Below, in pieces: positions 1-64,000 of a DNA stretch of 64,000 bases. The notes under the pieces are model-generated. The model had not been told where the DNA came from. It searched no databases and saw only the letters and a program-made list of their open reading frames with translations. Positions within the stretch are counted from its first letter, which is position 1; the number at the start of each line of letters is the position of its first letter. This stretch comes from Chitinophagaceae bacterium (lineage in GTDB: Bacteria > Bacteroidota > Bacteroidia > Chitinophagales > Chitinophagaceae), in the NCBI GenBank assembly GCA_947476485.1, contig CANJQU010000005.1, forward strand, positions 1 to 64,000. The letters run 5' to 3'. The translations under genes were made by a program, and so were the position numbers.

Positions 1-299
1 ATGGTGAATAAGAATATCATGTAGCCAAGGTGAAAAAAACCATAGTGCACGAGGAAGAAAAGGGCCGTAGGCACGCGCCGGCCAAAGGTTTCCGTAGTGC
101 CCTCTGTAACTGGCTGTACTTTTCTGACCGTGATAATATCGAGAAATGTAAAAAAACCAAGCGTAACACTCTGCACCCAATACAACCAGATGAGTGTTGT
201 GAACACTTCAGGATGATGGTAGTAATAGTAGATCAGGTAGCCATTTACGGCTATCAATACCCACAACGATGGGTCGGTCATCATTTTCCTGGTATTCAT
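1..299 (-). CDS. DUF6498-like membrane protein, N-terminal part (cut by left edge)
   Basis: An open minus-strand frame starts at an ATG at 299 and runs off the left edge with no stop. The visible 99 residues begin MNTRKMMTDPSLWVLIAVNG and have two hydrophobic stretches (about residues 10-27 and 38-57), then a polar loop and the motif FLVHYGFFHLGYM near the edge. This hydrophobic layout with the F-x-x-HYG-x-F-H motif resembles DUF6498 integral membrane proteins, whose function is unknown. An upstream in-frame TGA fixes the start. No Shine-Dalgarno sequence is seen, which is usual in Bacteroidota. The family call is from memory of the motif and is moderate; that it is a membrane protein is firmer. 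Confidence 0.6.
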   Translation of the reverse strand, partial: MNTRKMMTDPSLWVLIAVNGYLIYYYYHHPEVFTTLIWLYWVQSVTLGFFTFLDIITVRKVQPVTEGTTETFGRRVPTALFFLVHYGFFHLGYMIFLFT

Positions 300-353
300 T
301 CGGACACTAATTTCATACTTTATTTTGGTATTTAATATTTTGGGTACTAAATA

Positions 354-1646
354 TTATAAATGCATACCAATACCACCACGTAGGATAAAGCCCCGGTCAA
401 GAGCTTCACCCATAAGGTAGCCCCTGGTCTTGTATCCGGCCTGGATAAAGAGGCCTGCTTTGTTTGGGAGGCTTACCGGCCGCACCAAAAGATCTGCCTT
501 CAACGCACCTCCAATTGCGTGAGTAGTGGGTTTCAAAGAATTTTCGAGATGCAGCTCTGGCTGCTCCCAAAGATCCAGATGTAGATTAAGTGTCATCGCT
601 TTGACATCAATAACATTGAACCCCTTGGCTGAAAAACCATAGAAACTATGCACAGGGGTTTTCCCGGCCATGAGGTCTCCGCTGAAGAGCATATGGCGGT
701 AGCGCACATAATTCATAAAATGGTACTGACTGCCAAAAGGAGTGAATGAATAGTTGACAGCCGGCAGATAACGCACCTTGCCGATCCTTATCATCGGTAT
801 TTTGTTCAGTTGCTTTTGCCCCTTAATGCCATAGGTATATAGTATTGAATAGGCCGCATAAAGCTGGAACGGATTGATAAATGAAACGAGATCGGCAGTC
901 AGTTGCTTCCTGATCGTGTATTGCTGATCGCCTTGCAGGCCGTAAAGAAAATTGATGCCATTTACATACGCCGTCATATCATTACCCGAATTCTTTTTAC
1001 CGATCCTTTCATAGGTCCTGGCCAGGTAGGCAAACTGGTTATTCTGAGAGAGCAGATAGAGCAGGCCCTGCCGGTAGTGCAGGGTGTCATCCAGTAACGC
1101 CTGCGAAACAACGGTATTGGCGAGCAGTATCTGCGCATCAACCCCGCCAATGCTAATGACAATATTGTCCAGTTGGGTTGGAAAGTGATACCCCGGCAGT
1201 TGCGTACCGGAATGGGCAAATCCGCTACCATTACCAAAGGGAAAAAAAAGATTGAGATTGAATGAGTTTTTGATGTAGCCATATTCCCGGAATCGTGCAC
1301 CATGGCCAAATGCCTCGTGCTGCACCAGCGCTATCAGTTCGTCTGCCTGTGCATCCAGCAGCCACAGCCTCACAGCACGATACCCAAAACCTACCGATTT
1401 TCTTAAAAACGTGTTCTCTCTTTTCAGCGTATCCGGAATATATCGGTCCTGGAAAGAATACAGCGCATGATGCAGGGTAATAAGGTCATTTGCACCTGCA
1501 TATTGTGACTGGTGCTTGTCAAAAACTAGCGTCGAATAAGATTGTGCAGAAGATGTAATCGAAACAAAACCCAACGAAATAACAAGCAAACCCTTCAATA
1601 GACAGGGATGAACACATTTGTTCCAAAGCTCGCTTTTAAATTTCAT
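354..1646 (-). CDS. Secreted or outer-membrane protein with an HExxGH motif, function unknown
   Basis: 430 residues. The N-terminus has a basic stretch and a hydrophobic core ending near SSAQ (residue 35), a signal peptide for export. The most telling motif is HEAFGHGAR at residues 110-118, an HExxGH pattern like the zinc site of M49 peptidases; I find no convincing third ligand, so activity is uncertain. The rest is rich in Gly, Tyr and Phe with alternating hydrophobic residues, as in an outer-membrane beta-barrel. An AGGAG sequence (1649-1653 on the plus strand as CTCCT) lies about 3-5 bases before the ATG, unusual in this genome, and supports the start. I do not recognise the family. Confidence 0.6.
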   Translation of the reverse strand: MKFKSELWNKCVHPCLLKGLLVISLGFVSITSSAQSYSTLVFDKHQSQYAGANDLITLHHALYSFQDRYIPDTLKRENTFLRKSVGFGYRAVRLWLLDAQADELIALVQHEAFGHGARFREYGYIKNSFNLNLFFPFGNGSGFAHSGTQLPGYHFPTQLDNIVISIGGVDAQILLANTVVSQALLDDTLHYRQGLLYLLSQNNQFAYLARTYERIGKKNSGNDMTAYVNGINFLYGLQGDQQYTIRKQLTADLVSFINPFQLYAAYSILYTYGIKGQKQLNKIPMIRIGKVRYLPAVNYSFTPFGSQYHFMNYVRYRHMLFSGDLMAGKTPVHSFYGFSAKGFNVIDVKAMTLNLHLDLWEQPELHLENSLKPTTHAIGGALKADLLVRPVSLPNKAGLFIQAGYKTRGYLMGEALDRGFILRGGIGMHL

Positions 1647-1707
1647 GGCTCCTAAAATAGTAAAAATAACGGTTGCCGAAATTCTGGCAGGAGATAATCA
1701 CATTTTA

Positions 1708-2721
1708 CTACAAGGCCACGCCCATGTTATTGAATACCATCTCAGATATCCTGGAAATGGCCTTTTCTTGCCTGCGCACATCGGCTCCTCTAGTCATTAT
1801 GGTTATCAGGTACGGGTTCCCTTCAAGAAATACAATCGCAGACTCATGCAGTTCGTGCACGTTTCCAAAACCTGCCTCTCCGAACTTATGGGCCACTTTT
1901 ATCGATGCGGGCAGCCCTTCCAAAATTCCATCCTTGAAATCACATTGGGTGAGCAATGTGATAGCTTCCTCAGAAGAGGGTATAGAGAGATAACCCGCAT
2001 CGTACAATACTCTCAAAAACATAGAAAAATCCCTCGGCGAGATAGTATAACCAATATCCTGTAGATTAGGTCTTGAAATACCCATATCCGAAAAAGCATT
2101 CAAAAATATGGTCGTATCCATATGGTTAGTTAGCAGGGTCGTAGCATAATTATCCGAATTGGCGATCATTGAGTGCAGCAGTTCTCTCACTGTGTAAGAT
2201 CGGCCGGGCACTATTGTTTTTGAATTAAAAGTTTGTGACATCGCAAATACTTCTCCCTTCTTATATTCAATTTTTCTTTGCAAAATGCCATGATCTGTTT
2301 CTGCCATCTTCAGATATGTAATCAAATTTACTATTTTCAATAAAGAGCCGGGATGATATGTCGCATTGGCGTTGATAGACATCCAACTGTCATCAGACAA
2401 ACTCATGAAATAAACGGATGCAGTCGACAAATTGCCGGCCTGTTTCTCATTTTCTATTGCAGAACTTATACTTGATTTCAGTGATTTATAATTAGATGAC
2501 TCACATTCCGGGGCAGCAGAAAATATAGGGTGCACATACTTGTAGCCTTTCAATCTATTAAGATTGTATTTGCACTCTGGCTTGTCCGAAGCGACAATTG
2601 AAGAAACGCCTGGTTCCGGATTCGTTTGCTTTTGCTGTATGGGTAAAGCAAAAAAGGTGATTGCACCGCCAAAAATCGCAGACAGCATAACAAGACCTGC
2701 CTGTTTTGGTTTTATTTGCAT
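1708..2721 (-). CDS. Class-A beta-lactamase-like serine hydrolase
   Basis: 337 residues with an N-terminal membrane anchor or signal (residues 8-26), so it probably acts in the periplasm. The three active-site boxes of penicillin-recognising serine hydrolases are present: S126-x-x-K129 (in HPGSLLK), S189-D190-N191, and H278-K279-F280-G281 in place of KTG. Such HKxG boxes occur in the Beta-lactamase2 family (PF13354), whose members include beta-lactamases and carboxypeptidase- or transpeptidase-like proteins. An acylating serine enzyme is well supported; whether it hydrolyses beta-lactams or acts on peptidoglycan cannot be told from sequence. A TAAATATA sequence on the plus strand (2754-2761) may be a weak -7 element for it. 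Confidence 0.8.
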   Translation of the reverse strand: MQIKPKQAGLVMLSAIFGGAITFFALPIQQKQTNPEPGVSSIVASDKPECKYNLNRLKGYKYVHPIFSAAPECESSNYKSLKSSISSAIENEKQAGNLSTASVYFMSLSDDSWMSINANATYHPGSLLKIVNLITYLKMAETDHGILQRKIEYKKGEVFAMSQTFNSKTIVPGRSYTVRELLHSMIANSDNYATTLLTNHMDTTIFLNAFSDMGISRPNLQDIGYTISPRDFSMFLRVLYDAGYLSIPSSEEAITLLTQCDFKDGILEGLPASIKVAHKFGEAGFGNVHELHESAIVFLEGNPYLITIMTRGADVRRQEKAISRISEMVFNNMGVAL

Positions 2722-2867
2722 ATATAGTACGTTTATTATTAGGGTTTAAGACGTAAATATAGTGTCGTTCCAAGACAAGCATCTGTCAAACGGGGTAAAA
2801 ATGCATTTTTTAGGGGCGTGTAGAATTGAATACTATGAAGCTGTTCTAAATGGAATAATAAGGCGAA

Positions 2868-3272
2868 TTACCTTTGATAGCTTTTATCGTACCGGACAAA
2901 GAAAGCGATCCATATTGATCTTGCCAGTCTTTGTATGGGTGGTTGCAGCACAATAAGCAATGCAGCATTTACACCCAACCACCAAAATACCCGATTGTCC
3001 TTGACGGACATACCAATCGTGAACCACCACATGATGAAGGTTAATCCGCTGAAAAATACGGTCAGGCCATAACTCACAAAACCAGTACCAAAATAAAAGC
3101 CTGTCTGCAATTCAAACTTTTGCCCGCAGACCGGGCAAACCTCCGGCATCCGCATTGTACTTCTGAGATCATAAGGATTGGCAGTAACGAACAGGTTGCC
3201 CCTCCTGCAATGCGGGCACTTGTTAGTTATCACACTGCTTAAAAGTCCGGGACTTGAATGTGCTTCGCTCAT
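2868..3272 (-). CDS. DUF983 family zinc-ribbon membrane protein
   Basis: 134 residues. Two CxxC knuckles, CPHC near residue 19 and CPVC near residue 46, form a zinc ribbon, followed by two hydrophobic helices (about residues 63-83 and 90-110). This arrangement and length are typical of DUF983, a bacterial family of unknown function. Its ATG overlaps the TGA of the AraC regulator just upstream (ATGA, 3269-3272), so the two genes are translationally coupled and probably co-transcribed. The coupling suggests the regulator and this membrane protein belong to one response, but the sequence does not say which. Confidence 0.85.
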   Translation of the reverse strand: MSEAHSSPGLLSSVITNKCPHCRRGNLFVTANPYDLRSTMRMPEVCPVCGQKFELQTGFYFGTGFVSYGLTVFFSGLTFIMWWFTIGMSVKDNRVFWWLGVNAALLIVLQPPIQRLARSIWIAFFVRYDKSYQR

Positions 3273-4174
3273 ATAGATTCACTTTTGGTACCACCTGAAG
3301 CCTTTCTGAATTCTTCAGGTGTAATATGTAAACACTTTTTAAAAAACTTTGTGAAATGAGAATTATCAGAAAAATTCAACTGGTTGGATATCTCCGATAT
3401 TGCCATATCCGCGTTGATCAACAGTCTCTTTGCTTCAAGCAGTATCCTATCCCTGATCACCTCACCGGCAGGCTTACCCAGCAGGTCTTTGCAGAGCGCA
3501 TTAAGGTGATTTGGCGTTATGTAAAGCATAGCGGCATATTCACGCGGCAGCCTCTTTTCAGCATAGTATTTGTCCACCAACTTTCTGAAATTGAACAAAA
3601 CTGTCTGGCTTTGCAGTGGCGCTTGCGTTGCAGTGTGCGCTGGGCTGTTGCGAAAGACGAGGATAAATAATTCAATGAGGCAGGCACGAACAAGGTCAAG
3701 AGATGTTGCATCACTATTCCTAACTTCATCGACTATGTTTCTAAAGACGGTTTTAATACCAGACTGGGCGTTAGGAATTAGTTCACGGACGCTATCCCGG
3801 GCTATTCCTCTGAAGAAAGTAAATTTCTCAAGGTAGGCTGCATCAGAAAGAAATGAGCGAAACAGGCCTTCCGAAAAGTTGATAACGAATCCATCCACAT
3901 GTCCATCAAAATTCCAGCTATGTACCTGGCCGGGGATCATAAAGTAAATCTGTCCCGACCTCACGTCAAACCGTTCAAAATCGATAGTGTGGTATCCGCT
4001 TCCTTCAGTAAAAAGTACAATGTGATAAAATGAATGACGATGCGGCAAATGCAGGTTCGGATGAACCTCCAGGTAAGCCGCAAACGGTTCGGCTATCAGA
4101 TCCTGATGAATATGATCGTGCCCGCTTAGCGAGCATATATCATAAACCGGTATCGTCGTTTTTACCTTTCGCAT
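3269..4174 (-). CDS. AraC family transcriptional regulator
   Basis: 301 residues from the ATG at 4174. A cupin-like sensor domain occupies about residues 20-150 (HPNLHLPHRHSFYHIVLFTEG and IPGQVHSW are typical of AraC_binding). The C-terminal 100 residues carry the paired helix-turn-helix DNA-binding domain, with AISEISNQLNFSDNSHFTKF as the second helix-turn-helix and HITPEEFRK at the end. I chose 4174 over the upstream TTG at 4201 because a perfect -7 element lies at 4182-4189, inside the longer frame. It overlaps the downstream DUF983 gene by four bases. The effector is not predictable. Confidence 0.9.
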   Translation of the reverse strand: MRKVKTTIPVYDICSLSGHDHIHQDLIAEPFAAYLEVHPNLHLPHRHSFYHIVLFTEGSGYHTIDFERFDVRSGQIYFMIPGQVHSWNFDGHVDGFVINFSEGLFRSFLSDAAYLEKFTFFRGIARDSVRELIPNAQSGIKTVFRNIVDEVRNSDATSLDLVRACLIELFILVFRNSPAHTATQAPLQSQTVLFNFRKLVDKYYAEKRLPREYAAMLYITPNHLNALCKDLLGKPAGEVIRDRILLEAKRLLINADMAISEISNQLNFSDNSHFTKFFKKCLHITPEEFRKASGGTKSESI

Positions 4175-4181
4175 CAGATCA

Positions 4182-4189
4182 CAAAGATA
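4182..4189 (-). promoter_or_regulatory. Candidate -7 promoter element for the AraC gene
   Basis: On the minus strand the bases read TATCTTTG, a full match to the Bacteroidota -7 consensus TAnnTTTG, eight bases before the ATG at 4174. A leader of only a few bases is implied. No clear TTTG -33 element is found at the expected distance, so this is a moderate call. Confidence 0.4.
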
Positions 4190-4576
4190 CCATTGATACA
4201 AATGGGTCTATTGTAAAAACTATACAATTAGTTGTATTTTTTACTGATTTCTCTTCTAGTTGAAAAATTACACTCACTCCCGGGACTATCTAACCTGGTG
4301 CTTCACGATGGGTAATTACTTGCCTGAATCACTCGCTTTTTTGAGTATATAAAACCGCTCTTATTTGCTATCTACAAGTTACTAACACTAACTAACACGT
4401 TATCAACATTCCATTTGCCCATTTCGTTAGCAAATTCAGCTCAAAACCAATACAGTAAAGGGTTTCACTTCATATATCAGGATGTGGATAAATATGTAAA
4501 GTTATTTCTGTGGAAATAAGTGGGAAAAAGTGTTATTTTGTGGAGATAATTGATTTTATCGCCTCTAAACACACAC
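4190..4576. other. Divergent intergenic region between the AraC gene and the dcw cluster
   Basis: About 390 bases without a gene. It holds the upstream region of the AraC gene on one side and the dcw control region on the other. Its only clear structure is the GTG-repeat MraZ box near 4510-4544, with one further isolated GTGGA at 4484. I see no convincing -33/-7 promoter pair for mraZ and no terminator. Confidence 0.5.
4510..4544 (+). promoter_or_regulatory. MraZ box: four GTG repeats at 10-base spacing
   Basis: GTGGA at 4510, GTGGG at 4520, GTGTT at 4530 and GTGGA at 4540 are spaced exactly one helical turn apart, 33 bases before the mraZ ATG. MraZ is known to bind direct GTG-containing repeats with 10-base phasing upstream of its own operon in E. 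coli and Mollicutes. The match in phase and position supports autoregulation of the whole cluster by MraZ. The third repeat is the most degenerate. Confidence 0.8.
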
Positions 4577-5044
4577 ATGACCAGTTTTCTCGGTGAATAT
4601 GAAATAGCAATAGACGCTAAAGGGCGTTTCTTATTGCCATCGGGATTCCGGAAGCAGCTAGCTGAAGGAATGGGGGAAAAGTTTGTCATAAACCGTGGTT
4701 TTGAGAACTGTCTTTCGATATACACCATGGACACATGGAGTGCAATAAGCGAAAAGATAAACCGCCTCAATGATTTCAAACCCGCAGTCAGAGAATTCAA
4801 AAGATTATTCCTGAACGGAGCAACAATAGTAGAGGTAGATAGCGCCGACCGCATACTGCTGCCTAAGCCATTGCAGGAGCATGCCGGTATAAAGAAAGAT
4901 GCTGTGTTGAGTGCGCAGGGCAATAAAGTGGAATTGTGGGATAAAGATACTTATTATAATTATCTCCGTGAGCGTGTTGGCGGTTTCAGCAAGCTGGCGG
5001 AAGAAGTGGCAAATGATTTCGGGAACCCATTTGAAAATCTATAA
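4577..5044 (+). CDS. mraZ: Transcriptional regulator MraZ
   Basis: 155 residues from the ATG at 4577; the frame is open further upstream, but the MTSFLGEYEIAIDAKGR start fits the family. Two SpoVT/AbrB-like halves are visible: the first with DAKGRFLLPSGFR, the second with VDSADRILLPKPL. MraZ forms ring-shaped oligomers and represses the dcw operon by binding GTG repeats, which occur just upstream. It is the first gene of the operon and its TAA is one base before the rsmH ATG, so translation is tightly linked. Confidence 0.95.
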   Translation: MTSFLGEYEIAIDAKGRFLLPSGFRKQLAEGMGEKFVINRGFENCLSIYTMDTWSAISEKINRLNDFKPAVREFKRLFLNGATIVEVDSADRILLPKPLQEHAGIKKDAVLSAQGNKVELWDKDTYYNYLRERVGGFSKLAEEVANDFGNPFENL

Positions 5045-5045
5045 A

Positions 5046-5957
5046 ATGGGCACACCCGGTTTTTACCACACAACAGTTCTTTTACATGAGGCAGTAGATG
5101 GTTTGGCGATAAAGGAAAACGGTGTTTATGTAGATGCCACTTTCGGTGGCGGCGGGCATAGCAGGCTGATCCTGGAAAAGCTGGGGCCGCAAGGAAAGCT
5201 GATCGCATTTGACCAGGACGCAGATGCGTGGAAGAACAAACCCGATGACCCACGGCTAATTCCCGTGACGGAGAACTTTAAATACCTGAGGCGGTTTTTA
5301 CGGTTACACGGGCAGAATGAAGTAGATGGGATACTTGCAGACCTGGGCGTCAGTTCTTTTCAGTTTGACACCGCAGAACGGGGATTTTCGATCCGCTTCG
5401 ATGGGCCGCTGGACATGAGAATGGACAAACGCTCGGAGTTAACCGCAGCAGAGATACTGCGGACCTACAACGAACAACAAATGCATACGCTCTTTGAACA
5501 ATACGGTGAGGTGCGCAATTCGAAAGAGTTGGCAAAGCACATAGCAGGACAGCGAAAAGGAAAGACGGTGCAGACCATCGAAGGGCTTAAAGCAATGCTG
5601 GGTCCTGTGATACGGGGCAATCCCAACAAGTACCTGGCGCAGGTGTTCCAGGCGCTGAGAATTGAGGTGAATGACGAGCTGGGCGCGCTGAAAGAGTTTT
5701 TGCAGCAGGCAGCAATAAGTCTGAAACCGGGCGGCAGGTTAAGCGTGATATCGTTTCACTCCCTGGAAGACAGGATAGTGAAGCACTATATAAAAAGAGG
5801 ACGGTGGGATGAGGCAGGTGAGTATGAGGAGGCGATAGTGCCATTGCTGAGGCCGGTGAATGCGAAGCCCATAGAACCGACAGATGAAGAGATAAAAAAC
5901 AATCCCCGGTCGCGTAGCGCACGATTGAGAGTAGCGGAAAAAAAAACCAACCCCTAA
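5046..5957 (+). CDS. rsmH: 16S rRNA (cytosine-1402-N4)-methyltransferase
   Basis: 303 residues from the ATG at 5046. The SAM-binding motif DATFGGGGHS, the helical insert domain and the motifs DLGVSSFQFD, FQALRIEVNDEL and SFHSLEDRIVK mark RsmH (MraW), which methylates C1402 of 16S rRNA in the cytoplasm. A longer frame upstream overlaps mraZ, but homology begins at MGTPGFYHTT. The stop codon lies inside a small palindrome (CCCC-TAAA-GGGG, 5951-5962), so the last residues (TNP) seem to come from a dispersed repeat. Confidence 0.95.
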   Translation: MGTPGFYHTTVLLHEAVDGLAIKENGVYVDATFGGGGHSRLILEKLGPQGKLIAFDQDADAWKNKPDDPRLIPVTENFKYLRRFLRLHGQNEVDGILADLGVSSFQFDTAERGFSIRFDGPLDMRMDKRSELTAAEILRTYNEQQMHTLFEQYGEVRNSKELAKHIAGQRKGKTVQTIEGLKAMLGPVIRGNPNKYLAQVFQALRIEVNDELGALKEFLQQAAISLKPGGRLSVISFHSLEDRIVKHYIKRGRWDEAGEYEEAIVPLLRPVNAKPIEPTDEEIKNNPRSRSARLRVAEKKTNP

Positions 5958-6006
5958 AGGGGCTTCCCAATGGGGAGCAGGTTGCAGAGACGCAATGCTT
6001 GCGTCT
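5951..6006. repeat. Palindromic repeat cluster spanning the rsmH stop codon
   Basis: CCCCTAAAGGGG (5951-5962) contains the rsmH stop in its loop. It is followed by TTCCC-AAT-GGGGA and then by a perfect 8-base stem, AGACGCAA (5988-5995) and TTGCGTCT (5999-6006), with a TGC loop. There is no T-run, so this is not a standard terminator. It resembles short dispersed palindromes common in Bacteroidota genomes. Confidence 0.65.
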
Positions 6007-6087
6007 TCAGACTATACGGGAAGCGGAGGATGGATTGAGGGATGACAAGTAATAAAAATAGGGTCCTGTAAGGGATTTAGGGTTAAT

Positions 6088-6444
6088 ATGAGTAACGAGG
6101 AGCAGATAAGTCAGCCGCAGGAGGCGCTGACGCCCGCGCAACGGGTTAGGAACGACTGGCGGTCGTTGGTGGAAAAAGTATCTTATAAAGCGATAGTTAA
6201 TAACATTCCTTTCCTGGCATTTATAGCCCTCTTGTGTGTATTGTATATCAGCAACAGCCATCGTGCTATTGATATGCAGCGGGAGATAAATGCCCAGAAT
6301 AAAATATTGAAAGAGCTGCGATGGAAGTATATGGATACCAAATCGCAACTCATGTATGTTAAAACAGAAACGCAGGTAATCAGGAACGCAGAAAAGCTCG
6401 GATTAAAGCCGTCATTGCTTCCGGCATACAAGATCAAAAAGTGA
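6088..6444 (+). CDS. ftsL: FtsL-like cell division protein
   Basis: 118 residues with a single membrane segment (about residues 41-58, IPFLAFIALLCVLYIS) after a cytoplasmic N-terminus, then a periplasmic coiled coil with leucine-zipper character (REINAQNKILKELRWKYMD) and the LGLKPSLLP end. This is the FtsL-like fold of Bacteroidota dcw clusters. FtsL works with FtsB/DivIC and FtsQ to activate FtsW-FtsI. Its position between rsmH and the division transpeptidase gene is the canonical ftsL slot. Sequence similarity to proteobacterial FtsL is low, so context carries much of the call. Confidence 0.88.
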   Translation: MSNEEQISQPQEALTPAQRVRNDWRSLVEKVSYKAIVNNIPFLAFIALLCVLYISNSHRAIDMQREINAQNKILKELRWKYMDTKSQLMYVKTETQVIRNAEKLGLKPSLLPAYKIKK

Positions 6445-6514
6445 TAGGTAATTGGGCAAAAGGTTAAAAGGATAAAAAGTCACGGCGTAGGACGAACAGA
6501 CTTACTACTAAAGA

Positions 6515-8608
6515 ATGAACATAAAGAAGGACATACGGTTCAGGGTGTACATCGCTTTTACATGCATTTGCGTGTTTGGGCTCGCTATCATCATTAAGGC
6601 CGCAATGATCCAGGCAAAAGAGGGACCGAAACTTCGCGCCATGGCTCGTGAAATGCATACACGCTTTGATACGCTGCTGGCTGAACGTGGAAATATCTAT
6701 ACCGAGGATGGCGTGCTGCTGAGTTCTTCTATTCCCGAATTTGACGTTCACGTTGACTTCTCGGTAATTGACTCCGGCTTATTCGCTAAAAATATCGATT
6801 CTCTTTCCCGTTGTGTATCCCGCCTGTTTGGCGACAGGTCTGCAGAAGACTATAAGGAAGTATTTGTGCGTGCATATAATGAAGAGAACAAATACTTCAT
6901 GCTGGGGCATAAGCTGAAATACTACCAGTATGAAGCGCTGCGCACCTTTCCAATATTCAACAAAGGCAAGGGTCACGGAGGATTCATTGAAGATTCAAAG
7001 GAAAAACGCACAACCCCTTATGAGATACTGGCAAAACGCGTGATCGGCGAATTCAGGGACAGCAACATCACCGGTCTTGAAGCAAAATACAACCATGAGC
7101 TCGTCGGCGAGAATGGCCGCCGTGTAGTGCAGAAAAGCACAGGAAATGTGTGGGTACCTATCGACGGATCAGAAGTGGACCCCGTAAATGGCCAGGACAT
7201 CGTAACTACTATAGATATAAATGTACAGGACGTAGCAGAACATGCGTTGCTGAGCATACTTGAAAAATATGAATGCCTGTATGGCACCTGCATCGTTATG
7301 GAGGTAAAAACAGGCAAAATAAGAACGCTTGTGAACCTTGGACGCCAAAAGGATGGCAGCTATTGGGAAGACTATAATTACGCCATGAGCCCCACGGAAC
7401 CCGGCTCTACATTTAAGTTGGTAACACTGCTGTCATTGCTCAACGATAAGTTCATCAATGTAGAGAACATTGTGGACGCAGAAGGAGGCGCAATCCGGTT
7501 TGGCAATGATGTGATGAAAGACTCCCACCTTGGCCTGCATGCCATGCCCATCTGGAAGGCATATGCAGAATCGAGCAACGCAGCCTTTGCAAAACTGGCA
7601 TACAATTATTACAGGGACAATCCGGCGAAATTCACAGATCATCTGAAAGCGCTGCGCCTCGACAAACCTACCGGCATAGACCTGATCGGCGAGCGGCCAA
7701 CACATCTTGTCCTGCCCGGCTCTAAGGAATGGAGCAATACATCCCTCCCCTGGATGGCCGCCGGTTATAATGTGCAGATCACACCGCTGCATACCTGCAT
7801 GATGTATAATGCGATCGCCAACAATGGCAGGATGATGAAACCCTACCTCGTTAGTGCCATAAAGGAATATGGGAAAGACGTGAAAAATTTCGAGCCGACT
7901 GAAGTACAGCAGGTGGGTGATTCATCTGCGATAGCACAAATACAAAAGTGTATGCGCGCGGTGATAACCGATGGTACCGCAAAGGGCATCGAATCGCCAT
8001 ACTATACAATGGCCGGAAAAACAGGCACGGCACAGGTGGCAGATAAAGGCATCCGTTACACCGACGGCGTATACCAGGGCTCGTTTGTGGGCTTCTTACC
8101 TGCAGACCAGCCAAAATATACCATCTGCGTAGTGATCAGGACCAAGGCGCACTCAGCAGCATACTATGGTGGCGCTATAGCCGCGCCGGTATTCCGGATG
8201 GTAGCCGATAAGATATTCTCAGCGAATATAGGCGCATGGGGCGGTCCGCTGGATAGTCTTGCTAAGAACGGATCTGGCATGATGCCTGCAAAAGCAGCCA
8301 CTGCACGTAATTACCGGGTAATGCTGAACGCATTGCAGAAACCTGCGCCATCCCTCCCTGCGGAAGACATCAACAGGATGATGGAACTGAAGACAGACTC
8401 GAACAAACACATGACTGTGGCGCCGAAGAAGATATTCCGCAACATAATGCCTGACGTGACGGGCATGGGCGTGAAAGATGCGGTTTACATGCTGGAAGCA
8501 AGCGGCCTGCAGGTGACGGTACAAGGAAAAGGAAAAGTGCGGGGACAATCTATAACACCGGGAACGATCATAAATAAAGGACAAAGCATCATACTACAGT
8601 TAAGCTAA
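6515..8608 (+). CDS. ftsI: Division-specific penicillin-binding protein with PASTA domain (FtsI/SpoVD type)
   Basis: 697 residues. One N-terminal membrane anchor (about residues 11-31), a PBP dimerisation domain, then a transpeptidase domain with S298-x-x-K301 (in EPGSTFK), S353-x-N355 and K502-T503-G504. A single PASTA domain ends the protein (about residues 645-697, from MPDVTGMGVKDAV). It crosslinks septal peptidoglycan outside the inner membrane together with FtsW. PASTA-bearing FtsI proteins are usual in Bacteroidota. Its TAA shares one base with the murE ATG, so the two are translationally coupled. Confidence 0.95.
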   Translation: MNIKKDIRFRVYIAFTCICVFGLAIIIKAAMIQAKEGPKLRAMAREMHTRFDTLLAERGNIYTEDGVLLSSSIPEFDVHVDFSVIDSGLFAKNIDSLSRCVSRLFGDRSAEDYKEVFVRAYNEENKYFMLGHKLKYYQYEALRTFPIFNKGKGHGGFIEDSKEKRTTPYEILAKRVIGEFRDSNITGLEAKYNHELVGENGRRVVQKSTGNVWVPIDGSEVDPVNGQDIVTTIDINVQDVAEHALLSILEKYECLYGTCIVMEVKTGKIRTLVNLGRQKDGSYWEDYNYAMSPTEPGSTFKLVTLLSLLNDKFINVENIVDAEGGAIRFGNDVMKDSHLGLHAMPIWKAYAESSNAAFAKLAYNYYRDNPAKFTDHLKALRLDKPTGIDLIGERPTHLVLPGSKEWSNTSLPWMAAGYNVQITPLHTCMMYNAIANNGRMMKPYLVSAIKEYGKDVKNFEPTEVQQVGDSSAIAQIQKCMRAVITDGTAKGIESPYYTMAGKTGTAQVADKGIRYTDGVYQGSFVGFLPADQPKYTICVVIRTKAHSAAYYGGAIAAPVFRMVADKIFSANIGAWGGPLDSLAKNGSGMMPAKAATARNYRVMLNALQKPAPSLPAEDINRMMELKTDSNKHMTVAPKKIFRNIMPDVTGMGVKDAVYMLEASGLQVTVQGKGKVRGQSITPGTIINKGQSIILQLS

Positions 8609-10074
8609 TGCAGCAGTTGAACAACATATTGATAAATGTGACCCCGGTGCAAACCCGCGGAGATATGACTACACAGGTAAGCGGTGTATGCATAGACTCA
8701 CGCAAGGTAGTAGCAGGCAGCGCATTCGTAGCTGTTCGCGGCACTCTATCAGATGGGCATGCGTTTATTGAAAAATCTATCGCGCAGGGAGCAGCAGTGA
8801 TCGTATGTGAACGTATGCCGGAAATATACAAAGACGGGGTAGCCTATGTACAGGTGAAAGACACCGCGGAAACGGCAGGTCTTATGGCCGATGCATTTTA
8901 TGATTTCCCATCACAAAAGATAAAGGTTGTCGGTATTACCGGAACAAACGGTAAAACAACTACCGCTACACTGCTATACAAACTGTTCGAAGGGTTGGGC
9001 TACAAATGCGGCTTGCTTTCCACAGTACAGAATCACATACATAATAAAATAGTTGAGGCAACACACACTACCCCTGATTCGGTATCAGTACATAGCCTGC
9101 TGAGGGATATGGTGAACGCCGGTTGCACGCACGCATTCATGGAGGTAAGCTCACATGCCGTACATCAGCGCCGTATTGCCGGTATCAGGTTTGCGGGCGG
9201 TGTGTTTACCAACATTACCCACGATCATCTCGACTATCACAAAACGTTCGATGAGTATATCCGGGTGAAGAAGGCCTTTTTCGATGAGCTGCCTGCGGGC
9301 GCTTTCGCACTTACCAATGCAGATGATAAACGGGGTATGGTGATGCTGCAGAATACCAGGGCAGACAAACACACCTACAGCTTGCGCATGCCGGCAAGTG
9401 TGAAAGGCAAGGTGCTGGAAAACAATCTCTCCGGGCTGTTTATGAATATAGATGGCCAGGATGTGCATTTCAGGCTCATAGGCACATTCAATGCCTACAA
9501 CCTGCTCGCCGTATATGGCGCTGCCAAATTCCTGGGCGAGGATAAAATGGAAGTGCTGGCGGTGCTAAGCGGATTACAGGGCGCCGCAGGACGTTTTGAG
9601 ACCTATCTGTCGCCTAACGATAAAATACTGGGCATCGTTGATTACGCTCACAGCCCCGATGCGTTGATAAATGTACTGGCTACTATTAACCAGTTGCGAA
9701 CCGATGGCCAGCAATTGATAACCGTGGCCGGCTGCGGTGGCGACCGTGACAAGACCAAACGGCCGGTAATGGCGCAGGTAGTATGCGAGCACAGCGACAA
9801 AGCCATACTGACTTCAGACAACCCCAGGAGCGAAGACCCGGAGCAGATACTGAACGATATGGAAGCTGGTCTCACCGGGCCACAGAAAAGAAAAAGCCTG
9901 CGCATTACAGACAGGAAGGAAGCGATAAAAGTGGCTTGCTCACTGGCACAGGCAGGAGATATAATACTGGTGGCAGGCAAGGGACATGAGAACTACCAGG
10001 AGGTAAAAGGAGTAAAGCATCATTTTGATGATAGGGAAGTATTAACAGAAGCTTTTGAAACATTAAATAAATAA
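8608..10074 (+). CDS. murE: UDP-MurNAc-L-Ala-D-Glu:meso-diaminopimelate ligase
   Basis: 488 residues with the three Mur ligase domains. The ATP loop is GTNGKTTT at residues 112-119. The signature DNPR at residues 404-407 is the motif that selects meso-diaminopimelate over lysine, so the peptidoglycan is predicted to be meso-DAP type. It adds the third residue to the UDP-MurNAc peptide in the cytoplasm. The ATG overlaps the ftsI stop by one base, and mraY follows after six bases, so it sits within a tight operon. Confidence 0.96.
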   Translation: MQQLNNILINVTPVQTRGDMTTQVSGVCIDSRKVVAGSAFVAVRGTLSDGHAFIEKSIAQGAAVIVCERMPEIYKDGVAYVQVKDTAETAGLMADAFYDFPSQKIKVVGITGTNGKTTTATLLYKLFEGLGYKCGLLSTVQNHIHNKIVEATHTTPDSVSVHSLLRDMVNAGCTHAFMEVSSHAVHQRRIAGIRFAGGVFTNITHDHLDYHKTFDEYIRVKKAFFDELPAGAFALTNADDKRGMVMLQNTRADKHTYSLRMPASVKGKVLENNLSGLFMNIDGQDVHFRLIGTFNAYNLLAVYGAAKFLGEDKMEVLAVLSGLQGAAGRFETYLSPNDKILGIVDYAHSPDALINVLATINQLRTDGQQLITVAGCGGDRDKTKRPVMAQVVCEHSDKAILTSDNPRSEDPEQILNDMEAGLTGPQKRKSLRITDRKEAIKVACSLAQAGDIILVAGKGHENYQEVKGVKHHFDDREVLTEAFETLNK

Positions 10075-10080
10075 CGGCAC

Positions 10081-11352
10081 ATGCTGTACTATTTGTTCAC
10101 ATACCTGCGCGATTCGATCCACCTTTCAGGGGCGGGGGTGTTCAACTATATCACATTTCGTGTAGCAATGGCCATCATACTATCGCTGGTCATATCCATG
10201 CTGATGGGCAAACGGCTGATCGATTTCCTGCGCCGCAAGCAGATCGGCGAAACAGTCCGGGACCTGGGTCTGCAGGGCGAAGCACAGAAAAAAGGTACAC
10301 CAACCATGGGCGGGCTGATCATCATCTCGGCCATCCTGATACCGACGCTGCTGTTTGCCCGCGTGCTCAACGTATACATTGTGCTCATGCTGGTTTCAAC
10401 GATCTGGCTGGGAATAGTAGGTTTCATTGACGACTACATTAAGGTCTTCAAAAAAAACAAAGAAGGGCTTGCAGGCCGTTTCAAGGTAATGGGCCAGATA
10501 GGGCTGGGTATCATCATTGGCGTTACCATGTATTACAACAATCATGTGGTGATCAGCCGGGAAGTTCGCCCTGGGAACACCGGGCTGCACAGCGCCGCAG
10601 AAAAGATCGAGACCGGGCAGTTTAGCAGGAAGGACGAGAACGGCAAGACACATGCATATGTGAATGTGAGAACAGCCACCACGACATTACCCTTTATAAA
10701 GGGTCACGAATTCAGGTACGAGAAGATCGCTTCAATATTCGGCCAGAAATACGTCGAATACACCACTCCGATCATCTACATACTGTTTGTCATATTTATC
10801 ATCGTAGCAGTGTCCAACGGGGCAAATATTACCGATGGTATTGATGGGTTGGCTACCGGGGTGTCTGCCATAATAGGTGTCTGCCTCGGCGTGTTTGCGT
10901 ATGTGTCGGGGAACTATGTGTTTGCCGGATACCTGAATATCATGGACATTCCAAACCTGGGCGAGCTGTCCATCTTCATAGGCGCGTTTGTTGGCGCATG
11001 CGTCGGCTTCCTGTGGTACAATGCCTATCCCGCACAGGTGTTCATGGGAGATACGGGCAGCCTTGCGCTGGGTGGCATCATCGCATCGCTGGCTATTATA
11101 GTTCGCAAAGAACTGCTGATACCCATTATCTGCGGCATTTTCCTGGTGGAGAATATTTCCGTGATGCTGCAGGTCTGGTACTTCAAGCGCACCAAAAAGA
11201 AATATGGTGAGGGCAGGCGCATCTTCAAGATGGCGCCGTTGCACCACCATTACCAGAAACTAGGGTACCATGAATCAAAAATAGTAACACGCTTCTGGAT
11301 CATAGGGATCGTATTGGCGATAATGAGCATAGTAACATTAAAACTGCAGTAG
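10081..11352 (+). CDS. mraY: Phospho-MurNAc-pentapeptide transferase
   Basis: 423 residues with about ten membrane helices. The family motifs are visible: KGTPTMGG near residue 70, [17 protein letters not shown] near residue 115 (Asp pair binding magnesium), [12 protein letters not shown] in the middle and [10 protein letters not shown] further on, then [11 protein letters not shown] near the C-terminus. It transfers phospho-MurNAc-pentapeptide to undecaprenyl phosphate, making lipid I. It is longer than the roughly 360-residue E. coli enzyme because of an insert (about residues 160-210) usual in Bacteroidota. The stop TAG shares one base with the murD start. Confidence 0.96.
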
Positions 11353-12707
11353 TGAGCACAAATACTAAACGCCTCGTAATACTCGGCGCCGCTGAAAGCG
11401 GTGTAGGCGCTGCCTTGCTCGGCAAGCAGCAGGGGTGGGACGTGTTTGTGAGCGATGGCGGAACAATAAAAGATTCGTTCAAAAAAGTGTTGCTGGATAG
11501 CGGCATAGCATTTGAAGAAGGCACACACACCAGCGATAAGATAATGAATGCAGTATGCCTGGTAAAGAGCCCCGGCATCAGCGACAAAACTGCGGTAATG
11601 AAGCAAGTGAGGGCGGCAGGTATAGAAGTATGCAGCGAAATAGAATTTGGTTACCGGTATAAAGGAGACAGCAAGATCATAGCCATAACCGGCAGCAATG
11701 GAAAAAGCACAACGACGAAGCTAACCTATACCATACTGAAGAACGCTGATTATGATGTGGCAATGGTGGGTAACATAGGTTACAGCTTTGCAAGGCAGAT
11801 CGCAGAGCAGCCGTGCAAGTGGTATGTGATGGAGATCAGCAGCTTTCAACTGGACGACATCCACCAGTTCCGGCCGGATGTGGCGGTGCTGCTTAACATT
11901 ACGCCGGATCACCTGGACAGGTACAATTACATGTTTGAGAACTATGTGGCATCAAAATTCAGGATCACGGAAAACCAGACAGCAAATGACTACTTCATAA
12001 TAAACATAGACGACAAAGTAATTAAAGAATATATCGCAACCCATTCCATTCACGCTACTACAATAACCTTTACGATGAGCGATAACAACATTGGCAAAGA
12101 AGGCGGCTATATCAGCAATGACCGCCTTCACATTGACTTCGACAACGACAACCTCGATATGTCGATACACGACCTCTCTATAAAAGGGAGACATAATCAA
12201 TATAACAGTATGGCAGCAGGGATAGCCGCCCGCATCGTGGGCATAAGAAAGGAAAAGCTGCGCGAATCGTTCGAGGGTTTTGAGGGACTGGAGCACCGCC
12301 TGGAATTTGTAGCCACAGTGCGCGGCGTGGAATTTATCAACGACAGCAAAGCCACCAACGTAAACTCGGTTTGGTTTGCATTAGAAAGTATGAAGAAGCC
12401 GGTGGTGCTGATCCTCGGCGGACAGGATAAAGGAAATGACTACAACGAGATAATGGAGCTCGTAAAGGAAAAAGTATCTGCTATAGTTTGCATGGGCGTA
12501 GATAATAGCCCCATACATGCCGCGTTTGATGATGTAGTGGAAACAATAGTAGATACCCAAAGTGCAGAAGGAGCGGTAAAAGCAGCATACAGGCTTGCAC
12601 AGGGCGGCGATGTGGTGCTGCTCTCTCCCGCCTGCGCCAGCTTCGACCTGTTCAAGAATTACGAAGACCGCGGAGTACAATTTAAACAAGCAGTAAAGAA
12701 TTTGTAA
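11352..12707 (+). CDS. murD: UDP-MurNAc-L-alanine:D-glutamate ligase
   Basis: 451 residues. The start is a GTG that overlaps the mraY TAG by one base. The N-terminal Rossmann-like domain begins VILGAAESGVGAALL; the ATP loop is GSNGKSTT near residue 114; further Mur ligase motifs are NITPDHLDRY, FEGLEHRLEFV, NDSKATN and SPACASFDLFKNYEDRG. It adds D-glutamate to UDP-MurNAc-L-Ala in the cytoplasm. It is one of four Mur ligase or transferase genes here in the order expected for a dcw cluster. Confidence 0.96.
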   Translation: MSTNTKRLVILGAAESGVGAALLGKQQGWDVFVSDGGTIKDSFKKVLLDSGIAFEEGTHTSDKIMNAVCLVKSPGISDKTAVMKQVRAAGIEVCSEIEFGYRYKGDSKIIAITGSNGKSTTTKLTYTILKNADYDVAMVGNIGYSFARQIAEQPCKWYVMEISSFQLDDIHQFRPDVAVLLNITPDHLDRYNYMFENYVASKFRITENQTANDYFIINIDDKVIKEYIATHSIHATTITFTMSDNNIGKEGGYISNDRLHIDFDNDNLDMSIHDLSIKGRHNQYNSMAAGIAARIVGIRKEKLRESFEGFEGLEHRLEFVATVRGVEFINDSKATNVNSVWFALESMKKPVVLILGGQDKGNDYNEIMELVKEKVSAIVCMGVDNSPIHAAFDDVVETIVDTQSAEGAVKAAYRLAQGGDVVLLSPACASFDLFKNYEDRGVQFKQAVKNL

Positions 12708-12727
12708 ACAACATAAAGAAAACATAG

Positions 12728-12790
12728 CCCACGGTTTCAACCGTGGGGCAAAAAACAGAGAAAAGAACCATAATAACCGTTTCAACGGTT
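12728..12790. repeat. Two short palindromes between murD and ftsW
   Basis: First, CCCACGGTT (12728-12736) pairs with AACCGTGGG (12739-12747). Second, AACCGTT (12775-12781) pairs with AACGGTT (12784-12790). Both share the GTTTCAAC core. Neither is followed by a T-run, and they sit inside an operon, so they look like dispersed repeats and not terminators, though mRNA stem-loops here could affect stability. Confidence 0.6.
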
Positions 12791-12836
12791 TACAATAGCA
12801 GGTTTTGATTTTGGCTTTTGAATTTTGATTTTAAGA

Positions 12837-14180
12837 ATGGCAGACCACATGAAACAATTGCTGACGAAGACGAAGGGCGACCAGGTTATCTGGGGCGTGG
12901 TCGTGCTGTTGTCTTTCATCAGCTTACTGGCGGTCTACAGCAGCACAGGATCGCTGGCTTACCGCATGGAAAAGAACTCAAGCTATTACCTCGTAAAGCA
13001 GGTGATGGTGTTGGGCCTTGGCTTGCTCATTACTTACTGGGTACATAAAATAAACTATACAAAATTTGCCAAAATAGCGGTGATCCTTTACCTGTTGAGC
13101 CTGCCGCTTTTAATATACACCTTGTTTTTTGGCACCAGTCTCAACGAGGGCTCTCGCTGGATAAAGCTGCCGGTCATAAACCTTACATTTCAGACATCCG
13201 ACCTCGCAAAGCTGGCCCTGTTTATGTTCATCGCACGTGTGCTGAGCATGAAGCAGGAAGTAATAAAGGATCTCAAGAAAGGTTTTATACCCGTGCTGCT
13301 GCCTATGCTGTTTACCTGCGCATTGATAGCCCCCGCCAATCTCTCCACTGCATTGATGCTTGGCGCCACATGCAGTATTGTGTTCTTTATCGGCCGCGTG
13401 CAGGTGAAACACTTACTGCTGTTAGGGGCCGTAGGTATAATGGGTATCTCTGTGCTGTTCACCGTCTCAAAGCTCACGGGCTTTGGCAGGGCAAAGACAT
13501 GGCAGCAGCGCATAGAAGACTTTGCCGGCGGCAAAAAGAAAGACGGAAAAACAGAAGATGTATACCAGGTACAACAGGCCAAAATAGCCATAGCCAATGG
13601 CGGTATAGCAGGGAGAGGACCGGGCAAGAGCCTGCAGAAAAACTTCCTGCCCCACCCTTACTCCGATTTCATTTTCGCCATAATCATAGAAGAATACGGG
13701 CTGATCGGCGCAACAGTGGTCATGATGCTGTACCTGCTCTTTTTATGGCGCAGCATACTCATATTCAAGCGGTGTCCGTTTGCCTTCGGGGCATTCCTTG
13801 CCGTGGGCCTCAGCATCACGCTGGTGTTCCAGGCCATGCTGAATATGGCGGTGAATGTGCACCTCGTGCCGGTTACCGGGCTTACACTCCCTATGATCAG
13901 CATGGGCGGGTCGTCTATATGGTTTACGAGCATTGCTATTGGTATCGTGCTCAGTGTAAGCAGGTATGTAGATGAAATGGAGGGCGTAAAAAAACCAGAG
14001 AAGAAACCCAGGAAAAAAGTGACAGAACAAACTTTTGATCTGCCCGAGGAAGGGATAACAGAAGAAGAAGAAGAAACAACGGAAGAAGAATCGGTGCAGG
14101 AACAGATTGCAGTAACAGCATTGGAAGGAAAGAAAACAAGAAAACCAACAACAGGAAAAACGCCGTTACCGGCAATATAA
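12837..14180 (+). CDS. ftsW: Septal peptidoglycan glycosyltransferase (SEDS family)
   Basis: 447 residues from the ATG at 12837; an in-frame TTG at 12825 is possible but less likely. About ten membrane helices carry the SEDS motifs AVYSSTGSLAYR near the start, NEGSRWIKLP, GPGKSLQKNFLPHPYSDFIF and PVTGLTLPMISMGGSS. FtsW polymerises lipid II at the septum as partner of FtsI. The cytoplasmic C-terminal tail of about 65 residues is unusual: lysine-rich, then a run of Glu/Thr, then basic again. It lies next to murG, one base after its stop. Confidence 0.95.
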   Translation: MADHMKQLLTKTKGDQVIWGVVVLLSFISLLAVYSSTGSLAYRMEKNSSYYLVKQVMVLGLGLLITYWVHKINYTKFAKIAVILYLLSLPLLIYTLFFGTSLNEGSRWIKLPVINLTFQTSDLAKLALFMFIARVLSMKQEVIKDLKKGFIPVLLPMLFTCALIAPANLSTALMLGATCSIVFFIGRVQVKHLLLLGAVGIMGISVLFTVSKLTGFGRAKTWQQRIEDFAGGKKKDGKTEDVYQVQQAKIAIANGGIAGRGPGKSLQKNFLPHPYSDFIFAIIIEEYGLIGATVVMMLYLLFLWRSILIFKRCPFAFGAFLAVGLSITLVFQAMLNMAVNVHLVPVTGLTLPMISMGGSSIWFTSIAIGIVLSVSRYVDEMEGVKKPEKKPRKKVTEQTFDLPEEGITEEEEETTEEESVQEQIAVTALEGKKTRKPTTGKTPLPAI

Positions 14181-14181
14181 T

Positions 14182-15285
14182 ATGAGTGCACTACGCGTCA
14201 TCATAGCAGGAGGAGGAACCGGCGGGCATATATTCCCCGCAGTAGCGGTGGGGCATGCCCTGCAGCGGCTGCGCCCCGGTACCGAGCTGTTGTTTGTTGG
14301 CGCACTGGGCAAAATGGAAATGGAGAAAGTGCCGCAGGAAGGATTTAAGATCATAGGATTGGATATTGCAGGTTTTAACAGGAGCAGTCTATTAAAAAAT
14401 CTCTCACTGCCCTTTAAATTAATTAAGAGCCGGATGCAGGCAAGAAGCATCATAAAACAGTTCAAACCGGGGATTATAGTTGGCGTAGGGGGATACGCCA
14501 GCTTCCCGGTTTTGAATACAGGCCAGGGTATGAACATACCTACGCTGATACAGGAGCAGAATTCTTTCGCAGGAAAGAGTAACAAGATACTGGGCAGGAA
14601 GGCTAAGGCGATATGCGTGGCCTATGAAAACATGGAGCAGTTCTTCCCGAAGGATAAAATAATAATAACAGGCAACCCTGTGCGCAAGACCATATCTGAT
14701 ATGAAATGCACGGCAACTGAGGGGAAAAATTACTTCGGATTGCAGCAGGGGGTGAAAACAATACTGATAGTGGGCGGTAGCCTTGGTGCAAAGTCTATCA
14801 ACGAAAGCATAGACGCGCAGCTTGACGAGCTGATGAAAGAAGATGTGCAGGTGATATGGCAGACGGGAAAACCTTATTATGAGCAGGCGAAAAAACGTGC
14901 GGAAAGTTATAACAGCAAATTGAAGGTGCATGACTTCATCAAAGAAATGGACAAAGCATATGCCGCGGCTGATATAGTTATTTCGCGGGCAGGAGCGCTG
15001 GCCATTGCTGAATTGTGCATTGCGGGCCGCCCGGTAATATTCGTACCCTACCCTCATGCAGCCGAGGACCACCAGACCAGTAATGCAATGGCGCTTGTAA
15101 AACGGGACGCAGCAGTACTTGTAAAAGACAGCGATACGCCAGCCGAACTGGTGAAGAAACTAAAGGAGATATTAAAAGACGAGGAGATGCAGAAAAGGAT
15201 GTCTGCAAATCTGAAGAAAATGGCAATAAAAGATGCTGATGAGCGCATCGCAAACAAAGTAATAGAATTAGCATTGGCAAGTTGA
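14182..15285 (+). CDS. murG: Lipid I N-acetylglucosaminyltransferase
   Basis: 367 residues, a GT-B glycosyltransferase. The N-terminal glycine loop GGGTGGHIFPA is at residues 10-20; GVGGYASFP, LIQEQNSFAGKSNKILG, GNPVRK and the donor-site ISRAGALAIAEL with PYPHAAEDHQ follow. It transfers GlcNAc from UDP-GlcNAc to lipid I at the inner face of the membrane, giving lipid II for FtsW. The start is one base after the ftsW stop. Confidence 0.96.
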   Translation: MSALRVIIAGGGTGGHIFPAVAVGHALQRLRPGTELLFVGALGKMEMEKVPQEGFKIIGLDIAGFNRSSLLKNLSLPFKLIKSRMQARSIIKQFKPGIIVGVGGYASFPVLNTGQGMNIPTLIQEQNSFAGKSNKILGRKAKAICVAYENMEQFFPKDKIIITGNPVRKTISDMKCTATEGKNYFGLQQGVKTILIVGGSLGAKSINESIDAQLDELMKEDVQVIWQTGKPYYEQAKKRAESYNSKLKVHDFIKEMDKAYAAADIVISRAGALAIAELCIAGRPVIFVPYPHAAEDHQTSNAMALVKRDAAVLVKDSDTPAELVKKLKEILKDEEMQKRMSANLKKMAIKDADERIANKVIELALAS

Positions 15286-15344
15286 TAAGCTAAAGAGTGA
15301 TGTAACCGCTTTCGACTATCTGCTTAAGACTAAAACAAAAGAGA

Positions 15345-16703
15345 ATGAACGTAAGGGAAATTAAAAGGGTATACTTCATTGGCATCGGCGGCATCGGTAT
15401 GAGTGCGCTTGCGCGCTTCTTCCGTGAGCAGGGTGCAGTGGTAAGCGGCTATGATAAGACCGAGACCGACCTTACTATGCATCTTGCAAAAGAAGGGATG
15501 GGTATCCATTATACAGACGATGAACTGTTGCTGGATAAAGACACACAGCTAGTGGTCTATACTCCTGCCATTCCCAAAGATCATAAAGAACTCAACTGGT
15601 ACCTCAGCAACAAATACCCGGTCTACAAACGGAGTGATGTGCTGCAGTGGATCACTGAAGCAATGCAGGCAGTAACTGTCGCTGGTACACATGGTAAAAC
15701 AACCATCTCTACCATGACCGCATACCTGCTTCGCGAGACCGGCTATGGCTGCAATGCCTTCCTCGGTGGTCTGTCTGTAAATTACGGCAGCAATTACTGG
15801 CACAGTGACCGTAATGTTGCTGTAGTAGAAGCCGATGAATATGACCGAAGCTTCCTGAAACTGCGCCCGGATATAGCAGTGCTCACTTCTATGGACGCCG
15901 ACCACCTGGATATATACGGCACGGTGGAGGAAATGGAAGCGGCATTCATCCAATACACAAAGAACATTAAACCCGGCGGCACGCTGCTGGTAAAGCATGG
16001 CCTGCACAGAGGCGCGGAGCTGCAAGGCTCAAACACGCTCACCTATAGCCTGCAAAACGATGCCGCAGATGTTTATGCAGAGAATATAACCCAGAAGAAC
16101 GGAGGCTATGTATTTGACGTAAGAGGAGTTGATTGCATACTGGAGCAAGTACACCTGCCGATAGGCGGCATGCACAATGTTGAGAACGCAGTAGCAGCAA
16201 TTGCAGTTACACAGCTACTCGGTATTGATGGTGCGGCAGTGAAGCGCGTATTACCCGGGTTCCTGGGAGTAAAGCGCAGATTTGAATATGTAGTGAAGAC
16301 AGACAAAATGGTGTACATAGATGACTATGCGCATCATCCCGAAGAACTGTCTGCGCTTATTAAGAGTGCAAAGCGCCTGTTCCCGGGCCGCAAGTGCGTG
16401 GTTTGTTTTCAACCGCACTTATTCAGCCGCACACGCGATCTGGCAGACGGCTTTGCCAGCAGCCTGGATATGGCTGATGAGGTGCTGCTGCTGGATATAT
16501 ACCCTGCGCGCGAATTACCGATGGAGGGTGTGACATCAAAAATAATTGCGGACAAAATGGTGAACCGCGCACATACATTAATGTCTAAGGAAGGGGTGCT
16601 TGAATATTTAAAGGTAGCCTCGATCGATTTATTCATTACTGCAGGTGCCGGCGACATTGACAAATTAGTAGAACCGGTAAAAAATATTTTGTTGACAAAA
16701 TAA
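15345..16703 (+). CDS. murC: UDP-MurNAc:L-alanine ligase
   Basis: 452 residues. It begins with the nucleotide-binding IGIGGIGMSALA, has the ATP loop GTHGKTT at residues 114-120, VVEADEYDRSFL, DADHLDIYG, DDYAHHPEE and FQPHLFSRTRD, all typical of MurC. It attaches the first residue, L-alanine, to UDP-MurNAc. Its TAA shares one base with the ftsQ ATG. No ddl gene lies between murC and ftsQ, unlike in E. coli; this is usual in Bacteroidota. Confidence 0.96.
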   Translation: MNVREIKRVYFIGIGGIGMSALARFFREQGAVVSGYDKTETDLTMHLAKEGMGIHYTDDELLLDKDTQLVVYTPAIPKDHKELNWYLSNKYPVYKRSDVLQWITEAMQAVTVAGTHGKTTISTMTAYLLRETGYGCNAFLGGLSVNYGSNYWHSDRNVAVVEADEYDRSFLKLRPDIAVLTSMDADHLDIYGTVEEMEAAFIQYTKNIKPGGTLLVKHGLHRGAELQGSNTLTYSLQNDAADVYAENITQKNGGYVFDVRGVDCILEQVHLPIGGMHNVENAVAAIAVTQLLGIDGAAVKRVLPGFLGVKRRFEYVVKTDKMVYIDDYAHHPEELSALIKSAKRLFPGRKCVVCFQPHLFSRTRDLADGFASSLDMADEVLLLDIYPARELPMEGVTSKIIADKMVNRAHTLMSKEGVLEYLKVASIDLFITAGAGDIDKLVEPVKNILLTK

Positions 16704-17836
16704 TGGCAACGAAGCGCAAAATATCGATACGCAAAATTCTACAGGTGTTCCTTACCGTGGTGGTGAGCGCCGGCTGCATTATTGCTATTGTGAGCGCGTC
16801 TAAAATAGAAGACCATAAAATGCTGGCAGGTATAGCCGTGCATATAAAGAATGACAAAAAGTACCATTTTATAGAAGAGAAAGAGATCATGGACCTTGCC
16901 ATTAACAACCGGAGCGTAGATGTGATGAACACTCCGGTTGCTAACCTGGATATCAAAACTATGGAGCAGGTAATATCTGCAGACCCATGGGTTGCAAATG
17001 CACAGGTGTATATCGACAACGACCATGTACTGCATATGTATGTTACCCAGCGGGTGCCGGTAGTAAGGATATTCGGGCAGGACAGCAGGAGCTACTACAT
17101 GGATGGAACGCTTAGCATTATGCCATTGTCAGAAAACTATGTGTACTATACCACCGTTGTTACTAACGTGCCTGAGCTCAGAGATGACAGCGCAGGATGG
17201 GCGCTGAAAAAACAAATACTCAAGCTGGTAAATACGATCCAGGCAGACACCTTCTGGAGTGCGCAGATATCACAGGTAATTGCTGATACAGCCGGTACGT
17301 TTGAGCTGGTACCTGTGCTGGGCGATCAGCGGATACTGTTCGGCGACACATCAGCTATGCAGGACAAACTGAATAACCTGTTTGTCTTTTATAAAAATGT
17401 GCTGAACCGCATTGGATGGGATAAATACGAAACCCTGGACCTTCGTTTCAAAGGCCAGGTTGTTGCTTCACCGTCCATGCCATATAGCGGACCGGTAGAT
17501 AAAGCAGTATCAGCCATGAACTGGATAAACAGCATTGTGGAAACAGAGGCAAAAAATGATGCTAAAGATTCGGCGCGCGCAGATACCAAAACAGGGCATG
17601 CACCGGTTGTGAAAGCGGCGCCTCAAAAAAAAGTGGATAAAGCCGTGGCAAAAACAAAGCCAAAAGAAAAACCCGTAGCTAAGGCTACACTCAAAAAAGC
17701 TGCGAAACCGGCGGCAACAGATAAAGCGCACCACGCAGTGCCCCTGAAAGCAAAAAAAACGGACAACAAAAACAACAAAGAAAAAAGCAAAAAACAGGCA
17801 AAACCCAAGTATGTGTACCCTGAAAAAAGCCATTAA
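16703..17836 (+). CDS. ftsQ: Cell division protein FtsQ-like, with lysine-rich tail
   Basis: 377 residues. A short cytoplasmic basic start, one membrane helix (about residues 13-34), then a POTRA-like domain (IKNDKKYHFIEEKEIMDLA) and a beta domain (NRIGWDKYETLDLRFKGQVV). FtsQ bridges FtsA/FtsZ to the septal synthases through FtsL/FtsB. The last 90 or so residues are low-complexity and rich in Lys, Ala and Pro (many KAA, AKPK, KKA units), predicted periplasmic and disordered, resembling histone H1 tails. Such a tail is not part of the core fold. The call rests on position between murC and ftsA and on topology. Confidence 0.92.
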   Translation: MATKRKISIRKILQVFLTVVVSAGCIIAIVSASKIEDHKMLAGIAVHIKNDKKYHFIEEKEIMDLAINNRSVDVMNTPVANLDIKTMEQVISADPWVANAQVYIDNDHVLHMYVTQRVPVVRIFGQDSRSYYMDGTLSIMPLSENYVYYTTVVTNVPELRDDSAGWALKKQILKLVNTIQADTFWSAQISQVIADTAGTFELVPVLGDQRILFGDTSAMQDKLNNLFVFYKNVLNRIGWDKYETLDLRFKGQVVASPSMPYSGPVDKAVSAMNWINSIVETEAKNDAKDSARADTKTGHAPVVKAAPQKKVDKAVAKTKPKEKPVAKATLKKAAKPAATDKAHHAVPLKAKKTDNKNNKEKSKKQAKPKYVYPEKSH

Positions 17837-17859
17837 CAATTTTTAAAAACCGCAGCAAC

Positions 17860-19284
17860 ATGAGCAAAAATGAACAGCCGATTATCGTAGGCTTAGATAT
17901 TGGCACCACCAAGGTGGTAGCAATAGCCGGCAGGAAAAACGAGTTTGGTAAAGTCGAGATCCTGGGCTTTGGCCGCGCGGACTCCGCAGGTGTGAGCCAT
18001 GGAGTGGTCATGAACATAGAACAATGTATCCGTTCCATAGAGCAGGCCATGGAACGGTGCCTGCTTTCTAACCCGAACCTCCAGCTAAAGGAAGTCTACG
18101 TGGGCATAGCGGGGCAGCACATCAAAAGCCTGCAGACACGGGGCGACAGGGTGCGTGCAAACTCCGAAATAGAGATTAACCAGGAAGATATAGACATGCT
18201 GGTGCGCGACCAGAATAAAACTTATATCCCCGCCGGCGACCAGATCATTGATATCGTACCACAGGATTTTACCGTCGATAACACACCCGACGTACTTGAT
18301 CCTGTAGGTATGAGTGGTGTCAAGATCGGCGCAAACTTCCATATCATCACTGGCGACCGCAACGCCATACGCAACATAAAACGTTGTGTCGATAAATCGG
18401 GCCTCAGCACACGCGATCTCGTATTGCAGCCATTAGCTTCTGCTGCTGCTGTAATGAACGACGAAGACCTTGAAGCAGGTGTAGCGATTGTAGATATAGG
18501 CGGCGGTACTACCGACATGGCCGTTTATTACGATGGAATCCTGAAACATACTGCGGTGATCCCTTATGCCGGTGTCAATATTACCAATGACATCCGCAAC
18601 GGTCTTGGCGTATTGCGCGCACAGGCAGAGCAGATGAAGGTGCAGTTCGGCACAGCGCTCGCCGACGAGGCCAACTCCAATGCATATATCACTATTCCCG
18701 GGCTTCGCGGCCTTCCGCCAAAGGAAATATCGGTGAAGAACCTGGCACACATCATCCAGGCCCGTATGCAGGAGATACTGGACTATGTAATGTATCATCT
18801 GAAGCAGATAGATATGGACAAACGGCTCTGTGGCGGTATCATTCTCACGGGCGGCGGCGCACAGTTGAAGCACATTACCCAGCTCACAGAATTTGTGACC
18901 GGAATGGGCGCACGCATCGGCTATCCGAATGAGCACCTGGCCGGCGGCCATACCGAAACATTGATGAACCCGATGTATTCCACCTGCATCGGCCTCATAC
19001 TTCGCGGCTATTACGACTACGAAAGCGGCAAGATGCGCTTTGCAGGCAATGGCGGTAATATGATCCATATATCTGAGCAGGAACTCAAACCACTGATGAG
19101 CGATATGGAAATACCTGTCGCAGCGGTTGAAGAAAAAGAGCCCGAAGTATCGCCGGAGGTATTGGCAGAAATAAACACCCAGAAAGCCCGAAAACGGAAC
19201 GAAAATGTCAAAAAGCTGTTTGATGGGCTTAAGGGCAAATTCATGAAACTCTTCGAAGATGTGGAAGACCAGGAAATACAGTAA
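17860..19284 (+). CDS. ftsA: Cell division protein FtsA
   Basis: 474 residues, actin-like ATPase. Motifs: phosphate-1 GLDIGTTKVVAIAG near the start, the SHS2-type 1C domain (LKEVYVGIAGQHI), phosphate-2 VDIGGGTTDMAVY near residue 210 and the adenosine motif ILTGGGAQLKHI. It ends in a basic amphipathic stretch (KLFDGLKGKFMKLFEDV) expected to bind the membrane. FtsA anchors FtsZ filaments to the inner membrane. It lies 23 bases after ftsQ and 89 before ftsZ. Confidence 0.96.
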   Translation: MSKNEQPIIVGLDIGTTKVVAIAGRKNEFGKVEILGFGRADSAGVSHGVVMNIEQCIRSIEQAMERCLLSNPNLQLKEVYVGIAGQHIKSLQTRGDRVRANSEIEINQEDIDMLVRDQNKTYIPAGDQIIDIVPQDFTVDNTPDVLDPVGMSGVKIGANFHIITGDRNAIRNIKRCVDKSGLSTRDLVLQPLASAAAVMNDEDLEAGVAIVDIGGGTTDMAVYYDGILKHTAVIPYAGVNITNDIRNGLGVLRAQAEQMKVQFGTALADEANSNAYITIPGLRGLPPKEISVKNLAHIIQARMQEILDYVMYHLKQIDMDKRLCGGIILTGGGAQLKHITQLTEFVTGMGARIGYPNEHLAGGHTETLMNPMYSTCIGLILRGYYDYESGKMRFAGNGGNMIHISEQELKPLMSDMEIPVAAVEEKEPEVSPEVLAEINTQKARKRNENVKKLFDGLKGKFMKLFEDVEDQEIQ

Positions 19285-19373
19285 AAATTACAAAATAAAA
19301 ATCCCAGAGAATAACCCAATTATAATTTCTAATTCGCAACTAACCATTTTACTAACTCACAAACCAAAAGGAT

Positions 19374-21011
19374 ATGATACATTTTGAGATCCCCAAAAAT
19401 CAATCGTCCATTATCAAAGTGATCGGCGTAGGCGGCGGCGGTAGCAATGCCGTTAACTATATGCACAGCCTTGGCATAGATGGCGTGGATTTTGTTGTCT
19501 GCAACACCGATTCACAGGCGCTTGCGTTAAGCCCCGTTGCCAATAAGATACAACTCGGCCCGCACCTTACACAAGGGCTTGGAGCCGGTGCAAACCCCGA
19601 GATCGGCAAGCAATCGTGCGAAGAGAGCCTGGAAGATGTGGCTAAAATACTAAAGGTAAATACCCGCATGGCGTTTATCACCGCAGGTATGGGCGGCGGC
19701 ACCGGAACCGGCGGAGCTCCCGTGGTTTCCAAGATATGCCGCGACCTCGGCATACTCACTGTGGGCATCGTAACCACCCCTTTCACTTACGAGGGCCGCA
19801 AGCGCATGAAACAGGCGCAGGACGGTATAGACAAAATGCGCGAACACGTTGATACCATCCTCATCATTTCTAATGATAAGCTTCGCCAGCAGTTTGGTAA
19901 TCTGCCCTTCACTCAGGCATTCGCAAAAGCCGATGATATTCTTGCCACTGCGGCAAAATGTATCACCGATGTGATCACCACTACCGGCCAGATCAACGTT
20001 GACTTTGCAGATGTATGCACTGTAATGAAGAATGGCGGTGTAGCGATCCTCGGCAGCGCATCTGCAACCGGCGAGAACCGTGCAACACAGGCTGTTGAAG
20101 AAGCCCTGAACTCACCACTGCTCAATGACAGCGATATCAGCGGCGCCAAATGGTTGCTGCTCAACATTACCTCTGCCGCTGGCGAGTTTGAGCATACAAT
20201 GGACGAAGCGGAAGCAATTCAGGCTTATGTACAGCAGCAGGCCGGCGACAATTGTGATGTGATCCTCGGTATGGGCCATGACCCAAATCTGAAAGAGCGT
20301 ATCGCGGTGACCGTTATCGCAACAGGTTTCAATCACAAGGATATTAAAATAGAAATGCCTGCCAAGAATAATGAGCCGGAAAAAATAGTAGTAAAGCTCG
20401 GCGATATTCAGCCTGCCGAAGTTCGCCCTACTGACACTTGGCCTTATAATAAACAGTCTGTTAGCATGGACCCGGTATTGGTCGAAGCGCCTTCTGCCGG
20501 TAACCCGGCCCAGGAGAGCAAGCCCGCTGAAAACTATACGATGCAGGCCGACCATTTTTTACAACTGGTGGAAGAAAAGCGCGAGCCCGTCGCGGAGACC
20601 CCTACCCCTTCTTACATGAGAGAAGAGAAAAAACCAGACGAGATCCCTATGCAGATCGTAATAAAAAATGACGAACCGCAAAGGGAAGCGCCGGTAATGA
20701 AAATAGGCGAAAGAATTTTGAGCGCAGATGAGATCGAAGAGAAAAGAAGATTCGAGGAGCAGAAAAAATCCTTGGAAGACCGGGCCGAACGCCTGCGCCG
20801 AATGAGCTTCAATATTAAAGGTACGGAGAGCAATGACGAAATGGAATCGGTACCTGCCTATATGAGAAAGAATATGAAGTTGGATAACCAGGCGGGATCC
20901 TCAGATTCATTTTACAGCGGATACACCGTAGGCGTTGATGACCAGCAGAATAACAAGCAGGCATCGATACAAACGATCAACACCTTCCTTGATGGTAAAA
21001 AGCCAGATTGA
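19374..21011 (+). CDS. ftsZ: Cell division GTPase FtsZ
   Basis: 545 residues. The tubulin-like GTPase core spans about residues 12-320, with GVGGGGSNAVNYM, the tubulin signature GGGTGTGGAPVV near residue 108 and NVDFADVCTVM in the T7 region. A long variable linker of about 190 residues follows, ending in the conserved tail TINTFLDGKKPD that should bind FtsA. The total length is greater than E. coli FtsZ (383) because of this linker, as in other Bacteroidota. It is the last dcw gene; a strong terminator follows. Confidence 0.97.
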   Translation: MIHFEIPKNQSSIIKVIGVGGGGSNAVNYMHSLGIDGVDFVVCNTDSQALALSPVANKIQLGPHLTQGLGAGANPEIGKQSCEESLEDVAKILKVNTRMAFITAGMGGGTGTGGAPVVSKICRDLGILTVGIVTTPFTYEGRKRMKQAQDGIDKMREHVDTILIISNDKLRQQFGNLPFTQAFAKADDILATAAKCITDVITTTGQINVDFADVCTVMKNGGVAILGSASATGENRATQAVEEALNSPLLNDSDISGAKWLLLNITSAAGEFEHTMDEAEAIQAYVQQQAGDNCDVILGMGHDPNLKERIAVTVIATGFNHKDIKIEMPAKNNEPEKIVVKLGDIQPAEVRPTDTWPYNKQSVSMDPVLVEAPSAGNPAQESKPAENYTMQADHFLQLVEEKREPVAETPTPSYMREEKKPDEIPMQIVIKNDEPQREAPVMKIGERILSADEIEEKRRFEEQKKSLEDRAERLRRMSFNIKGTESNDEMESVPAYMRKNMKLDNQAGSSDSFYSGYTVGVDDQQNNKQASIQTINTFLDGKKPD

Positions 21012-21035
21012 TAACATTGGGTTTGTTTCTTATAT

Positions 21036-21068
21036 AAACGCCCCGGCCTCTGCCGGGGCGTTTCTTTT
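21036..21068 (+). terminator. Intrinsic terminator of the dcw operon
   Basis: A perfect 12-base stem, AAACGCCCCGGC (21036-21047) with GCCGGGGCGTTT (21052-21063), loop CTCT, followed by CTTTTT. It begins 25 bases after the ftsZ stop and closes the cluster. Confidence 0.92.
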
Positions 21069-21351
21069 TACTTGTACTAACTTTATACTATTCAATTAAT
21101 TGAAAAACAATTAATTGAGTTAGATATCTTCAACATAACGTATAATTTAACGGCATCTTCTAAGCGATACAATATTTACATATTATTATACATATTGGGT
21201 TTGTTAAAAAAAAACAATAAATTTACTAACCTATTTAGAGTAAATGCTGTCTTTAGAAATGTGAGACCGGTGCTTTTTTTGTGCCCGGATTCTTATTTTA
21301 TGTAGGGAAAAAAGTATAAACGAATTTTTCATAGCCATATTCAGAAGAATT
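21069..21351. other. AT-rich intergenic region before the first T9SS cargo gene
   Basis: About 280 very AT-rich bases. I see no gene or RNA. The stretch at 21222-21260 (TTTACTAACC then TATTTA and GCTGTCTTTA) resembles one at 24838-24880 before the next large gene, which may be a shared promoter or leader element. No clean -33/-7 pair was identified. Confidence 0.4.
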
Positions 21352-24300
21352 ATGAAACGCAATTGTTACTTATTCATTATCACCTGTTTTGCACTCTTTA
21401 TTGGAATTACAAGCGCCAATGCCCAGGTTACGGTGAGCAGTTCCGATACCGTAAACTGTTCAAATCCCTGCACCGAGCTTACAGCCTTACTGCAAGGCGA
21501 TAACCCTATTGATGCCGGTATCGACGAAGACGATGTTTACTCTCCGGTGATCCCCATCGGCTTTACATTTAATTTTTACGGTACCAATTACACCGATGTT
21601 GTCATCGGCGCTAACGGTACACTTGATTTTAACATCGGTGATGCAGGTGCATATGATCCATGGCCAATTTCTGCGGTGCTTCTGGGGAACCCCAGCAAAC
21701 TAAATAATATATGCGGTCCATGGTGCGACATTGATATATTTTATACCGGCACGGCTGTCGGAACAGAAACCTATTCCACCATTGGCGTGGCACCATTCCG
21801 GAAATTTGCCGTTACCTGGTGCGACTGTAGTATGTTCTCTTGCGGCACTCAGCGCACGACCACCCAGATAATCATATACGAGACCACCAATATTATTGAG
21901 GTGCACATCACCAAAAAACTGATCTGCGCAGGTTGGAATGGCGGCGCGGGGATAGTTGGTGTCCAGAATGCATCCGGTACTGCGGCAACAGTCGCGCCTG
22001 CCAGGGATTATCCTACTACATGGACCAATCCACCAACTGAGGCATGGCGTTTTACCCCCGTAAGTGCAGGGAGCGCTTATACAGTATCATCTATTGCCTA
22101 TGCACCAATACCTTACGCATCTTCAAGTCTTTACTGGTATAATGTCACTACCGGCGCCTACCTCGGCACTGGTACTACTATGACGGTATGCCCTACCAGC
22201 TCCACACTTTACAGGGCGGCAGCGCTGGGTTGCGCAGACACCTCGTCTGGCTATTATTTCGTAAACTCGTCTGGTGGAGTCGCGATCACGGTCACTTCTA
22301 CCAATCCTACCGCGTGCGGCGCATGCGATGGTACGATCACTATTCATGGATTGACAGCCGGAAACGTAGACTCAATATCCTATTGGATCGGCACAACACC
22401 ACAACCTGCTTACACGGTTGTAGTTGGTGCTGGTGGCATCGTAACTATCAGCGGCCTTTGCGCCGGTTTCTATGACAGCATAAAGGTGAAAGCCGGTTCC
22501 TGCTGGTCTCCGCCACAAACCGCTACGCTGGTCGCTCCGGGCATTTCCATGACGGGAAGTTTTACGGATCCCACCTTATGTGGTAAGTGCGATGGAACAA
22601 TAACATTAACCGGACTTTTTTCGTCTACTTCTTTTAGTATTTCCTATAATTTTAACGGCACTCCGCAGCCGCCCATCGTCCTTACCAGCGGCGCCGGTGG
22701 CAGTATTACACTCACCGGTTTATGTGCCGGCTCCTATGACAATATTGTCGCCACCGTTGTGTCTTCTGGCGGCACATGCGCCACACCTCCTATCGGGCCT
22801 TTTGTGCTCACCAATCCGCCGATCTCAATGACCGGTACATCTACAAATACTTCCTATTGCGGCATATGCGATGGTACCATCGTGCTGAGCGGACTCTACC
22901 CTACTACTTCATACATCATCACCTTCTCGCTTGGCGGCACACCGCAACCGCCGGTCACGCTTACCAGCAATGGTGCCGGATCAATAACCGTTACCGGCCT
23001 GTGTGCGGGTAATTATACTAACGTCATTGCGGCAATTGCATCTTCCGATGGCGCTTGTGTTACGCCCCCTATCGGGCCGTTCGATATCACATCGCCTCCG
23101 CCTCCGCCGCTCACTGTTTCCGGTTCAGTAAACCCTTCACAGTGCGGCTATTGCGATGGAAGTATCACACTCAGATCAATAACTCCGTTCTCAACAGATA
23201 CTGTGTTCTTTTCATTCAATGGAGGGCCAACTACATCGGTTACGCTTATCGGCCGCACCGACAGTACTATTGTCCTGTCAGGACTCTGTGCAGGCACTTA
23301 TACCGGCTTCAGTGTTAAGATTGGCGATTGTGTTTACAATGTTACCGGCTCTGCCACTTTAACAACTATTCCTATTGTTGCCATCTTTGATACTTCAATA
23401 AAGTTTGGTTGCCATGGCGATACGGTGAATTTTACAAATTCGTCTACAACCACACCCGGCGCCTCTCTTTATTATATATGGACTTTTGGTGACGGTACTT
23501 CAGATACAATATCCAATCCCTCGCATATTTATGCACAGGGCAACTACACGGTAACACTTGTCGCTAACAACCATGTATGCCAGGACAGTATGGTGATCCC
23601 TATTTCACTGGTTCACCCGTTGAATGCCTCGTTCATCGATTCGCCTAGTATTATCTGCCAGAATGAAGCGATCACGTTCACTAATACCAGCACGATCTCA
23701 GGCGGTTATTGGGGTTGGTTCAACTGGTCGTTCGGCACAGGCGCTACCGATACCAATAAAAATGCAACATATACCTACGCGCACACTGGTACCTATACAG
23801 TTACACTTACAGCTACCGACTGGGTGCCATGTATCGATACATTCACAGCCATTGTTCAGGTGGATACGATCAGCGGTATAAATATCAAGCTTTCCGATAC
23901 TGTTATTTGCCAGGGCACTTATGTAACCTATACCGGCTTGTATGCTACGCTGGGCAATGTCGGTAACATATGGGATTTCGGAGATGGTTACCAGATCGTA
24001 AACGTAAATCCTGTGGTGCATGGTTTTACTTACCCGGGAACATTCACGATATCTGTTACAGCTAACTACAGGGCGTGTGAGAATATCACCACAACAAGAA
24101 CAGTTATCGTGATCCCGCAGCCATACATTAACCTCGGCCATGACACTACTATCTGCAAGGGCAGCGAATCATTGATACTGGGCGACTTTGTAAATAATAA
24201 CAATCCCGGAGCTTCCTGGGCGTGGGGCACTGGCCAGTCCGGCCCGTCTATAGCGGTTGTTTCTCCGGGTTATTACTATGCTACGGTAAACATCAACAAC

Positions 24301-24621
24301 TGTTATGCATCTGATACCGTGTGGGTAAAAGACGATTGCTACATGCACATACCTAATGTATTTTCACCTAATGGCGATGGAGTAAATGATTATTTCTTCC
24401 CACGCCAGTATCTCACAAAAGGACTCACAGAGTTCTCCATGAATATTTATAACCGTTGGGGCCAGTTGATATTTGAAACGACTACACTCGACGGACGCGG
24501 ATGGGATGGCCGTTTCAATACCGTAGATCAGCCTGAAGGAGTTTATGTCTTTATAATAAACGGAACTTTCAAAGACGGACAAAAAGAACATCACCAGGGT
24601 AATCTTACGCTCCTGAGATAA
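21352..24621 (+). CDS. Exported PKD-domain protein with T9SS type B (CHU_C) sorting domain
   Basis: 1089 residues. A signal peptide ends near ANAQ (residue 25). Four consecutive units of about 90 residues (about residues 310-675) each have a CGxCDGxI motif near their start and GLCAGxY near their end. PKD-like domains follow (for example WTFGDGTSDTISNPSHIY). The last 90 residues are the gliding-motility-associated C-terminal domain: IPNVFSPNGDGVND, YNRWGQLIFE, GWDGRF and PEGVYVF. Such domains direct secretion by the type IX system and attachment to the surface. Adhesion is a reasonable guess; no catalytic motif was seen. Confidence 0.88.
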   Translation: MKRNCYLFIITCFALFIGITSANAQVTVSSSDTVNCSNPCTELTALLQGDNPIDAGIDEDDVYSPVIPIGFTFNFYGTNYTDVVIGANGTLDFNIGDAGAYDPWPISAVLLGNPSKLNNICGPWCDIDIFYTGTAVGTETYSTIGVAPFRKFAVTWCDCSMFSCGTQRTTTQIIIYETTNIIEVHITKKLICAGWNGGAGIVGVQNASGTAATVAPARDYPTTWTNPPTEAWRFTPVSAGSAYTVSSIAYAPIPYASSSLYWYNVTTGAYLGTGTTMTVCPTSSTLYRAAALGCADTSSGYYFVNSSGGVAITVTSTNPTACGACDGTITIHGLTAGNVDSISYWIGTTPQPAYTVVVGAGGIVTISGLCAGFYDSIKVKAGSCWSPPQTATLVAPGISMTGSFTDPTLCGKCDGTITLTGLFSSTSFSISYNFNGTPQPPIVLTSGAGGSITLTGLCAGSYDNIVATVVSSGGTCATPPIGPFVLTNPPISMTGTSTNTSYCGICDGTIVLSGLYPTTSYIITFSLGGTPQPPVTLTSNGAGSITVTGLCAGNYTNVIAAIASSDGACVTPPIGPFDITSPPPPPLTVSGSVNPSQCGYCDGSITLRSITPFSTDTVFFSFNGGPTTSVTLIGRTDSTIVLSGLCAGTYTGFSVKIGDCVYNVTGSATLTTIPIVAIFDTSIKFGCHGDTVNFTNSSTTTPGASLYYIWTFGDGTSDTISNPSHIYAQGNYTVTLVANNHVCQDSMVIPISLVHPLNASFIDSPSIICQNEAITFTNTSTISGGYWGWFNWSFGTGATDTNKNATYTYAHTGTYTVTLTATDWVPCIDTFTAIVQVDTISGINIKLSDTVICQGTYVTYTGLYATLGNVGNIWDFGDGYQIVNVNPVVHGFTYPGTFTISVTANYRACENITTTRTVIVIPQPYINLGHDTTICKGSESLILGDFVNNNNPGASWAWGTGQSGPSIAVVSPGYYYATVNINNCYASDTVWVKDDCYMHIPNVFSPNGDGVNDYFFPRQYLTKGLTEFSMNIYNRWGQLIFETTTLDGRGWDGRFNTVDQPEGVYVFIINGTFKDGQKEHHQGNLTLLR

Positions 24622-24642
24622 AATTATTCGGAAAAAATTGTC

Positions 24643-24673
24643 AACGCCTGCGATCTCCGCAGGCGTTTTTTTG
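24643..24673 (+). terminator. Intrinsic terminator
   Basis: A 10-base stem, AACGCCTGCG (24643-24652) with CGCAGGCGTT (24658-24667), loop ATCTC, followed by TTTTT. It lies 21 bases after the stop of the preceding gene. Confidence 0.9.
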
Positions 24674-25134
24674 TCCGTAAAATCTCTTCTCCCACTCCCC
24701 CAAAAATCTGGCCCAGGGCATCACAGCCATCCGGAACAAGTAAAAATCAAAAAATGACGTCTATAGGCTTCTGGAACAATACAATTTATACAGTGAGAAC
24801 TAACATATTTCAGCAATCAACCAAATATATCTCCGGTTTTACCAACCCTATTTAAGTTTTCCCTGTCTTTATTAAACAAGACTGGAAATAAGCCGTTATT
24901 TGAATAGATCAGATACCATCCTATCATCTGAATCCTGATTGTTACAATAAAATATTTAAATTTCTAAATGTGATCTTAATGATTTTATAACCGTTGGTTA
25001 ATAAAATAAAAAAAATATTATTACTGAGAAAAAGACACTTTCTTTATAAAAATTATATTGTATATTGAGCATTACATTACCCCGTTTCAACTAAATAAAA
25101 AATATTAGTAAATCCCCCTTTAATAGTATTGATT
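24674..25134. other. AT-rich intergenic region before the second T9SS cargo gene
   Basis: About 460 bases, strongly AT-rich toward the end. No open frame with coding character and no RNA gene was seen. It presumably holds the promoter of the next gene; 24838-24880 resembles 21222-21260. Confidence 0.4.
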
Positions 25135-28100
25135 ATGAGAAAAATCTACTCGTCATTTCTTTTCCTTGTTGTTGTTTTGTTCTGCGGCAATTTTTCTTTT
25201 GCCCAGATGGTAGGCACGCAAATTTACCTGCCCGGTCACTGGCTGGAAATAGGACAAAATAACTATGCAGCGTTCGGTGCAACAACACCACCTGCTGGTT
25301 ATCATCCTTATCCCGGCGGTAGTTACCTCGCTGAAACTTATGACTACGGCCACAATGGCTGGACAGTGGGTGCCCCGGCATTTATGGGAGATTATACCTA
25401 TCCCGGAAGCCCATATGAAGGTTGGGGGATACAGGTCGGCAGCCCGGCTGGGTTGAACTGGGCCTTTACATCAAGTGGCAGCATTATCGGCCCCGGTACA
25501 CTTACCGGCGCCAACACCGGCTACGTTAATGCAGGTGGAAAACTGCTCGCCAACTGGGCAGGCACAGCCGCCGGCGGACAGCTCAGGATAAGATCAGAGA
25601 CCCGTGTAGACACTAACGCGTCATGGGTTGTTGTTACCGCCAAAATGTACAACATAGGCGCTACTACCCTGAATAACATTTACTACTTCAGAGGTTGTGA
25701 CCCGGATAATGACCAGGCTCATGGCGGAGGCTTCCCTACCAACAACTACGTGAACTACCAGAATGACCTGGATCACAGGGTTGGTGTTGCTGGTATCGGT
25801 CAGACTTATACCTATGCATACCTGCAAGTGTGCACAAAAGATTGTCGTGCTAAAGCGCTCGTGCACGTTAGCTGGCCCATCAATTTTTATGTTACCGACC
25901 TGTCCACCGTTTACTCCGGAACAGCAGCCATTACTCCATATTACAACGTTGGTGTGAATCACCCTGGTGATATCGCCATTGGTCTTGTCTATAACATTGG
26001 TAGCATTTGCCCCGGCGATAGCACCTTTGTATCCTATGCATATACTTTCCCGAATGCGATGACTGCGATCGACAGCGCTTTTCCCGAGCCAACGATCGTT
26101 GTAAACGGCGTTCCTGTTAATCCACCTACTGCACCGGGAGCTATATATGATACCTTCAATGCCTGCCTTTTTCCGGGCATGACGATACTTCCGATAGACC
26201 TCATAAATGCTGCAACTGGCGCATGGACATGGAGCACATGGACATGGTCTCCGGGCACCGGCCTTTCTTCTACTACCGGCCTCACAAACACTATAGCGCT
26301 TAACACACTTCCTCCTTCTATCACTTATACCATTACAGGCGCTGCATATAATGGCTGTGGCGGTGCATCCACCGGCACTTGTGGCACGAGGGTCATTTAC
26401 CTCACTGTGCTTACCTGCAATGGTGCCATCTGCAATACACCGTGCCAGGGCAGTCCTTTGATCTTTAATGCCCCGGGAGATTCCACCGGAGCCACATATG
26501 TATGGTATGGCCCTGCGCCATCAACAACGATCGTAGGCACCACGCAAAGCTTTACCATTCCCGGCTCTAGCTGGGCCGATACAGGCATCTACCACGTAGT
26601 AAAAACCGTAGGCAGCGTACACGATACTTCGGTCACGCATGCGATGATCTATCCGAAACCAAATGTCACGGCATCCAGCAATTCACCTCTTTGCACCGGC
26701 GCAGCCAACACGCTGACACTATTCTCCATCGCCGACATTCCGGTTGTCTCTTATGGATGGACCGGCCCTGCATCATTTGTTTCAGGCATTCAGAACCCCA
26801 CTATACCTTCATTCCCCGCGGCTGACACCGGTACCTATACAGTTATCGTGTCTACCATATACGGTTGTAAGGATACGGCTACCACGCATGTTGTCTTACT
26901 GCCTCCTCCCGGTCCGCCAATTGTCGTTGCTCATAGCCCTTACTGCCAGGGCCAGCCATTCATACCTTTTACCATTACTCCTGCCCCGGGTGCTACTGTC
27001 TATTGGTATCCAAGCGCTGCAGGTGGTGCAGGTACTACTACTACTCCCGTGGTAAATACTGCGGTTCCGGGTAGCTATACTTATTACTACGGCCAGACAA
27101 TAGGCCTGTGCGAAAGCCCGATCTCTTCAGTAACCGTAGTTGTGAACCCTACACCGGCCGCCATCACTGGCCTTGCTGATGTCTGCCAATACATGTCAAT
27201 TACGCTGACTGATCCTACTCCGGGTGGCACCTGGTCTAGCACTCCATCTTCCGTTGCTACCGTTGGCCTTGTTACCGGTATTGTTACCGGTGTATCTGCC
27301 GGCACTGCAACTGTTAAGTACACCCTGCCAACTTCTTGCTTCGTTACCAAGATTGTTAACGTACATGCCAAACCCGCCAAGCCGGTTGTGGCGCCGCCTA
27401 CTTATTGCCAGTTCACTTTCGCTCCACCCCTATCAGCTACTCCGGTAACCGGTTTGTTGTGGTATGGTCCCGGCGTTACCGCAGGTACTCCTGTTGCCCC
27501 CACTCCGGCTACTGACGTTCCTGGTGCAACAGCTTATTATGTTACTGAAACCAGTTCATTCGGTTGCGTAAGTGACAGCGCCATAGACGTCGTAACAGTT
27601 GTTGCCGAGCCTGCGCCTCCGGTTCCTTATGACACCATGTACTGCCAGTATTCAGTTACAGCGCCATTGAACTTCCAGGTAGACAGCGCACTTGGCTCAC
27701 ACCTCACATGGTATACGGTACCTGCAGGTGGCGCACCGATCGGGTATACTCCGGTACCTCCGAGCAACGTCGTAACTTATCCGGGCGGAACAAAATGGTA
27801 TGTAACACAAACTGTAAATGGATGTGAAAGTCACTCGGCGCCGGTCAAAGTCACCATTGTGCAGCAGCCAAACTTCCATATCACTGCGAACAGGAGATGG
27901 GTTTGTAAACACGACTCACTTACGTTCACATACACCGGCTCACCACTTGTATCAGGTATCTATTACTGGATGCTGCCTCCCGGAGCCACTGCTATCGGCG
28001 GCACTACCATTAACGATCCGATGATCATCGTACGGTTCGACTCTGTGTATGGACCTCACGTCATCACGCTGGCAGTTACTGAGCTCAACATGTGTACTAC

Positions 28101-28944
28101 CTACGATACTATATCTGTAAGAGTGGTTCCGCTTCCGCATTCACATTGCCATATGAAACCCGATATCTGCCTGCACGATACAGTTAATCTGTCATTGTCC
28201 GATAAATCAGCAGAGGCCGTTGTCTTCACATGGGCGATCGATGGTACCAGCTTGTTCAATTCTACGGATGTTAATATAGTATCTGCCAATTCAAACAGCG
28301 GCGGGCCATTCAGCGTAAGCTGGAATACACCCGGCAGGCACATCATCAGGGTTGAATGCTCCACGCACGAAGGCTGCAGATCAGAGCCTTCATGCGATAC
28401 GGTTAACGTACATGACCTCCCTGATGCAACCTATGACTGGATAACAAAAGCAACTGGTGAGCTTTGTCTCGAAGACAGCATTTTGTTCTCTGCACACCTG
28501 GTTGATGCTAACTGCTCCTATACCTGGGAACCGGAACATTGCTTCAACAACAACAACAAACCAAAGATCTGGGGCAGAGTTGAGCAGGGCAGAACAGACA
28601 TATGGCTAACCGTGGTTGATGCGTTTGGATGCCGGTCCAGGTATAACTATGAGTTCAGCGCCAGCTCCTGCTGTACTGTATTGTTCCCTAATGCATTCAC
28701 GCCAAACGGCGATGGAGTCAATGACAAGTACCGCCCTATCTTCAACGGCTACCACAGGTTCCACAGTTTCCGTGTTGTGAACCGCTGGGGACAAACAGTG
28801 TTTGAAAGCGCTAACTCAAACCCTGAATGGGATGGTAACTTTAACGGTGTACCGCAGGATATGGGCGTTTATTATTACTACCTGAAGTATGACTGCGGTG
28901 GTAATACACTAGAAACTAAGGGAGATTGCACACTCGTGAAATAA
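25135..28944 (+). CDS. Exported Ig-like repeat protein with T9SS type B (CHU_C) sorting domain
   Basis: 1269 residues from the ATG at 25135; a TTG six bases earlier is also in frame. Signal peptide ends near FAQ (residue 25 or so). The N-terminal 400 residues form a domain rich in Gly, Tyr and Trp (HNGWTVGAPAFMGDYTYPG). Multiple Ig- or PKD-like modules follow, with repeated STPSSVATVGLVTGIVTG-type Ig-like sequence and CxG-type cysteines. The C-terminus is the CHU_C domain (FPNAFTPNGDGVND, VNRWGQTVFE, PEWDGNFNG, MGVYYYYL). Predicted surface or released protein exported by T9SS, similar in plan to the upstream gene. Molecular function unknown. Confidence 0.86.
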   Translation: MRKIYSSFLFLVVVLFCGNFSFAQMVGTQIYLPGHWLEIGQNNYAAFGATTPPAGYHPYPGGSYLAETYDYGHNGWTVGAPAFMGDYTYPGSPYEGWGIQVGSPAGLNWAFTSSGSIIGPGTLTGANTGYVNAGGKLLANWAGTAAGGQLRIRSETRVDTNASWVVVTAKMYNIGATTLNNIYYFRGCDPDNDQAHGGGFPTNNYVNYQNDLDHRVGVAGIGQTYTYAYLQVCTKDCRAKALVHVSWPINFYVTDLSTVYSGTAAITPYYNVGVNHPGDIAIGLVYNIGSICPGDSTFVSYAYTFPNAMTAIDSAFPEPTIVVNGVPVNPPTAPGAIYDTFNACLFPGMTILPIDLINAATGAWTWSTWTWSPGTGLSSTTGLTNTIALNTLPPSITYTITGAAYNGCGGASTGTCGTRVIYLTVLTCNGAICNTPCQGSPLIFNAPGDSTGATYVWYGPAPSTTIVGTTQSFTIPGSSWADTGIYHVVKTVGSVHDTSVTHAMIYPKPNVTASSNSPLCTGAANTLTLFSIADIPVVSYGWTGPASFVSGIQNPTIPSFPAADTGTYTVIVSTIYGCKDTATTHVVLLPPPGPPIVVAHSPYCQGQPFIPFTITPAPGATVYWYPSAAGGAGTTTTPVVNTAVPGSYTYYYGQTIGLCESPISSVTVVVNPTPAAITGLADVCQYMSITLTDPTPGGTWSSTPSSVATVGLVTGIVTGVSAGTATVKYTLPTSCFVTKIVNVHAKPAKPVVAPPTYCQFTFAPPLSATPVTGLLWYGPGVTAGTPVAPTPATDVPGATAYYVTETSSFGCVSDSAIDVVTVVAEPAPPVPYDTMYCQYSVTAPLNFQVDSALGSHLTWYTVPAGGAPIGYTPVPPSNVVTYPGGTKWYVTQTVNGCESHSAPVKVTIVQQPNFHITANRRWVCKHDSLTFTYTGSPLVSGIYYWMLPPGATAIGGTTINDPMIIVRFDSVYGPHVITLAVTELNMCTTYDTISVRVVPLPHSHCHMKPDICLHDTVNLSLSDKSAEAVVFTWAIDGTSLFNSTDVNIVSANSNSGGPFSVSWNTPGRHIIRVECSTHEGCRSEPSCDTVNVHDLPDATYDWITKATGELCLEDSILFSAHLVDANCSYTWEPEHCFNNNNKPKIWGRVEQGRTDIWLTVVDAFGCRSRYNYEFSASSCCTVLFPNAFTPNGDGVNDKYRPIFNGYHRFHSFRVVNRWGQTVFESANSNPEWDGNFNGVPQDMGVYYYYLKYDCGGNTLETKGDCTLVK

Positions 28945-28966
28945 TAAAAAAATATACCCGATAAAG

Positions 28967-28999
28967 AATACCATCGTTGATACGGTGGTATTCTTTTTT
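28967..28999 (+). terminator. Intrinsic terminator
   Basis: AATACCATCG (28967-28976) pairs with CGGTGGTATT (28983-28992) with one T-G wobble, loop TTGATA, followed by CTTTTTTT. It lies 22 bases after the stop. Confidence 0.88.
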
Positions 29000-29151
29000 T
29001 AGTCAAAAAATTCCCCGCGCAGGAGAAGACCAACTGGCAACGAATAAAAAAATTCAATACTGGTTCATTTTTAGAACTTTCGGTATTTGAATATTCGTCC
29101 TGTAGCAGGATTTGGAAAGGAATCTACAAACATGTAATTTACAAGCTGGAT

Positions 29152-31974
29152 ATGAAAAAGAACTTTACATTTTTGCTTGCCGCATTCTTCCTGTTGGCAA
29201 CCTATGCCCAAGGAACTGCGAAGACAAAGCCGCAACCCGCAACCGCGAAGCTGTACTTTATTGAGAATAAAGGACAGATAAAAGACCAGTATCGCAAAGC
29301 AAGAAAGGATATTCAATATACCCTGGCAACACCAGGTATGAATGTGTTCATTGGCGATGGCCAGTTGCATTACCAGTTTTCACATGCTACCACCGCAGAC
29401 ACTAGATCATCCGCTAAGTTTCAGGCGCCGTCATCTGCTGTTATTAATACATACCGTATGGATGTGGAACTGGTAGGAGCAAACAAGCATGCCGCTGTTA
29501 TCGCAGATGAGCCGCAGGCATACTATGAGAACTACTACGTAGCAGGTTGCCCGGCAAACGGCATACAGGCGCATACTTTTGCAAAGCTCACTTACAAGAA
29601 CGTTTATAAGGACATAGACTGGGTTGTTAAGATAAAAGATAACAAGCTGGAGCATGAATTTATCGTTGGCAAAAATGGTAATGCCGCTGACATCAAATTG
29701 AAATATAGCGGCCAGGAATCTCTGAAAATAAATGGAGATGGCAGTATCACCGCGGCAACACCAATGGGCACTGTTACAGAGCACGCACCTGTATGTTTCC
29801 GTGCAGGCGGCGGTATCACACCATCTTCATTCAGGCTTCACGGCAATATTTTGAGCTACGAGATCAATGGCTATTATCATTCGTTGGTTATGGATCCTAT
29901 TTTGGACTGGGGCACTTACTTTGGCCCTGATACCAGCACCAGCCCGTTCTATTCAATTGTTTGCAACAGGAATGCAGAACTTTACGGCGCCGGATTTACG
30001 TATGCAGCAAATGGCATAGCAACTGTTGGCAGCCACCAGGAAACATTTGGCGGAGATCAGGATGCCTACCTCATTAAGTTCGATTCTGTTGGAAACAGGA
30101 TTTGGGCTACCTATTACGGGGATATCGGAATGGATATTGGCTACTCTGTTGCGATCGACACCGCAGATGGTGTGTATCTTGGCGGAACTACCAACAGCCA
30201 TGCAGGCATTGCCACACCGGGAACCCAGCAAACCTCCTATGGCGGAGGCACAAGGGATTGCTTTATTGCAAAGTTTGGAGCAGACGGCACCAGGCGTTGG
30301 GGCACTTACCTTGGCGGTGGTGGCGATAATATTCCCGGTTCTATAGCTTGCGACAATCTCTGGCATGTGTATATTTCAGGTGTTACTACAGATGGTAGCA
30401 ACACCTCTACTCCCGGCAGCCATCAGCCTGCCCACTCCAGCGGATATGATGACTTCCTCGTTCAGTATGACTCTTCGGGTATCAGGCAATGGGGCACTTA
30501 CTATGGCGGCACCGGCGATGAATTCAGCGGGGTAGTTTGCACTGATGGTAATTATGCATACCTCTGTGGCTGGACAAGCAGCGCTACTGCTATCGCCACT
30601 CCTTTAAGCCACCAGCCCACTAAAGCTGGTGCCAGCGATGCATACGTGGCTAAATTCAATTCAACCGGCACACGGCTGTGGGGCACTTACTTTGGTGGCG
30701 CATACTCGGAATCTACCGGCGGTATTACTTGCGATGCCTCAGGTAAAATTTACCTGATGGGCCTCACCGGAAGTGATACCGGTATAGCTACACCAGGCAG
30801 TTTCCAGCCCGCAAGGGCCGGCGGCAGCGATGCATTCCTCGCTAAGTTCGATCCCGAATTAGGTACGCTCGACTGGTCTACCTACTACGGTGGTCCGGCT
30901 GAAGAGGACGGATCTTTTAGCCGTATCGTTTGTGATGACTCACTAAACGTATACATTGCAGGGATAACAGCAAGCCTGAGTGGTATCGCTACTTCCGGCG
31001 CATGGCAGGACACCTTCGGCGGTGGCGATCAGGATGCATTTCTAGCAAAGTATAATTCAGATGGTATACAGTTCTGGAGCACCTACTATGGCGGCGACGG
31101 CACCGACCAGGCCAAGTCATGTGCCTTTGATGGCAAAGGAGTATATATTGCAGGCAGCACCTCCAGCACTAATAATATTGCTACTCCCGGCTCCCTTCAG
31201 CCTACCGGTGGCAGCGGTGGCATTTTTTATTACCAGGGCTTCCTTGCCAGGTTCACCGACTTCATTTCCGGCTTACCAGGTCCTATTGGTGGCGGTACGC
31301 GCGTGTGTATCGGCAGTTCTATTACTATGACAAACATTATCTCCGGTGGTACCTGGACTAGCAGCGATGTTTCGCTGGCTACGATCGGCTCATCTTCCGG
31401 TGTACTTACGGGCATAGCCGTTGGCACGGTTACGGTCACTTATACGATCCCTACCGGCTTTGCCACAACTGTTGTTACGGTTAATGCACCTCCGGCGCCT
31501 ATATCGGGCCTCACAACCTTTTGTATCGGTCTTAACACCCAGCTTTCAGATACTGCTCCCAACGGTGTGTGGTCCAGCAGCAACCCGGCTGTGGCTACTG
31601 TAGGTTTCACCACGGGGCTTGTTACCGGTGTATCACTTGGCACAACAACAATTACCTACTCCGATACCCTTACGGGCTGTTCCGTTTCCACACTGTTCAC
31701 AGTTATCGTATGCTTTGACAAGGTTAATACTGTCCAGGCAGATCAGGGAGTAGAGATATACCCCAGCCCTGCCACTGAAGCGCTGACGGTAAAGATTAAT
31801 AAGGGTACATTTGGATCGTTTATCATCACCAACGAGATGGGCCAGGTGGTGCAGCAGCAGCTAATAACAGCAGAACACACGGAGGTCAACGTTAAATCAT
31901 GGCCCGCCGGACTGTACAATATTACCCTAAGCGGAGATAACGGTAATATCGCCCGTAAATTCATAAAACGATAG
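29152..31974 (+). CDS. Exported SBBP-repeat protein with T9SS type A sorting domain
   Basis: 940 residues with a signal peptide (first 20 or so residues, ending TYAQ). The first 250 residues (IENKGQIKDQYRKARKDIQY onward) match the domain usually found before SBBP repeats (DUF7948-like). Seven repeats follow with W-G/S-T-Y-x-G-G motifs spaced about 55-60 residues, a beta-propeller-like SBBP array. Two Ig-like BIG_2-type units (GGTWTSSDVSLATIG, NGVWSSSNPAVATVG) precede a C-terminal T9SS type A domain (YPSPATEALTVKI to GNIARKFIKR). Predicted surface protein, function unknown. Confidence 0.88.
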   Translation: MKKNFTFLLAAFFLLATYAQGTAKTKPQPATAKLYFIENKGQIKDQYRKARKDIQYTLATPGMNVFIGDGQLHYQFSHATTADTRSSAKFQAPSSAVINTYRMDVELVGANKHAAVIADEPQAYYENYYVAGCPANGIQAHTFAKLTYKNVYKDIDWVVKIKDNKLEHEFIVGKNGNAADIKLKYSGQESLKINGDGSITAATPMGTVTEHAPVCFRAGGGITPSSFRLHGNILSYEINGYYHSLVMDPILDWGTYFGPDTSTSPFYSIVCNRNAELYGAGFTYAANGIATVGSHQETFGGDQDAYLIKFDSVGNRIWATYYGDIGMDIGYSVAIDTADGVYLGGTTNSHAGIATPGTQQTSYGGGTRDCFIAKFGADGTRRWGTYLGGGGDNIPGSIACDNLWHVYISGVTTDGSNTSTPGSHQPAHSSGYDDFLVQYDSSGIRQWGTYYGGTGDEFSGVVCTDGNYAYLCGWTSSATAIATPLSHQPTKAGASDAYVAKFNSTGTRLWGTYFGGAYSESTGGITCDASGKIYLMGLTGSDTGIATPGSFQPARAGGSDAFLAKFDPELGTLDWSTYYGGPAEEDGSFSRIVCDDSLNVYIAGITASLSGIATSGAWQDTFGGGDQDAFLAKYNSDGIQFWSTYYGGDGTDQAKSCAFDGKGVYIAGSTSSTNNIATPGSLQPTGGSGGIFYYQGFLARFTDFISGLPGPIGGGTRVCIGSSITMTNIISGGTWTSSDVSLATIGSSSGVLTGIAVGTVTVTYTIPTGFATTVVTVNAPPAPISGLTTFCIGLNTQLSDTAPNGVWSSSNPAVATVGFTTGLVTGVSLGTTTITYSDTLTGCSVSTLFTVIVCFDKVNTVQADQGVEIYPSPATEALTVKINKGTFGSFIITNEMGQVVQQQLITAEHTEVNVKSWPAGLYNITLSGDNGNIARKFIKR

Positions 31975-32020
31975 GTATAAAGATCTCATTCATCGGATAC
32001 TGTTCAGGACAATTATTGTA

Positions 32021-32051
32021 GAGACGTTGCACCGCAACGTCTCTCTTTTTT
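32021..32051 (+). terminator. Intrinsic terminator
   Basis: A perfect 10-base stem, GAGACGTTGC (32021-32030) with GCAACGTCTC (32034-32043), loop ACC, followed by TCTTTTTT. It ends the transcript of the SBBP protein gene. The same GAGACG hairpin type appears without a T-run at 5988-6006, so a dispersed palindrome may have been adopted as a terminator. Confidence 0.85.
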
Positions 32052-32196
32052 GCGCCGCTTAGCCGAAACATGCGCTGCACTTACGGTTTTCAAAACAACG
32101 CGGATTCGCGATTGGCGGTATTAAAAACAAAATGAGGCTACCGCAAGTTTGCGCCTTCCATTTTTGCGTAAAGGCTATACGTAACTCATTCTACTT

Positions 32197-32228
32197 CCCC
32201 CTCTCCTTCGGAGAGGGCCGGGGAGAGG
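32197..32228. repeat. Dispersed palindrome of the GGAGAGGG family
   Basis: CCCTCTCC and GGAGAGGG face each other around TTC, followed by CCGGGGAGAGG. It is the same element type as those found inside hsdR (46871, 46928, 47349). It lies about 34 bases beyond the 3' end of the small lipoprotein gene on the minus strand. Confidence 0.7.
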
Positions 32229-32261
32229 TCTCTCACGCTTTGCGCCTTTGCGAGAGATTCC

Positions 32262-32684
32262 TCAGAAACTATAAGCCTTTATGTACTCCATCTTGGTATT
32301 GCTTTTACTGCAGCTCACTCTAAAATAATCGTAGAATGTAGTATCACCGGCAATACGAAAGCCAATAATATAAGAATAAGGCTCATCGCCCTTCCTGATA
32401 ACCGGAGTAGCATCTTCCGCACCCTTGGGCATACTAAATTTACCCTCTCCGAAGTTGGGCCCGAAGTCTGCATCCACATCATACACACCATTGGCCACAT
32501 CGCTGTCTGCAACAACCTTTACAGAAAACGTTGTATGATTTATGGCGTCTTCAGTAATAGGCATTTTTGCTTCAGCGACGGTGGTACCGGGTTTGGGGAA
32601 CTTCTTTGGTTGCGGCTCAGTGTTCCCGCAACCGCAGATCGTGATCGATAGCGCTGCAACAATGAGGAGAGATGGTCTTTTCAT
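32262..32684 (-). CDS. Small lipoprotein, function unknown
   Basis: 140 residues. The N-terminus MKRPSLLIVAALSITICGCG is a lipoprotein signal with a lipobox-like ITIC or ICGC, so it is predicted to be anchored in a membrane. A proline-rich linker is followed by a compact domain of about 100 residues with alternating beta-type sequence (FSVKVVADSDVANGVYDVDADFG). It may bind something at the cell surface, but no motif gives a function. I do not recognise the family. It stands alone, facing away from the repeat array. Confidence 0.7.
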   Translation of the reverse strand: MKRPSLLIVAALSITICGCGNTEPQPKKFPKPGTTVAEAKMPITEDAINHTTFSVKVVADSDVANGVYDVDADFGPNFGEGKFSMPKGAEDATPVIRKGDEPYSYIIGFRIAGDTTFYDYFRVSCSKSNTKMEYIKAYSF

Positions 32685-33644
32685 TACGCCCGCAAAAATA
32701 AGGGAACGATCCCTGACTGCCTACGGCTGCATCTCAAATCTTCGCATTAGACTGGCACCATGAATTAGTAGAGAAGCCCGATAGGGCTTAAATATGAAGG
32801 GAACGATCCCTGAAAGCCTACAGCTGCATCTCAAATCTTCGCATATAGACTGGCACCTGAATTAGTAGAAAAGCCCGAAAGGGCATAAATATGAAGTGAA
32901 CGGCCCCCGAACGCCTGCGGCTGCATCACAAATCTTCGCATGTAGACTGGCACCATGAATTCGACGGGAAGCCCGATAGGGCTTAAATACGAATAGCCCC
33001 GGATGAAATCAGGGGAATAAAAGGCTAAACGCACACAACCACGATAGTGGTTGAATGTAGGTTGGCTCGCGGAGACTTGAAGCACCTTCACGTTGCCTGA
33101 CGCTGAGGCTGCATCTCATATCTTCCCATATAGATGGGCACCATGTATTAGTAGAGAAGCCCGGTAGGGCTTAAATATGAATAGCCCCGGATGAAATCCG
33201 GGGAATAAAAGGCTAAACGTACACAACCACGATAGTGGTTGAATGTGGAGTGACTCGCGAAGATTTGAAGCACCTTCACGTTGCCTGACGCTGAGGCTGC
33301 ATCTCATATCTTCCCATATAGATGGGCACCATGTATTAGTAGAGAAGCCCGGTAGGGCTTAAATACGAATAGCCCCGGATGAAATCCGGGGAATAAAAGG
33401 CTAAACATTCACAACCACGACAGTGGTTGAATGTAGAATGGCTCGCGAAGATCTGAAGCCTCACACTGCCGCTAGTTTGGAACGTAGGCAAGAGCGATAG
33501 CCAACTAGTGCCCAAATAATTTAGTCTCCCGATAGCTATCCGGATTGCAACTTGCGGTGCGGACCCAATCGCCGCCAAAATGCCCCCAAAACTACCCTTT
33601 GCGTTTCACCCGCCTTGCTGTACCTTGTCCTAAATTTTGCTGCA
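32685..33644. repeat. Array of nested palindromic repeats (three short, two long units)
   Basis: About 960 bases with no credible gene. A motif GCATCTCAAATCTTCGCAT or a close variant recurs at 32729, 32826, 32933, 33111 and 33299. The first three units are 97-107 bases; the last two are 178-188 bases and nearly identical. Each carries the hairpin AAGCCC-GxTA-GGGCTT; the longer ones add AGCCCCGGAT-GAAATCCGGGG and CAACCAC-GATA-GTGGTTG. This looks like REP-type sequence amplified by tandem duplication. Minus-strand frames here repeat the same peptide and are by-products. Confidence 0.75.
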
Positions 33645-35732
33645 ATGAAATATAGTAACCACTTAAAATGGGCAATTCCCGCAATAGCAATGAGTACCCA
33701 ATTGTTTACCAGTAGCTGTAACAACGGCACAACTACGACTACTAAAACAGAAACTGTGAAGACAGAAGGCTACGACAGCTCCTTTAACGTGATGGCGCAA
33801 TCATTTGCCGATCTGCAGATACTGCGCTACCAGGTGCCCGGCTTCAACGGCCTTAGCCTGCAACAAAAGAAACTGGCGTACTACCTCTACGAGGCAGGCC
33901 TCAGCGGAAGGGACATTATCTACGACCAGAAAAGTAAATATGGTCTGCTGCTGCGCAAAACCATCGAGACGGTCTATGGCACGTATAAGGGCGATAAGAA
34001 CAGCGAAGACTGGAAGAAGTTCGAAGTATACTGCGGTAGGTTCTGGTTCAGCAATGGCAACCACCACCACTACGCCAATGAGAAGTTCATCCCTGAGTGC
34101 TCCTACGACTATTTCGCCGGCCTCGTAAAAGCCAGCGACACAGCGCAGCTTCCTAAAAACAGCGGCGAGAGCACAGACGCATTCCTGGCGCGGATCAAAC
34201 CGATCGTTTTCGATCCGAAGTTTGAACCAAAGGTGGTAGACCTGCGCGCGAATATTGACAACATCGTAAACTCATCTAACAACTTCTATGAAGGTGTAAC
34301 ACAGAAAGAAGTAGAGAGCTTTTATGCAAAATTTGACTCCTCAGAGAAAGCGCCGTCATGGGGTCTCAACAGCAAGCTCGTAAAAGAGAACGGGACCATT
34401 ACAGAACATACCTGGAAGAGTGGAGGCATGTATGGCGCCGCCATTGATAAGATCATTTTCTGGCTGGAAAAGGCATCTTCTGTGGCAGAGGATGATATAC
34501 AAAAGAGGTCGCTGAACCTGTTGATAAAGTACTATAAAACAGGCGACCTTAAAGTATGGGACGACTACAATATGGCGTGGGTGCGTTCGGCATCGCGTAT
34601 AGATGCAGTGGTTGGCTTTATAGAAACCTACCTTGATGCAATAAGCAAGAAGGGCAGCTTCGAAAGCACCATATCACTGAAGGATATGGAAGAAACCAAG
34701 CGCATAGAAGCTATCGCCAACCAGGCGCAATGGTTTGAAGACAACTCACCTATTATGCCTAAGCACAAAAAGAAAAAAGTGGTAGGCATAACCGGCAAAG
34801 CCATTACGGTGATCGTGGAAAGCGGTGACGCTGCCCCCAGCACACCGATCGGTATAAACCTGCCAAACGCCGAATGGATACGTAAAGACTCCGGTTCTAA
34901 ATCAGTATCCCTTTCCAACATCATACACACCTACAACATAGTGGGTGCAAAAAGCGGCATGGTCGATGAATTTGGCGGTAATGATACCGTGGTGGCACGC
35001 ATGAAGAAATACGGCGCACTCGCCAGCGATCTGCATACAGATATGCACGAGTGCATAGGCCACGCATCCGGCCAGATAGACAGTGGTGTGGGGACAACAG
35101 ACAAAACCCTGAAGAACTACGCTAGCTGCCTCGAAGAAGCACGTGCCGACCTCGTAGGCCTCTACTTCATCATGGATAAGAAACTGGTGGACATAGGCGT
35201 CATGCCCGACCTCGAAGTAGGCAAAGCCGGCTACGACAACTACATGATGAATGGCCTCATGACCCAGCTCACCCGCCTTAAGCCCGGAGAGCAGCTCGAA
35301 GAAGCACACATGCGCAACCGCGCACTGAATGCACACTGGGCATATGAGATGGGCAAAAAAGACAATGTAGTTGCTTTCGTTACGCGGAACGGCAAGACCT
35401 ATGTACAGGTAAATGACTACAACAAGCTGCGCGAACTCTTCGGCCAGTTGCTGAAAGAGATACAGCGTATCAAGTCAGAAGGCGACTACAAAGCCGGCAA
35501 AGCGCTTGTTGAGAACTACGGTGTAAAGGTAGATGCAAAGCTCCACAAAGAAATTCTCGAGCGCTTCGCGAAGCTGAACATCAAGCCCTACCGCGGCTTC
35601 ATACAAGCCAAACTCGTGCCCGTAATGAACGGTAACGACATCAGCGATGTAAAAGTAGAATACCCCGACAACTTCTTCTCACAAATGCTCGAATACGGCA
35701 AGACATACGGCTTCCTGCCGGTGAAGAACTAA
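33645..35732 (+). CDS. Lipoprotein dipeptidyl-peptidase III (M49 family)
   Basis: 695 residues from the ATG at 33645; the frame is open back to 33552 but the earlier part lies in the repeat region. The start encodes a signal with a lipobox-like TSSC near residue 24, so the enzyme is probably membrane-anchored, unlike cytosolic eukaryotic DPP III. The zinc site is H468-E-C-I-G-H473, followed by E497-E-A-R-A-D502, the second M49 motif. M49 enzymes release dipeptides from the N-terminus of short peptides. A role in peptide use at the cell surface or periplasm is inferred. A terminator follows. Confidence 0.9.
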   Translation: MKYSNHLKWAIPAIAMSTQLFTSSCNNGTTTTTKTETVKTEGYDSSFNVMAQSFADLQILRYQVPGFNGLSLQQKKLAYYLYEAGLSGRDIIYDQKSKYGLLLRKTIETVYGTYKGDKNSEDWKKFEVYCGRFWFSNGNHHHYANEKFIPECSYDYFAGLVKASDTAQLPKNSGESTDAFLARIKPIVFDPKFEPKVVDLRANIDNIVNSSNNFYEGVTQKEVESFYAKFDSSEKAPSWGLNSKLVKENGTITEHTWKSGGMYGAAIDKIIFWLEKASSVAEDDIQKRSLNLLIKYYKTGDLKVWDDYNMAWVRSASRIDAVVGFIETYLDAISKKGSFESTISLKDMEETKRIEAIANQAQWFEDNSPIMPKHKKKKVVGITGKAITVIVESGDAAPSTPIGINLPNAEWIRKDSGSKSVSLSNIIHTYNIVGAKSGMVDEFGGNDTVVARMKKYGALASDLHTDMHECIGHASGQIDSGVGTTDKTLKNYASCLEEARADLVGLYFIMDKKLVDIGVMPDLEVGKAGYDNYMMNGLMTQLTRLKPGEQLEEAHMRNRALNAHWAYEMGKKDNVVAFVTRNGKTYVQVNDYNKLRELFGQLLKEIQRIKSEGDYKAGKALVENYGVKVDAKLHKEILERFAKLNIKPYRGFIQAKLVPVMNGNDISDVKVEYPDNFFSQMLEYGKTYGFLPVKN

Positions 35733-35751
35733 TACGGAAAGCCATTTTTAT

Positions 35752-35787
35752 GGGACCGCTCTCTGGTGAGGGCGGTCTCATTTTTTT
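35752..35787 (+). terminator. Intrinsic terminator after the M49 peptidase gene
   Basis: GGGACCGC (35752-35759) pairs with GCGGTCTC (35772-35779) with one wobble, and CTC/GAG pairs inside, loop TGGT. A run of seven T follows. Confidence 0.9.
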
Positions 35788-36092
35788 CATGATCTTCTTC
35801 CCAAGTAATCATCAGTAATACACTATTCAAATAGCCCTGCCCTTTAGGGCGGGGTAACAATAACCGCCACAGTAGCGGCTTTAGCCTAAATCACGCGTTT
35901 AGAGTACTTCTGATGTGTGAGCAGTATTACAGCTCTTTCCATTCCCAATGCTGATCCAGGTCTCTGTTATAGAGCTTATGACGCTCTACTTTAAACTCAT
36001 CAGAGAAAGAACTCATTTCAGAGTGGTCTTCCTTTATTGTAACTCAACATAACCCATCTGAACGGGGATGAGCTGAACGCTGCTTTTTATTA
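35788..36092. other. Intergenic region with dispersed palindromes
   Basis: About 300 bases between convergent genes. At 35831-35895 two hairpins occur: CCCTGCCC-TTTA-GGGCGGGG and CCGC-CACAGTA-GCGG, repeat types common in Bacteroidota. The rest shows no gene, RNA or clear signal. Confidence 0.55.
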
Positions 36093-37499
36093 TTACCCCT
36101 GATCCTTCAAAAATGTTGCTTTGTGATTTTTTACCTCGATTTTATAGTTATTCAGGTATATATCAGAACGAACCGGGACATTCACATTATCCCGTTTTCC
36201 TGGCTGAACAGCCGGGGCGTCATTTAGTATTTTGTCTATTTTTTTTACTATTGATTTTTCAAGATCAATGGGTATATGCTTATCATAGAAGCCTGTATAT
36301 TGATAAAATATTATCTTCCCTTTTGCATCAAATACAATTTCAGAAAGCCCCAGCCGGTAGGTATCATTGGGGAGTTTTGCAAGATCTTCTGAAAGGCTTT
36401 TTAAAACGTATTCTTCTATCGATCCCTTTTCAGCATACGGTTGGGGGCGTGTAGTAACATCATCTGTGTTGTAAAGTTTTTTTCCGTTTAATTTTACGAC
36501 TTCGGCATCCCGCATCAATATTTTGGTCTCGTCCTTCCCTGATACAGGGTCTGTTATCGAAATTGTGTCCGTTCGCGATTCAGTCATCTCAAACGTATTC
36601 CCTCTGTAGGTAATAACATTTCCTTTCTTCACAAACTTCTGCGAAAAACTATTCTTCGAAAAGCACACAATGCATACCAGTGCCAGCGGCACAAATCCAA
36701 GCATCTTTGTCCTTGCGGCTGCGGTTGATTTTCTAGTCAGCATAACGATCCTGTTTTTTATGGGTGAACGATTAAATGAATGAGAAATAGAAGGTGCAGT
36801 TTGCAGCAGCGCCTGCTCTATAAGAAACTTGCCATAAAACTGCGGCCGCGCCTTTCCTGCCTTGTCCGCCTGGTATTCATGCTGCATCATCAACCGCTTC
36901 TGGTACACATATACCAACGGGTGAAACCAAAACACTATGCGAGCTACCTGCATCAGCAACACATCTAAAAAGTGAAACAGCAGCCCATGCATCTGCTCAT
37001 GGGCTATGATGGTATCCCACTCTTCCTGTGTATGTCTTGCGCGCCTACTCACAAATACCAGGTTGAACAAAGAGAACGGACTATAGTCCTTCCCGGTTTC
37101 AATGATCACACAAGAACCCTCCCGATACCGGTTGCCTGCACGGTACAGCCCTATTATCTTGACAACCTCCGCTATCAACAACAACAGACTGATAGCCGCA
37201 CCTGCCAGGTATGCGTAAACAAGATATAGCTCCCAATTGAACGACTCAGCAGATGGCGATGCCGCTGCTACGATCGTCTCCTTCGCAGATATCACTCGCT
37301 CAACCGGTCGCTGCAACGCAGCATTGTAAACCGCGCCATCATCCGGCCACTGCCACAGCGGCAACAGCGCCCCAAGCAGGAACGTAAGCAACAGGTAAAA
37401 CCGGTTATACCCATGATAGCTCTCCCTGCGCAGGAATACATCAAACAATACAAGGCTGATCAGCCAGATCGCGGTGGTGTTTAAGAGATATTGAAGCAT
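36093..37499 (-). CDS. M56 family metallopeptidase (BlaR1/MecR1-like sensor)
   Basis: 468 residues. Several membrane helices occupy the N-terminal third (about residues 5-20, 33-48, 95-115), and one more lies near residues 270-290. The cytoplasmic zinc site is HEQMH (HExxH) in WDTIIAHEQMHGLLFHFLD, with YEADKAGK-like HEYQADKAGK downstream. BlaR1-type proteins sense a signal outside and cleave a BlaI repressor. It lies one base after a blaI-like gene, the standard pair. The C-terminal 150 residues are periplasmic and do not look like a penicillin-binding sensor, so the signal is probably not a beta-lactam. Confidence 0.88.
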   Translation of the reverse strand: MLQYLLNTTAIWLISLVLFDVFLRRESYHGYNRFYLLLTFLLGALLPLWQWPDDGAVYNAALQRPVERVISAKETIVAAASPSAESFNWELYLVYAYLAGAAISLLLLIAEVVKIIGLYRAGNRYREGSCVIIETGKDYSPFSLFNLVFVSRRARHTQEEWDTIIAHEQMHGLLFHFLDVLLMQVARIVFWFHPLVYVYQKRLMMQHEYQADKAGKARPQFYGKFLIEQALLQTAPSISHSFNRSPIKNRIVMLTRKSTAAARTKMLGFVPLALVCIVCFSKNSFSQKFVKKGNVITYRGNTFEMTESRTDTISITDPVSGKDETKILMRDAEVVKLNGKKLYNTDDVTTRPQPYAEKGSIEEYVLKSLSEDLAKLPNDTYRLGLSEIVFDAKGKIIFYQYTGFYDKHIPIDLEKSIVKKIDKILNDAPAVQPGKRDNVNVPVRSDIYLNNYKIEVKNHKATFLKDQG

Positions 37500-37500
37500 A

Positions 37501-37884
37501 TCATTTATTTTTAGGATTATCTATCGACTTCATGAGGTCATTAAGTTCCTTGAGGTTCATATCCTCGCTCTGCACAAGGAAGCTCACCAGCTTCTTCGGC
37601 GAGCCGCCAAAATATTTCTCCACCAGGCTTTTTACACCATGCTGCGCATACGCATCCTTAGTTACAATGGGGAAATACTCGTGCGTCTTACCATATGCCT
37701 TGTGCCCTACAAACTCCTTCTTCTCCAGTATACGCACAACCGATGAGATAGTACTATGCGGCATATCCGGGTCGCCAAGCGCTTCTATGATGTCGCGCAC
37801 CACGCAGCGGTCCAGCTGCCAGATGATGTGCATTACTTCTTCTTCAGCCTTGGTCAGTGTAGGTAATGTCATTTTCCGTTTCAT
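37501..37884 (-). CDS. BlaI/MecI/CopY family transcriptional repressor
   Basis: 127 residues. A winged-helix domain fills the first 80 residues (LTKAEEEVMHIIWQLDRCVVRDIIEAL, STISSVVRILEKKEFV), with a dimerisation helix at the end. Such repressors bind dyad operators and are cleaved by the partner M56 protease encoded next to it. A second ATG lies four codons in (37872); I keep 37884. The dyad ACGTAA-AA-TTACGT ends one base before the start codon, so autoregulation is likely. Confidence 0.9.
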   Translation of the reverse strand: MKRKMTLPTLTKAEEEVMHIIWQLDRCVVRDIIEALGDPDMPHSTISSVVRILEKKEFVGHKAYGKTHEYFPIVTKDAYAQHGVKSLVEKYFGGSPKKLVSFLVQSEDMNLKELNDLMKSIDNPKNK

Positions 37885-37913
37885 GACGTAAAATTACGTT
37901 ACAAAACGGAAAA
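37872..37913 (-). promoter_or_regulatory. Candidate BlaI operator over the gene's own start
   Basis: A perfect dyad ACGTAA-AA-TTACGT lies at 37886-37899, flanked by the outer inverted repeat TTTTCCGTTT (37872-37881) and AAACGGAAAA (37904-37913). The inner dyad ends one or two bases before the ATG at 37884, and the outer left arm covers the first codons. This nested symmetry is as expected for a dimeric winged-helix repressor. Binding is inferred. Confidence 0.6.
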
Positions 37914-37954
37914 ACCAAATTTTATCTGAGTTATTCAGCTAAACCGTCAAATCA

Positions 37955-38938
37955 TTATTTGTTTCCCTGAGAATTTTGCCTTTGCTCCCGCGCTGATTGT
38001 TGCTTCTTAAACTCCTCTAAGTTCCACGTCAACTGGAAATTCTGCAGGTATTCAGCGATAGGTCCAAGCCCTACCTCTGCTCTTCTTTTATCTACATTAT
38101 CGGGGTCTTCAAGCGGCGCTAAAAATTGTCCTTTGTCATCACTGTGTATCTGGCTGCCATATAGTTGCTTCTTTCCGTGAGCCAGTGCCACCCTGTCTTC
38201 CAGCAGTGCAAGCGCGCTGGGCTGTGCATTATGGTTTTTGACTGCTTCACGCATCATAGGCAGGTACTTGTCTTGCACTTTAATATCTGAGTGTTGTATG
38301 ACGATGAATAGTGCCAGGTTACCGCTCTGACCAACAACATCAGGCCCGGCCCAACCGTATTTATCTAGTATACTTGTCACTTTTACCAGGTCAACAGAGT
38401 CTTGCCACTTAATCGTTTTCCATAGCGCGGTCATTTCTTTCGACTGCTGGCCATATTTTTTCTCCACCTCGCCTAACTGCATCCTGTATTTCTGGTCGTT
38501 TTGCATTACGGTGTCTAATATCGCTACCAGGGGTTTATTTAGATTAGCTTCTGCCTTTTCCTTGTTTCGCTTCACGATGTCGCACAGATCTTTCCACCTC
38601 TTATCCTTATGCAGGCTTTCGAGATCGGTGTCCACTACAAGATGATTTAGATCGATATAGTTTGCCTTTGTGGCTATCCTGTTTAGCTGGAAAAAAGCAG
38701 AATCCTTAACCCCCGCCATTGCCCACGAACATGCCGCACTGTAACGGTCATTCATAGTTCCGGTCCACCCTTGGGATGCAAATGCATGCGAAAATGCCGC
38801 TGCAGATTGCTTGTATTGTTTTGCGTCATAAAAGGCGTTTGCTTTCTTTACCCATTCGGTATACTCAGAGCCGGATTGAGCATGTGCGGCGTAGGAGAGA
38901 ACCACCAGCGCTACACAGGCAACTACTTGCTTAACCAT
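37955..38938 (-). CDS. DUF6624-type exported protein
   Basis: 327 residues with a signal peptide (ends AHAQ, residue 21). The first half looks like a helical TPR-like region (KANAFYDAKQYKQSAAAFSHAF). The second half has the pattern ALLEDRVALAHGKKQLYGSQ and DDKGQFLAPLEDPDNVDKRR, characteristic of DUF6624 domains, whose function is unknown. It stands alone on the minus strand, next to the BlaI gene but with a gap of 70 bases. A tail rich in Gln and Arg ends the protein. Confidence 0.7.
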   Translation of the reverse strand: MVKQVVACVALVVLSYAAHAQSGSEYTEWVKKANAFYDAKQYKQSAAAFSHAFASQGWTGTMNDRYSAACSWAMAGVKDSAFFQLNRIATKANYIDLNHLVVDTDLESLHKDKRWKDLCDIVKRNKEKAEANLNKPLVAILDTVMQNDQKYRMQLGEVEKKYGQQSKEMTALWKTIKWQDSVDLVKVTSILDKYGWAGPDVVGQSGNLALFIVIQHSDIKVQDKYLPMMREAVKNHNAQPSALALLEDRVALAHGKKQLYGSQIHSDDKGQFLAPLEDPDNVDKRRAEVGLGPIAEYLQNFQLTWNLEEFKKQQSAREQRQNSQGNK

Positions 38939-38997
38939 AACAATCGATTTTAAAAGGGATACTCCGAAATTAGTACCTTTTTAATATCTATGATAGC

Positions 38998-39023
38998 AGA
39001 AGCCCCGAAATTTCGGGGCTTCT
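38998..39023. repeat. Perfect 26-base palindrome
   Basis: AGAAGCCCCGAAA at 38998-39010 faces TTTCGGGGCTTCT at 39011-39023. It lies about 100 bases beyond the etfA stop in the direction of etfA transcription, so it could serve as a terminator or RNA-stabilising hairpin, but no T-run follows on that strand. Confidence 0.55.
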
Positions 39024-39067
39024 GACAATTTTAACTATTCTGTATCTTCAGAAAACTTCGCTCATTT

Positions 39068-39125
39068 CACCTCCCTCTCCTTCGGAGTTCACGCCAGTGA
39101 AGGAGCGTAGCTCGCGGTGGGAGGT
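39068..39125. repeat. Dispersed palindromic repeat abutting the etfA stop codon
   Basis: CACCTCCCTCTCC-TTC-GGAG merges into TTCACGCCAGTGAAGGAGCG and ends TGGGAGGT directly before the etfA TAG (39126-39128). A closely related element follows etfB (40183-40232) and another follows the zinc-ribbon gene (51146-51195). Confidence 0.7.
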
Positions 39126-40097
39126 CTACTGTCCCTTAAACTTCTTCACCGCCTCAGTAAGCCTTGGCACTATCTCCATGGCATCACCCAGCACGCCATA
39201 GTCAGCAGCCTTAAAGAACGGCGCTTCCGGATCTTTGTTGATCACCACAATGGTCTTCGAGCCATTCACACCGGCAAGGTGCTGTATAGCGCCCGATATG
39301 CCCACTGCTATATACAGGTTCGGACGAATGGTACCACCCGTCTGGCCCACGTGCTCATTGTGCGGACGCCAGTGACTATCCGCCACCGGGCGGCTACACG
39401 CCAATGCAGCACCCAGCTCCTTGGCCAGGTCCTCTATCACGTGCCAGTTCTCCGGGCCCTTCAGGCCGCGACCACCACTCACCACAAGCTCAGCTTCGCT
39501 CAGCGGCACACTGCCACTCGCCTTGGTGGTTTCAACCACCTTTATAGAAAAGTCTTTATCTTCAAAAGTCACATCCAGGTTCTCCACAGTTGCGCTGCCC
39601 TCCCCCTTTACAACAGGGTAGGTATTCGGCATCAGCGTGATCACCTTCACATCACTCGTCACATTCACAAACGCGAATGCCTTGCCGCTGAACACATTCT
39701 TCTTCACCACAAACCCCTTGCTCAGGTCCGGGTAAGAAACTGCGCCAGCCACCAGGCCCGCCTTCAGGCGCGCAGCCAGCCTTGGCGATACCGCCTTGCC
39801 CACCGTATCATGCAGACCCACGATCACCTTTGCGCCTTCCTTGGCAGCCGCTGCCAGCATCACCTTGGTATAGGCCCGGCTGTTGAAATCATTCAGCCGC
39901 GCATCCGTAGTATGCAGCACCTTCGTAGCGCCATACTGGCCAAGGGCCTGCATCGCAGCATTGTCGGCATTACCCACCGCCACAGCCGTCACCGTAGTGC
40001 CCGTAGCCTTGGCTATGTTCGCCGCATATTGCACCGCTTCCAGCGATTTCTTCTTAAAAACCCCACCCGCGTGTTCAACTAAAACAAGTACGCTCAT
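39126..40097 (-). CDS. etfA: Electron transfer flavoprotein, alpha subunit
   Basis: 323 residues. The N-terminal ETF domain begins [20 protein letters not shown]; the C-terminal FAD-binding domain has [36 protein letters not shown] and [17 protein letters not shown]. EtfAB carries electrons from acyl-CoA dehydrogenases to ETF:quinone oxidoreductase in the cytoplasm. It lies 136 bases after etfB on the same strand, and the space between them is mostly a dispersed repeat, so the two are probably co-transcribed through it. Confidence 0.95.
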
Positions 40098-40182
40098 TTT
40101 TATAGTAATTTGTAATTGGTAATTTGGAATTTGGATTGGTATTTAATCGCGAATATAAGTAACACCGGACCTCGCGCAACGT

Positions 40183-40232
40183 CCCCCTCCTTCAGGAGTT
40201 CGCGCCAGCGAAGGAGCGAAGCTCGAGGGAGG
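40183..40232. repeat. Dispersed palindromic repeat abutting the etfB stop codon
   Basis: CCCCCTCC-TTCA-GGAG followed by TTCGCGCCAGCGAAGGAGCG and GAGGGAGG, two bases before the etfB TAA (40234-40236). It is a diverged copy of the element next to etfA (39068-39125); the inner arm TTCGCGCC/AGCGAA keeps its symmetry through compensating changes compared with TTCACGCC/AGTGAA. Confidence 0.7.
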
Positions 40233-40233
40233 T

Positions 40234-40977
40234 TTATATCACCTTCGCCTCCGTATGCAGCAACTGCACCAGCTCATCCATATTCTCCGCTGCAATCATC
40301 TTCACGCCCTGCTTTGCCGGGGGCAGCTCATACGCCACTATTGCACTCAGCGCATCTATCGCCGCCGGAGCCACCACCTTTAGCGGCTTGGTACGTGCCG
40401 CCATAATGCCGCGCATATTCGGGATACGCGCCTCGGCCACACCCTTCTGGCAACTGATCACCACCGGCAGGCTGCACGAGTCCGTCTCTTCACCACCCTC
40501 TATCTCCCGCTTCACAGTCACACTCCCACCCGCCACATCTATTTTCGATGCAAAGCCGATGTAGTTCATATCCAGCAGTTCGGCCACCATAGCGCCCACG
40601 CTGCCGTTGTTATAGTCTATGCTCTCCTTACCGCAAAGCACCAGGTCGTAGCCCACAGTCTTGGCGTATTCCGCTATCTGTGCCGCCACCATGTAGGTGT
40701 CGTTGCTGTCTGTGTCTATACGTATCGCCTCATCGCCGCCCAGGGCCAGCGCCTTGCGAATCACCGGCTCGGCATCAGCCTTGCCCACAGTCACCAGGTG
40801 CACATCCGTAGCCACACCCGCTTCCTTCAGTTCCAGCGCCCTTACAATGCCATACCATTCGTCATACGGATTGATGATAAACGTTACCCCCTGCGTGCTG
40901 AAATGCGTATTATTATCCGCAAACGCAACCTTGGTAGTGGTGTCCGGCACCGGGCAGATACAAACTAGTATTTTCAT
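40234..40977 (-). CDS. etfB: Electron transfer flavoprotein, beta subunit
   Basis: 247 residues with the ETF beta start MKILVCICPVPDTTTKV, the loop INPYDEWYGIVRALELKE, the stretch LVLCGKESIDYNNGSVGAMVAELL (AMP-site region) and RIPNMRGIMAARTKPLKV. It pairs with EtfA, the next gene, and binds AMP. A candidate -7 element lies about 100 bases upstream, with a dispersed repeat in between. Confidence 0.95.
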   Translation of the reverse strand: MKILVCICPVPDTTTKVAFADNNTHFSTQGVTFIINPYDEWYGIVRALELKEAGVATDVHLVTVGKADAEPVIRKALALGGDEAIRIDTDSNDTYMVAAQIAEYAKTVGYDLVLCGKESIDYNNGSVGAMVAELLDMNYIGFASKIDVAGGSVTVKREIEGGEETDSCSLPVVISCQKGVAEARIPNMRGIMAARTKPLKVVAPAAIDALSAIVAYELPPAKQGVKMIAAENMDELVQLLHTEAKVI

Positions 40978-41568
40978 TATAAATTCAAAATTAAAAAGTC
41001 AAAATTCAAAAAGCCTTAATCTCCCTGAGCTTCGTCGAAGGATGAGCCCCGCCGAAGGATGGGCAATTCGGAGTGCAAAAGTAGGCAAAAAACTACAAAT
41101 TGTCAGCAAGCCGAGTCAAAGCCCGTCATTTCGCAGTGCAGCGAAGAAACCTCCCGAGAATCTGCACTTAGCTGAATAAAGTTGTTGTCCAAGCTGGATT
41201 ACTACTATCCCCGTCCGTGGCCATAGCACGCTTGTACATTCAAGCTCTATTCTCCATTTCTCGCGAACGTCATTGCGACGCAGGTATTCGCTAGAATACG
41301 AGCGTTAGCTCAATCTCACAAAACATGGGTAAATCCCGCAGAGCAGGCCACACACTCCCCTCTTTTTTGAAGAGGGGTGGCCTTCAGGCCGGGGTGATTA
41401 ATATAATATTCTGCGTGCTCTTCAGGCCGGGGTGATAAATCAAAAAATATGCGCTCGCCGAAGCCGGGGTGATAAAGTCAAATCATCTGCACCACCCAAA
41501 ATTTTCCTTAGCTACACTACACCTTATTCACCATCAATTCGCTACCTTTCGCAACACATAATTTAATA
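40978..41568. other. Intergenic region with several dispersed repeats, etfB and hsdM upstream regions
   Basis: About 590 bases between divergent genes. Repeats: CCCTGAGCTTCGTCGAAGG type at 41022-41065; CCCCTC-TTTTTTGA-AGAGGGG at 41357-41377; and three copies of a GCCGGGGTGATwAA motif at about 41388, 41426 and 41463. A minus-strand -7 element for etfB is at 41076-41083. Upstream of hsdM, TACCTTTC near 41541 is one base off a -7 element. No gene was seen. Confidence 0.5.
41076..41083 (-). promoter_or_regulatory. Candidate -7 promoter element for etfB
   Basis: Reads TACTTTTG on the minus strand, a full match to TAnnTTTG, 99 bases before the etfB ATG. The leader would contain the GAGCTTCGTCGAAGG repeat. 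No well-spaced -33 element was found. Confidence 0.35.
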
Positions 41569-43152
41569 ATGGCAAAGGCAACTAAACAGGAAGCAGAAGA
41601 GACCCTCGAGAAAAAACTTTGGAAAGCCGCCGACAAGCTCCGCAAAAACATGGACGCCGCCGAGTACAAGCACGTAGCCCTCGGCCTCATCTTTCTTAAA
41701 TACATTTCCGACGCATTCGAAGAACTGTACGACAAGCTCGTAGCCCAGAAAGACGAAGGCGCCAACCCCGAAGACAAGAACGAATATATCGCCGAAAAGG
41801 TGTTCTACGTGCCACCCTCCGCCCGCTGGCGCTGGATACAGGGCCGCGCCACCCTCCCCACCATCGGTAAGGACATAGACGACGCCATGGAAGCAATCGA
41901 GAAAGATAATATCTCCCTCCGCGGTGTCCTCCCCAAGGTCTACGCTCAGGAAAAGCTAGATAAGCAAAGCCTCGGCGGACTCATAAACCTCATTGGCACA
42001 GCCACCATAGGCACCAAAGAAGCGCAGAGCAAAGACATCCTCGGCCAGGTCTACGAATACTTCCTCGGCGAGTTCGCCCTTGCCGAGGGCAAGCAGGGCG
42101 GCCAATTCTACACCCCCGCCAGCATTGTGCGGCTGCTGGTACAGATGTTGGAGCCCTACGAGGGCCGCGTATTCGACCCCTGCTGCGGCAGCGGCGGCAT
42201 GTTTGTACAATCCGAGAAATTCATAAAGTCCCACCAGGACCATTACAAACCCAAAGGGAAAACCGCTCTCCGCTCTATCGCACTATCGCCCTCGGATAGA
42301 ATATCCATCTACGGCCAGGAAAGCAACCAGACCACATGGCGCCTTGCCCGCATGAACCTTGCCATCCGTGGCATAGACAGCAGCAATGTAAAGTGGAACA
42401 ACGAGGGCAGCTTTCTCAACGATGCCCACAAAGACCTCAAGGCCGACTACATCATCGCGAACCCGCCCTTCAACGATAGCGACTGGAGCGGCGAGCTACT
42501 GCGCGAAGATGCCCGATGGGAAGTCCTCGGCCAGAAACTGCCACCATCACTCGGCAATGCCAACTACGCCTGGATACAGCACTTCATCTACCACCTCGCC
42601 CCCGCCGGCCAGGCAGGCTTTGTGCTCTCCAAGGGCTCCCTTACCAGCAACTCGAACAACGAAGGGGAGATAAGAAAGGCGTTAATAGAAAAAGACCTGA
42701 TCGACTGCATTGTAAATCTCCCGCCAAAACTCTTCCTTAATACCCAGATCCCCGCCTGCCTCTGGTTCCTGCGTAGGCAGAAATTACACCGCAAGCGCCA
42801 GATGCTTTTCATAGACGCCCGCAATCTGGGTTACCTGGTAAACAGGAAAAATAAGTCCTTAACTGATGAGGACATTAATCTCATTGCCACCACCTATCAT
42901 AATTGGCGTACAGGAGAAGGAGAATACAATGATGTACAAGGATTCTGTAAGTCTGTAACAATAGATGAAGTAAATGACCTGAATTACACACTCACACCGG
43001 GCCGCTATGTGGGTCTTGCCGATGAAGAAGATGATTTCAATTTTGCAGAAAAATTTGCCAGTTTGAAAACTGAATTGGAAGCACAAATTGCCGAAGAAGA
43101 AGAACTGAACAACAAGATTAAATCCAATCTCTCAAAAATCAATACTCTTTAG
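41569..43152 (+). CDS. hsdM: Type I restriction-modification methyltransferase subunit
   Basis: 527 residues. The N-terminal helical HsdM_N domain is followed by the N6-adenine methyltransferase domain: [18 protein letters not shown]-binding [12 protein letters not shown], and the catalytic NPPF at residues 298-301. It methylates host DNA in a complex with HsdS, and restricts with HsdR. It heads the locus hsdM-hsdS-two genes-hsdR, with hsdS starting five bases after its stop. Most of the gene is GC-rich, but the last 300 bases are clearly AT-richer, like hsdS. Confidence 0.95.
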
Positions 43153-43157
43153 TCAAA

Positions 43158-44405
43158 ATGAATCAAAGAAAAGAGACCGCATTAGGAGAGATTCCAAGCG
43201 ACTGGAATGTATTGACAGTTGATGAGATAAAAGCATCCCCGAAAAAAGCAATTATTTCTGGGCCTTTTGGATCGAACATAAGTAGCAAGTACTTTGTTGC
43301 ATCGGGAATACCGGTTATTCGGGGGAATAACTTAAGTCTACAGATTGGGAAAAAATTTATAGACGATGGTTTTGTTTATTTAACCGACGACAAGGCAAAT
43401 GAATTAGGAACCTGGGCTGAAAGGGATGATTTAATATTCACTGCAGCAGGAACCATTGGACAGGTTGGAATTTTACTAGGCAATGAGAAGTACTCAAAGT
43501 ATATTATTTCCAATAAGCAACTAAGAGTAAGGCTAAACAAGAATATTGTATTACCAACTTTTGCCTACTATTGGTTCAATACTCCTTTCATGAGAGATAC
43601 TATTATGCAAAGGGATACTGGTTCAACTATTCCATTAATAAACTTATCGGTATTAAAAGGATTGCCAATTCCGGTACCTGAACTACCAGAACAAACCGCC
43701 ATCGCCACTATCCTTTCCAGCCTTGATGATAAAATAGATCTCCTCTACCGCCAAAACCAGACCCTAGAAGCCCTAGCAGAAACGCTTTTCAGGCAGTGGT
43801 TTGTGGAGGACACTGATGATTGGCCTATCAAAAAAGTGTCAGAAATTATTGAAGTCAGAGACGGCACTCATGACTCACCCAAACAAAAAGAAGAGGGCAA
43901 ATTTCTAATAACGTCTAAACACCTAAAACCAACCGGTATTGATTTTTACAGTGCATATAAGATTTCGGACGAAGACTTTGAAGCAATTAATAAAAGAAGT
44001 AAAGTAGATAAAGGGGATATCCTCTTTTCGATGATTGGCACGCTCGGTTTAATATTTTTTGTTTCGGAACCTCCCGTTTATGCAGTAAAAAATATTGGCT
44101 TGTTTAAGTCATCTCAAAAACCGTGGTTTGGAAGATTTCTGTTTATGTTACTAAAAAGCCCGTTGGGGAAAAATTTCATTTACGAAAATGCAAGTGGTTC
44201 CACGCAAGAATACATTACGCTTGGTAGTTTAAGAAATTTTGAATTTCCGTTTCACGGAGAAGATAAAATAAAAGAATTTGACGAGACTGTTGGGCCGCTA
44301 TTTTTGAAAGTCGAATCTAATAACAATCAAATCCGCACCCTCACCCAACTCCGCGATAACTTATTGCCAAAGCTGATGAGTGGCGAGGTGAGGGTAAAAA
44401 TGTAA
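43158..44405 (+). CDS. hsdS: Type I restriction-modification specificity subunit
   Basis: 415 residues with the usual two-fold plan: target recognition domain 1 (about residues 1-175), a central conserved helical region (LPEQTAIATILSSLDDKIDLL), target recognition domain 2 (about 220-375) and the C-terminal conserved region (TLTQLRDNLLPKLMSGEV). It determines the bipartite DNA site bound by HsdM and HsdR. Both recognition domains are AT-rich while the central conserved part is GC-rich like hsdM, a sign of domain exchange. The target sequence cannot be read from the protein by eye. Confidence 0.95.
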   Translation: MNQRKETALGEIPSDWNVLTVDEIKASPKKAIISGPFGSNISSKYFVASGIPVIRGNNLSLQIGKKFIDDGFVYLTDDKANELGTWAERDDLIFTAAGTIGQVGILLGNEKYSKYIISNKQLRVRLNKNIVLPTFAYYWFNTPFMRDTIMQRDTGSTIPLINLSVLKGLPIPVPELPEQTAIATILSSLDDKIDLLYRQNQTLEALAETLFRQWFVEDTDDWPIKKVSEIIEVRDGTHDSPKQKEEGKFLITSKHLKPTGIDFYSAYKISDEDFEAINKRSKVDKGDILFSMIGTLGLIFFVSEPPVYAVKNIGLFKSSQKPWFGRFLFMLLKSPLGKNFIYENASGSTQEYITLGSLRNFEFPFHGEDKIKEFDETVGPLFLKVESNNNQIRTLTQLRDNLLPKLMSGEVRVKM

Positions 44406-44492
44406 ACGCCTGTATAGAAAAGTTACGTTAAATAAAAGACACAAAAAAGACAGTGGAATAAATTTTATTATATTTACGTCAATTACTATAAT

Positions 44493-45050
44493 ATGCCGAT
44501 TCCCAATTTCGATCACAACTTGGTTCTGCCGCCTCACTTAGGCGACCCTACGGACATTAGTCAGTTATCTCCGTACTCTTGTACTACAATAGATTTGTGC
44601 AGCAAGTTTGCGACTTCACCCGAACGCATTGCAATTTTGACTGGCTTTCTACGGTTTCGTGATCGCCTCAATAATTTAGGACTAGTTGATGGTTATCAAT
44701 GGCTAGACGGGAGTTTCTTAGAAGACATTGAGAACCAGGAAGGCCGAGCACCAAGAGACTTGGATGTTGTTACAATATACTATGGATACGATTTACCATT
44801 TCAAGATGCCCTGTTAGTTGGTCTACCTGAGTTCGGCGATCCCATTTTGGCAAAACAGACTTATTCATTGGATCATTATCCATTTGACGCAGGCTATGCG
44901 CCCATTAACACTGTTGAAATGTCTCGATATTGGATTCAATTATTTTCGCATAATAGAAATGCCATTTGGAAGGGAATGTTGAGAATTGAATTAAACACTC
45001 CAGCGGATGACGCAACTGCATTACATAATCTTCAAAATCCCGCGCCATGA
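44493..45050 (+). CDS. DUF6932-like predicted nucleotidyltransferase inside the hsd locus
   Basis: 185 residues. It begins MPIPNFDHNLVLPPHLGDPT, the start typical of DUF6932 proteins. The motif G73-S74 followed by D89-L90-D91 (in DGSFLED and PRDLDVV) fits the nucleotidyltransferase pattern hG[GS]x(9-14)DhD, with both metal-binding aspartates intact. The rest is compact and cytoplasmic. Its TGA overlaps the next ATG by four bases (45047-45050), so the two proteins are made together. Position between hsdS and hsdR suggests a defence-related accessory function. Substrate (nucleotide, tRNA or protein) is unknown, and the family call is from memory. Confidence 0.6.
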   Translation: MPIPNFDHNLVLPPHLGDPTDISQLSPYSCTTIDLCSKFATSPERIAILTGFLRFRDRLNNLGLVDGYQWLDGSFLEDIENQEGRAPRDLDVVTIYYGYDLPFQDALLVGLPEFGDPILAKQTYSLDHYPFDAGYAPINTVEMSRYWIQLFSHNRNAIWKGMLRIELNTPADDATALHNLQNPAP

Positions 45051-45961
45051 ATCTAAGAAGACAACGAGAGCTAATAAAAGTGCAGATATTAGAAACGGAG
45101 AAAATAATCGCACAAATTGGCGGACACCCGATTATGACACACGCTTTCAGCCAAAAGATAAACGACTTAAAGGAAAAACTTAAGGCATTACCAGTCGATG
45201 GAAAAGAACCAAAAGTTGCGTTGTTTTTCTCCGGCGGGCCAGTATCAGGTTCATTAGGCATCGATGCCAGCTTCATTGGCAAGGTAATATTACCCTTTCA
45301 GAAAATGGTTAGCGCTGACCTCGCTCAGCGAGGTTATGGCAAAGTCGGAGCAAGGGGAAAAGTAAAAAATGCAGGTGATGCTAGACTTTTTTTGACCGCA
45401 TTACCTCGAGGTTCTTTTGGTATCGAATTATCAAAGCTGGAAAATGACAATCTGTTTGACGAGGCGCAGGTTTCAGATTCGCTTACGCATGTTGTCAGAC
45501 TGATAGAGTCAGCGGCGAAAAGCGATGAAGATTTTGCCGCTTCATTTAATGATATCTCACAAAGAACGATTAGTGGGCTTAGACAATTTTTGCAAATAGT
45601 ATCTGCTGATAAGGCCGGAGTTACAATTGAATCGGGCGCATTGAAGTCTTCACTGAACATAAACGAAGTATCTGTTGCGTACACGCGCGTTGCAAATACA
45701 ATAACTAAGCAAGCTAATGTTGAAATTTCGGGAATATTAAAAGGCATATTATTGGAGTCATGGCGTTTTGATTTCGTAGATGAGGTGGGCAACGCATTAA
45801 CTGGCGCTATTAGTGACGCACTAACAGAGGAAGAAGTTAGCGGAATGGCTGTTGCTTTTTTCAATCAGAGGTGCATTGCAAGCTTTCGCAAAACGGATGT
45901 TTACCTGCAAAATGGAAGAATAAAAGAAAGTTATTTACTGAAGAATATTCGCGCCATATAG
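45047..45961 (+). CDS. Uncharacterised partner of the DUF6932-like protein
   Basis: 304 residues, no signal peptide or membrane segment. The N-terminal 50 residues are helical and charged (QRELIKVQILETEKIIAQIG, INDLKEKLKAL), likely a coiled coil. A middle part has a recognisable pattern VALFFSGGPVSGSLGIDASF then GDARLFLTALPRGSFGIEL, and the C-terminal half is mixed alpha/beta. I recall similar proteins as hypothetical genes, some beside nucleotidyltransferase-like genes, but I know of no function. It is coupled to the upstream gene by an ATGA overlap, and hsdR starts seven bases after its stop. Confidence 0.65.
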   Translation: MNLRRQRELIKVQILETEKIIAQIGGHPIMTHAFSQKINDLKEKLKALPVDGKEPKVALFFSGGPVSGSLGIDASFIGKVILPFQKMVSADLAQRGYGKVGARGKVKNAGDARLFLTALPRGSFGIELSKLENDNLFDEAQVSDSLTHVVRLIESAAKSDEDFAASFNDISQRTISGLRQFLQIVSADKAGVTIESGALKSSLNINEVSVAYTRVANTITKQANVEISGILKGILLESWRFDFVDEVGNALTGAISDALTEEEVSGMAVAFFNQRCIASFRKTDVYLQNGRIKESYLLKNIRAI

Positions 45962-45968
45962 AGGGTTC

Positions 45969-48900
45969 ATGTCCAGGATAAATGAGAATCACATCGAAAC
46001 ACTCGCAATCGAAACCTTGCAGCAGCTTGGCTGGTCATACCTGCATGGGCTGTCTATAGCTCCGGGCGCAGAGTTTTCACAGCGGGAGTCTTTTGAGCAG
46101 GTTATCTTAAAAGGCCGCCTGCAGGCGGCCATAGCAAAGATTAATCCGCATATCCCGGCTCATGTTCAGGACCAGGCCGCTCAAAAAGTCATCAATATTT
46201 ATTCGCCGGTTCTGCTGTTCAACAACGAAACCTTTCACAACTACCTCGTAGAAACCGTCAAGATCCCTTACCAGTTAGATGGCTACGAGCGCAGCCACGA
46301 GGTCGCCCTCTTCGATTTCGAGAACCCGCAGAACAATGAGTTCCTCGTCGTCAATCAATATACCATCCACGAGAATAACAACAACAAACGCCCCGATGTA
46401 CTGCTGTTTGTCAACGGCATACCATTAGTGGTTATAGAGCTAAAGAATGCAGCCAGTGAAAATGCAACACTAAGCAAGGCCTACGAGCAGCTGCAAACCT
46501 ACAAGCAGGCCATACCATCACTCTTCACCTACAATGCCGTCTGCATCATTTCAGATGGCCACGAGTGCAAGGCCGGCAGCGTCTCCGCCGGCCTCACCCG
46601 CTACATGGCCTGGAAGACCGCTGATGGCAAAAAAGAAGCCTCCCGCTTCGCCCCCCAGATCGAGACCATGATCCGCGGCATGCTCAACCCCGCCACCCTC
46701 CTCGATCTCGTGCGCAACTTCATAGTCTTCGAAGAAACAAAAAAGACCGACCCCAAAACCGGCCTGATACAAATAGAAAAAGAAAAAAAACTCGCCGCCT
46801 ACCACCAATACTACGCCGTCAACAAAGCCGTTCAATCAACAATACGCGCTACCGGCTACACCTCACACAGCACCTCCCTCTCCCCCTTGGGAGAGGGCTG
46901 GGGTGAGGGAAAATACAACACCGGCAACACCTCCCTCTCCCCCTTGGGAGAGGGCCGGGGTGAGGGCCCTCACTATCGCGGCGGGTTCCAATACTCCGGC
47001 TTAGTAACCCAGGCCCGGGAACTAAGAAAAGATCAAACTAAAGCAGAAGAAATATTCTGGCAATTGGTCCGCAACCGGCAATATGATGGTCTCAAATTCA
47101 GAAGGCAACATCAGATTGGTTTATACATAACTGACTTCTACTGCGACGACATAAAATTAGTTATAGAGTTCGACGGAGGAGTCCATTCCGATCCCGAACA
47201 AGCGAAAATTGACAAAGTTCGCGATGAAAATCTTCGATCACTTGGTTTTCATATCGCCCGGTTCCAAAACGAAGAACTCCTCAACACCCCCGACCAGTTC
47301 TTCGAAAAACTTACAAAGAAAATCGGGGAGTGCGCAGCACTCCCAAAGCCCTCTCCCTTTGGGAGAGGGTTGGGTGAGGGTCTTTCTGGCGACCGCCGCG
47401 GTGGCGTAGTATGGCACACACAAGGCAGTGGCAAAAGCCTGAGCATGGTATTCTATGCAGGTAAGCTCATTACTTCGCCGCAGATGCAAAACCCTACCAT
47501 CCTCGTCATCACCGACCGCAACGACCTCGACGATCAGCTATTCGATACCTTCGCCGCATCCCGCCAGTTGCTGCGCCAGGAGCCCGTACAGGCGCGCGAT
47601 CGGTTGCACCTCAAAGAATTGCTCAGGGTAGCCAGCGGCGGCATCGTCTTCACCACCATTCAAAAATTCTCACCCGATGGCGCCCTCGCAGTCTACGATA
47701 TGCTGTCCGATCGCAGCAACATAGTAGTAATCGCAGATGAGGCCCACCGTACCCAGTATGGCTTTGAAGCCGTAACACGAAGCATTAAAGACAAAGACAC
47801 CAAAGAGGTCATAGGCGCGCGCATTGCCTACGGCTTTGCAAAATACCTCCGCGATGCCCTGCCTGCAGCCACTTACATCGGCTTCACTGGCACACCCATC
47901 GAAGGCACCGACGTAAATACTCCGCAGGTCTTCGGCAACTACGTAGACATCTACGACATATCGCAGGCCGTTGCAGATGGTGCCACCGTTAAGATATACT
48001 ATGAGAGCCGCCTCGCCAAAGTGAAAATAACAGAAGAAGGCAGGCGGTTGCTGGAAGAGCATGATGCCGAACTGGAAGCAGATGAAGAAGTAACTGATCG
48101 GCAACGCGCAAAAGCAAAATGGACAAAACTCGAGGCCATAATCGGCCTTCCGCAGCGGGTACAAAATCTTGCTGCCGATATAGTCGATCACTTCGAGCAG
48201 CGGCAAAAAGTGTTCGACGGCAAGGCAATGATCGTAGCCATCAGCCGCAGGGTTGCTGTCGATTTATACAATGCCATCATCGCTCTCCGCCCTGGCTGGC
48301 ATGATGATGACCTCGCTAAGGGCATGATCAAAGTAGTGATGACCGCCACCAGCGATGATGGTCCCGTTATTGCAAAGCACCACACCACCAAAACACAACG
48401 AAAGAATCTCGCATTGCGAATGAAAGACCAGTCCGATCCTCTGCGGTTGGTCATTGTTCGCGATATGTGGCTTACCGGCTTCGATGCCCCTTGTCTTAAT
48501 ACGCTGTACATCGATAAGCCCATGCGCGGCCACAACCTAATGCAGGCCATCGCTCGGGTCAACCGCGTTTTTGGAGACAAGCCCGGCGGCAACGTAGTCG
48601 ATTACCTCGGCATAGCGTCCGATCTTAAAGAGGCCCTGTCTTTTTATTCCGATGCAGGCGGCAAAGGCACGCCCACCGAAACACAGGCGCAGGCGGTCGC
48701 CCTCATGCTCGAAAAGTTTGAAGTAGTGCGGCAAATGTTCAACGAACAAAGCCGCACACAAGAAGACATATTGGTTGAGGAGCCGGAAGCCTACTACGAA
48801 GGCAGCCTTAAATTCAACTACCGCCGCTTCTTCCACGTAGAGCCGCGCGAAAAACTATCCATCATACTACAGGCCGAAGAACACATCCTCGGCTTGCAGG

Positions 48901-49718
48901 ATGGCAAGGAGCGCTTCATTCGCGAGGTCACACTACTTAGCCAGTCATTCGCACTCAGCGTCCCGCATGAGGACGCAATAAAAATACAGGATGATATCGC
49001 CTTCTTTCAGGCAGTGAAAGCACGGCTGGTAAAGTTTGAAGGCACAGGTGGCGGCCGTTCCGATGCCCAGATCGAATCCACCATAAAGCAGATAATCGAT
49101 AGTGCCGTTACCAGCGACGGCATAATAGATATTTTCGATGCCGCAGGTATCCAGAAGCCGGAACTATCCATATTGTCAGAAGAGTTTTTGATGGAAGTCA
49201 AAGACATGAAGCACAAAAACCTTGCTTTTGAGCTCCTCAAAAAAATACTCAATGACGAAATAAAGAACCGTGCAAGAACCAATATTGTACAAAGCCGCGC
49301 CCTGCTCGAAATGCTCGAAGCAGCGATCAAAAAATATCAGAACAACCTCATCACAACCGCCGAAGTCATCCAGCATCTGCTCGATCTCGCTAAAGCGGTA
49401 AAAGACGCTGACAAGCGCGGTATTGATCTAAACCTTACCATTGATGAGCTCGCATTTTATGATGCCCTCGAAGTAAACGACAGTGCAGTAAAAGTGCTGG
49501 GTGACGAACAGTTAAGATTTATAGCAAGAGAGATTGCAGAAAAAATAAGAAGCAACGCCACCATCGATTGGACCATCCGCGAAAGTGCCCGTGCCAAACT
49601 CATGGTCCTCGTCCGCCGCACCCTCACCAGGTACGGCTACCCACCCGACATGCAGCAAAAAGCCATCGATACCGTCCTCAAACAAGCCGAACTCCTCGCC
49701 GACTACTGGACAGAATAG
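45969..49718 (+). CDS. hsdR: Type I restriction endonuclease subunit with an in-frame DUF559 nuclease insert
   Basis: 1249 residues. The N-terminal HsdR nuclease has P142-D143 and E157-L-K159. The helicase motor has Walker A (HTQGSGKS, residues 483-490), DEAH at 590-593, FTGTPIEGTD and further SF2 motifs (RDMWLTGFDAP, QAIARVNRVF). Between them, about residues 300-471, lies an extra segment: two SLSPLGEG-type peptides, a complete DUF559 domain (about 345-450, with D389, E400, D402, H406) and a SPFGRGLGEG peptide. Without it the protein would be about 1,078 residues, normal for the family, and AVQSTIRATG would join GDRRGGVVWHTQGSGK. No frameshift is seen; whether the enzyme still works is open. 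Confidence 0.93.
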   Translation: MSRINENHIETLAIETLQQLGWSYLHGLSIAPGAEFSQRESFEQVILKGRLQAAIAKINPHIPAHVQDQAAQKVINIYSPVLLFNNETFHNYLVETVKIPYQLDGYERSHEVALFDFENPQNNEFLVVNQYTIHENNNNKRPDVLLFVNGIPLVVIELKNAASENATLSKAYEQLQTYKQAIPSLFTYNAVCIISDGHECKAGSVSAGLTRYMAWKTADGKKEASRFAPQIETMIRGMLNPATLLDLVRNFIVFEETKKTDPKTGLIQIEKEKKLAAYHQYYAVNKAVQSTIRATGYTSHSTSLSPLGEGWGEGKYNTGNTSLSPLGEGRGEGPHYRGGFQYSGLVTQARELRKDQTKAEEIFWQLVRNRQYDGLKFRRQHQIGLYITDFYCDDIKLVIEFDGGVHSDPEQAKIDKVRDENLRSLGFHIARFQNEELLNTPDQFFEKLTKKIGECAALPKPSPFGRGLGEGLSGDRRGGVVWHTQGSGKSLSMVFYAGKLITSPQMQNPTILVITDRNDLDDQLFDTFAASRQLLRQEPVQARDRLHLKELLRVASGGIVFTTIQKFSPDGALAVYDMLSDRSNIVVIADEAHRTQYGFEAVTRSIKDKDTKEVIGARIAYGFAKYLRDALPAATYIGFTGTPIEGTDVNTPQVFGNYVDIYDISQAVADGATVKIYYESRLAKVKITEEGRRLLEEHDAELEADEEVTDRQRAKAKWTKLEAIIGLPQRVQNLAADIVDHFEQRQKVFDGKAMIVAISRRVAVDLYNAIIALRPGWHDDDLAKGMIKVVMTATSDDGPVIAKHHTTKTQRKNLALRMKDQSDPLRLVIVRDMWLTGFDAPCLNTLYIDKPMRGHNLMQAIARVNRVFGDKPGGNVVDYLGIASDLKEALSFYSDAGGKGTPTETQAQAVALMLEKFEVVRQMFNEQSRTQEDILVEEPEAYYEGSLKFNYRRFFHVEPREKLSIILQAEEHILGLQDGKERFIREVTLLSQSFALSVPHEDAIKIQDDIAFFQAVKARLVKFEGTGGGRSDAQIESTIKQIIDSAVTSDGIIDIFDAAGIQKPELSILSEEFLMEVKDMKHKNLAFELLKKILNDEIKNRARTNIVQSRALLEMLEAAIKKYQNNLITTAEVIQHLLDLAKAVKDADKRGIDLNLTIDELAFYDALEVNDSAVKVLGDEQLRFIAREIAEKIRSNATIDWTIRESARAKLMVLVRRTLTRYGYPPDMQQKAIDTVLKQAELLADYWTE
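46871..46909 (+). repeat. GGAGAGGG-family palindrome, first copy inside hsdR
   Basis: CACCTCCCTCTCC then CCCTTGGGAGAGGG and CTGGGGTGAGGG. Translated in the hsdR frame as SLSPLGEGWGEG. It differs from the second copy, 57 bases on, by one base. Confidence 0.9.
46928..46966 (+). repeat. GGAGAGGG-family palindrome, second copy inside hsdR
   Basis: CACCTCCCTCTCC then CCCTTGGGAGAGGG and CCGGGGTGAGGG, encoding SLSPLGEGRGEG. Same frame as the first copy (offset 57 bases, 19 codons). Confidence 0.9.
47349..47380 (+). repeat. GGAGAGGG-family palindrome, third copy inside hsdR
   Basis: CCCTCTCCC-TTT-GGGAGAGGG followed by TTGGGTGAGGG, encoding PSPFGRGLGEG. It lies downstream of the DUF559 domain in the same orientation as the two upstream copies, but is two bases shorter and read in another frame relative to the repeat. 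Confidence 0.88.
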
Positions 49719-49720
49719 CC

Positions 49721-49751
49721 GGTGTGGCACATTTCCAGAATGTGCCACACC
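49721..49751. repeat. Palindrome directly after hsdR
   Basis: GGTGTGGCACATT (49721-49733) pairs perfectly with AATGTGCCACACC (49739-49751), loop TCCAG, two bases after the hsdR stop. It could end transcription, but no T-run follows; it resembles other dispersed palindromes. Confidence 0.75.
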
Positions 49752-50119
49752 TGTGCGCCAGCTGGAGTGATCACGACTCCCGGGCGTCCCACACCCGTGC
49801 GCACGCCAATCCCTCGCGAATAGGTGGCGCCCGCTACAGCCTGCACTGAGCTTGCCGAAGTGGGGCGCCGTAATATGGGGGATCCACATAATGCTACAAA
49901 GCGGTAGCCCCTAGCGGGGCAATAACATGTTTCCGCATCATAGTTTTTAACAAACCCACAATAGATTCTTCGTCTTGGAGCGTATTCATTTTCTACAGAC
50001 CTTTGTGCCGTAAAAGACCGTTTTTCTTCGCCCGCAAAACCTGAGCGAGGAGGCGGCGCTTCCCTGTTACTTTGCGATTTTTTTGGATTTCCAACTACCA
50101 ACTGAAAACTGACAATGGG
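49752..50119. other. Non-coding region after hsdR
   Basis: About 370 bases, no gene seen. It contains a CACTGAGCTTGCCGAAGTG palindrome at about 49843-49861, of the GAGCTTGTCGAAG family that also occurs near 41022, and GC-rich partial palindromes near 49780-49830. Confidence 0.5.
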
Positions 50120-51060
50120 GCATTTTGGGGTACGATTGGGGTACGATGAGAAATGTGAAATATCTATCATAATATCGACGAAATCAGCCACAGTAAAGGG
50201 TTACATAAAATGGCCAAAAATGAAATGTCCCAAACTACCCGTTTTTTTATTTTTCAGAAAATGGGACATTTCCGGTCTGTAAACGCTAAACACGCCCCCA
50301 ATTATTGTACTTCAGCCCAATCGGGCCGCATGTACTGCGGGGCCAAATAGTGTTCCCCCACAACCACAGAGTAGAGCTATCTTTTTTTCCGCGGAGCGAT
50401 TCAAAAAAAGTCGCCTTTTCTTTTGTTACTTTTCTTTTGGCGAAGCAAAAGAAAAGTAAGATAACGAGGGTCAGATAATGAAGGGCGCACCAGGGTATGG
50501 TGAAATGCCAGAGGATGCCCCGGCTGGGTAAAAGTGGGAAATGCAGAATATTTATAATAATATCGCCGAAATCAGCCACAGTAAAAGGTTTCAGCGAAAC
50601 ATCTAAAAAAATAAAGTGCCCCATTTCACTGCTTTTTATTTTCAAAATATGGGACATTGCCAAATGGTAGACTAAACACGCCCTCAATTTTTGTTCTGCA
50701 GCCCAATCGGGCCGCATGTACTGCGGGGCCAAATAGTGTTCCCCCACAACCACAGAGTAGAGCTATCTTTTTTTGCGCGGAGCGATTCAAAAAAAGTCGC
50801 CTTTTCTTTTGTTACTTTTCTTTTGGCGAAGCAAAAGAAAAGTAAGGTAACGAGGGTCAGATAATGAAGGGCGCACCAGGGTATGGTGAAATGCCGGAGG
50901 ATGCCCCGGCTGGGTAAAAGTGGGAAATGCGGAATATTTATAATAATATCGCCGAAATCAGCCGCAGCAAAGGATTGCAGCGAATCAACAGCAAAACAAA
51001 ATGCCCCATTACCCCACTTTTTTATTTATTAAAAATGGGACATTCACCCGGTGTACTACC
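50120..51060. repeat. Tandem array of a 386-bp repeat, about three copies
   Basis: The phrase AAATCAGCC with its neighbours recurs at 50181, 50569 and 50955 (388 and 386 bases apart), and CAGCCCAATCGGGCCGCATG at 50313 and 50699. The second and third units are nearly identical; the first is partial and diverged. Each full unit holds a perfect 14-base hairpin, TTACTTTTCTTTTG with its complement around GCGAAG (50426-50459, 50812-50845). Open frames here lie across repeat boundaries and lack coding character. Possible roles include non-coding RNA or an inactive element; none can be shown. Confidence 0.8.
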
Positions 51061-51145
51061 CACAACGGCTGCGGAAACACCGAAAACACCAGCAAAAAAA
51101 ATCGCCCCAAACCAGCGGTTTGAGGCGAAATAATTTATGTGATGT

Positions 51146-51195
51146 CATCCTGAGCATTCACGCCAGTGAAGGAGTGAAACTCGCGAAGGGCTGAT
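51146..51195. repeat. Dispersed palindromic repeat abutting the zinc-ribbon gene stop
   Basis: CATCCTGAGCA then TTCACGCC-AGTGAAGGAGTG and CGCGAAGGGCTGATC, ending directly before the TAG at 51196-51198. It shares the TTCACGCCAGTGAA core with the element at 39068-39125. Confidence 0.65.
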
Positions 51196-51954
51196 CTATT
51201 TAGCAGCGTTCAGTTTATCGTTCATATCGCTGTCCACAAGTATGCGGCCGCAATGTTCACAAACGATGATCTTTTTGTGCTGGCGTATTTCGCTCTGGCG
51301 CTGTGGAGGTATTACATTGAAGCAACCACCGCAGCTATCACGCACGATCGGCACTACAGCCAGGCCGTTGCGGTAGCTGGTGCGTATGCGGTCGTAAGCA
51401 GAGAGCAGGCGTGGGTCCACCTTTTCCTTAGCCTCATCCGATTTTGCAGAAAGCAGTTTTTCTTCCTTCTCGGTATCGGCAGTTATCTTTTCGAGTTCTT
51501 TGCGTTTGATCTTCAGCGCGCTCTCAACGTCAGCGATCTTCTCTTCGGTTTTGATGCGGGCATTCATGCGGTCCTTCTGCTCGTAAGTAGCGTCTTTCAC
51601 ATGCTTTTCGTTCAGCTTCACCTCGAGTTCCTGCATCTCCATTTCTTTGTTGATGGCTTCAAACTCACGGTTGTTCTTTACGTTGTCCTGCTGCTTCTCG
51701 TATTTCTTTATCAGGGCCTGCGCGTCTTTCTTGGCAGTGGTCTTGTTATCGATAAAGGTGTTGATACTGTTGATCTCCGCATCAATGTTGTTGATACGCG
51801 TCTGCAGGCCTTCGATCTCGTCTTCAAGATCTTTCACCTCCATCGGCAGTTCGCCCTTCATGGTCCGGATCTCGTCTATCTTAGAATCGATCTTCTGGAG
51901 CGCGAGGACAGCGGTCAGTTTTTCTTCAACCGAAAAGTCTTTTACAGTAGCCAT
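51196..51954 (-). CDS. Coiled-coil C4 zinc-ribbon protein
   Basis: 252 residues from the ATG at 51954. Residues 10-180 are a long, charged, mostly helical coiled coil (LEDEIEGLQTRINNIDAEIN and following). The C-terminal 60 residues hold a C4 zinc ribbon with CGGC and CEHC knuckles (zf-RING_7 type). Proteins with this plan are widespread and act on nucleic acids or as helper proteins, but no single role is established for them; in Bacteroidota they are regularly found beside Nif3-like genes, as here. Its ATG shares one base with the stop of the Nif3-like gene. Confidence 0.85.
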   Translation of the reverse strand: MATVKDFSVEEKLTAVLALQKIDSKIDEIRTMKGELPMEVKDLEDEIEGLQTRINNIDAEINSINTFIDNKTTAKKDAQALIKKYEKQQDNVKNNREFEAINKEMEMQELEVKLNEKHVKDATYEQKDRMNARIKTEEKIADVESALKIKRKELEKITADTEKEEKLLSAKSDEAKEKVDPRLLSAYDRIRTSYRNGLAVVPIVRDSCGGCFNVIPPQRQSEIRQHKKIIVCEHCGRILVDSDMNDKLNAAK

Positions 51955-53057
51955 TAGCAAAAATATTTTACAGGATTGGTATTTATATTTGATAAAAGGA
52001 TTGCAAATGTAGGGAATTTTTCGTTAAGAACAGCCCTAAATATTTCAGAGGTGAACTGTTCGCTCTCGTAATGGCCGATGTCAGCTATTATAATTTTCCC
52101 TTCTGCGTCGAAAAACTGGTGGTATTTGTAGTCGCCGGTGATGAAGATATCGGCCCCGGCACGCAGGGCATGCGGCAGCAAAAAGCTACCCGAGCCACCG
52201 CAAAATGCCACTTTCTCTATCATTTTGCCCCGCAAGGCGGTGTGACGTATGCAATCTGTCTTCATTTGTTGCTTCACAAAGGCCAGGAAGTCTAGCTCGG
52301 GCATAGGCGTGGGGAGCATGCCCACCATACCGGCCCCTATGTGCTGGTTGGCATTGCTGAGGGGGATGAGCTCGTAGGCTACCTCCTCGTATATATGGCT
52401 GGCAAACAGCGCCTTAAGTACCCTGCCCTCGCTGTGCTTCTCTACGAGCACCTCTATTTTCACCTCTTCTACCCGCTCCCGCTCGCCACCTGGGGCGCCT
52501 ATGGCGGGGTTGGTGCCCACGCCTGGCCGGAAGGTGCCGGTGCCGGGGGTGTTGAAGCTGCTCTCGGAGTAGTTGCCTACCTGGCCGGCGCCGGCGGCAA
52601 AGAGGGCGTCGCGCACCTTGTCGGCAATATCGATAGGGGCGTAAGTGTAGAGCTTGCTGAGTGTGCCTGGCTTGGGATCAAGGATGGCGGTGTTGACAAG
52701 GCCCAGCTTCTCGGCTATTTTGGCGTTCACGCCGCCGAGGAGCATATTGTCGAGGTTGGTGTGGGCGGCATAGATGGCGATGTCGTTCTTAATGGCCTTG
52801 TGCACGATGCGCTCCACATAGTTGCGCCCCACCAGCTTCTTTATACCCGAGAAGATGACAGGGTGGTGAGCCACCACCATGTTGCAGCCGCGCTGCAGGG
52901 CCTCATCGAGCAAGGCCTCAGTAACATCCAGCGAGATGAGCACGCCGGTTACTTCGGCATCGGGATTGCCTACCTGCAGGCCGGTGTTGTCGTAGCTTTC
53001 CTGGTAAACTGTTGGGGCCACGGCTTCTATGGCGGATATGATGTCTTTTACGAGCAT
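51954..53057 (-). CDS. Nif3-like dinuclear metal centre protein (YbgI family)
   Basis: 367 residues. The N-terminal half begins MLVKDIISAIEAVAPTVYQE with the motif SYDNTGLQVG; metal ligands are in VVAHHPVIF, AAHTNLD and, at the C-terminal end, ITGDYKYHQF and ADIGHYESEQF. An insert of about 130 residues, as in longer family members, splits the two halves. The family forms hexameric rings with a two-metal site; reported links to GTP cyclohydrolase or hydrolase activity are uncertain. It is translationally coupled to the zinc-ribbon gene after it. Confidence 0.92.
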   Translation of the reverse strand: MLVKDIISAIEAVAPTVYQESYDNTGLQVGNPDAEVTGVLISLDVTEALLDEALQRGCNMVVAHHPVIFSGIKKLVGRNYVERIVHKAIKNDIAIYAAHTNLDNMLLGGVNAKIAEKLGLVNTAILDPKPGTLSKLYTYAPIDIADKVRDALFAAGAGQVGNYSESSFNTPGTGTFRPGVGTNPAIGAPGGERERVEEVKIEVLVEKHSEGRVLKALFASHIYEEVAYELIPLSNANQHIGAGMVGMLPTPMPELDFLAFVKQQMKTDCIRHTALRGKMIEKVAFCGGSGSFLLPHALRAGADIFITGDYKYHQFFDAEGKIIIADIGHYESEQFTSEIFRAVLNEKFPTFAILLSNINTNPVKYFC

Positions 53058-53092
53058 ATGAAGGATGCGTTAGGAATTAACCGCAAAGTACG

Positions 53093-53100
53093 CAAAGTTA
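53093..53100 (-). promoter_or_regulatory. Candidate -7 promoter element for the Nif3-like gene
   Basis: Reads TAACTTTG on the minus strand, a full match to TAnnTTTG, 36 bases before the ATG at 53057. It sits in a CGCAAAGTACGCAAAGTTA phrase that is common in Bacteroidota, so the match could be repeat-driven. Confidence 0.35.
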
Positions 53101-53136
53101 GTGGCGAAGGAGGCGGAGCGGGGACTAATCCGTGTG

Positions 53137-53430
53137 CTACCAAACCGGATATTGATATGTATTGAAAAAACGGATCAATTCAATTTCCTTCTTCTGAGGT
53201 TTGTGCCTGTATATAAGTAAGATGCGCTTATTAACTATTGTTTTGCGGATATTAGCCCGCTTATTTGTTGTAACACCTAACCGTGGCTGAAGCGATAGTG
53301 ACAGTAGTTTGCGTTTAACGGCGGCAATAAAGTTTACGACCTCTTTTTCAGACCACTCTTTCTCCAGGTATTCTATGTTGTCCACATAAGTCTTTACAGC
53401 CAACGCTGACCATACTATCTTGTGAACCAT
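53137..53430 (-). CDS. RelE/ParE-type toxin
   Basis: 97 residues. The sequence fits the ParE/RelE fold: start VHKIVWSALAVKTYVDNIEYL, helices, then LSLQPRLGVTTNKRANIRKTIVNKRILLIYR, ending IELIRFFNTYQYP. Such toxins act on gyrase or on ribosome-bound mRNA; which one is not clear. It overlaps the antitoxin gene upstream by 16 bases, as in many type II toxin-antitoxin operons. Confidence 0.85.
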   Translation of the reverse strand: MVHKIVWSALAVKTYVDNIEYLEKEWSEKEVVNFIAAVKRKLLSLSLQPRLGVTTNKRANIRKTIVNKRILLIYRHKPQKKEIELIRFFNTYQYPVW

Positions 53431-53657
53431 TTGCTATACTTTTTTACCACATTTTCATGCGACATACCCTTACCATTGTCCAGTTCAGCAATTGCGTCGT
53501 CAATTTCGGTCTGTACTTTTTTGGGTAACTTATCCCACCAGTCATCTTCCTGCTCCACCTCAATCATCGCATAGAGCATCTTCACCATTTTATCGTCGGC
53601 TTTATCGATATATCTCTTCACCTCCTTACGCATTTCTTTGGTTGCTGCAGAATTCAT
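53415..53657 (-). CDS. Antitoxin of the RelE/ParE pair
   Basis: 80 residues, acidic and helical (IEVEQEDDWWDKLPKKVQTEIDDAIAELDNGKGMSHE split over the middle). The motif AIAELDNGKGMSHENVVKKY resembles antitoxins that bind ParE/RelE with their C-terminus. It begins 14 bases after a perfect -7 element and its end overlaps the toxin start. No typical DNA-binding fold is obvious in the first 40 residues. Confidence 0.8.
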   Translation of the reverse strand: MNSAATKEMRKEVKRYIDKADDKMVKMLYAMIEVEQEDDWWDKLPKKVQTEIDDAIAELDNGKGMSHENVVKKYSKWFTR

Positions 53658-53671
53658 AAAATCGCTTTTTA

Positions 53672-53679
53672 CAAATTTA
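53672..53679 (-). promoter_or_regulatory. Candidate -7 promoter element of the toxin-antitoxin operon
   Basis: Reads TAAATTTG on the minus strand, a full match to TAnnTTTG, 14 bases before the antitoxin ATG. A TTG at 53703-53705 is 23 bases upstream, slightly beyond the usual -33 spacing. Confidence 0.45.
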
Positions 53680-53786
53680 TGCGTTTTTTGCCTTTCATAT
53701 TACAAGGCAATGGCATTTTCGGCGCTGGTAACTAAAAGTTGATTTCATCAGGCTAAGGATTAACAGAATTTTATTTTTTCTATCGC

Positions 53787-53794
53787 TAAGTTTG
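53787..53794 (+). promoter_or_regulatory. Candidate -7 promoter element of the metal efflux operon
   Basis: TAAGTTTG matches TAnnTTTG fully and lies 19 bases before the first ATG of the operon (53814). No clear TTTG is found at the -33 position. Confidence 0.45.
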
Positions 53795-53813
53795 CAACAC
53801 GTATAGGGCATTG

Positions 53814-54185
53814 ATGAAGACGCAGATATACACTGTACAGGTACTTGGCATCATAGCCATACTGTGTGGTTACTTACTAAGTAACCAGCCTGACCACCTG
53901 TCTGAGATGCACTTCAACCCGCATTCCTCCTGCCTGGCGGTGTTCTCAAAGAGCACGAAGACCGTGGAGAAAACATCCGCAGAAAAGGTTTTCTCATCAT
54001 CGCAGCACAACCACAGTCGCAAGACAAAGGCACCGAGTTTTATTTCTTATGAAGTGATCCTGCCCTCCAAAAGCACTTACGTTTATCACCCGTACAACCA
54101 TGTTGTATACGACTTCCCGCTTGCGGAAGATTATGTCTACCTATTTTATGAGGAAATAAATCCTCCCCCTCCGAAGGCCTGCTAG
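53814..54185 (+). CDS. Small exported or membrane protein heading the metal efflux operon
   Basis: 123 residues from the ATG at 53814. One hydrophobic segment near the N-terminus (VQVLGIIAILCGYLL) is a signal peptide or anchor; the rest is polar and predicted outside. It has several possible metal ligands: HLSEMHFNPHSSC, SSQHNHSRK, HPYNHVVYD and a terminal PPPPKAC. It is the first gene before tolC/czcC-, czcB- and czcA-like genes, 48 bases upstream of the first. A periplasmic metal-binding or sensing role is a guess from context. I do not recognise the family. Confidence 0.6.
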   Translation: MKTQIYTVQVLGIIAILCGYLLSNQPDHLSEMHFNPHSSCLAVFSKSTKTVEKTSAEKVFSSSQHNHSRKTKAPSFISYEVILPSKSTYVYHPYNHVVYDFPLAEDYVYLFYEEINPPPPKAC

Positions 54186-54233
54186 GGCACCCTGATCTTC
54201 GGTAATCAAAATACTCATCTCAAAACTAATTGC

Positions 54234-55568
54234 ATGCTTTATAAGAAGCTTGCAAAAGGTATATACGCCGTTGGCTGTGTATGCCTTTTGCAAACAAATG
54301 TTTCCTGTGCACAGGAACAAAACCTGTTGCCACAGGCAGATACCCTGCGGCTGGACTTCAGGCAGGCCGAGAAAATGTTCCTTGACAATAATCTACTGCT
54401 GCTGGCTGAGCACTACAATATACAGTCGAGCCAGGCGCTGGTGGAGCAGGCCAGGAAGTGGGATAATCCCATACTGAACACTGACCAGAACGTATACTCG
54501 CATACCGACCCTGATGTGCATTCCAAATCAGGGTTCTTCGTGCACGGTACCAGCGCGAATGGGAACCCCGAGGGCCAGGTATACGTGCAGATTCAGCAGC
54601 TGATAAAGACCGCGGGCAAGCGGGGCCGGCAGATAGACCTGGCGCGGACAAATGTGGACCTGGCCGAATGGCAGTTCAAAAGCCTGCTACGCAACCTGAG
54701 GGCGACTTTGTATAAAGACTATTGTACCATAGCACAACTACAGGGAAATGCCCATTTGTACACTGAGAATATGCAACGCCTGAACCGCTTGCTGAGTGCA
54801 CAGGGACAGGAACTGCAGGCCGGCAACATTGCAAAGAAGGAATACCTGCGGGTACAGGCCCTCATTATAAGCCTGCAGCAGGATATGACCGATAATGCTA
54901 AGGCCATGAATGATGCCCAGAGCGAATTGAAAACAATCTTACAAATAACAGGGAACAAATTTATACAGCCCCTACTACCCGACTCTGAAAGCGCTGAAAC
55001 ACCGCAGGTGACGCTGCTACAGCTCGTTGATTCCGCAAAGCGCAATAACACGGACTACCAGCAGGAGGTACACCAGTTGCAATACAACCAGCAGAACTAC
55101 CGGTTGCAAAAAGCGCTGGCGTATCCGGACCTGACCCTTGGGCCGGAGTTTGACCAGAACTCCAATTATGCCCCGAACTATTATGGGCTTGCAATTTCGC
55201 TGCCGCTGAATTTGTGGGACCGGAACCAGGGGAACATCAAATCGAGCCGCTTCCGGGTGAAGCAGGAGGAGGCGCTGGTGCAGCAGGCAGATCAGAAGCT
55301 GCAAAATGATGTGATGAATGTATACCAGAAGCTACTGTACTCCATCCAACTGAGTTCGAAAAGCAACTCCAATTTCTACCAGGACTATTACCGGTTGCAG
55401 AAGAACATCATAGAGAGCTACAACAACCGGCAGATAAGTATGATCGAGTTCCTGGAGTATTTCAAGGATTACCAGGATATACGGGAAAAGCAACTTCAGC
55501 AAACGTTAAACCTGCGACTTGCTAAAGAAGAAGTGAATGATGTGGTTGGGGTGGATATGATACAGTAA
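54234..55568 (+). CDS. czcC: TolC/CzcC-type outer-membrane efflux protein
   Basis: 444 residues. The N-terminal signal ends near VSCAQ. The two-fold repeat of long helices around beta-barrel strands is visible (VYVQIQQLIKTAGKRGRQIDLA in the first half; YYGLAISLPLNLWDRNQGNIK in the second), which marks the OEP family; the QTGLWDRNxG-type phrase is typical of CzcC. It forms the outer-membrane channel of a tripartite pump. It is followed by the adaptor and transporter genes on the same strand. The metal is not certain. Confidence 0.88.
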   Translation: MLYKKLAKGIYAVGCVCLLQTNVSCAQEQNLLPQADTLRLDFRQAEKMFLDNNLLLLAEHYNIQSSQALVEQARKWDNPILNTDQNVYSHTDPDVHSKSGFFVHGTSANGNPEGQVYVQIQQLIKTAGKRGRQIDLARTNVDLAEWQFKSLLRNLRATLYKDYCTIAQLQGNAHLYTENMQRLNRLLSAQGQELQAGNIAKKEYLRVQALIISLQQDMTDNAKAMNDAQSELKTILQITGNKFIQPLLPDSESAETPQVTLLQLVDSAKRNNTDYQQEVHQLQYNQQNYRLQKALAYPDLTLGPEFDQNSNYAPNYYGLAISLPLNLWDRNQGNIKSSRFRVKQEEALVQQADQKLQNDVMNVYQKLLYSIQLSSKSNSNFYQDYYRLQKNIIESYNNRQISMIEFLEYFKDYQDIREKQLQQTLNLRLAKEEVNDVVGVDMIQ

Positions 55569-55632
55569 GTGATAAGTGATAAGTGATAGAGTAGGGCAAA
55601 CAAAAAAATTAACGGTCAAAAAAATATTTAGA

Positions 55633-56733
55633 ATGAAACTGAAACAAATAATAATGACAGCGCTTATGGGCTGTTCTCTTTTTGCCTCATGCGAGCGCAA
55701 GGAGCCGGCGGTAGAGGCAAACAAGAAGTTCGTATTGAGCGATACTATGCGCAATATGGTGCAGATAGATACTGTAAAAGACTGCAATGTAGATGATGAA
55801 TTATCGCTGAGCGGTGTGGTGGCGTTTAATGACAATAATGTGGTGAAGATCTTCCCGCGCAGCAGTGGCCAGGTGATAGAAGCCAGGGGTTCACTGGGAG
55901 ATAAGGTGAGCCGGGGGCAAGTGCTGGCAGTCATTCACAGCGCAGATGTGGCGGGTAACTATAACGATCTTGCCAGCGCCACGGCCGATGTTTCTATTGC
56001 AAAACGCCATATGGACAATGTGGGATCGCTCTATAAAAGTGGTATCAGCAGCGAGAAAGAATTTAATGAAGCAAAACAAAACTATGACAAGGCAGTGGCT
56101 GCACGCAACAAAGTGCAATCTGTAATAAATATTAATGGTGGCGGAAAATCCAGCGAAGGAGGCCAGTATGTGGTGACCGCACCAATAGATGGCTACATAG
56201 TGGAAAAGAAAGTGACCACGGGAGCGTTTATACGGCCAGATATGGGCGATAATCTGTTTACCATATCTGATCTGAAGAACATCTGGGTATATGCAAGTGT
56301 TTATGAAGCAGACATACCCAAGATACATGAGGGTTACGAGGTGAAGGTGGTGCCTATTTCTTATCCCGATAAGACATTTACGGGTAAGATAGATAAGATA
56401 AGCCAGGTGCTGGACCCGCAAAGTAAGGTAATGAAGGTGCGCATAAACCTGGACAACAAGGATATGCTGCTGAAGCCCGACATGTTTGCCAAGGTAGTGG
56501 TAAGCAATAAGGAAGGCAGCAATGCCATATGCATCCCCACCGCGGCGCTGGTATCGCAGGAAGGCAAGAACTATGTTGTGGTCTACAGCAGTGCCGAGGA
56601 TATGCGCATTGCTGAGGTGGAAATCATCAAAACTGTAGGCGAACGAACATTTGTAAGAACAGGGCTAAAGCCGGGCCAGCTGCTGATAACTAAGAATCAG
56701 TTGTTCATTTTCAACCAGCTGTTGAATGAGTAA
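55633..56733 (+). CDS. czcB: RND efflux periplasmic adaptor (CzcB/CusB type)
   Basis: 366 residues from the ATG at 55633. The start MKLKQIIMTALMGCSLFASC is a lipoprotein signal with Cys 20. The barrel-sandwich halves (VKIFPRSSGQVIEARGSLGDKVSRGQVL and YVVTAPIDGYIVEKKV) enclose a helical hairpin; the beta-barrel and membrane-proximal domains follow. It links the RND pump to the TolC-like channel. A frame open to 55576 lies partly in a short TAAGTGA tandem repeat and is not used. It precedes the transporter gene by 134 bases. Confidence 0.92.
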   Translation: MKLKQIIMTALMGCSLFASCERKEPAVEANKKFVLSDTMRNMVQIDTVKDCNVDDELSLSGVVAFNDNNVVKIFPRSSGQVIEARGSLGDKVSRGQVLAVIHSADVAGNYNDLASATADVSIAKRHMDNVGSLYKSGISSEKEFNEAKQNYDKAVAARNKVQSVININGGGKSSEGGQYVVTAPIDGYIVEKKVTTGAFIRPDMGDNLFTISDLKNIWVYASVYEADIPKIHEGYEVKVVPISYPDKTFTGKIDKISQVLDPQSKVMKVRINLDNKDMLLKPDMFAKVVVSNKEGSNAICIPTAALVSQEGKNYVVVYSSAEDMRIAEVEIIKTVGERTFVRTGLKPGQLLITKNQLFIFNQLLNE

Positions 56734-56867
56734 CAACGGAATATTCTAAAATGAAATTCCTAAGAAATAATTCCAAAAGAGACCGATCGTCATCGGGACT
56801 AATTCCAAACAGGGTTAGGGTCTCAATCTTAAGCATTGTGTAACCAGCAAGTAACAATTCAACATCA

Positions 56868-59800
56868 ATGAACAAATTCATAAAGGCAATCATTCACTTT
56901 TCCTTAAGGCACAGGTACCTGGTCTTCTTTCTGACCGCGGTGCTTGCAGTAATAGGATTCGTGAGTTACAAGCACACTCCGATAGAAACATTCCCGGACG
57001 TAACCAATACACAGATCATCATCATAGCGCAGTGGCCGGGGCGCAGTGCAGAGGAGGTGGAGAAGTTTGTTTCGATACCCATGGAGACCGCACTTAATTC
57101 TGTGCAGAGCAAAACAAGTTTGCGATCCACATCCTCATTCGGGCTTAGTTACATCCGCATCATATTCGATGACAATGTGGATGATGCGTTTGCACGCCAG
57201 CAGGTGCTGAGCAGACTTGGCGGCGCCGACCTGCCCGATGGCGTGAAGCCCGAAGTGGAACCACCCTACGGACCAACGGGTGAGATCTACCGGTATACCT
57301 TGCACAGCAATACCAGGAACATCCGTGAGCTGACCGCGATACAGAGCTGGGTGCTTGACCGGCAATTCAAATCGGTGCCGGGGGTGGCCGATGTGAACAG
57401 CTTTGGCGGACAGGAAAAAGCCTATGAAATAAGTGTGGACCCAAACCTGTTACTGAAGTATGGACTGACATCTCTGGATGTTTATACAGCAGTATCAAAA
57501 AGCAATATCAATGTAGGCGGGGATGTGCTGGAAAGCAATGGACAGGCATATGTGGTGAGGGGTATTGGTATCCTTAACAATACCAGCGAAATAGAGAATA
57601 TCATCATCACAAAGATCAATAATGTGCCCATACTTGTGAAACAGGTGGGTGAGGTGAAAGAGGCCGGCAAGCCCAGGCTGGGCTGGGTGTCCCGGGATAA
57701 GGAAGACGATGTCATAGAGGGGATCATAGTGATGCGGAAGGGCGAGAACCCGGCGGAAGTACTAAAACGGATACAGGATAAAGTAAAAGACCTGAACGAC
57801 AATATATTGCCACGAGGTGTGCGCATAAAAACATTCTATGACCGTACCAATCTTATGGACTATGCCACCCACACTGTGATGCATAACCTCATCGAAGGAA
57901 TTGTGCTGGTGACGTTGATCGTGCTGATCTTTATGGCTGATTGGCGCACGACACTAACCGTGGGGATCATTGTGCCGCTGGCGCTGTTGTTTGCATTTAT
58001 GCTGATGCGCCTTAAGGGTATGTCGGCAAACCTGCTGAGCATGGGGGCGGTTGACTTCGGTATCATTATAGACGGCGCTGTGGTGATGGTGGAGGGCATC
58101 TTTGTTGCCCTGGATCACAAGGCAAAGGAAGTAGGCATGGAGAAATTCAATAAGCTGGCAAAACTTGGCCTGTTCAAGAATGTGGGTACGGAGATGGGTA
58201 AGGCTATATTCTTTGCCAAGGTGATCATCCTCACTTGCCTTATACCCATATTCGCATTTCAGAAAGTGGAAGGAAAGATGTTCTCTCCGCTTGCTTATAC
58301 ACTGGGTTTTGCATTGCTGGGCGCATTGATCTATACGCTCACACTTGTGCCCGCGCTATCCAGTATCCTGCTGCGCAAAAATGTGAGAGAAAAGCACAAT
58401 CCCGTGGTCGGCTTTTTTGAGAAATATATTATGATGGGTTTCCGGTGGGTGTACAAGCACCAGAGAGCGAGCCTGATCACAGCGGTGCTGATCATGGTTG
58501 TGACGTTCTTTTCGATGAGATTTTTAGGAACCGAGTTCCTCCCTGAATTAAATGAAGGCGCTTTGTGGGTGGAGGCCGAATTACCTATGAGCATCAGCCT
58601 TGCTGAGGCTAAGATTGGCAGTGATAAGATGATCCAGATACTGAGCAAGTTCCCTGAGGTAAGACAAACACTCTCACAGATAGGAAGAACCAATGACGGT
58701 ACCGACCCTAAGGGCTTCTTCAATGTACAGATACAGGTGGACCTGAAGCCAAAAGAAGAATGGCGAAAAGGACTGACGGAAGATATGCTGATAGACAACA
58801 TGGACCAGCAGCTAAAAAAAATACCGGGCTGCAACCTGAACTATTCACAACCCATAAGAGACAATGTGGAAGAAGCGGTAGCCGGAGTTAATGCATCTCT
58901 GGCGGTGAAGATATTCGGGCCGGATTTTAAAATGCTGGACTCGCTGGCCAATGTGGTGAAAGGTGTGCTTAAAAACATAAACGGCGTGGATGACCTGGGA
59001 GTGCTCCGCAACCTCGGTCAACCGGAATTCAGGATAGAGCTGGACCAGCAGAAGATGGCACTGTATGGCGTGAATATAGCAGATGCCAACTCTGTGATCG
59101 AGATGGCACTGGGAGGTAAGGCAGCTACAGAGCTTTATGAAGGCGAGCGAAAATTTGATGTGCGTATCAGGTACAGCGAAGACTCACGGAACACACAGGA
59201 AAAGATAGAACAACTGCGCGTACCCACACAAGATGGTACAAGGATACCGATCAGCGAAATAGCAACGATAAGAAAGCTCACTGGCCCGGCCTTCATCTTC
59301 AGGGATAATAACACACGTCATATAGCCGTGAAATTCTCCAACCGCGGGCGCGACCTGGGCAGCACCATAAAAGATGCACAGGCACAGGTAAATAAAGTTC
59401 TAAAATTACCCAAGGGTTACAGTGTGACATGGAACGGTGAATTTGAAAACCAGGTGAGGGCGTCCAACACATTGGCTAATGTGGTGCCACTGTGCCTGCT
59501 GGCTATATTCCTGATCCTGTTCATTACCTATGGCAATGTGAAAGATTCCGTACTCACGATACTGAATGTGCCTTTTGCGTTGATAGGCGGCATCCTGGCG
59601 CTGCATCTTACGCGCATCAACTTTAGTATCAGCGCTGGCATTGGTTTCATTGCGCTGTTTGGTGTGTGTATACAGAACGGCGTGATACTTATCAGTGTAT
59701 TCCGCAAGAACCTGGACCTGAAAATGACCATTCATAAAGCGATAGAACAGGGTGTACACTCGCGCATACGACCAGTGGTGATGACGGCGCTGATGGCAGC

Positions 59801-60017
59801 GATCGGTTTGTTGCCGGCGGCAATGAGCACGGGAATAGGATCGGAAACTCAAAAGCCACTGGCGATAGTGGTGATAGGCGGACTGATCACATCTACGATA
59901 CTCACACTACTGATACTGCCGGTGATCTATGCTATTTCTTACAACCTGATACATAAAAGGGAGAACAGGAGGCTGCTGCGGAAAATGGGGATGATGAGTG
60001 CAGAGAGGAAGGGGTAA
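56868..60017 (+). CDS. czcA: Heavy-metal efflux RND transporter (CzcA/CusA family)
   Basis: 1049 residues with 12 predicted membrane helices and two large periplasmic loops. In the fourth helix D396, D402 and E409 (in DFGIIIDGAVVMVEG) match the D402/D408/E415 triad of the CzcA proton relay, which fits divalent cations such as Zn, Co or Cd. The start has the family pattern TPIETFPDVTNTQI and QWPGRSAEEVEKFV. It exports metal ions with the adaptor and channel encoded upstream. A small open frame and a terminator follow. Confidence 0.94.
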   Translation: MNKFIKAIIHFSLRHRYLVFFLTAVLAVIGFVSYKHTPIETFPDVTNTQIIIIAQWPGRSAEEVEKFVSIPMETALNSVQSKTSLRSTSSFGLSYIRIIFDDNVDDAFARQQVLSRLGGADLPDGVKPEVEPPYGPTGEIYRYTLHSNTRNIRELTAIQSWVLDRQFKSVPGVADVNSFGGQEKAYEISVDPNLLLKYGLTSLDVYTAVSKSNINVGGDVLESNGQAYVVRGIGILNNTSEIENIIITKINNVPILVKQVGEVKEAGKPRLGWVSRDKEDDVIEGIIVMRKGENPAEVLKRIQDKVKDLNDNILPRGVRIKTFYDRTNLMDYATHTVMHNLIEGIVLVTLIVLIFMADWRTTLTVGIIVPLALLFAFMLMRLKGMSANLLSMGAVDFGIIIDGAVVMVEGIFVALDHKAKEVGMEKFNKLAKLGLFKNVGTEMGKAIFFAKVIILTCLIPIFAFQKVEGKMFSPLAYTLGFALLGALIYTLTLVPALSSILLRKNVREKHNPVVGFFEKYIMMGFRWVYKHQRASLITAVLIMVVTFFSMRFLGTEFLPELNEGALWVEAELPMSISLAEAKIGSDKMIQILSKFPEVRQTLSQIGRTNDGTDPKGFFNVQIQVDLKPKEEWRKGLTEDMLIDNMDQQLKKIPGCNLNYSQPIRDNVEEAVAGVNASLAVKIFGPDFKMLDSLANVVKGVLKNINGVDDLGVLRNLGQPEFRIELDQQKMALYGVNIADANSVIEMALGGKAATELYEGERKFDVRIRYSEDSRNTQEKIEQLRVPTQDGTRIPISEIATIRKLTGPAFIFRDNNTRHIAVKFSNRGRDLGSTIKDAQAQVNKVLKLPKGYSVTWNGEFENQVRASNTLANVVPLCLLAIFLILFITYGNVKDSVLTILNVPFALIGGILALHLTRINFSISAGIGFIALFGVCIQNGVILISVFRKNLDLKMTIHKAIEQGVHSRIRPVVMTALMAAIGLLPAAMSTGIGSETQKPLAIVVIGGLITSTILTLLILPVIYAISYNLIHKRENRRLLRKMGMMSAERKG

Positions 60018-60037
60018 CGTGAAATAGAAAGCAGGAC

Positions 60038-60063
60038 GGTGAAATTTACAATAAAATTTCACC
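60038..60063. repeat. Hairpin after the efflux transporter gene
   Basis: GGTGAAATTT (60038-60047) pairs with AAATTTCACC (60054-60063), loop ACAATA. It lies 20 bases after the transporter stop. The following bases are not a T-run, so termination here would be partial at best. Confidence 0.5.
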
Positions 60064-60162
60064 CCAAAAATTAATTGCTTTACCCCATGACCTCTTTTTG
60101 AGACTTTGTCTTTGTTAATATTGTTTTCGTCAAAAAAAACTAAACACTAAAAAGTAAAAAAC

Positions 60163-60279
60163 ATGCAGATTCAAACTATTGGCTACGCAGCAGCGGTGAT
60201 GGCAATTTGTCTCGTACTCTCTTATGCAACACGGGATGTGGTCTTACCGGCCCTGGCAAGAGTTACAAAACGCAATTAA
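60163..60279 (+). CDS. Possible 38-residue membrane peptide after the efflux operon
   Basis: An ATG frame of 38 codons (MQIQTIGYAAAVMAICLVLS at the start, ending VTKRN) with one hydrophobic helix (about residues 7-21) and a basic C-terminal end. It lies between the transporter gene and a strong terminator, with 20 bases between its stop and the terminator stem. Small membrane proteins such as AcrZ bind RND pumps, so a pump-associated role is conceivable, but no homologue is known to me, and a short frame of this size could arise by chance. Confidence 0.4.
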   Translation: MQIQTIGYAAAVMAICLVLSYATRDVVLPALARVTKRN

Positions 60280-60298
60280 AATTTTCAGGAACTTTCGG

Positions 60299-60335
60299 GC
60301 GCTTGCGGTTTGAAACCGCAAGCGCTTTTTCTTTT
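60299..60335 (+). terminator. Strong intrinsic terminator
   Basis: GCGCTTGCGGTTT (60299-60311) pairs with AAACCGCAAGCGC (60313-60325), followed by TTTTTCTTTT. The innermost pairs must open for a loop. It ends the efflux operon or the small gene at 60163. Confidence 0.9.
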
Positions 60336-60397
60336 CACAGGAGTGCACCGAACGATATTTTAGCTTGGGAAACACGTTGAAAATGCTATCCTGCGTA

Positions 60398-60736
60398 CTA
60401 GATTATTTCGTTGTCTTTTATTACTACCGGGCCGGGGGGAATAACTTTTTGATTGAGATACTCGCGGATCTTAGGAGATAACCTCGTTAGTTCACCGTAA
60501 GTATTGATGGATGCGTTGAGTACAAAAACAGCGATCGTGTATTTTGAGAAATTTTGCTGGTGTTGCATGTTCTTATCAAATGTTAGCAACGCATCAAATC
60601 CATCCGCAACCATCAGACGCAGCAACTCACCATTTTTAATCCCATTCCATCCCTTATCACGTACAATGAAAACTTCGTGTCCGGGAAAATCGTTCTTTAG
60701 CCGCTTGGGCAGGTTTTCATCAAGCAACAGCCGCAT
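60398..60736 (-). CDS. DUF5615 PIN-like toxin
   Basis: 112 residues starting MRLLLDENLPKRL, the hallmark of DUF5615 (PIN-like) proteins; the acidic residues D6, E7 and a later D in LLTFDKNM make the predicted metal site of a ribonuclease. It overlaps the DUF433 gene upstream by 17 bases. The pair DUF433-DUF5615 is a recognised VapBC-like toxin-antitoxin arrangement. The target RNA is unknown. Confidence 0.85.
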   Translation of the reverse strand: MRLLLDENLPKRLKNDFPGHEVFIVRDKGWNGIKNGELLRLMVADGFDALLTFDKNMQHQQNFSKYTIAVFVLNASINTYGELTRLSPKIREYLNQKVIPPGPVVIKDNEII

Positions 60737-60959
60737 AAAGTTGCTCCAGGTTTGTTGAATTCATAACCTTGTTTGCAATGTCCAGTATAGCGATTGCCTG
60801 CTCCCGAGACACTGTTGGGAAGTCATCTAAGAACTCATCGAGTGAAACTCCCGCTTCAAGGTGGTCAAAAAGCGCTTCCACCGGGACACGAGTTCCCGCG
60901 AAAACGTGTTGACCGCCTAATACGTCTTTATCTGATACGAGAAGTGCCTTAATATCCAT
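60720..60959 (-). CDS. DUF433 antitoxin
   Basis: 79 residues with the DUF433 pattern LGGQHVFAGTRVPVEALFDHLEAG, SLDEFLDDFPTVSREQAIAIL. This domain has a helix-turn-helix and usually represses its operon and neutralises the DUF5615 partner. Its end overlaps the toxin start by 17 bases. A near -7 element (TAACTTTA on the minus strand, 60964-60971) lies only four bases before the ATG, which would give a nearly leaderless mRNA. Confidence 0.85.
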   Translation of the reverse strand: MDIKALLVSDKDVLGGQHVFAGTRVPVEALFDHLEAGVSLDEFLDDFPTVSREQAIAILDIANKVMNSTNLEQLYAAVA

Positions 60960-61141
60960 GTTATAAAGTTACGATTTTTTCTTCGTATGATTGAATTGGG
61001 CAGGCACCGGATTCCGTATCCCGCTATCTATGGAAAATGAGCAAAGGCGGTGTGTTCTTCACCCCTTCTGTTCGATTTGTATTCTATTGCTTTTTAGCTT
61101 TATGAACAACTATGTGCCGCGCGGTTCGAACCAAAGGTTGC

Positions 61142-61149
61142 TATATTTG
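61142..61149 (+). promoter_or_regulatory. Candidate -7 promoter element before the 61.2-kb gene
   Basis: TATATTTG matches TAnnTTTG fully and lies ten bases before the ATG at 61160, implying a very short leader. It supports that ATG over the earlier in-frame start at 61112. No -33 element is clear. Confidence 0.45.
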
Positions 61150-61159
61150 CGTTATCCAT

Positions 61160-61606
61160 ATGAAGGGGCATAAAGAACCATTATACCGCAAGTACAATAA
61201 GGTGGCACGGGGCTTTCACCACAATGCCCCGGGAGGTGAGTATCGCTATGAACGTAACAGTAAGGCGATGAATAACTTTGAAGCTACTCACAAATCGATA
61301 CATAGAACGAGAGCGGGTTACGACTATACGCCATTGTTTAGATTTCTATTATCCAAAGTGGGCCAAAACTGGGATGACGTATTCTCAGAAGCCGTTAGCC
61401 GACTGGATAAACAAGAGCCGGTATTCTGGCTGGTGGACCTGAATTTAGAAAACAATGATGATGGGGTGGTAAGAATAGGCGAGCATTCCTATTACTCAAA
61501 ACTGACCGTGAAGGACGGGTTACTTACCAGGGCGGACGAAGCTGCCGAAGCGCCAGCCAAATCATGCACCTGCTGCACCCATACGTTTAATGGGAAGCCT
61601 TATTAA
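61160..61606 (+). CDS. Conserved hypothetical protein with a terminal cysteine motif
   Basis: 148 residues from the ATG at 61160. Very basic N-terminal part (KEPLYRKYNKVARGFHHN), then DYTPLFRFLLSKVGQNWDDVFSEAVSRLDKQEP split by turns, EHSYYSKLTVKDG, and the end CTCCTHTFNG. I recall proteins with the same FLxSKVGQxWDxVxSEAxSRLD and CxCCTxTFNG motifs as conserved hypotheticals; no function is known to me. No membrane segment. Its stop is followed by a dispersed GGAGAGGG-like palindrome after three bases. Confidence 0.65.
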   Translation: MKGHKEPLYRKYNKVARGFHHNAPGGEYRYERNSKAMNNFEATHKSIHRTRAGYDYTPLFRFLLSKVGQNWDDVFSEAVSRLDKQEPVFWLVDLNLENNDDGVVRIGEHSYYSKLTVKDGLLTRADEAAEAPAKSCTCCTHTFNGKPY

Positions 61607-61609
61607 TAG

Positions 61610-61650
61610 ACCTCTCCCGGCCCTCTCCATAGGAGCGGGTGAAGCGGCGT
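61610..61650. repeat. Diverged palindrome after the 61.2-kb gene
   Basis: GACCTCTCCCGGCCCTCTCC then ATAGGAGCGGGTGAAG. It is similar in composition to the reverse complement of the GGAGAGGG element (as at 32197-32228), but its inner stem is broken. It begins three bases after a stop codon. Confidence 0.5.
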
Positions 61651-61708
61651 GATTTCATATCTCGTTCAAGCGACATCTGGAACAGGAACACCTCACAGTT
61701 ATCTTTCG

Positions 61709-62266
61709 CTATTTCACGTAGCGAAGCGCAACGCATCCCGACTTAAAAATCTTTGACTCAACAAGTTTCAATTGTAATCTCTCCTGTAAAGTAACACTAT
61801 CTAAAAATCGCCTCCCTTCTCCTACAAGTATTGGCTGGATGACAAAATAATATTCATCAACCAGGCCGAGCTCTATGAGTTGTGAAGGAATGTCTACACC
61901 ACCGGTTAAAATATTCCCGCCTGGTTCCTGTTTCAACTTAAGTATTTCCTCCCGGAGGTTCGAGCGAACAATTCTTGTTTTATCTCCTTCAACGCGCTGC
62001 AGTGTTCGTGAGAAAACAACAATTTTGTCAACAGCGTCAAATGCCTTTGCAAATTCGTTTATTGATCTTGTCGGTCCGGATTGGCTTTTCGCAAGATCGG
62101 GCCAGAAAGGAACCATCAATCCATAGGTTTTACGTCCATAGACCAAAGTGTCAGCATCCTGCATGAGTTGCGCAAAATATTCATGTATCTCTTCATCACT
62201 AATACCTTTAGTGTGATCGCAGCAGCCATCTATAGTAAGGTTGATTCCGAAGATCAGCTTTCTCAT
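61709..62266 (-). CDS. Dihydrofolate reductase-like (RibD C-terminal domain) protein
   Basis: 185 residues. The DHFR-like fold is shown by MRKLIFGINLTIDGCCDH, LVYGRKTYGLMVPFW, KIVVFSRTLQ, GGNILTGGVDIPSQLIELGLVDEY and VGEGRRF. Members of this family (RibD_C) bind NADPH; most stand-alone copies are of unknown substrate. It is not expected to be the true folA gene. It stands alone. Confidence 0.85.
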   Translation of the reverse strand: MRKLIFGINLTIDGCCDHTKGISDEEIHEYFAQLMQDADTLVYGRKTYGLMVPFWPDLAKSQSGPTRSINEFAKAFDAVDKIVVFSRTLQRVEGDKTRIVRSNLREEILKLKQEPGGNILTGGVDIPSQLIELGLVDEYYFVIQPILVGEGRRFLDSVTLQERLQLKLVESKIFKSGCVALRYVK

Positions 62267-62408
62267 ATGAATCGTTGGTTTTTATATCCCTCAAATTAGT
62301 TACTCTTTTTCGCTTTCGCAAAATGGATGGAACAAGGTGGGATACCCTCACCACACCCAGCTCCCTCGCTGGGCTCTCTTTTTCGCCCTAAAACCATACC
62401 TTCATATC

Positions 62409-62936
62409 ATGCTTCCATCTGAAAACCTCACAACACCCCGGCTAGTGCTTCGCGAGCTGAAAGATGAAGACCTCCAGGCGATATTTGCACTGCGCTCCAA
62501 TGAGACCGTATGCAGGTATATTGACAGGCCGGTACCGCAGCACATCAGCGAGGCCAGTGCTTTTATAGAAAGGATCAGGAAAGGATATGCAGACAATAGT
62601 ACTTACTATTGGGTACTTAGCCTGAAAGGTGAACAAGAGCTATTGGGTACCATCTGCCTGTGGAATTTCTCCGGTGATGGCGTTGCCGAGATCGGTTATG
62701 AAATGCTGCCGCAACACCACGGCAAGGGCTATATGCAGGAATCGTTGGCTGCCATATCTGAATATAGCTTCAACATTCTAAAGCTATCTGCAATAGATGC
62801 ATTTACCCACCGCGACAATACAGCCTCCAAAAAACTGCTGGAAAGAAATGGCTTTAACCTGTGCGAAGGCAGAACCGACCCGGATGTACCGGCGAATGTG
62901 ATCTATAGGAAAGGAGCGCCCTTAAACATAAAGTAG
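62409..62936 (+). CDS. GNAT family N-acetyltransferase (RimJ/RimL-like)
   Basis: 175 residues from the ATG at 62409; an earlier in-frame start at 62337 lies in a region with a short palindrome and is less likely. GNAT features: TTPRLVLRELKDEDLQAIFAL, then LLGTICLWNF, EIGYEMLPQHHGKGYMQESLAAI (acetyl-CoA loop) and FTHRDNTASKKLLERNGF. This sub-group acetylates ribosomal-protein N-termini or small molecules; the substrate cannot be told. Confidence 0.85.
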   Translation: MLPSENLTTPRLVLRELKDEDLQAIFALRSNETVCRYIDRPVPQHISEASAFIERIRKGYADNSTYYWVLSLKGEQELLGTICLWNFSGDGVAEIGYEMLPQHHGKGYMQESLAAISEYSFNILKLSAIDAFTHRDNTASKKLLERNGFNLCEGRTDPDVPANVIYRKGAPLNIK

Positions 62937-62969
62937 TAGGTTCGGGATGCCAGTATTCGGGGCGCAAAA

Positions 62970-64000
62970 TTAAATGTCCATACTAAGAATATAACGGGTA
63001 CTCCTGCCGCCGCCCTGAACAAGTACTGCACCGGTGTCAGACAAATGTTGGAGGTCCCGGGTTGCAGTGGCTTTAGATACTTTGGTGAGGGAGATATACT
63101 TGTTGGCGTTCATACCTCCTTTAAAACCCTCAGGTCCCGCATCCATCATTCTTTTTATGACCTTTAATTGCCGTTCGTTCAATTCATTTTTGAAGCGGTC
63201 AAAGAATTTGGCTTTCCTGAGAATGAATTCTATTAGTTCTCCAGCCTGTTTTTGCGCAGCAAGGGTAGTATCAACGAAGTACTTTATCCATTTTGTGATC
63301 TGATTATCTTGCTGGGCTCTTTCCAGGGCACCATAATAAGATTTCTTATCCTTCTCTATTGTTCTCGAAAGACTCAGCAGCACAGGCCGCCCCAATGTTT
63401 GTGACAATGCTTTCTCGGCAATTGCGCGTCCTATTCTCCCATTGCCATCTTCAAAAGGATGAATGGATTCGAAATACAAATGTGCTATGGCGGCCCTCAC
63501 AGGTGCCTTTTTAATTTCATTTATTCCACCCGGCGCTGTATTATTAAACCAGGATATAAATCTGGTCATTTCTGCGGGAACCTGTGCAGAAGGTGGAGCT
63601 TCAAAATGAATTTTCTCTTTGCTCATTGCACCTGAAATAACCTGCATAGGTTCCTGGTGTGTCCGCCATTTCCCAATCTGTATATATCTATCATCCGCCA
63701 TCAGCATTTCATGCCATAAAAATAATTTCTCCTGTGTTAATGGTTCGGGGAAGCTTTCTCTGACATCAACCATAAGTTGCCCAACACCGCGCGCTTTCTT
63801 GTCTCTGATCGTATCCGGTTTTTTATTGAGGCCGAGATTATTGCGAATAGATGAAACAACATCTTCCCTGTTGAGATATTCCCCCTCAATTTCAGAGGTT
63901 TTTATTGCTTCTGCAACCATTGTATTAATCACTGTTTCCATTTGCAGGTCTTCAGACATCGCATTTAACATACCGCCAGTGCGCCCGGTTTCCTCTGCGA
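62970..64000 (-). CDS. Fic family protein, N-terminus cut by right edge
   Basis: At least 343 residues; the frame is open to the edge beyond the first visible ATG (63971), and the DUF4172-type N-terminal domain seems to be missing its first 20 or so residues. The Fic core is HPFEDGNGRIGR, with all catalytic residues. The inhibitory motif (S/T)xxxE(G/N) is present near the start as TSEIEG, so it is a class II Fic protein, self-inhibited. Fic enzymes transfer AMP, usually to target proteins. A winged helix (SLTKVSKATATRDLQHL) follows, typical of this architecture. Confidence 0.88.
   Translation of the reverse strand, partial: AEETGRTGGMLNAMSEDLQMETVINTMVAEAIKTSEIEGEYLNREDVVSSIRNNLGLNKKPDTIRDKKARGVGQLMVDVRESFPEPLTQEKLFLWHEMLMADDRYIQIGKWRTHQEPMQVISGAMSKEKIHFEAPPSAQVPAEMTRFISWFNNTAPGGINEIKKAPVRAAIAHLYFESIHPFEDGNGRIGRAIAEKALSQTLGRPVLLSLSRTIEKDKKSYYGALERAQQDNQITKWIKYFVDTTLAAQKQAGELIEFILRKAKFFDRFKNELNERQLKVIKRMMDAGPEGFKGGMNANKYISLTKVSKATATRDLQHLSDTGAVLVQGGGRSTRYILSMDI

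Follow-up and report, generated by a model that had tools for sequence, protein, structure and literature searches.

The window, that is, the whole stretch of 64,000 nucleotides that was analysed, contains an hsd locus in which hsdR is interrupted in frame by a nuclease domain set among hairpin palindromes. The features are as follows (here and below, G-numbers denote genomes and L-numbers loci of the comparison set):

41569–43152, + strand: hsdM (N6_Mtase, HsdM_N; Pfam)
43158–44405, + strand: hsdS (Methylase_S; Pfam)
44493–45050, + strand: DUF6932 protein, between hsdS and hsdR (Pfam)
45047–45961, + strand: 304-aa ORF between hsdS and hsdR, no Pfam match at E 0.001 (ORF list, Pfam)
45969–49718, + strand: hsdR, type I restriction subunit R, host of the insert, 1249 codons (Pfam; NCBIfam TIGR00348 hsdR, E 7.5e-179)
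46857–47387, + strand: in-frame insert, codons 297–473, between RATG and GDRRGG of HsdR; boundaries approximate, against the DUF559-free HsdR of G047
46871–46909, no strand: hairpin palindrome 1 with GGGGTGAGGG tail, peptide reading TSLSPLGEGWGEG (repeat search, DNA folding)
46928–46966, no strand: hairpin palindrome 2, a direct copy of palindrome 1, peptide reading TSLSPLGEGRGEG (repeat search, DNA folding)
47007–47321, + strand: DUF559 / Vsr-like nuclease domain, HsdR aa 347–451, catalytic residues intact (Pfam PF04480; model of pLDDT 84 matching 3hrl and the homing endonuclease 3r3p)
47348–47380, no strand: hairpin palindrome 3, direct orientation, peptide reading PSPFGRGLGEG (repeat search, DNA folding)

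A single open frame was found from 45969 to 49718, so that hsdR is continuous over its 1249 codons, as the preliminary description had it. The Pfam domains of HsdR were HSDR_N (aa 4–208), DUF559 (aa 347–451; E 8.7e-32, 109.7 bits versus a curated cut-off of 20.6 for PF04480), SWI2_SNF2 (474–705) and T1RH-like_C (897–1245); the insert lies in the loop ahead of Walker A, after the HSDR_N nuclease domain and before the helicase motor. It had been given as 170 codons with no start of its own; it is present and in frame, its length being about 177 codons (297–473) and not exactly 170, and its 45 codons before the first catalytic Glu contained no in-frame ATG or GTG and one TTG, inside a hairpin. 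GC content was 43.7% in the nuclease core (47000–47340) versus 51.6% in the remainder of hsdR. The DUF559 domain is complete, and the residues named as catalytic (D389, E400, D402 and H406) were conserved at 90% or more across 10 aligned HsdR rows, one of these being the DUF559-free protein of G047 and two the same G026 gene. All three palindromes said to flank the nuclease were present; they proved to be direct copies with no inverted pair.

The preliminary description would have failed had every HsdR homologue carried the segment; this is not so, as HsdR of G047 was found without the domain and the HsdR match of G009 skips it. An assembly error is unlikely, since this HsdR loop in G026 holds a nuclease of 74% identity, accompanied by different hairpins. 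An empty allele fusing ATG to GDRRGG exactly, as had been envisaged, was not found in the comparison set; in the nearest empty HsdR (G047, L011) a native loop takes this place.

The isolated domain was modelled with pLDDT 84; Foldseek with this model gave 3hrl (a DUF559 protein, E 1.1e-8), 3r3p (E 2.2e-4) and 1vsr (E 0.027), and a sequence profile match to 3r3p, the catalytic domain of the homing endonuclease I-Bth0305I, was obtained with E 1.5e-5. By profile and by predicted fold, the embedded domain is related to a proven homing enzyme. DUF559 is placed in the EDxHD family (PMC9403480). The part of HsdR modelled with the insert was built from only 7 sequences (mean pLDDT 54; repeat linkers of low confidence). 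The catalytic E, D, E, D, H and D were kept in 64–65 of 65 embedded rows and were near-invariant among these and 59 stand-alone ones, the pattern used in the genome scan itself having required RQH and none of the other catalytic residues. For the hsdR nuclease, window versus G026, dN was 0.20 and dS 2.2; dN was well below dS where dS was estimable, dS being saturated for most pairs.

The motif GGAGAGGG occurred 11 times on both strands of the window versus 1.00 expected, a number reached in 0 of 100 shuffles, and six of the 11 occurrences were arms of the three hairpins in the hsdR insert. Folded as DNA, these three gave −10.1 to −13.2 kcal/mol (z −1.9 to −3.3). Throughout this genome the exact-core hairpin was found at 38 sites, those of hsdR and leuS included, when the wider pattern was used (3 sites with a 4-base loop only); 35 of the 38 have loops of 3–4 bases, and the only others are the three of hsdR, with longer loops. 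It was present in 30 of 35 genomes of the genus (own genome included) and in 4 of 25 others; a reversed-pattern control for this census matched once in 4 genomes. Hairpin and nuclease are not tightly coupled, since the 38 exact-core hairpins stand against 5 DUF559 domains in this genome, and G007 has DUF559 and no such hairpin.

The best inverted match between two 410-base flanks was determined for 68 of the 80 loci of the genome scan described below, 12 near contig ends being left out for want of flank, with positions in the same loci as controls. A score of at least 14 was reached in 34 of 68 DUF559 loci versus 1 of 408 control positions, and a score of at least 16 in 31 of 68 versus 0 of 408; the other 34 loci had no inverted repeat at a score of at least 14. 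By count from the listing, 14 of the 34 loci with inverted flanks are stand-alone DUF559 genes, and the link to repeats is thus not confined to embedded copies. Inverted terminal repeats were in this way seen in half of the testable relatives and also in leuS of this genome, the three hsdR hairpins being direct. Five repeats (from hsdR, leuS and miaB) had 5 or 6 of 6 frames open; all six were open in 22–52% of shuffles of equal composition, so that openness of frame is mostly a matter of composition.

Hairpins were also met apart from embedded nucleases. At 32199–32217 of the window a hairpin of the resident type, followed by GGGGAGAGG, lies between listed ORFs and is likely a solo copy. Another hairpin family, CCCCTCCTGTTTTTAGGAGGGG, was present in several copies around stand-alone DUF559 genes of the genus (L061, L075, L082, L086). 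In L047 (G000:C11, near 8742–8758) a solo hairpin was found in frame within a 918-aa frame, the downstream peptide of which resembles one of the G047 locus L054 (part of L054 was masked). In L054, DUF559 lies in or beside a presumably mutase-like gene.

Insertion is not specific to HsdR. Besides the hsdR copy, this genome holds four further DUF559 copies, one of them in frame inside leuS between two inverted hairpins; a second hairpin pair in the same leuS has no nuclease. When 59 relatives were searched together with this genome, in-frame DUF559 was found in leuS (two sites), miaB (two genomes) and hemE (end fusion). A scan of named genomes was evaluated on the best 80 DUF559 loci of at least 587 matching stretches, a sample biased towards the query; 44 of these 80 had DUF559 inside an open frame of at least 230 aa, and the host family was named by HMM in 42 of the 44, several matches being under the curated cut-off (e.g., HsdM, PglX, xylosidase) and several host frames being cut by contig ends. 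Among these best 80 loci, the hosts were restriction-modification proteins (HsdR, HsdM, HsdS), methyltransferases (an MmeI-like and two PglX-like ones), synthetases (LeuRS, IleRS, ValRS), other enzymes (MetH, adenine deaminase, riboflavin synthase, chorismate synthase, alpha-xylosidase, AhcY), and a ligase-associated helicase, a PurQ-like end fusion and HisF start fusions. The remaining two of the 44 were a 455-aa ORF of L157, HsdR by motif only, and L176, with no host family. Two of the 44 frames end soon after the domain (L154, hsdR; L174, leuS); in L174 (823–2175; LeuRS with DUF559 at site 1) there is one in-frame stop after the domain, and the remaining LeuRS continues in the same frame. 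The G026 hsdR has a TAA roughly 60 codons ahead of where its match ends. By record titles, embedded copies come from, among others, Planctomycetota, Kiritimatiellae, Elusimicrobia, Nitrospinota, a cyanobacterium and a Methanophagales archaeon.

Of 148 genomes drawn from the phylum of the window, 64 had DUF559. Among the 150 matches listed, of which 5 come from this genome, 121 were in open frames under 300 aa and 29 (two of this genome among them, all judged by frame length alone) in frames of at least 300 aa; most DUF559 matches there are thus outside long host frames. The domain was matched by 2 of 50,697 phage records (under 60% identity) and by 41 of 72,556 plasmid records (all under 60% identity); on these few and distant matches, neither phages nor plasmids look like a usual vehicle.

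LeuRS was parsed at both loops in 36 of 47 loci (own genome included; 11 in which a motif was missing were dropped, and 4 of the 36 are outside the genus), and the allele states were called by peptide pattern, a scarred allele being one in which hairpins alone are left, in frame. Site 1 was filled in 11, scarred in 9 (G010 and G013 on weak peptide resemblance) and empty in 16; site 2 was filled in 1, scarred in 8 and empty in 27. A scar at site 2 of G030 was rejected and the allele counted as empty, its native residues merely reading GEG. On the 33-row LeuRS tree the state of site 1, filled versus not filled, required 9 changes, and the filled label clustered no more than shuffled labels did; the presence of the cassette among the leuS relatives is sporadic. 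Comparison of the sister species G034 and G021 at the DNA level gave an in-frame deletion in leuS between two CCTCTCC copies; that of G003 and G023, also sister species, gave an apparent in-frame deletion with the tail of the right hairpin apparently kept, and site 1 of G003, scored as empty, retains this apparent tail of 7 bases. In leuS of G006 only the outer hairpin feet are left, still in frame. The left hairpins of four filled leuS alleles were stacked to different depth: three (2 alleles), two (1) and single (1). One Sphingobacteriales LeuRS fragment had DUF559 at both sites.

Of 17 miaB loops, 2 were filled (G001, G031), 2 had one hairpin (G006, G009) and 13 had neither; one of these 13 is G004, whose MiaB has 99 and 97% identity with the two G001 flanks. 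Filled and empty leuS and miaB alleles were compared by eye at the DNA level, and no duplication of a target site could be recognised. The general proposal of the preliminary description, that protein genes can take up, in frame, a small nuclease with palindromic ends, is upheld by the many cases, by the empty and scarred alleles in related species and by the flank test. As a separate observation, site 2 of LeuRS in G000 (L094, 3501–3690) holds an inverted hairpin pair around ca. 28 native LeuRS residues and no nuclease.

The nuclease tree had 124 rows (65 embedded and 59 stand-alone; five short fragments were dropped). A branch of 37 of the 124 rows (97, starred) consisted of embedded copies only, in LeuRS, IleRS, MetH, MiaB and others. 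A 14-row branch (SH-aLRT 94, not starred) united 13 copies from hsdR, hsdM and hsdS, that of the window included, with one stand-alone gene, across phyla; its hsdR copies are at two sites. HsdR of G048, cut by a contig end, has different hairpins and a nuclease from a different branch in the loop that is filled in the window, and this loop therefore seems to have been hit at least twice. The DUF559 of the L157 HsdS fell outside the restriction-gene branch. In L157 itself (a Nitrospinota hsd locus; 1–1830 and 3967–5331), DUF559 is in frame both in hsdS, between the halves, and in the following hsdR-like ORF, the two copies belonging to two different branches of the tree.

On 116 columns, with no starred branch in the nuclease tree and with groups chosen after the trees had been seen, the leuS nuclease (11 copies) rejected G000+G005 (p-AU 0.006), a host pair with 100/100 support in LeuRS; LeuRS rejected G000+G033 (p 2e-6), a pair present in the nuclease tree at 92/87, and also G005+G008+G022. 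G022+G024, one of two host pairs tested, was not rejected by the leuS nuclease (p 0.42). From this conflict between trees the leuS cassette seems to move independently of its host gene. The hsdR copy, to judge from its repeats and relatives, probably arrived already filled, with the hsd genes, rather than by insertion in this genome: its hairpins are direct and differ from the other 35 in the genome, and the related HsdR insert of G026, together with a restriction-gene branch that spans phyla, points to hsd genes that already carried the insert when they came.

The reading that we prefer, and hold to be probable, is that the insert is one of a widespread family of selfish nuclease elements, bounded by hairpins, that sit in frame in protein genes, are translated with the host protein and spread in a homing-like manner. 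In the sequences each is a small domain of Vsr/EDxHD type that stands, with its hairpin repeats, among conserved blocks of the host protein. The nuclease would make its cut at an empty allele, or at a hairpin or close to one, and repair would then copy the cassette in, as in homing; the hairpin repeats would act as docks and as linkers, selection would keep only in-frame insertions in tolerant loops, and deletion between repeats would remove the cassette and leave a readable scar. That the nuclease drives the movement is inferred by us. The main rival takes the hairpins, REP- or RPE-like, as the mobile unit, moved by some other enzyme, for instance a tyrosine transposase of the RAYT type, with DUF559 as a passenger caught between two hairpins; hairpins are indeed far commoner than DUF559 in this genome (38 exact-core sites versus 5 domains), five Y1_Tnp matches are present in it, and REPs are thought to be moved by RAYTs (PMC3733652). 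However, the hairpins near three of the five Y1_Tnp matches are of other sequences and there are none at the other two, some stand-alone DUF559 genes are surrounded by other hairpin families, and the active site is kept in nearly all embedded rows, which is unexpected for a pure passenger; on this evidence the rival is judged unlikely, though it deserves weight. A local RAYT as mover of these hairpins was rejected, those near the Y1_Tnp matches being different; action in trans could still be accommodated.

Recruitment of DUF559 by HsdR, HsdM and HsdS as a second nuclease that helps restriction, the hairpins being incidental linkers, would fit the 13 restriction-modification copies gathered across phyla in the 14-row branch (SH-aLRT 94, not starred) and a dN well below dS, but the domain is also found in leuS, metH, miaB and further genes for which no use of a nuclease is known, its presence flips between close species in leuS, and HsdR of G048 and HsdS of L157 carry DUF559 of another branch; we find it distinctly improbable. 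Removal of the segment as an intein or self-splicing intron is brought to mind by in-frame nuclease inserts in conserved genes, which look intein-like, and by a nuclease fold resembling an intron homing enzyme; it is hardly credible, as there was no Hint-type domain among the HsdR Pfam matches at E 0.001 and no Rfam intron in 46500–47700 (two matches were far under gathering scores), and the 177-codon insert is mostly nuclease and repeats.

Selfish DNA entering conserved genes is usually thought to need splicing, by introns or inteins, in order to be tolerated; the small palindromes of Rickettsia are the sole exception known to us, and they are not known to have an enzyme of their own. RPEs are in-frame palindromes of ca. 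150 bp that encode a peptide in unrelated protein genes, and CGTC REPs have no dedicated transposase (PMC10969869, PMC3733652). The present elements resemble the Rickettsia palindromes in being in frame in unrelated protein genes and encoding a peptide, and differ from them in the nuclease domain between the hairpins and in hosts across many phyla. Known homing endonucleases are carried by self-splicing introns, inteins or free genes (PMC3943268). With the EDxHD / Vsr-like ones (I-Bth0305I, PDB 3r3p) the embedded domains share fold and profile, insertion in conserved genes, sporadic presence and the conflict of trees seen in leuS, whereas here the nuclease has hairpin ends and seemingly remains part of the host protein. 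Inteins with a homing endonuclease are likewise in-frame nuclease inserts in conserved proteins, but no splicing domain was found among the HsdR Pfam matches. A REP or REPtron with RAYT is similar in having a small gene of a DNA-processing enzyme, often inverted hairpin flanks, and hairpins also solo over the genome; it is different in that the enzyme between the repeats is here a Vsr-like DUF559 and no HUH tyrosine transposase, in frame in coding sequence. VsrA of Caulobacter, likewise a DUF559 protein, has a functional link to cytosine methylation and a predicted role in mismatch repair (PMC12907096), a role that differs from the mobile-element reading of the embedded domains. The element reads as one between Rickettsia palindromic elements and homing endonucleases: unspliced, in frame and hairpin-bounded.

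In the open-access literature (most subscription papers lie outside this scope), no description was recognised of DUF559 with palindromes or of such in-frame nuclease elements, and the embedded DUF559 family looks like an undescribed kind of selfish DNA. More tentatively, and with slightly more doubt than conviction, it may be put forward as a mobile element of a new class: a homing nuclease, in frame and unspliced, with hairpin ends that would be recombination docks, protein linkers and frame keepers at once. It would invade essential genes without introns or inteins; the 37-row branch, in which the sample holds no stand-alone gene, would live only inside housekeeping proteins; and orphan palindromes in frame, those of Rickettsia for example, could owe their spread to such a driver. 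In leuS, metH, ileS and further genes, across many phyla, the finished protein appears to retain the nuclease. Were it to move by its own nuclease, selfish DNA would have one more way of hiding in essential genes, domain insertions in evolving proteins would have a likely source, and the spread of in-frame palindromes would have an explanation open to test; the SPSPLGEG-type peptides and the additional nuclease domains of such enzymes would, if the proposal is true, also be accounted for.

Two loci of other composition may be added. LeuRS of L131 (G059; 266–3616), of another family, holds at site 1 a different inserted domain, PBECR3 (PF18812, E 3.4e-17), a predicted nuclease, and no SPSPLGEG-type peptide was seen at this insert; from these sequences the same LeuRS loop seems to accept unrelated nuclease domains. 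In L217 (4376–6316) one frame consists of an N-terminal part of no recognised family, DUF559 and AhcY minus the first residues; the element may have joined two genes here, or the assembly may be chimaeric.
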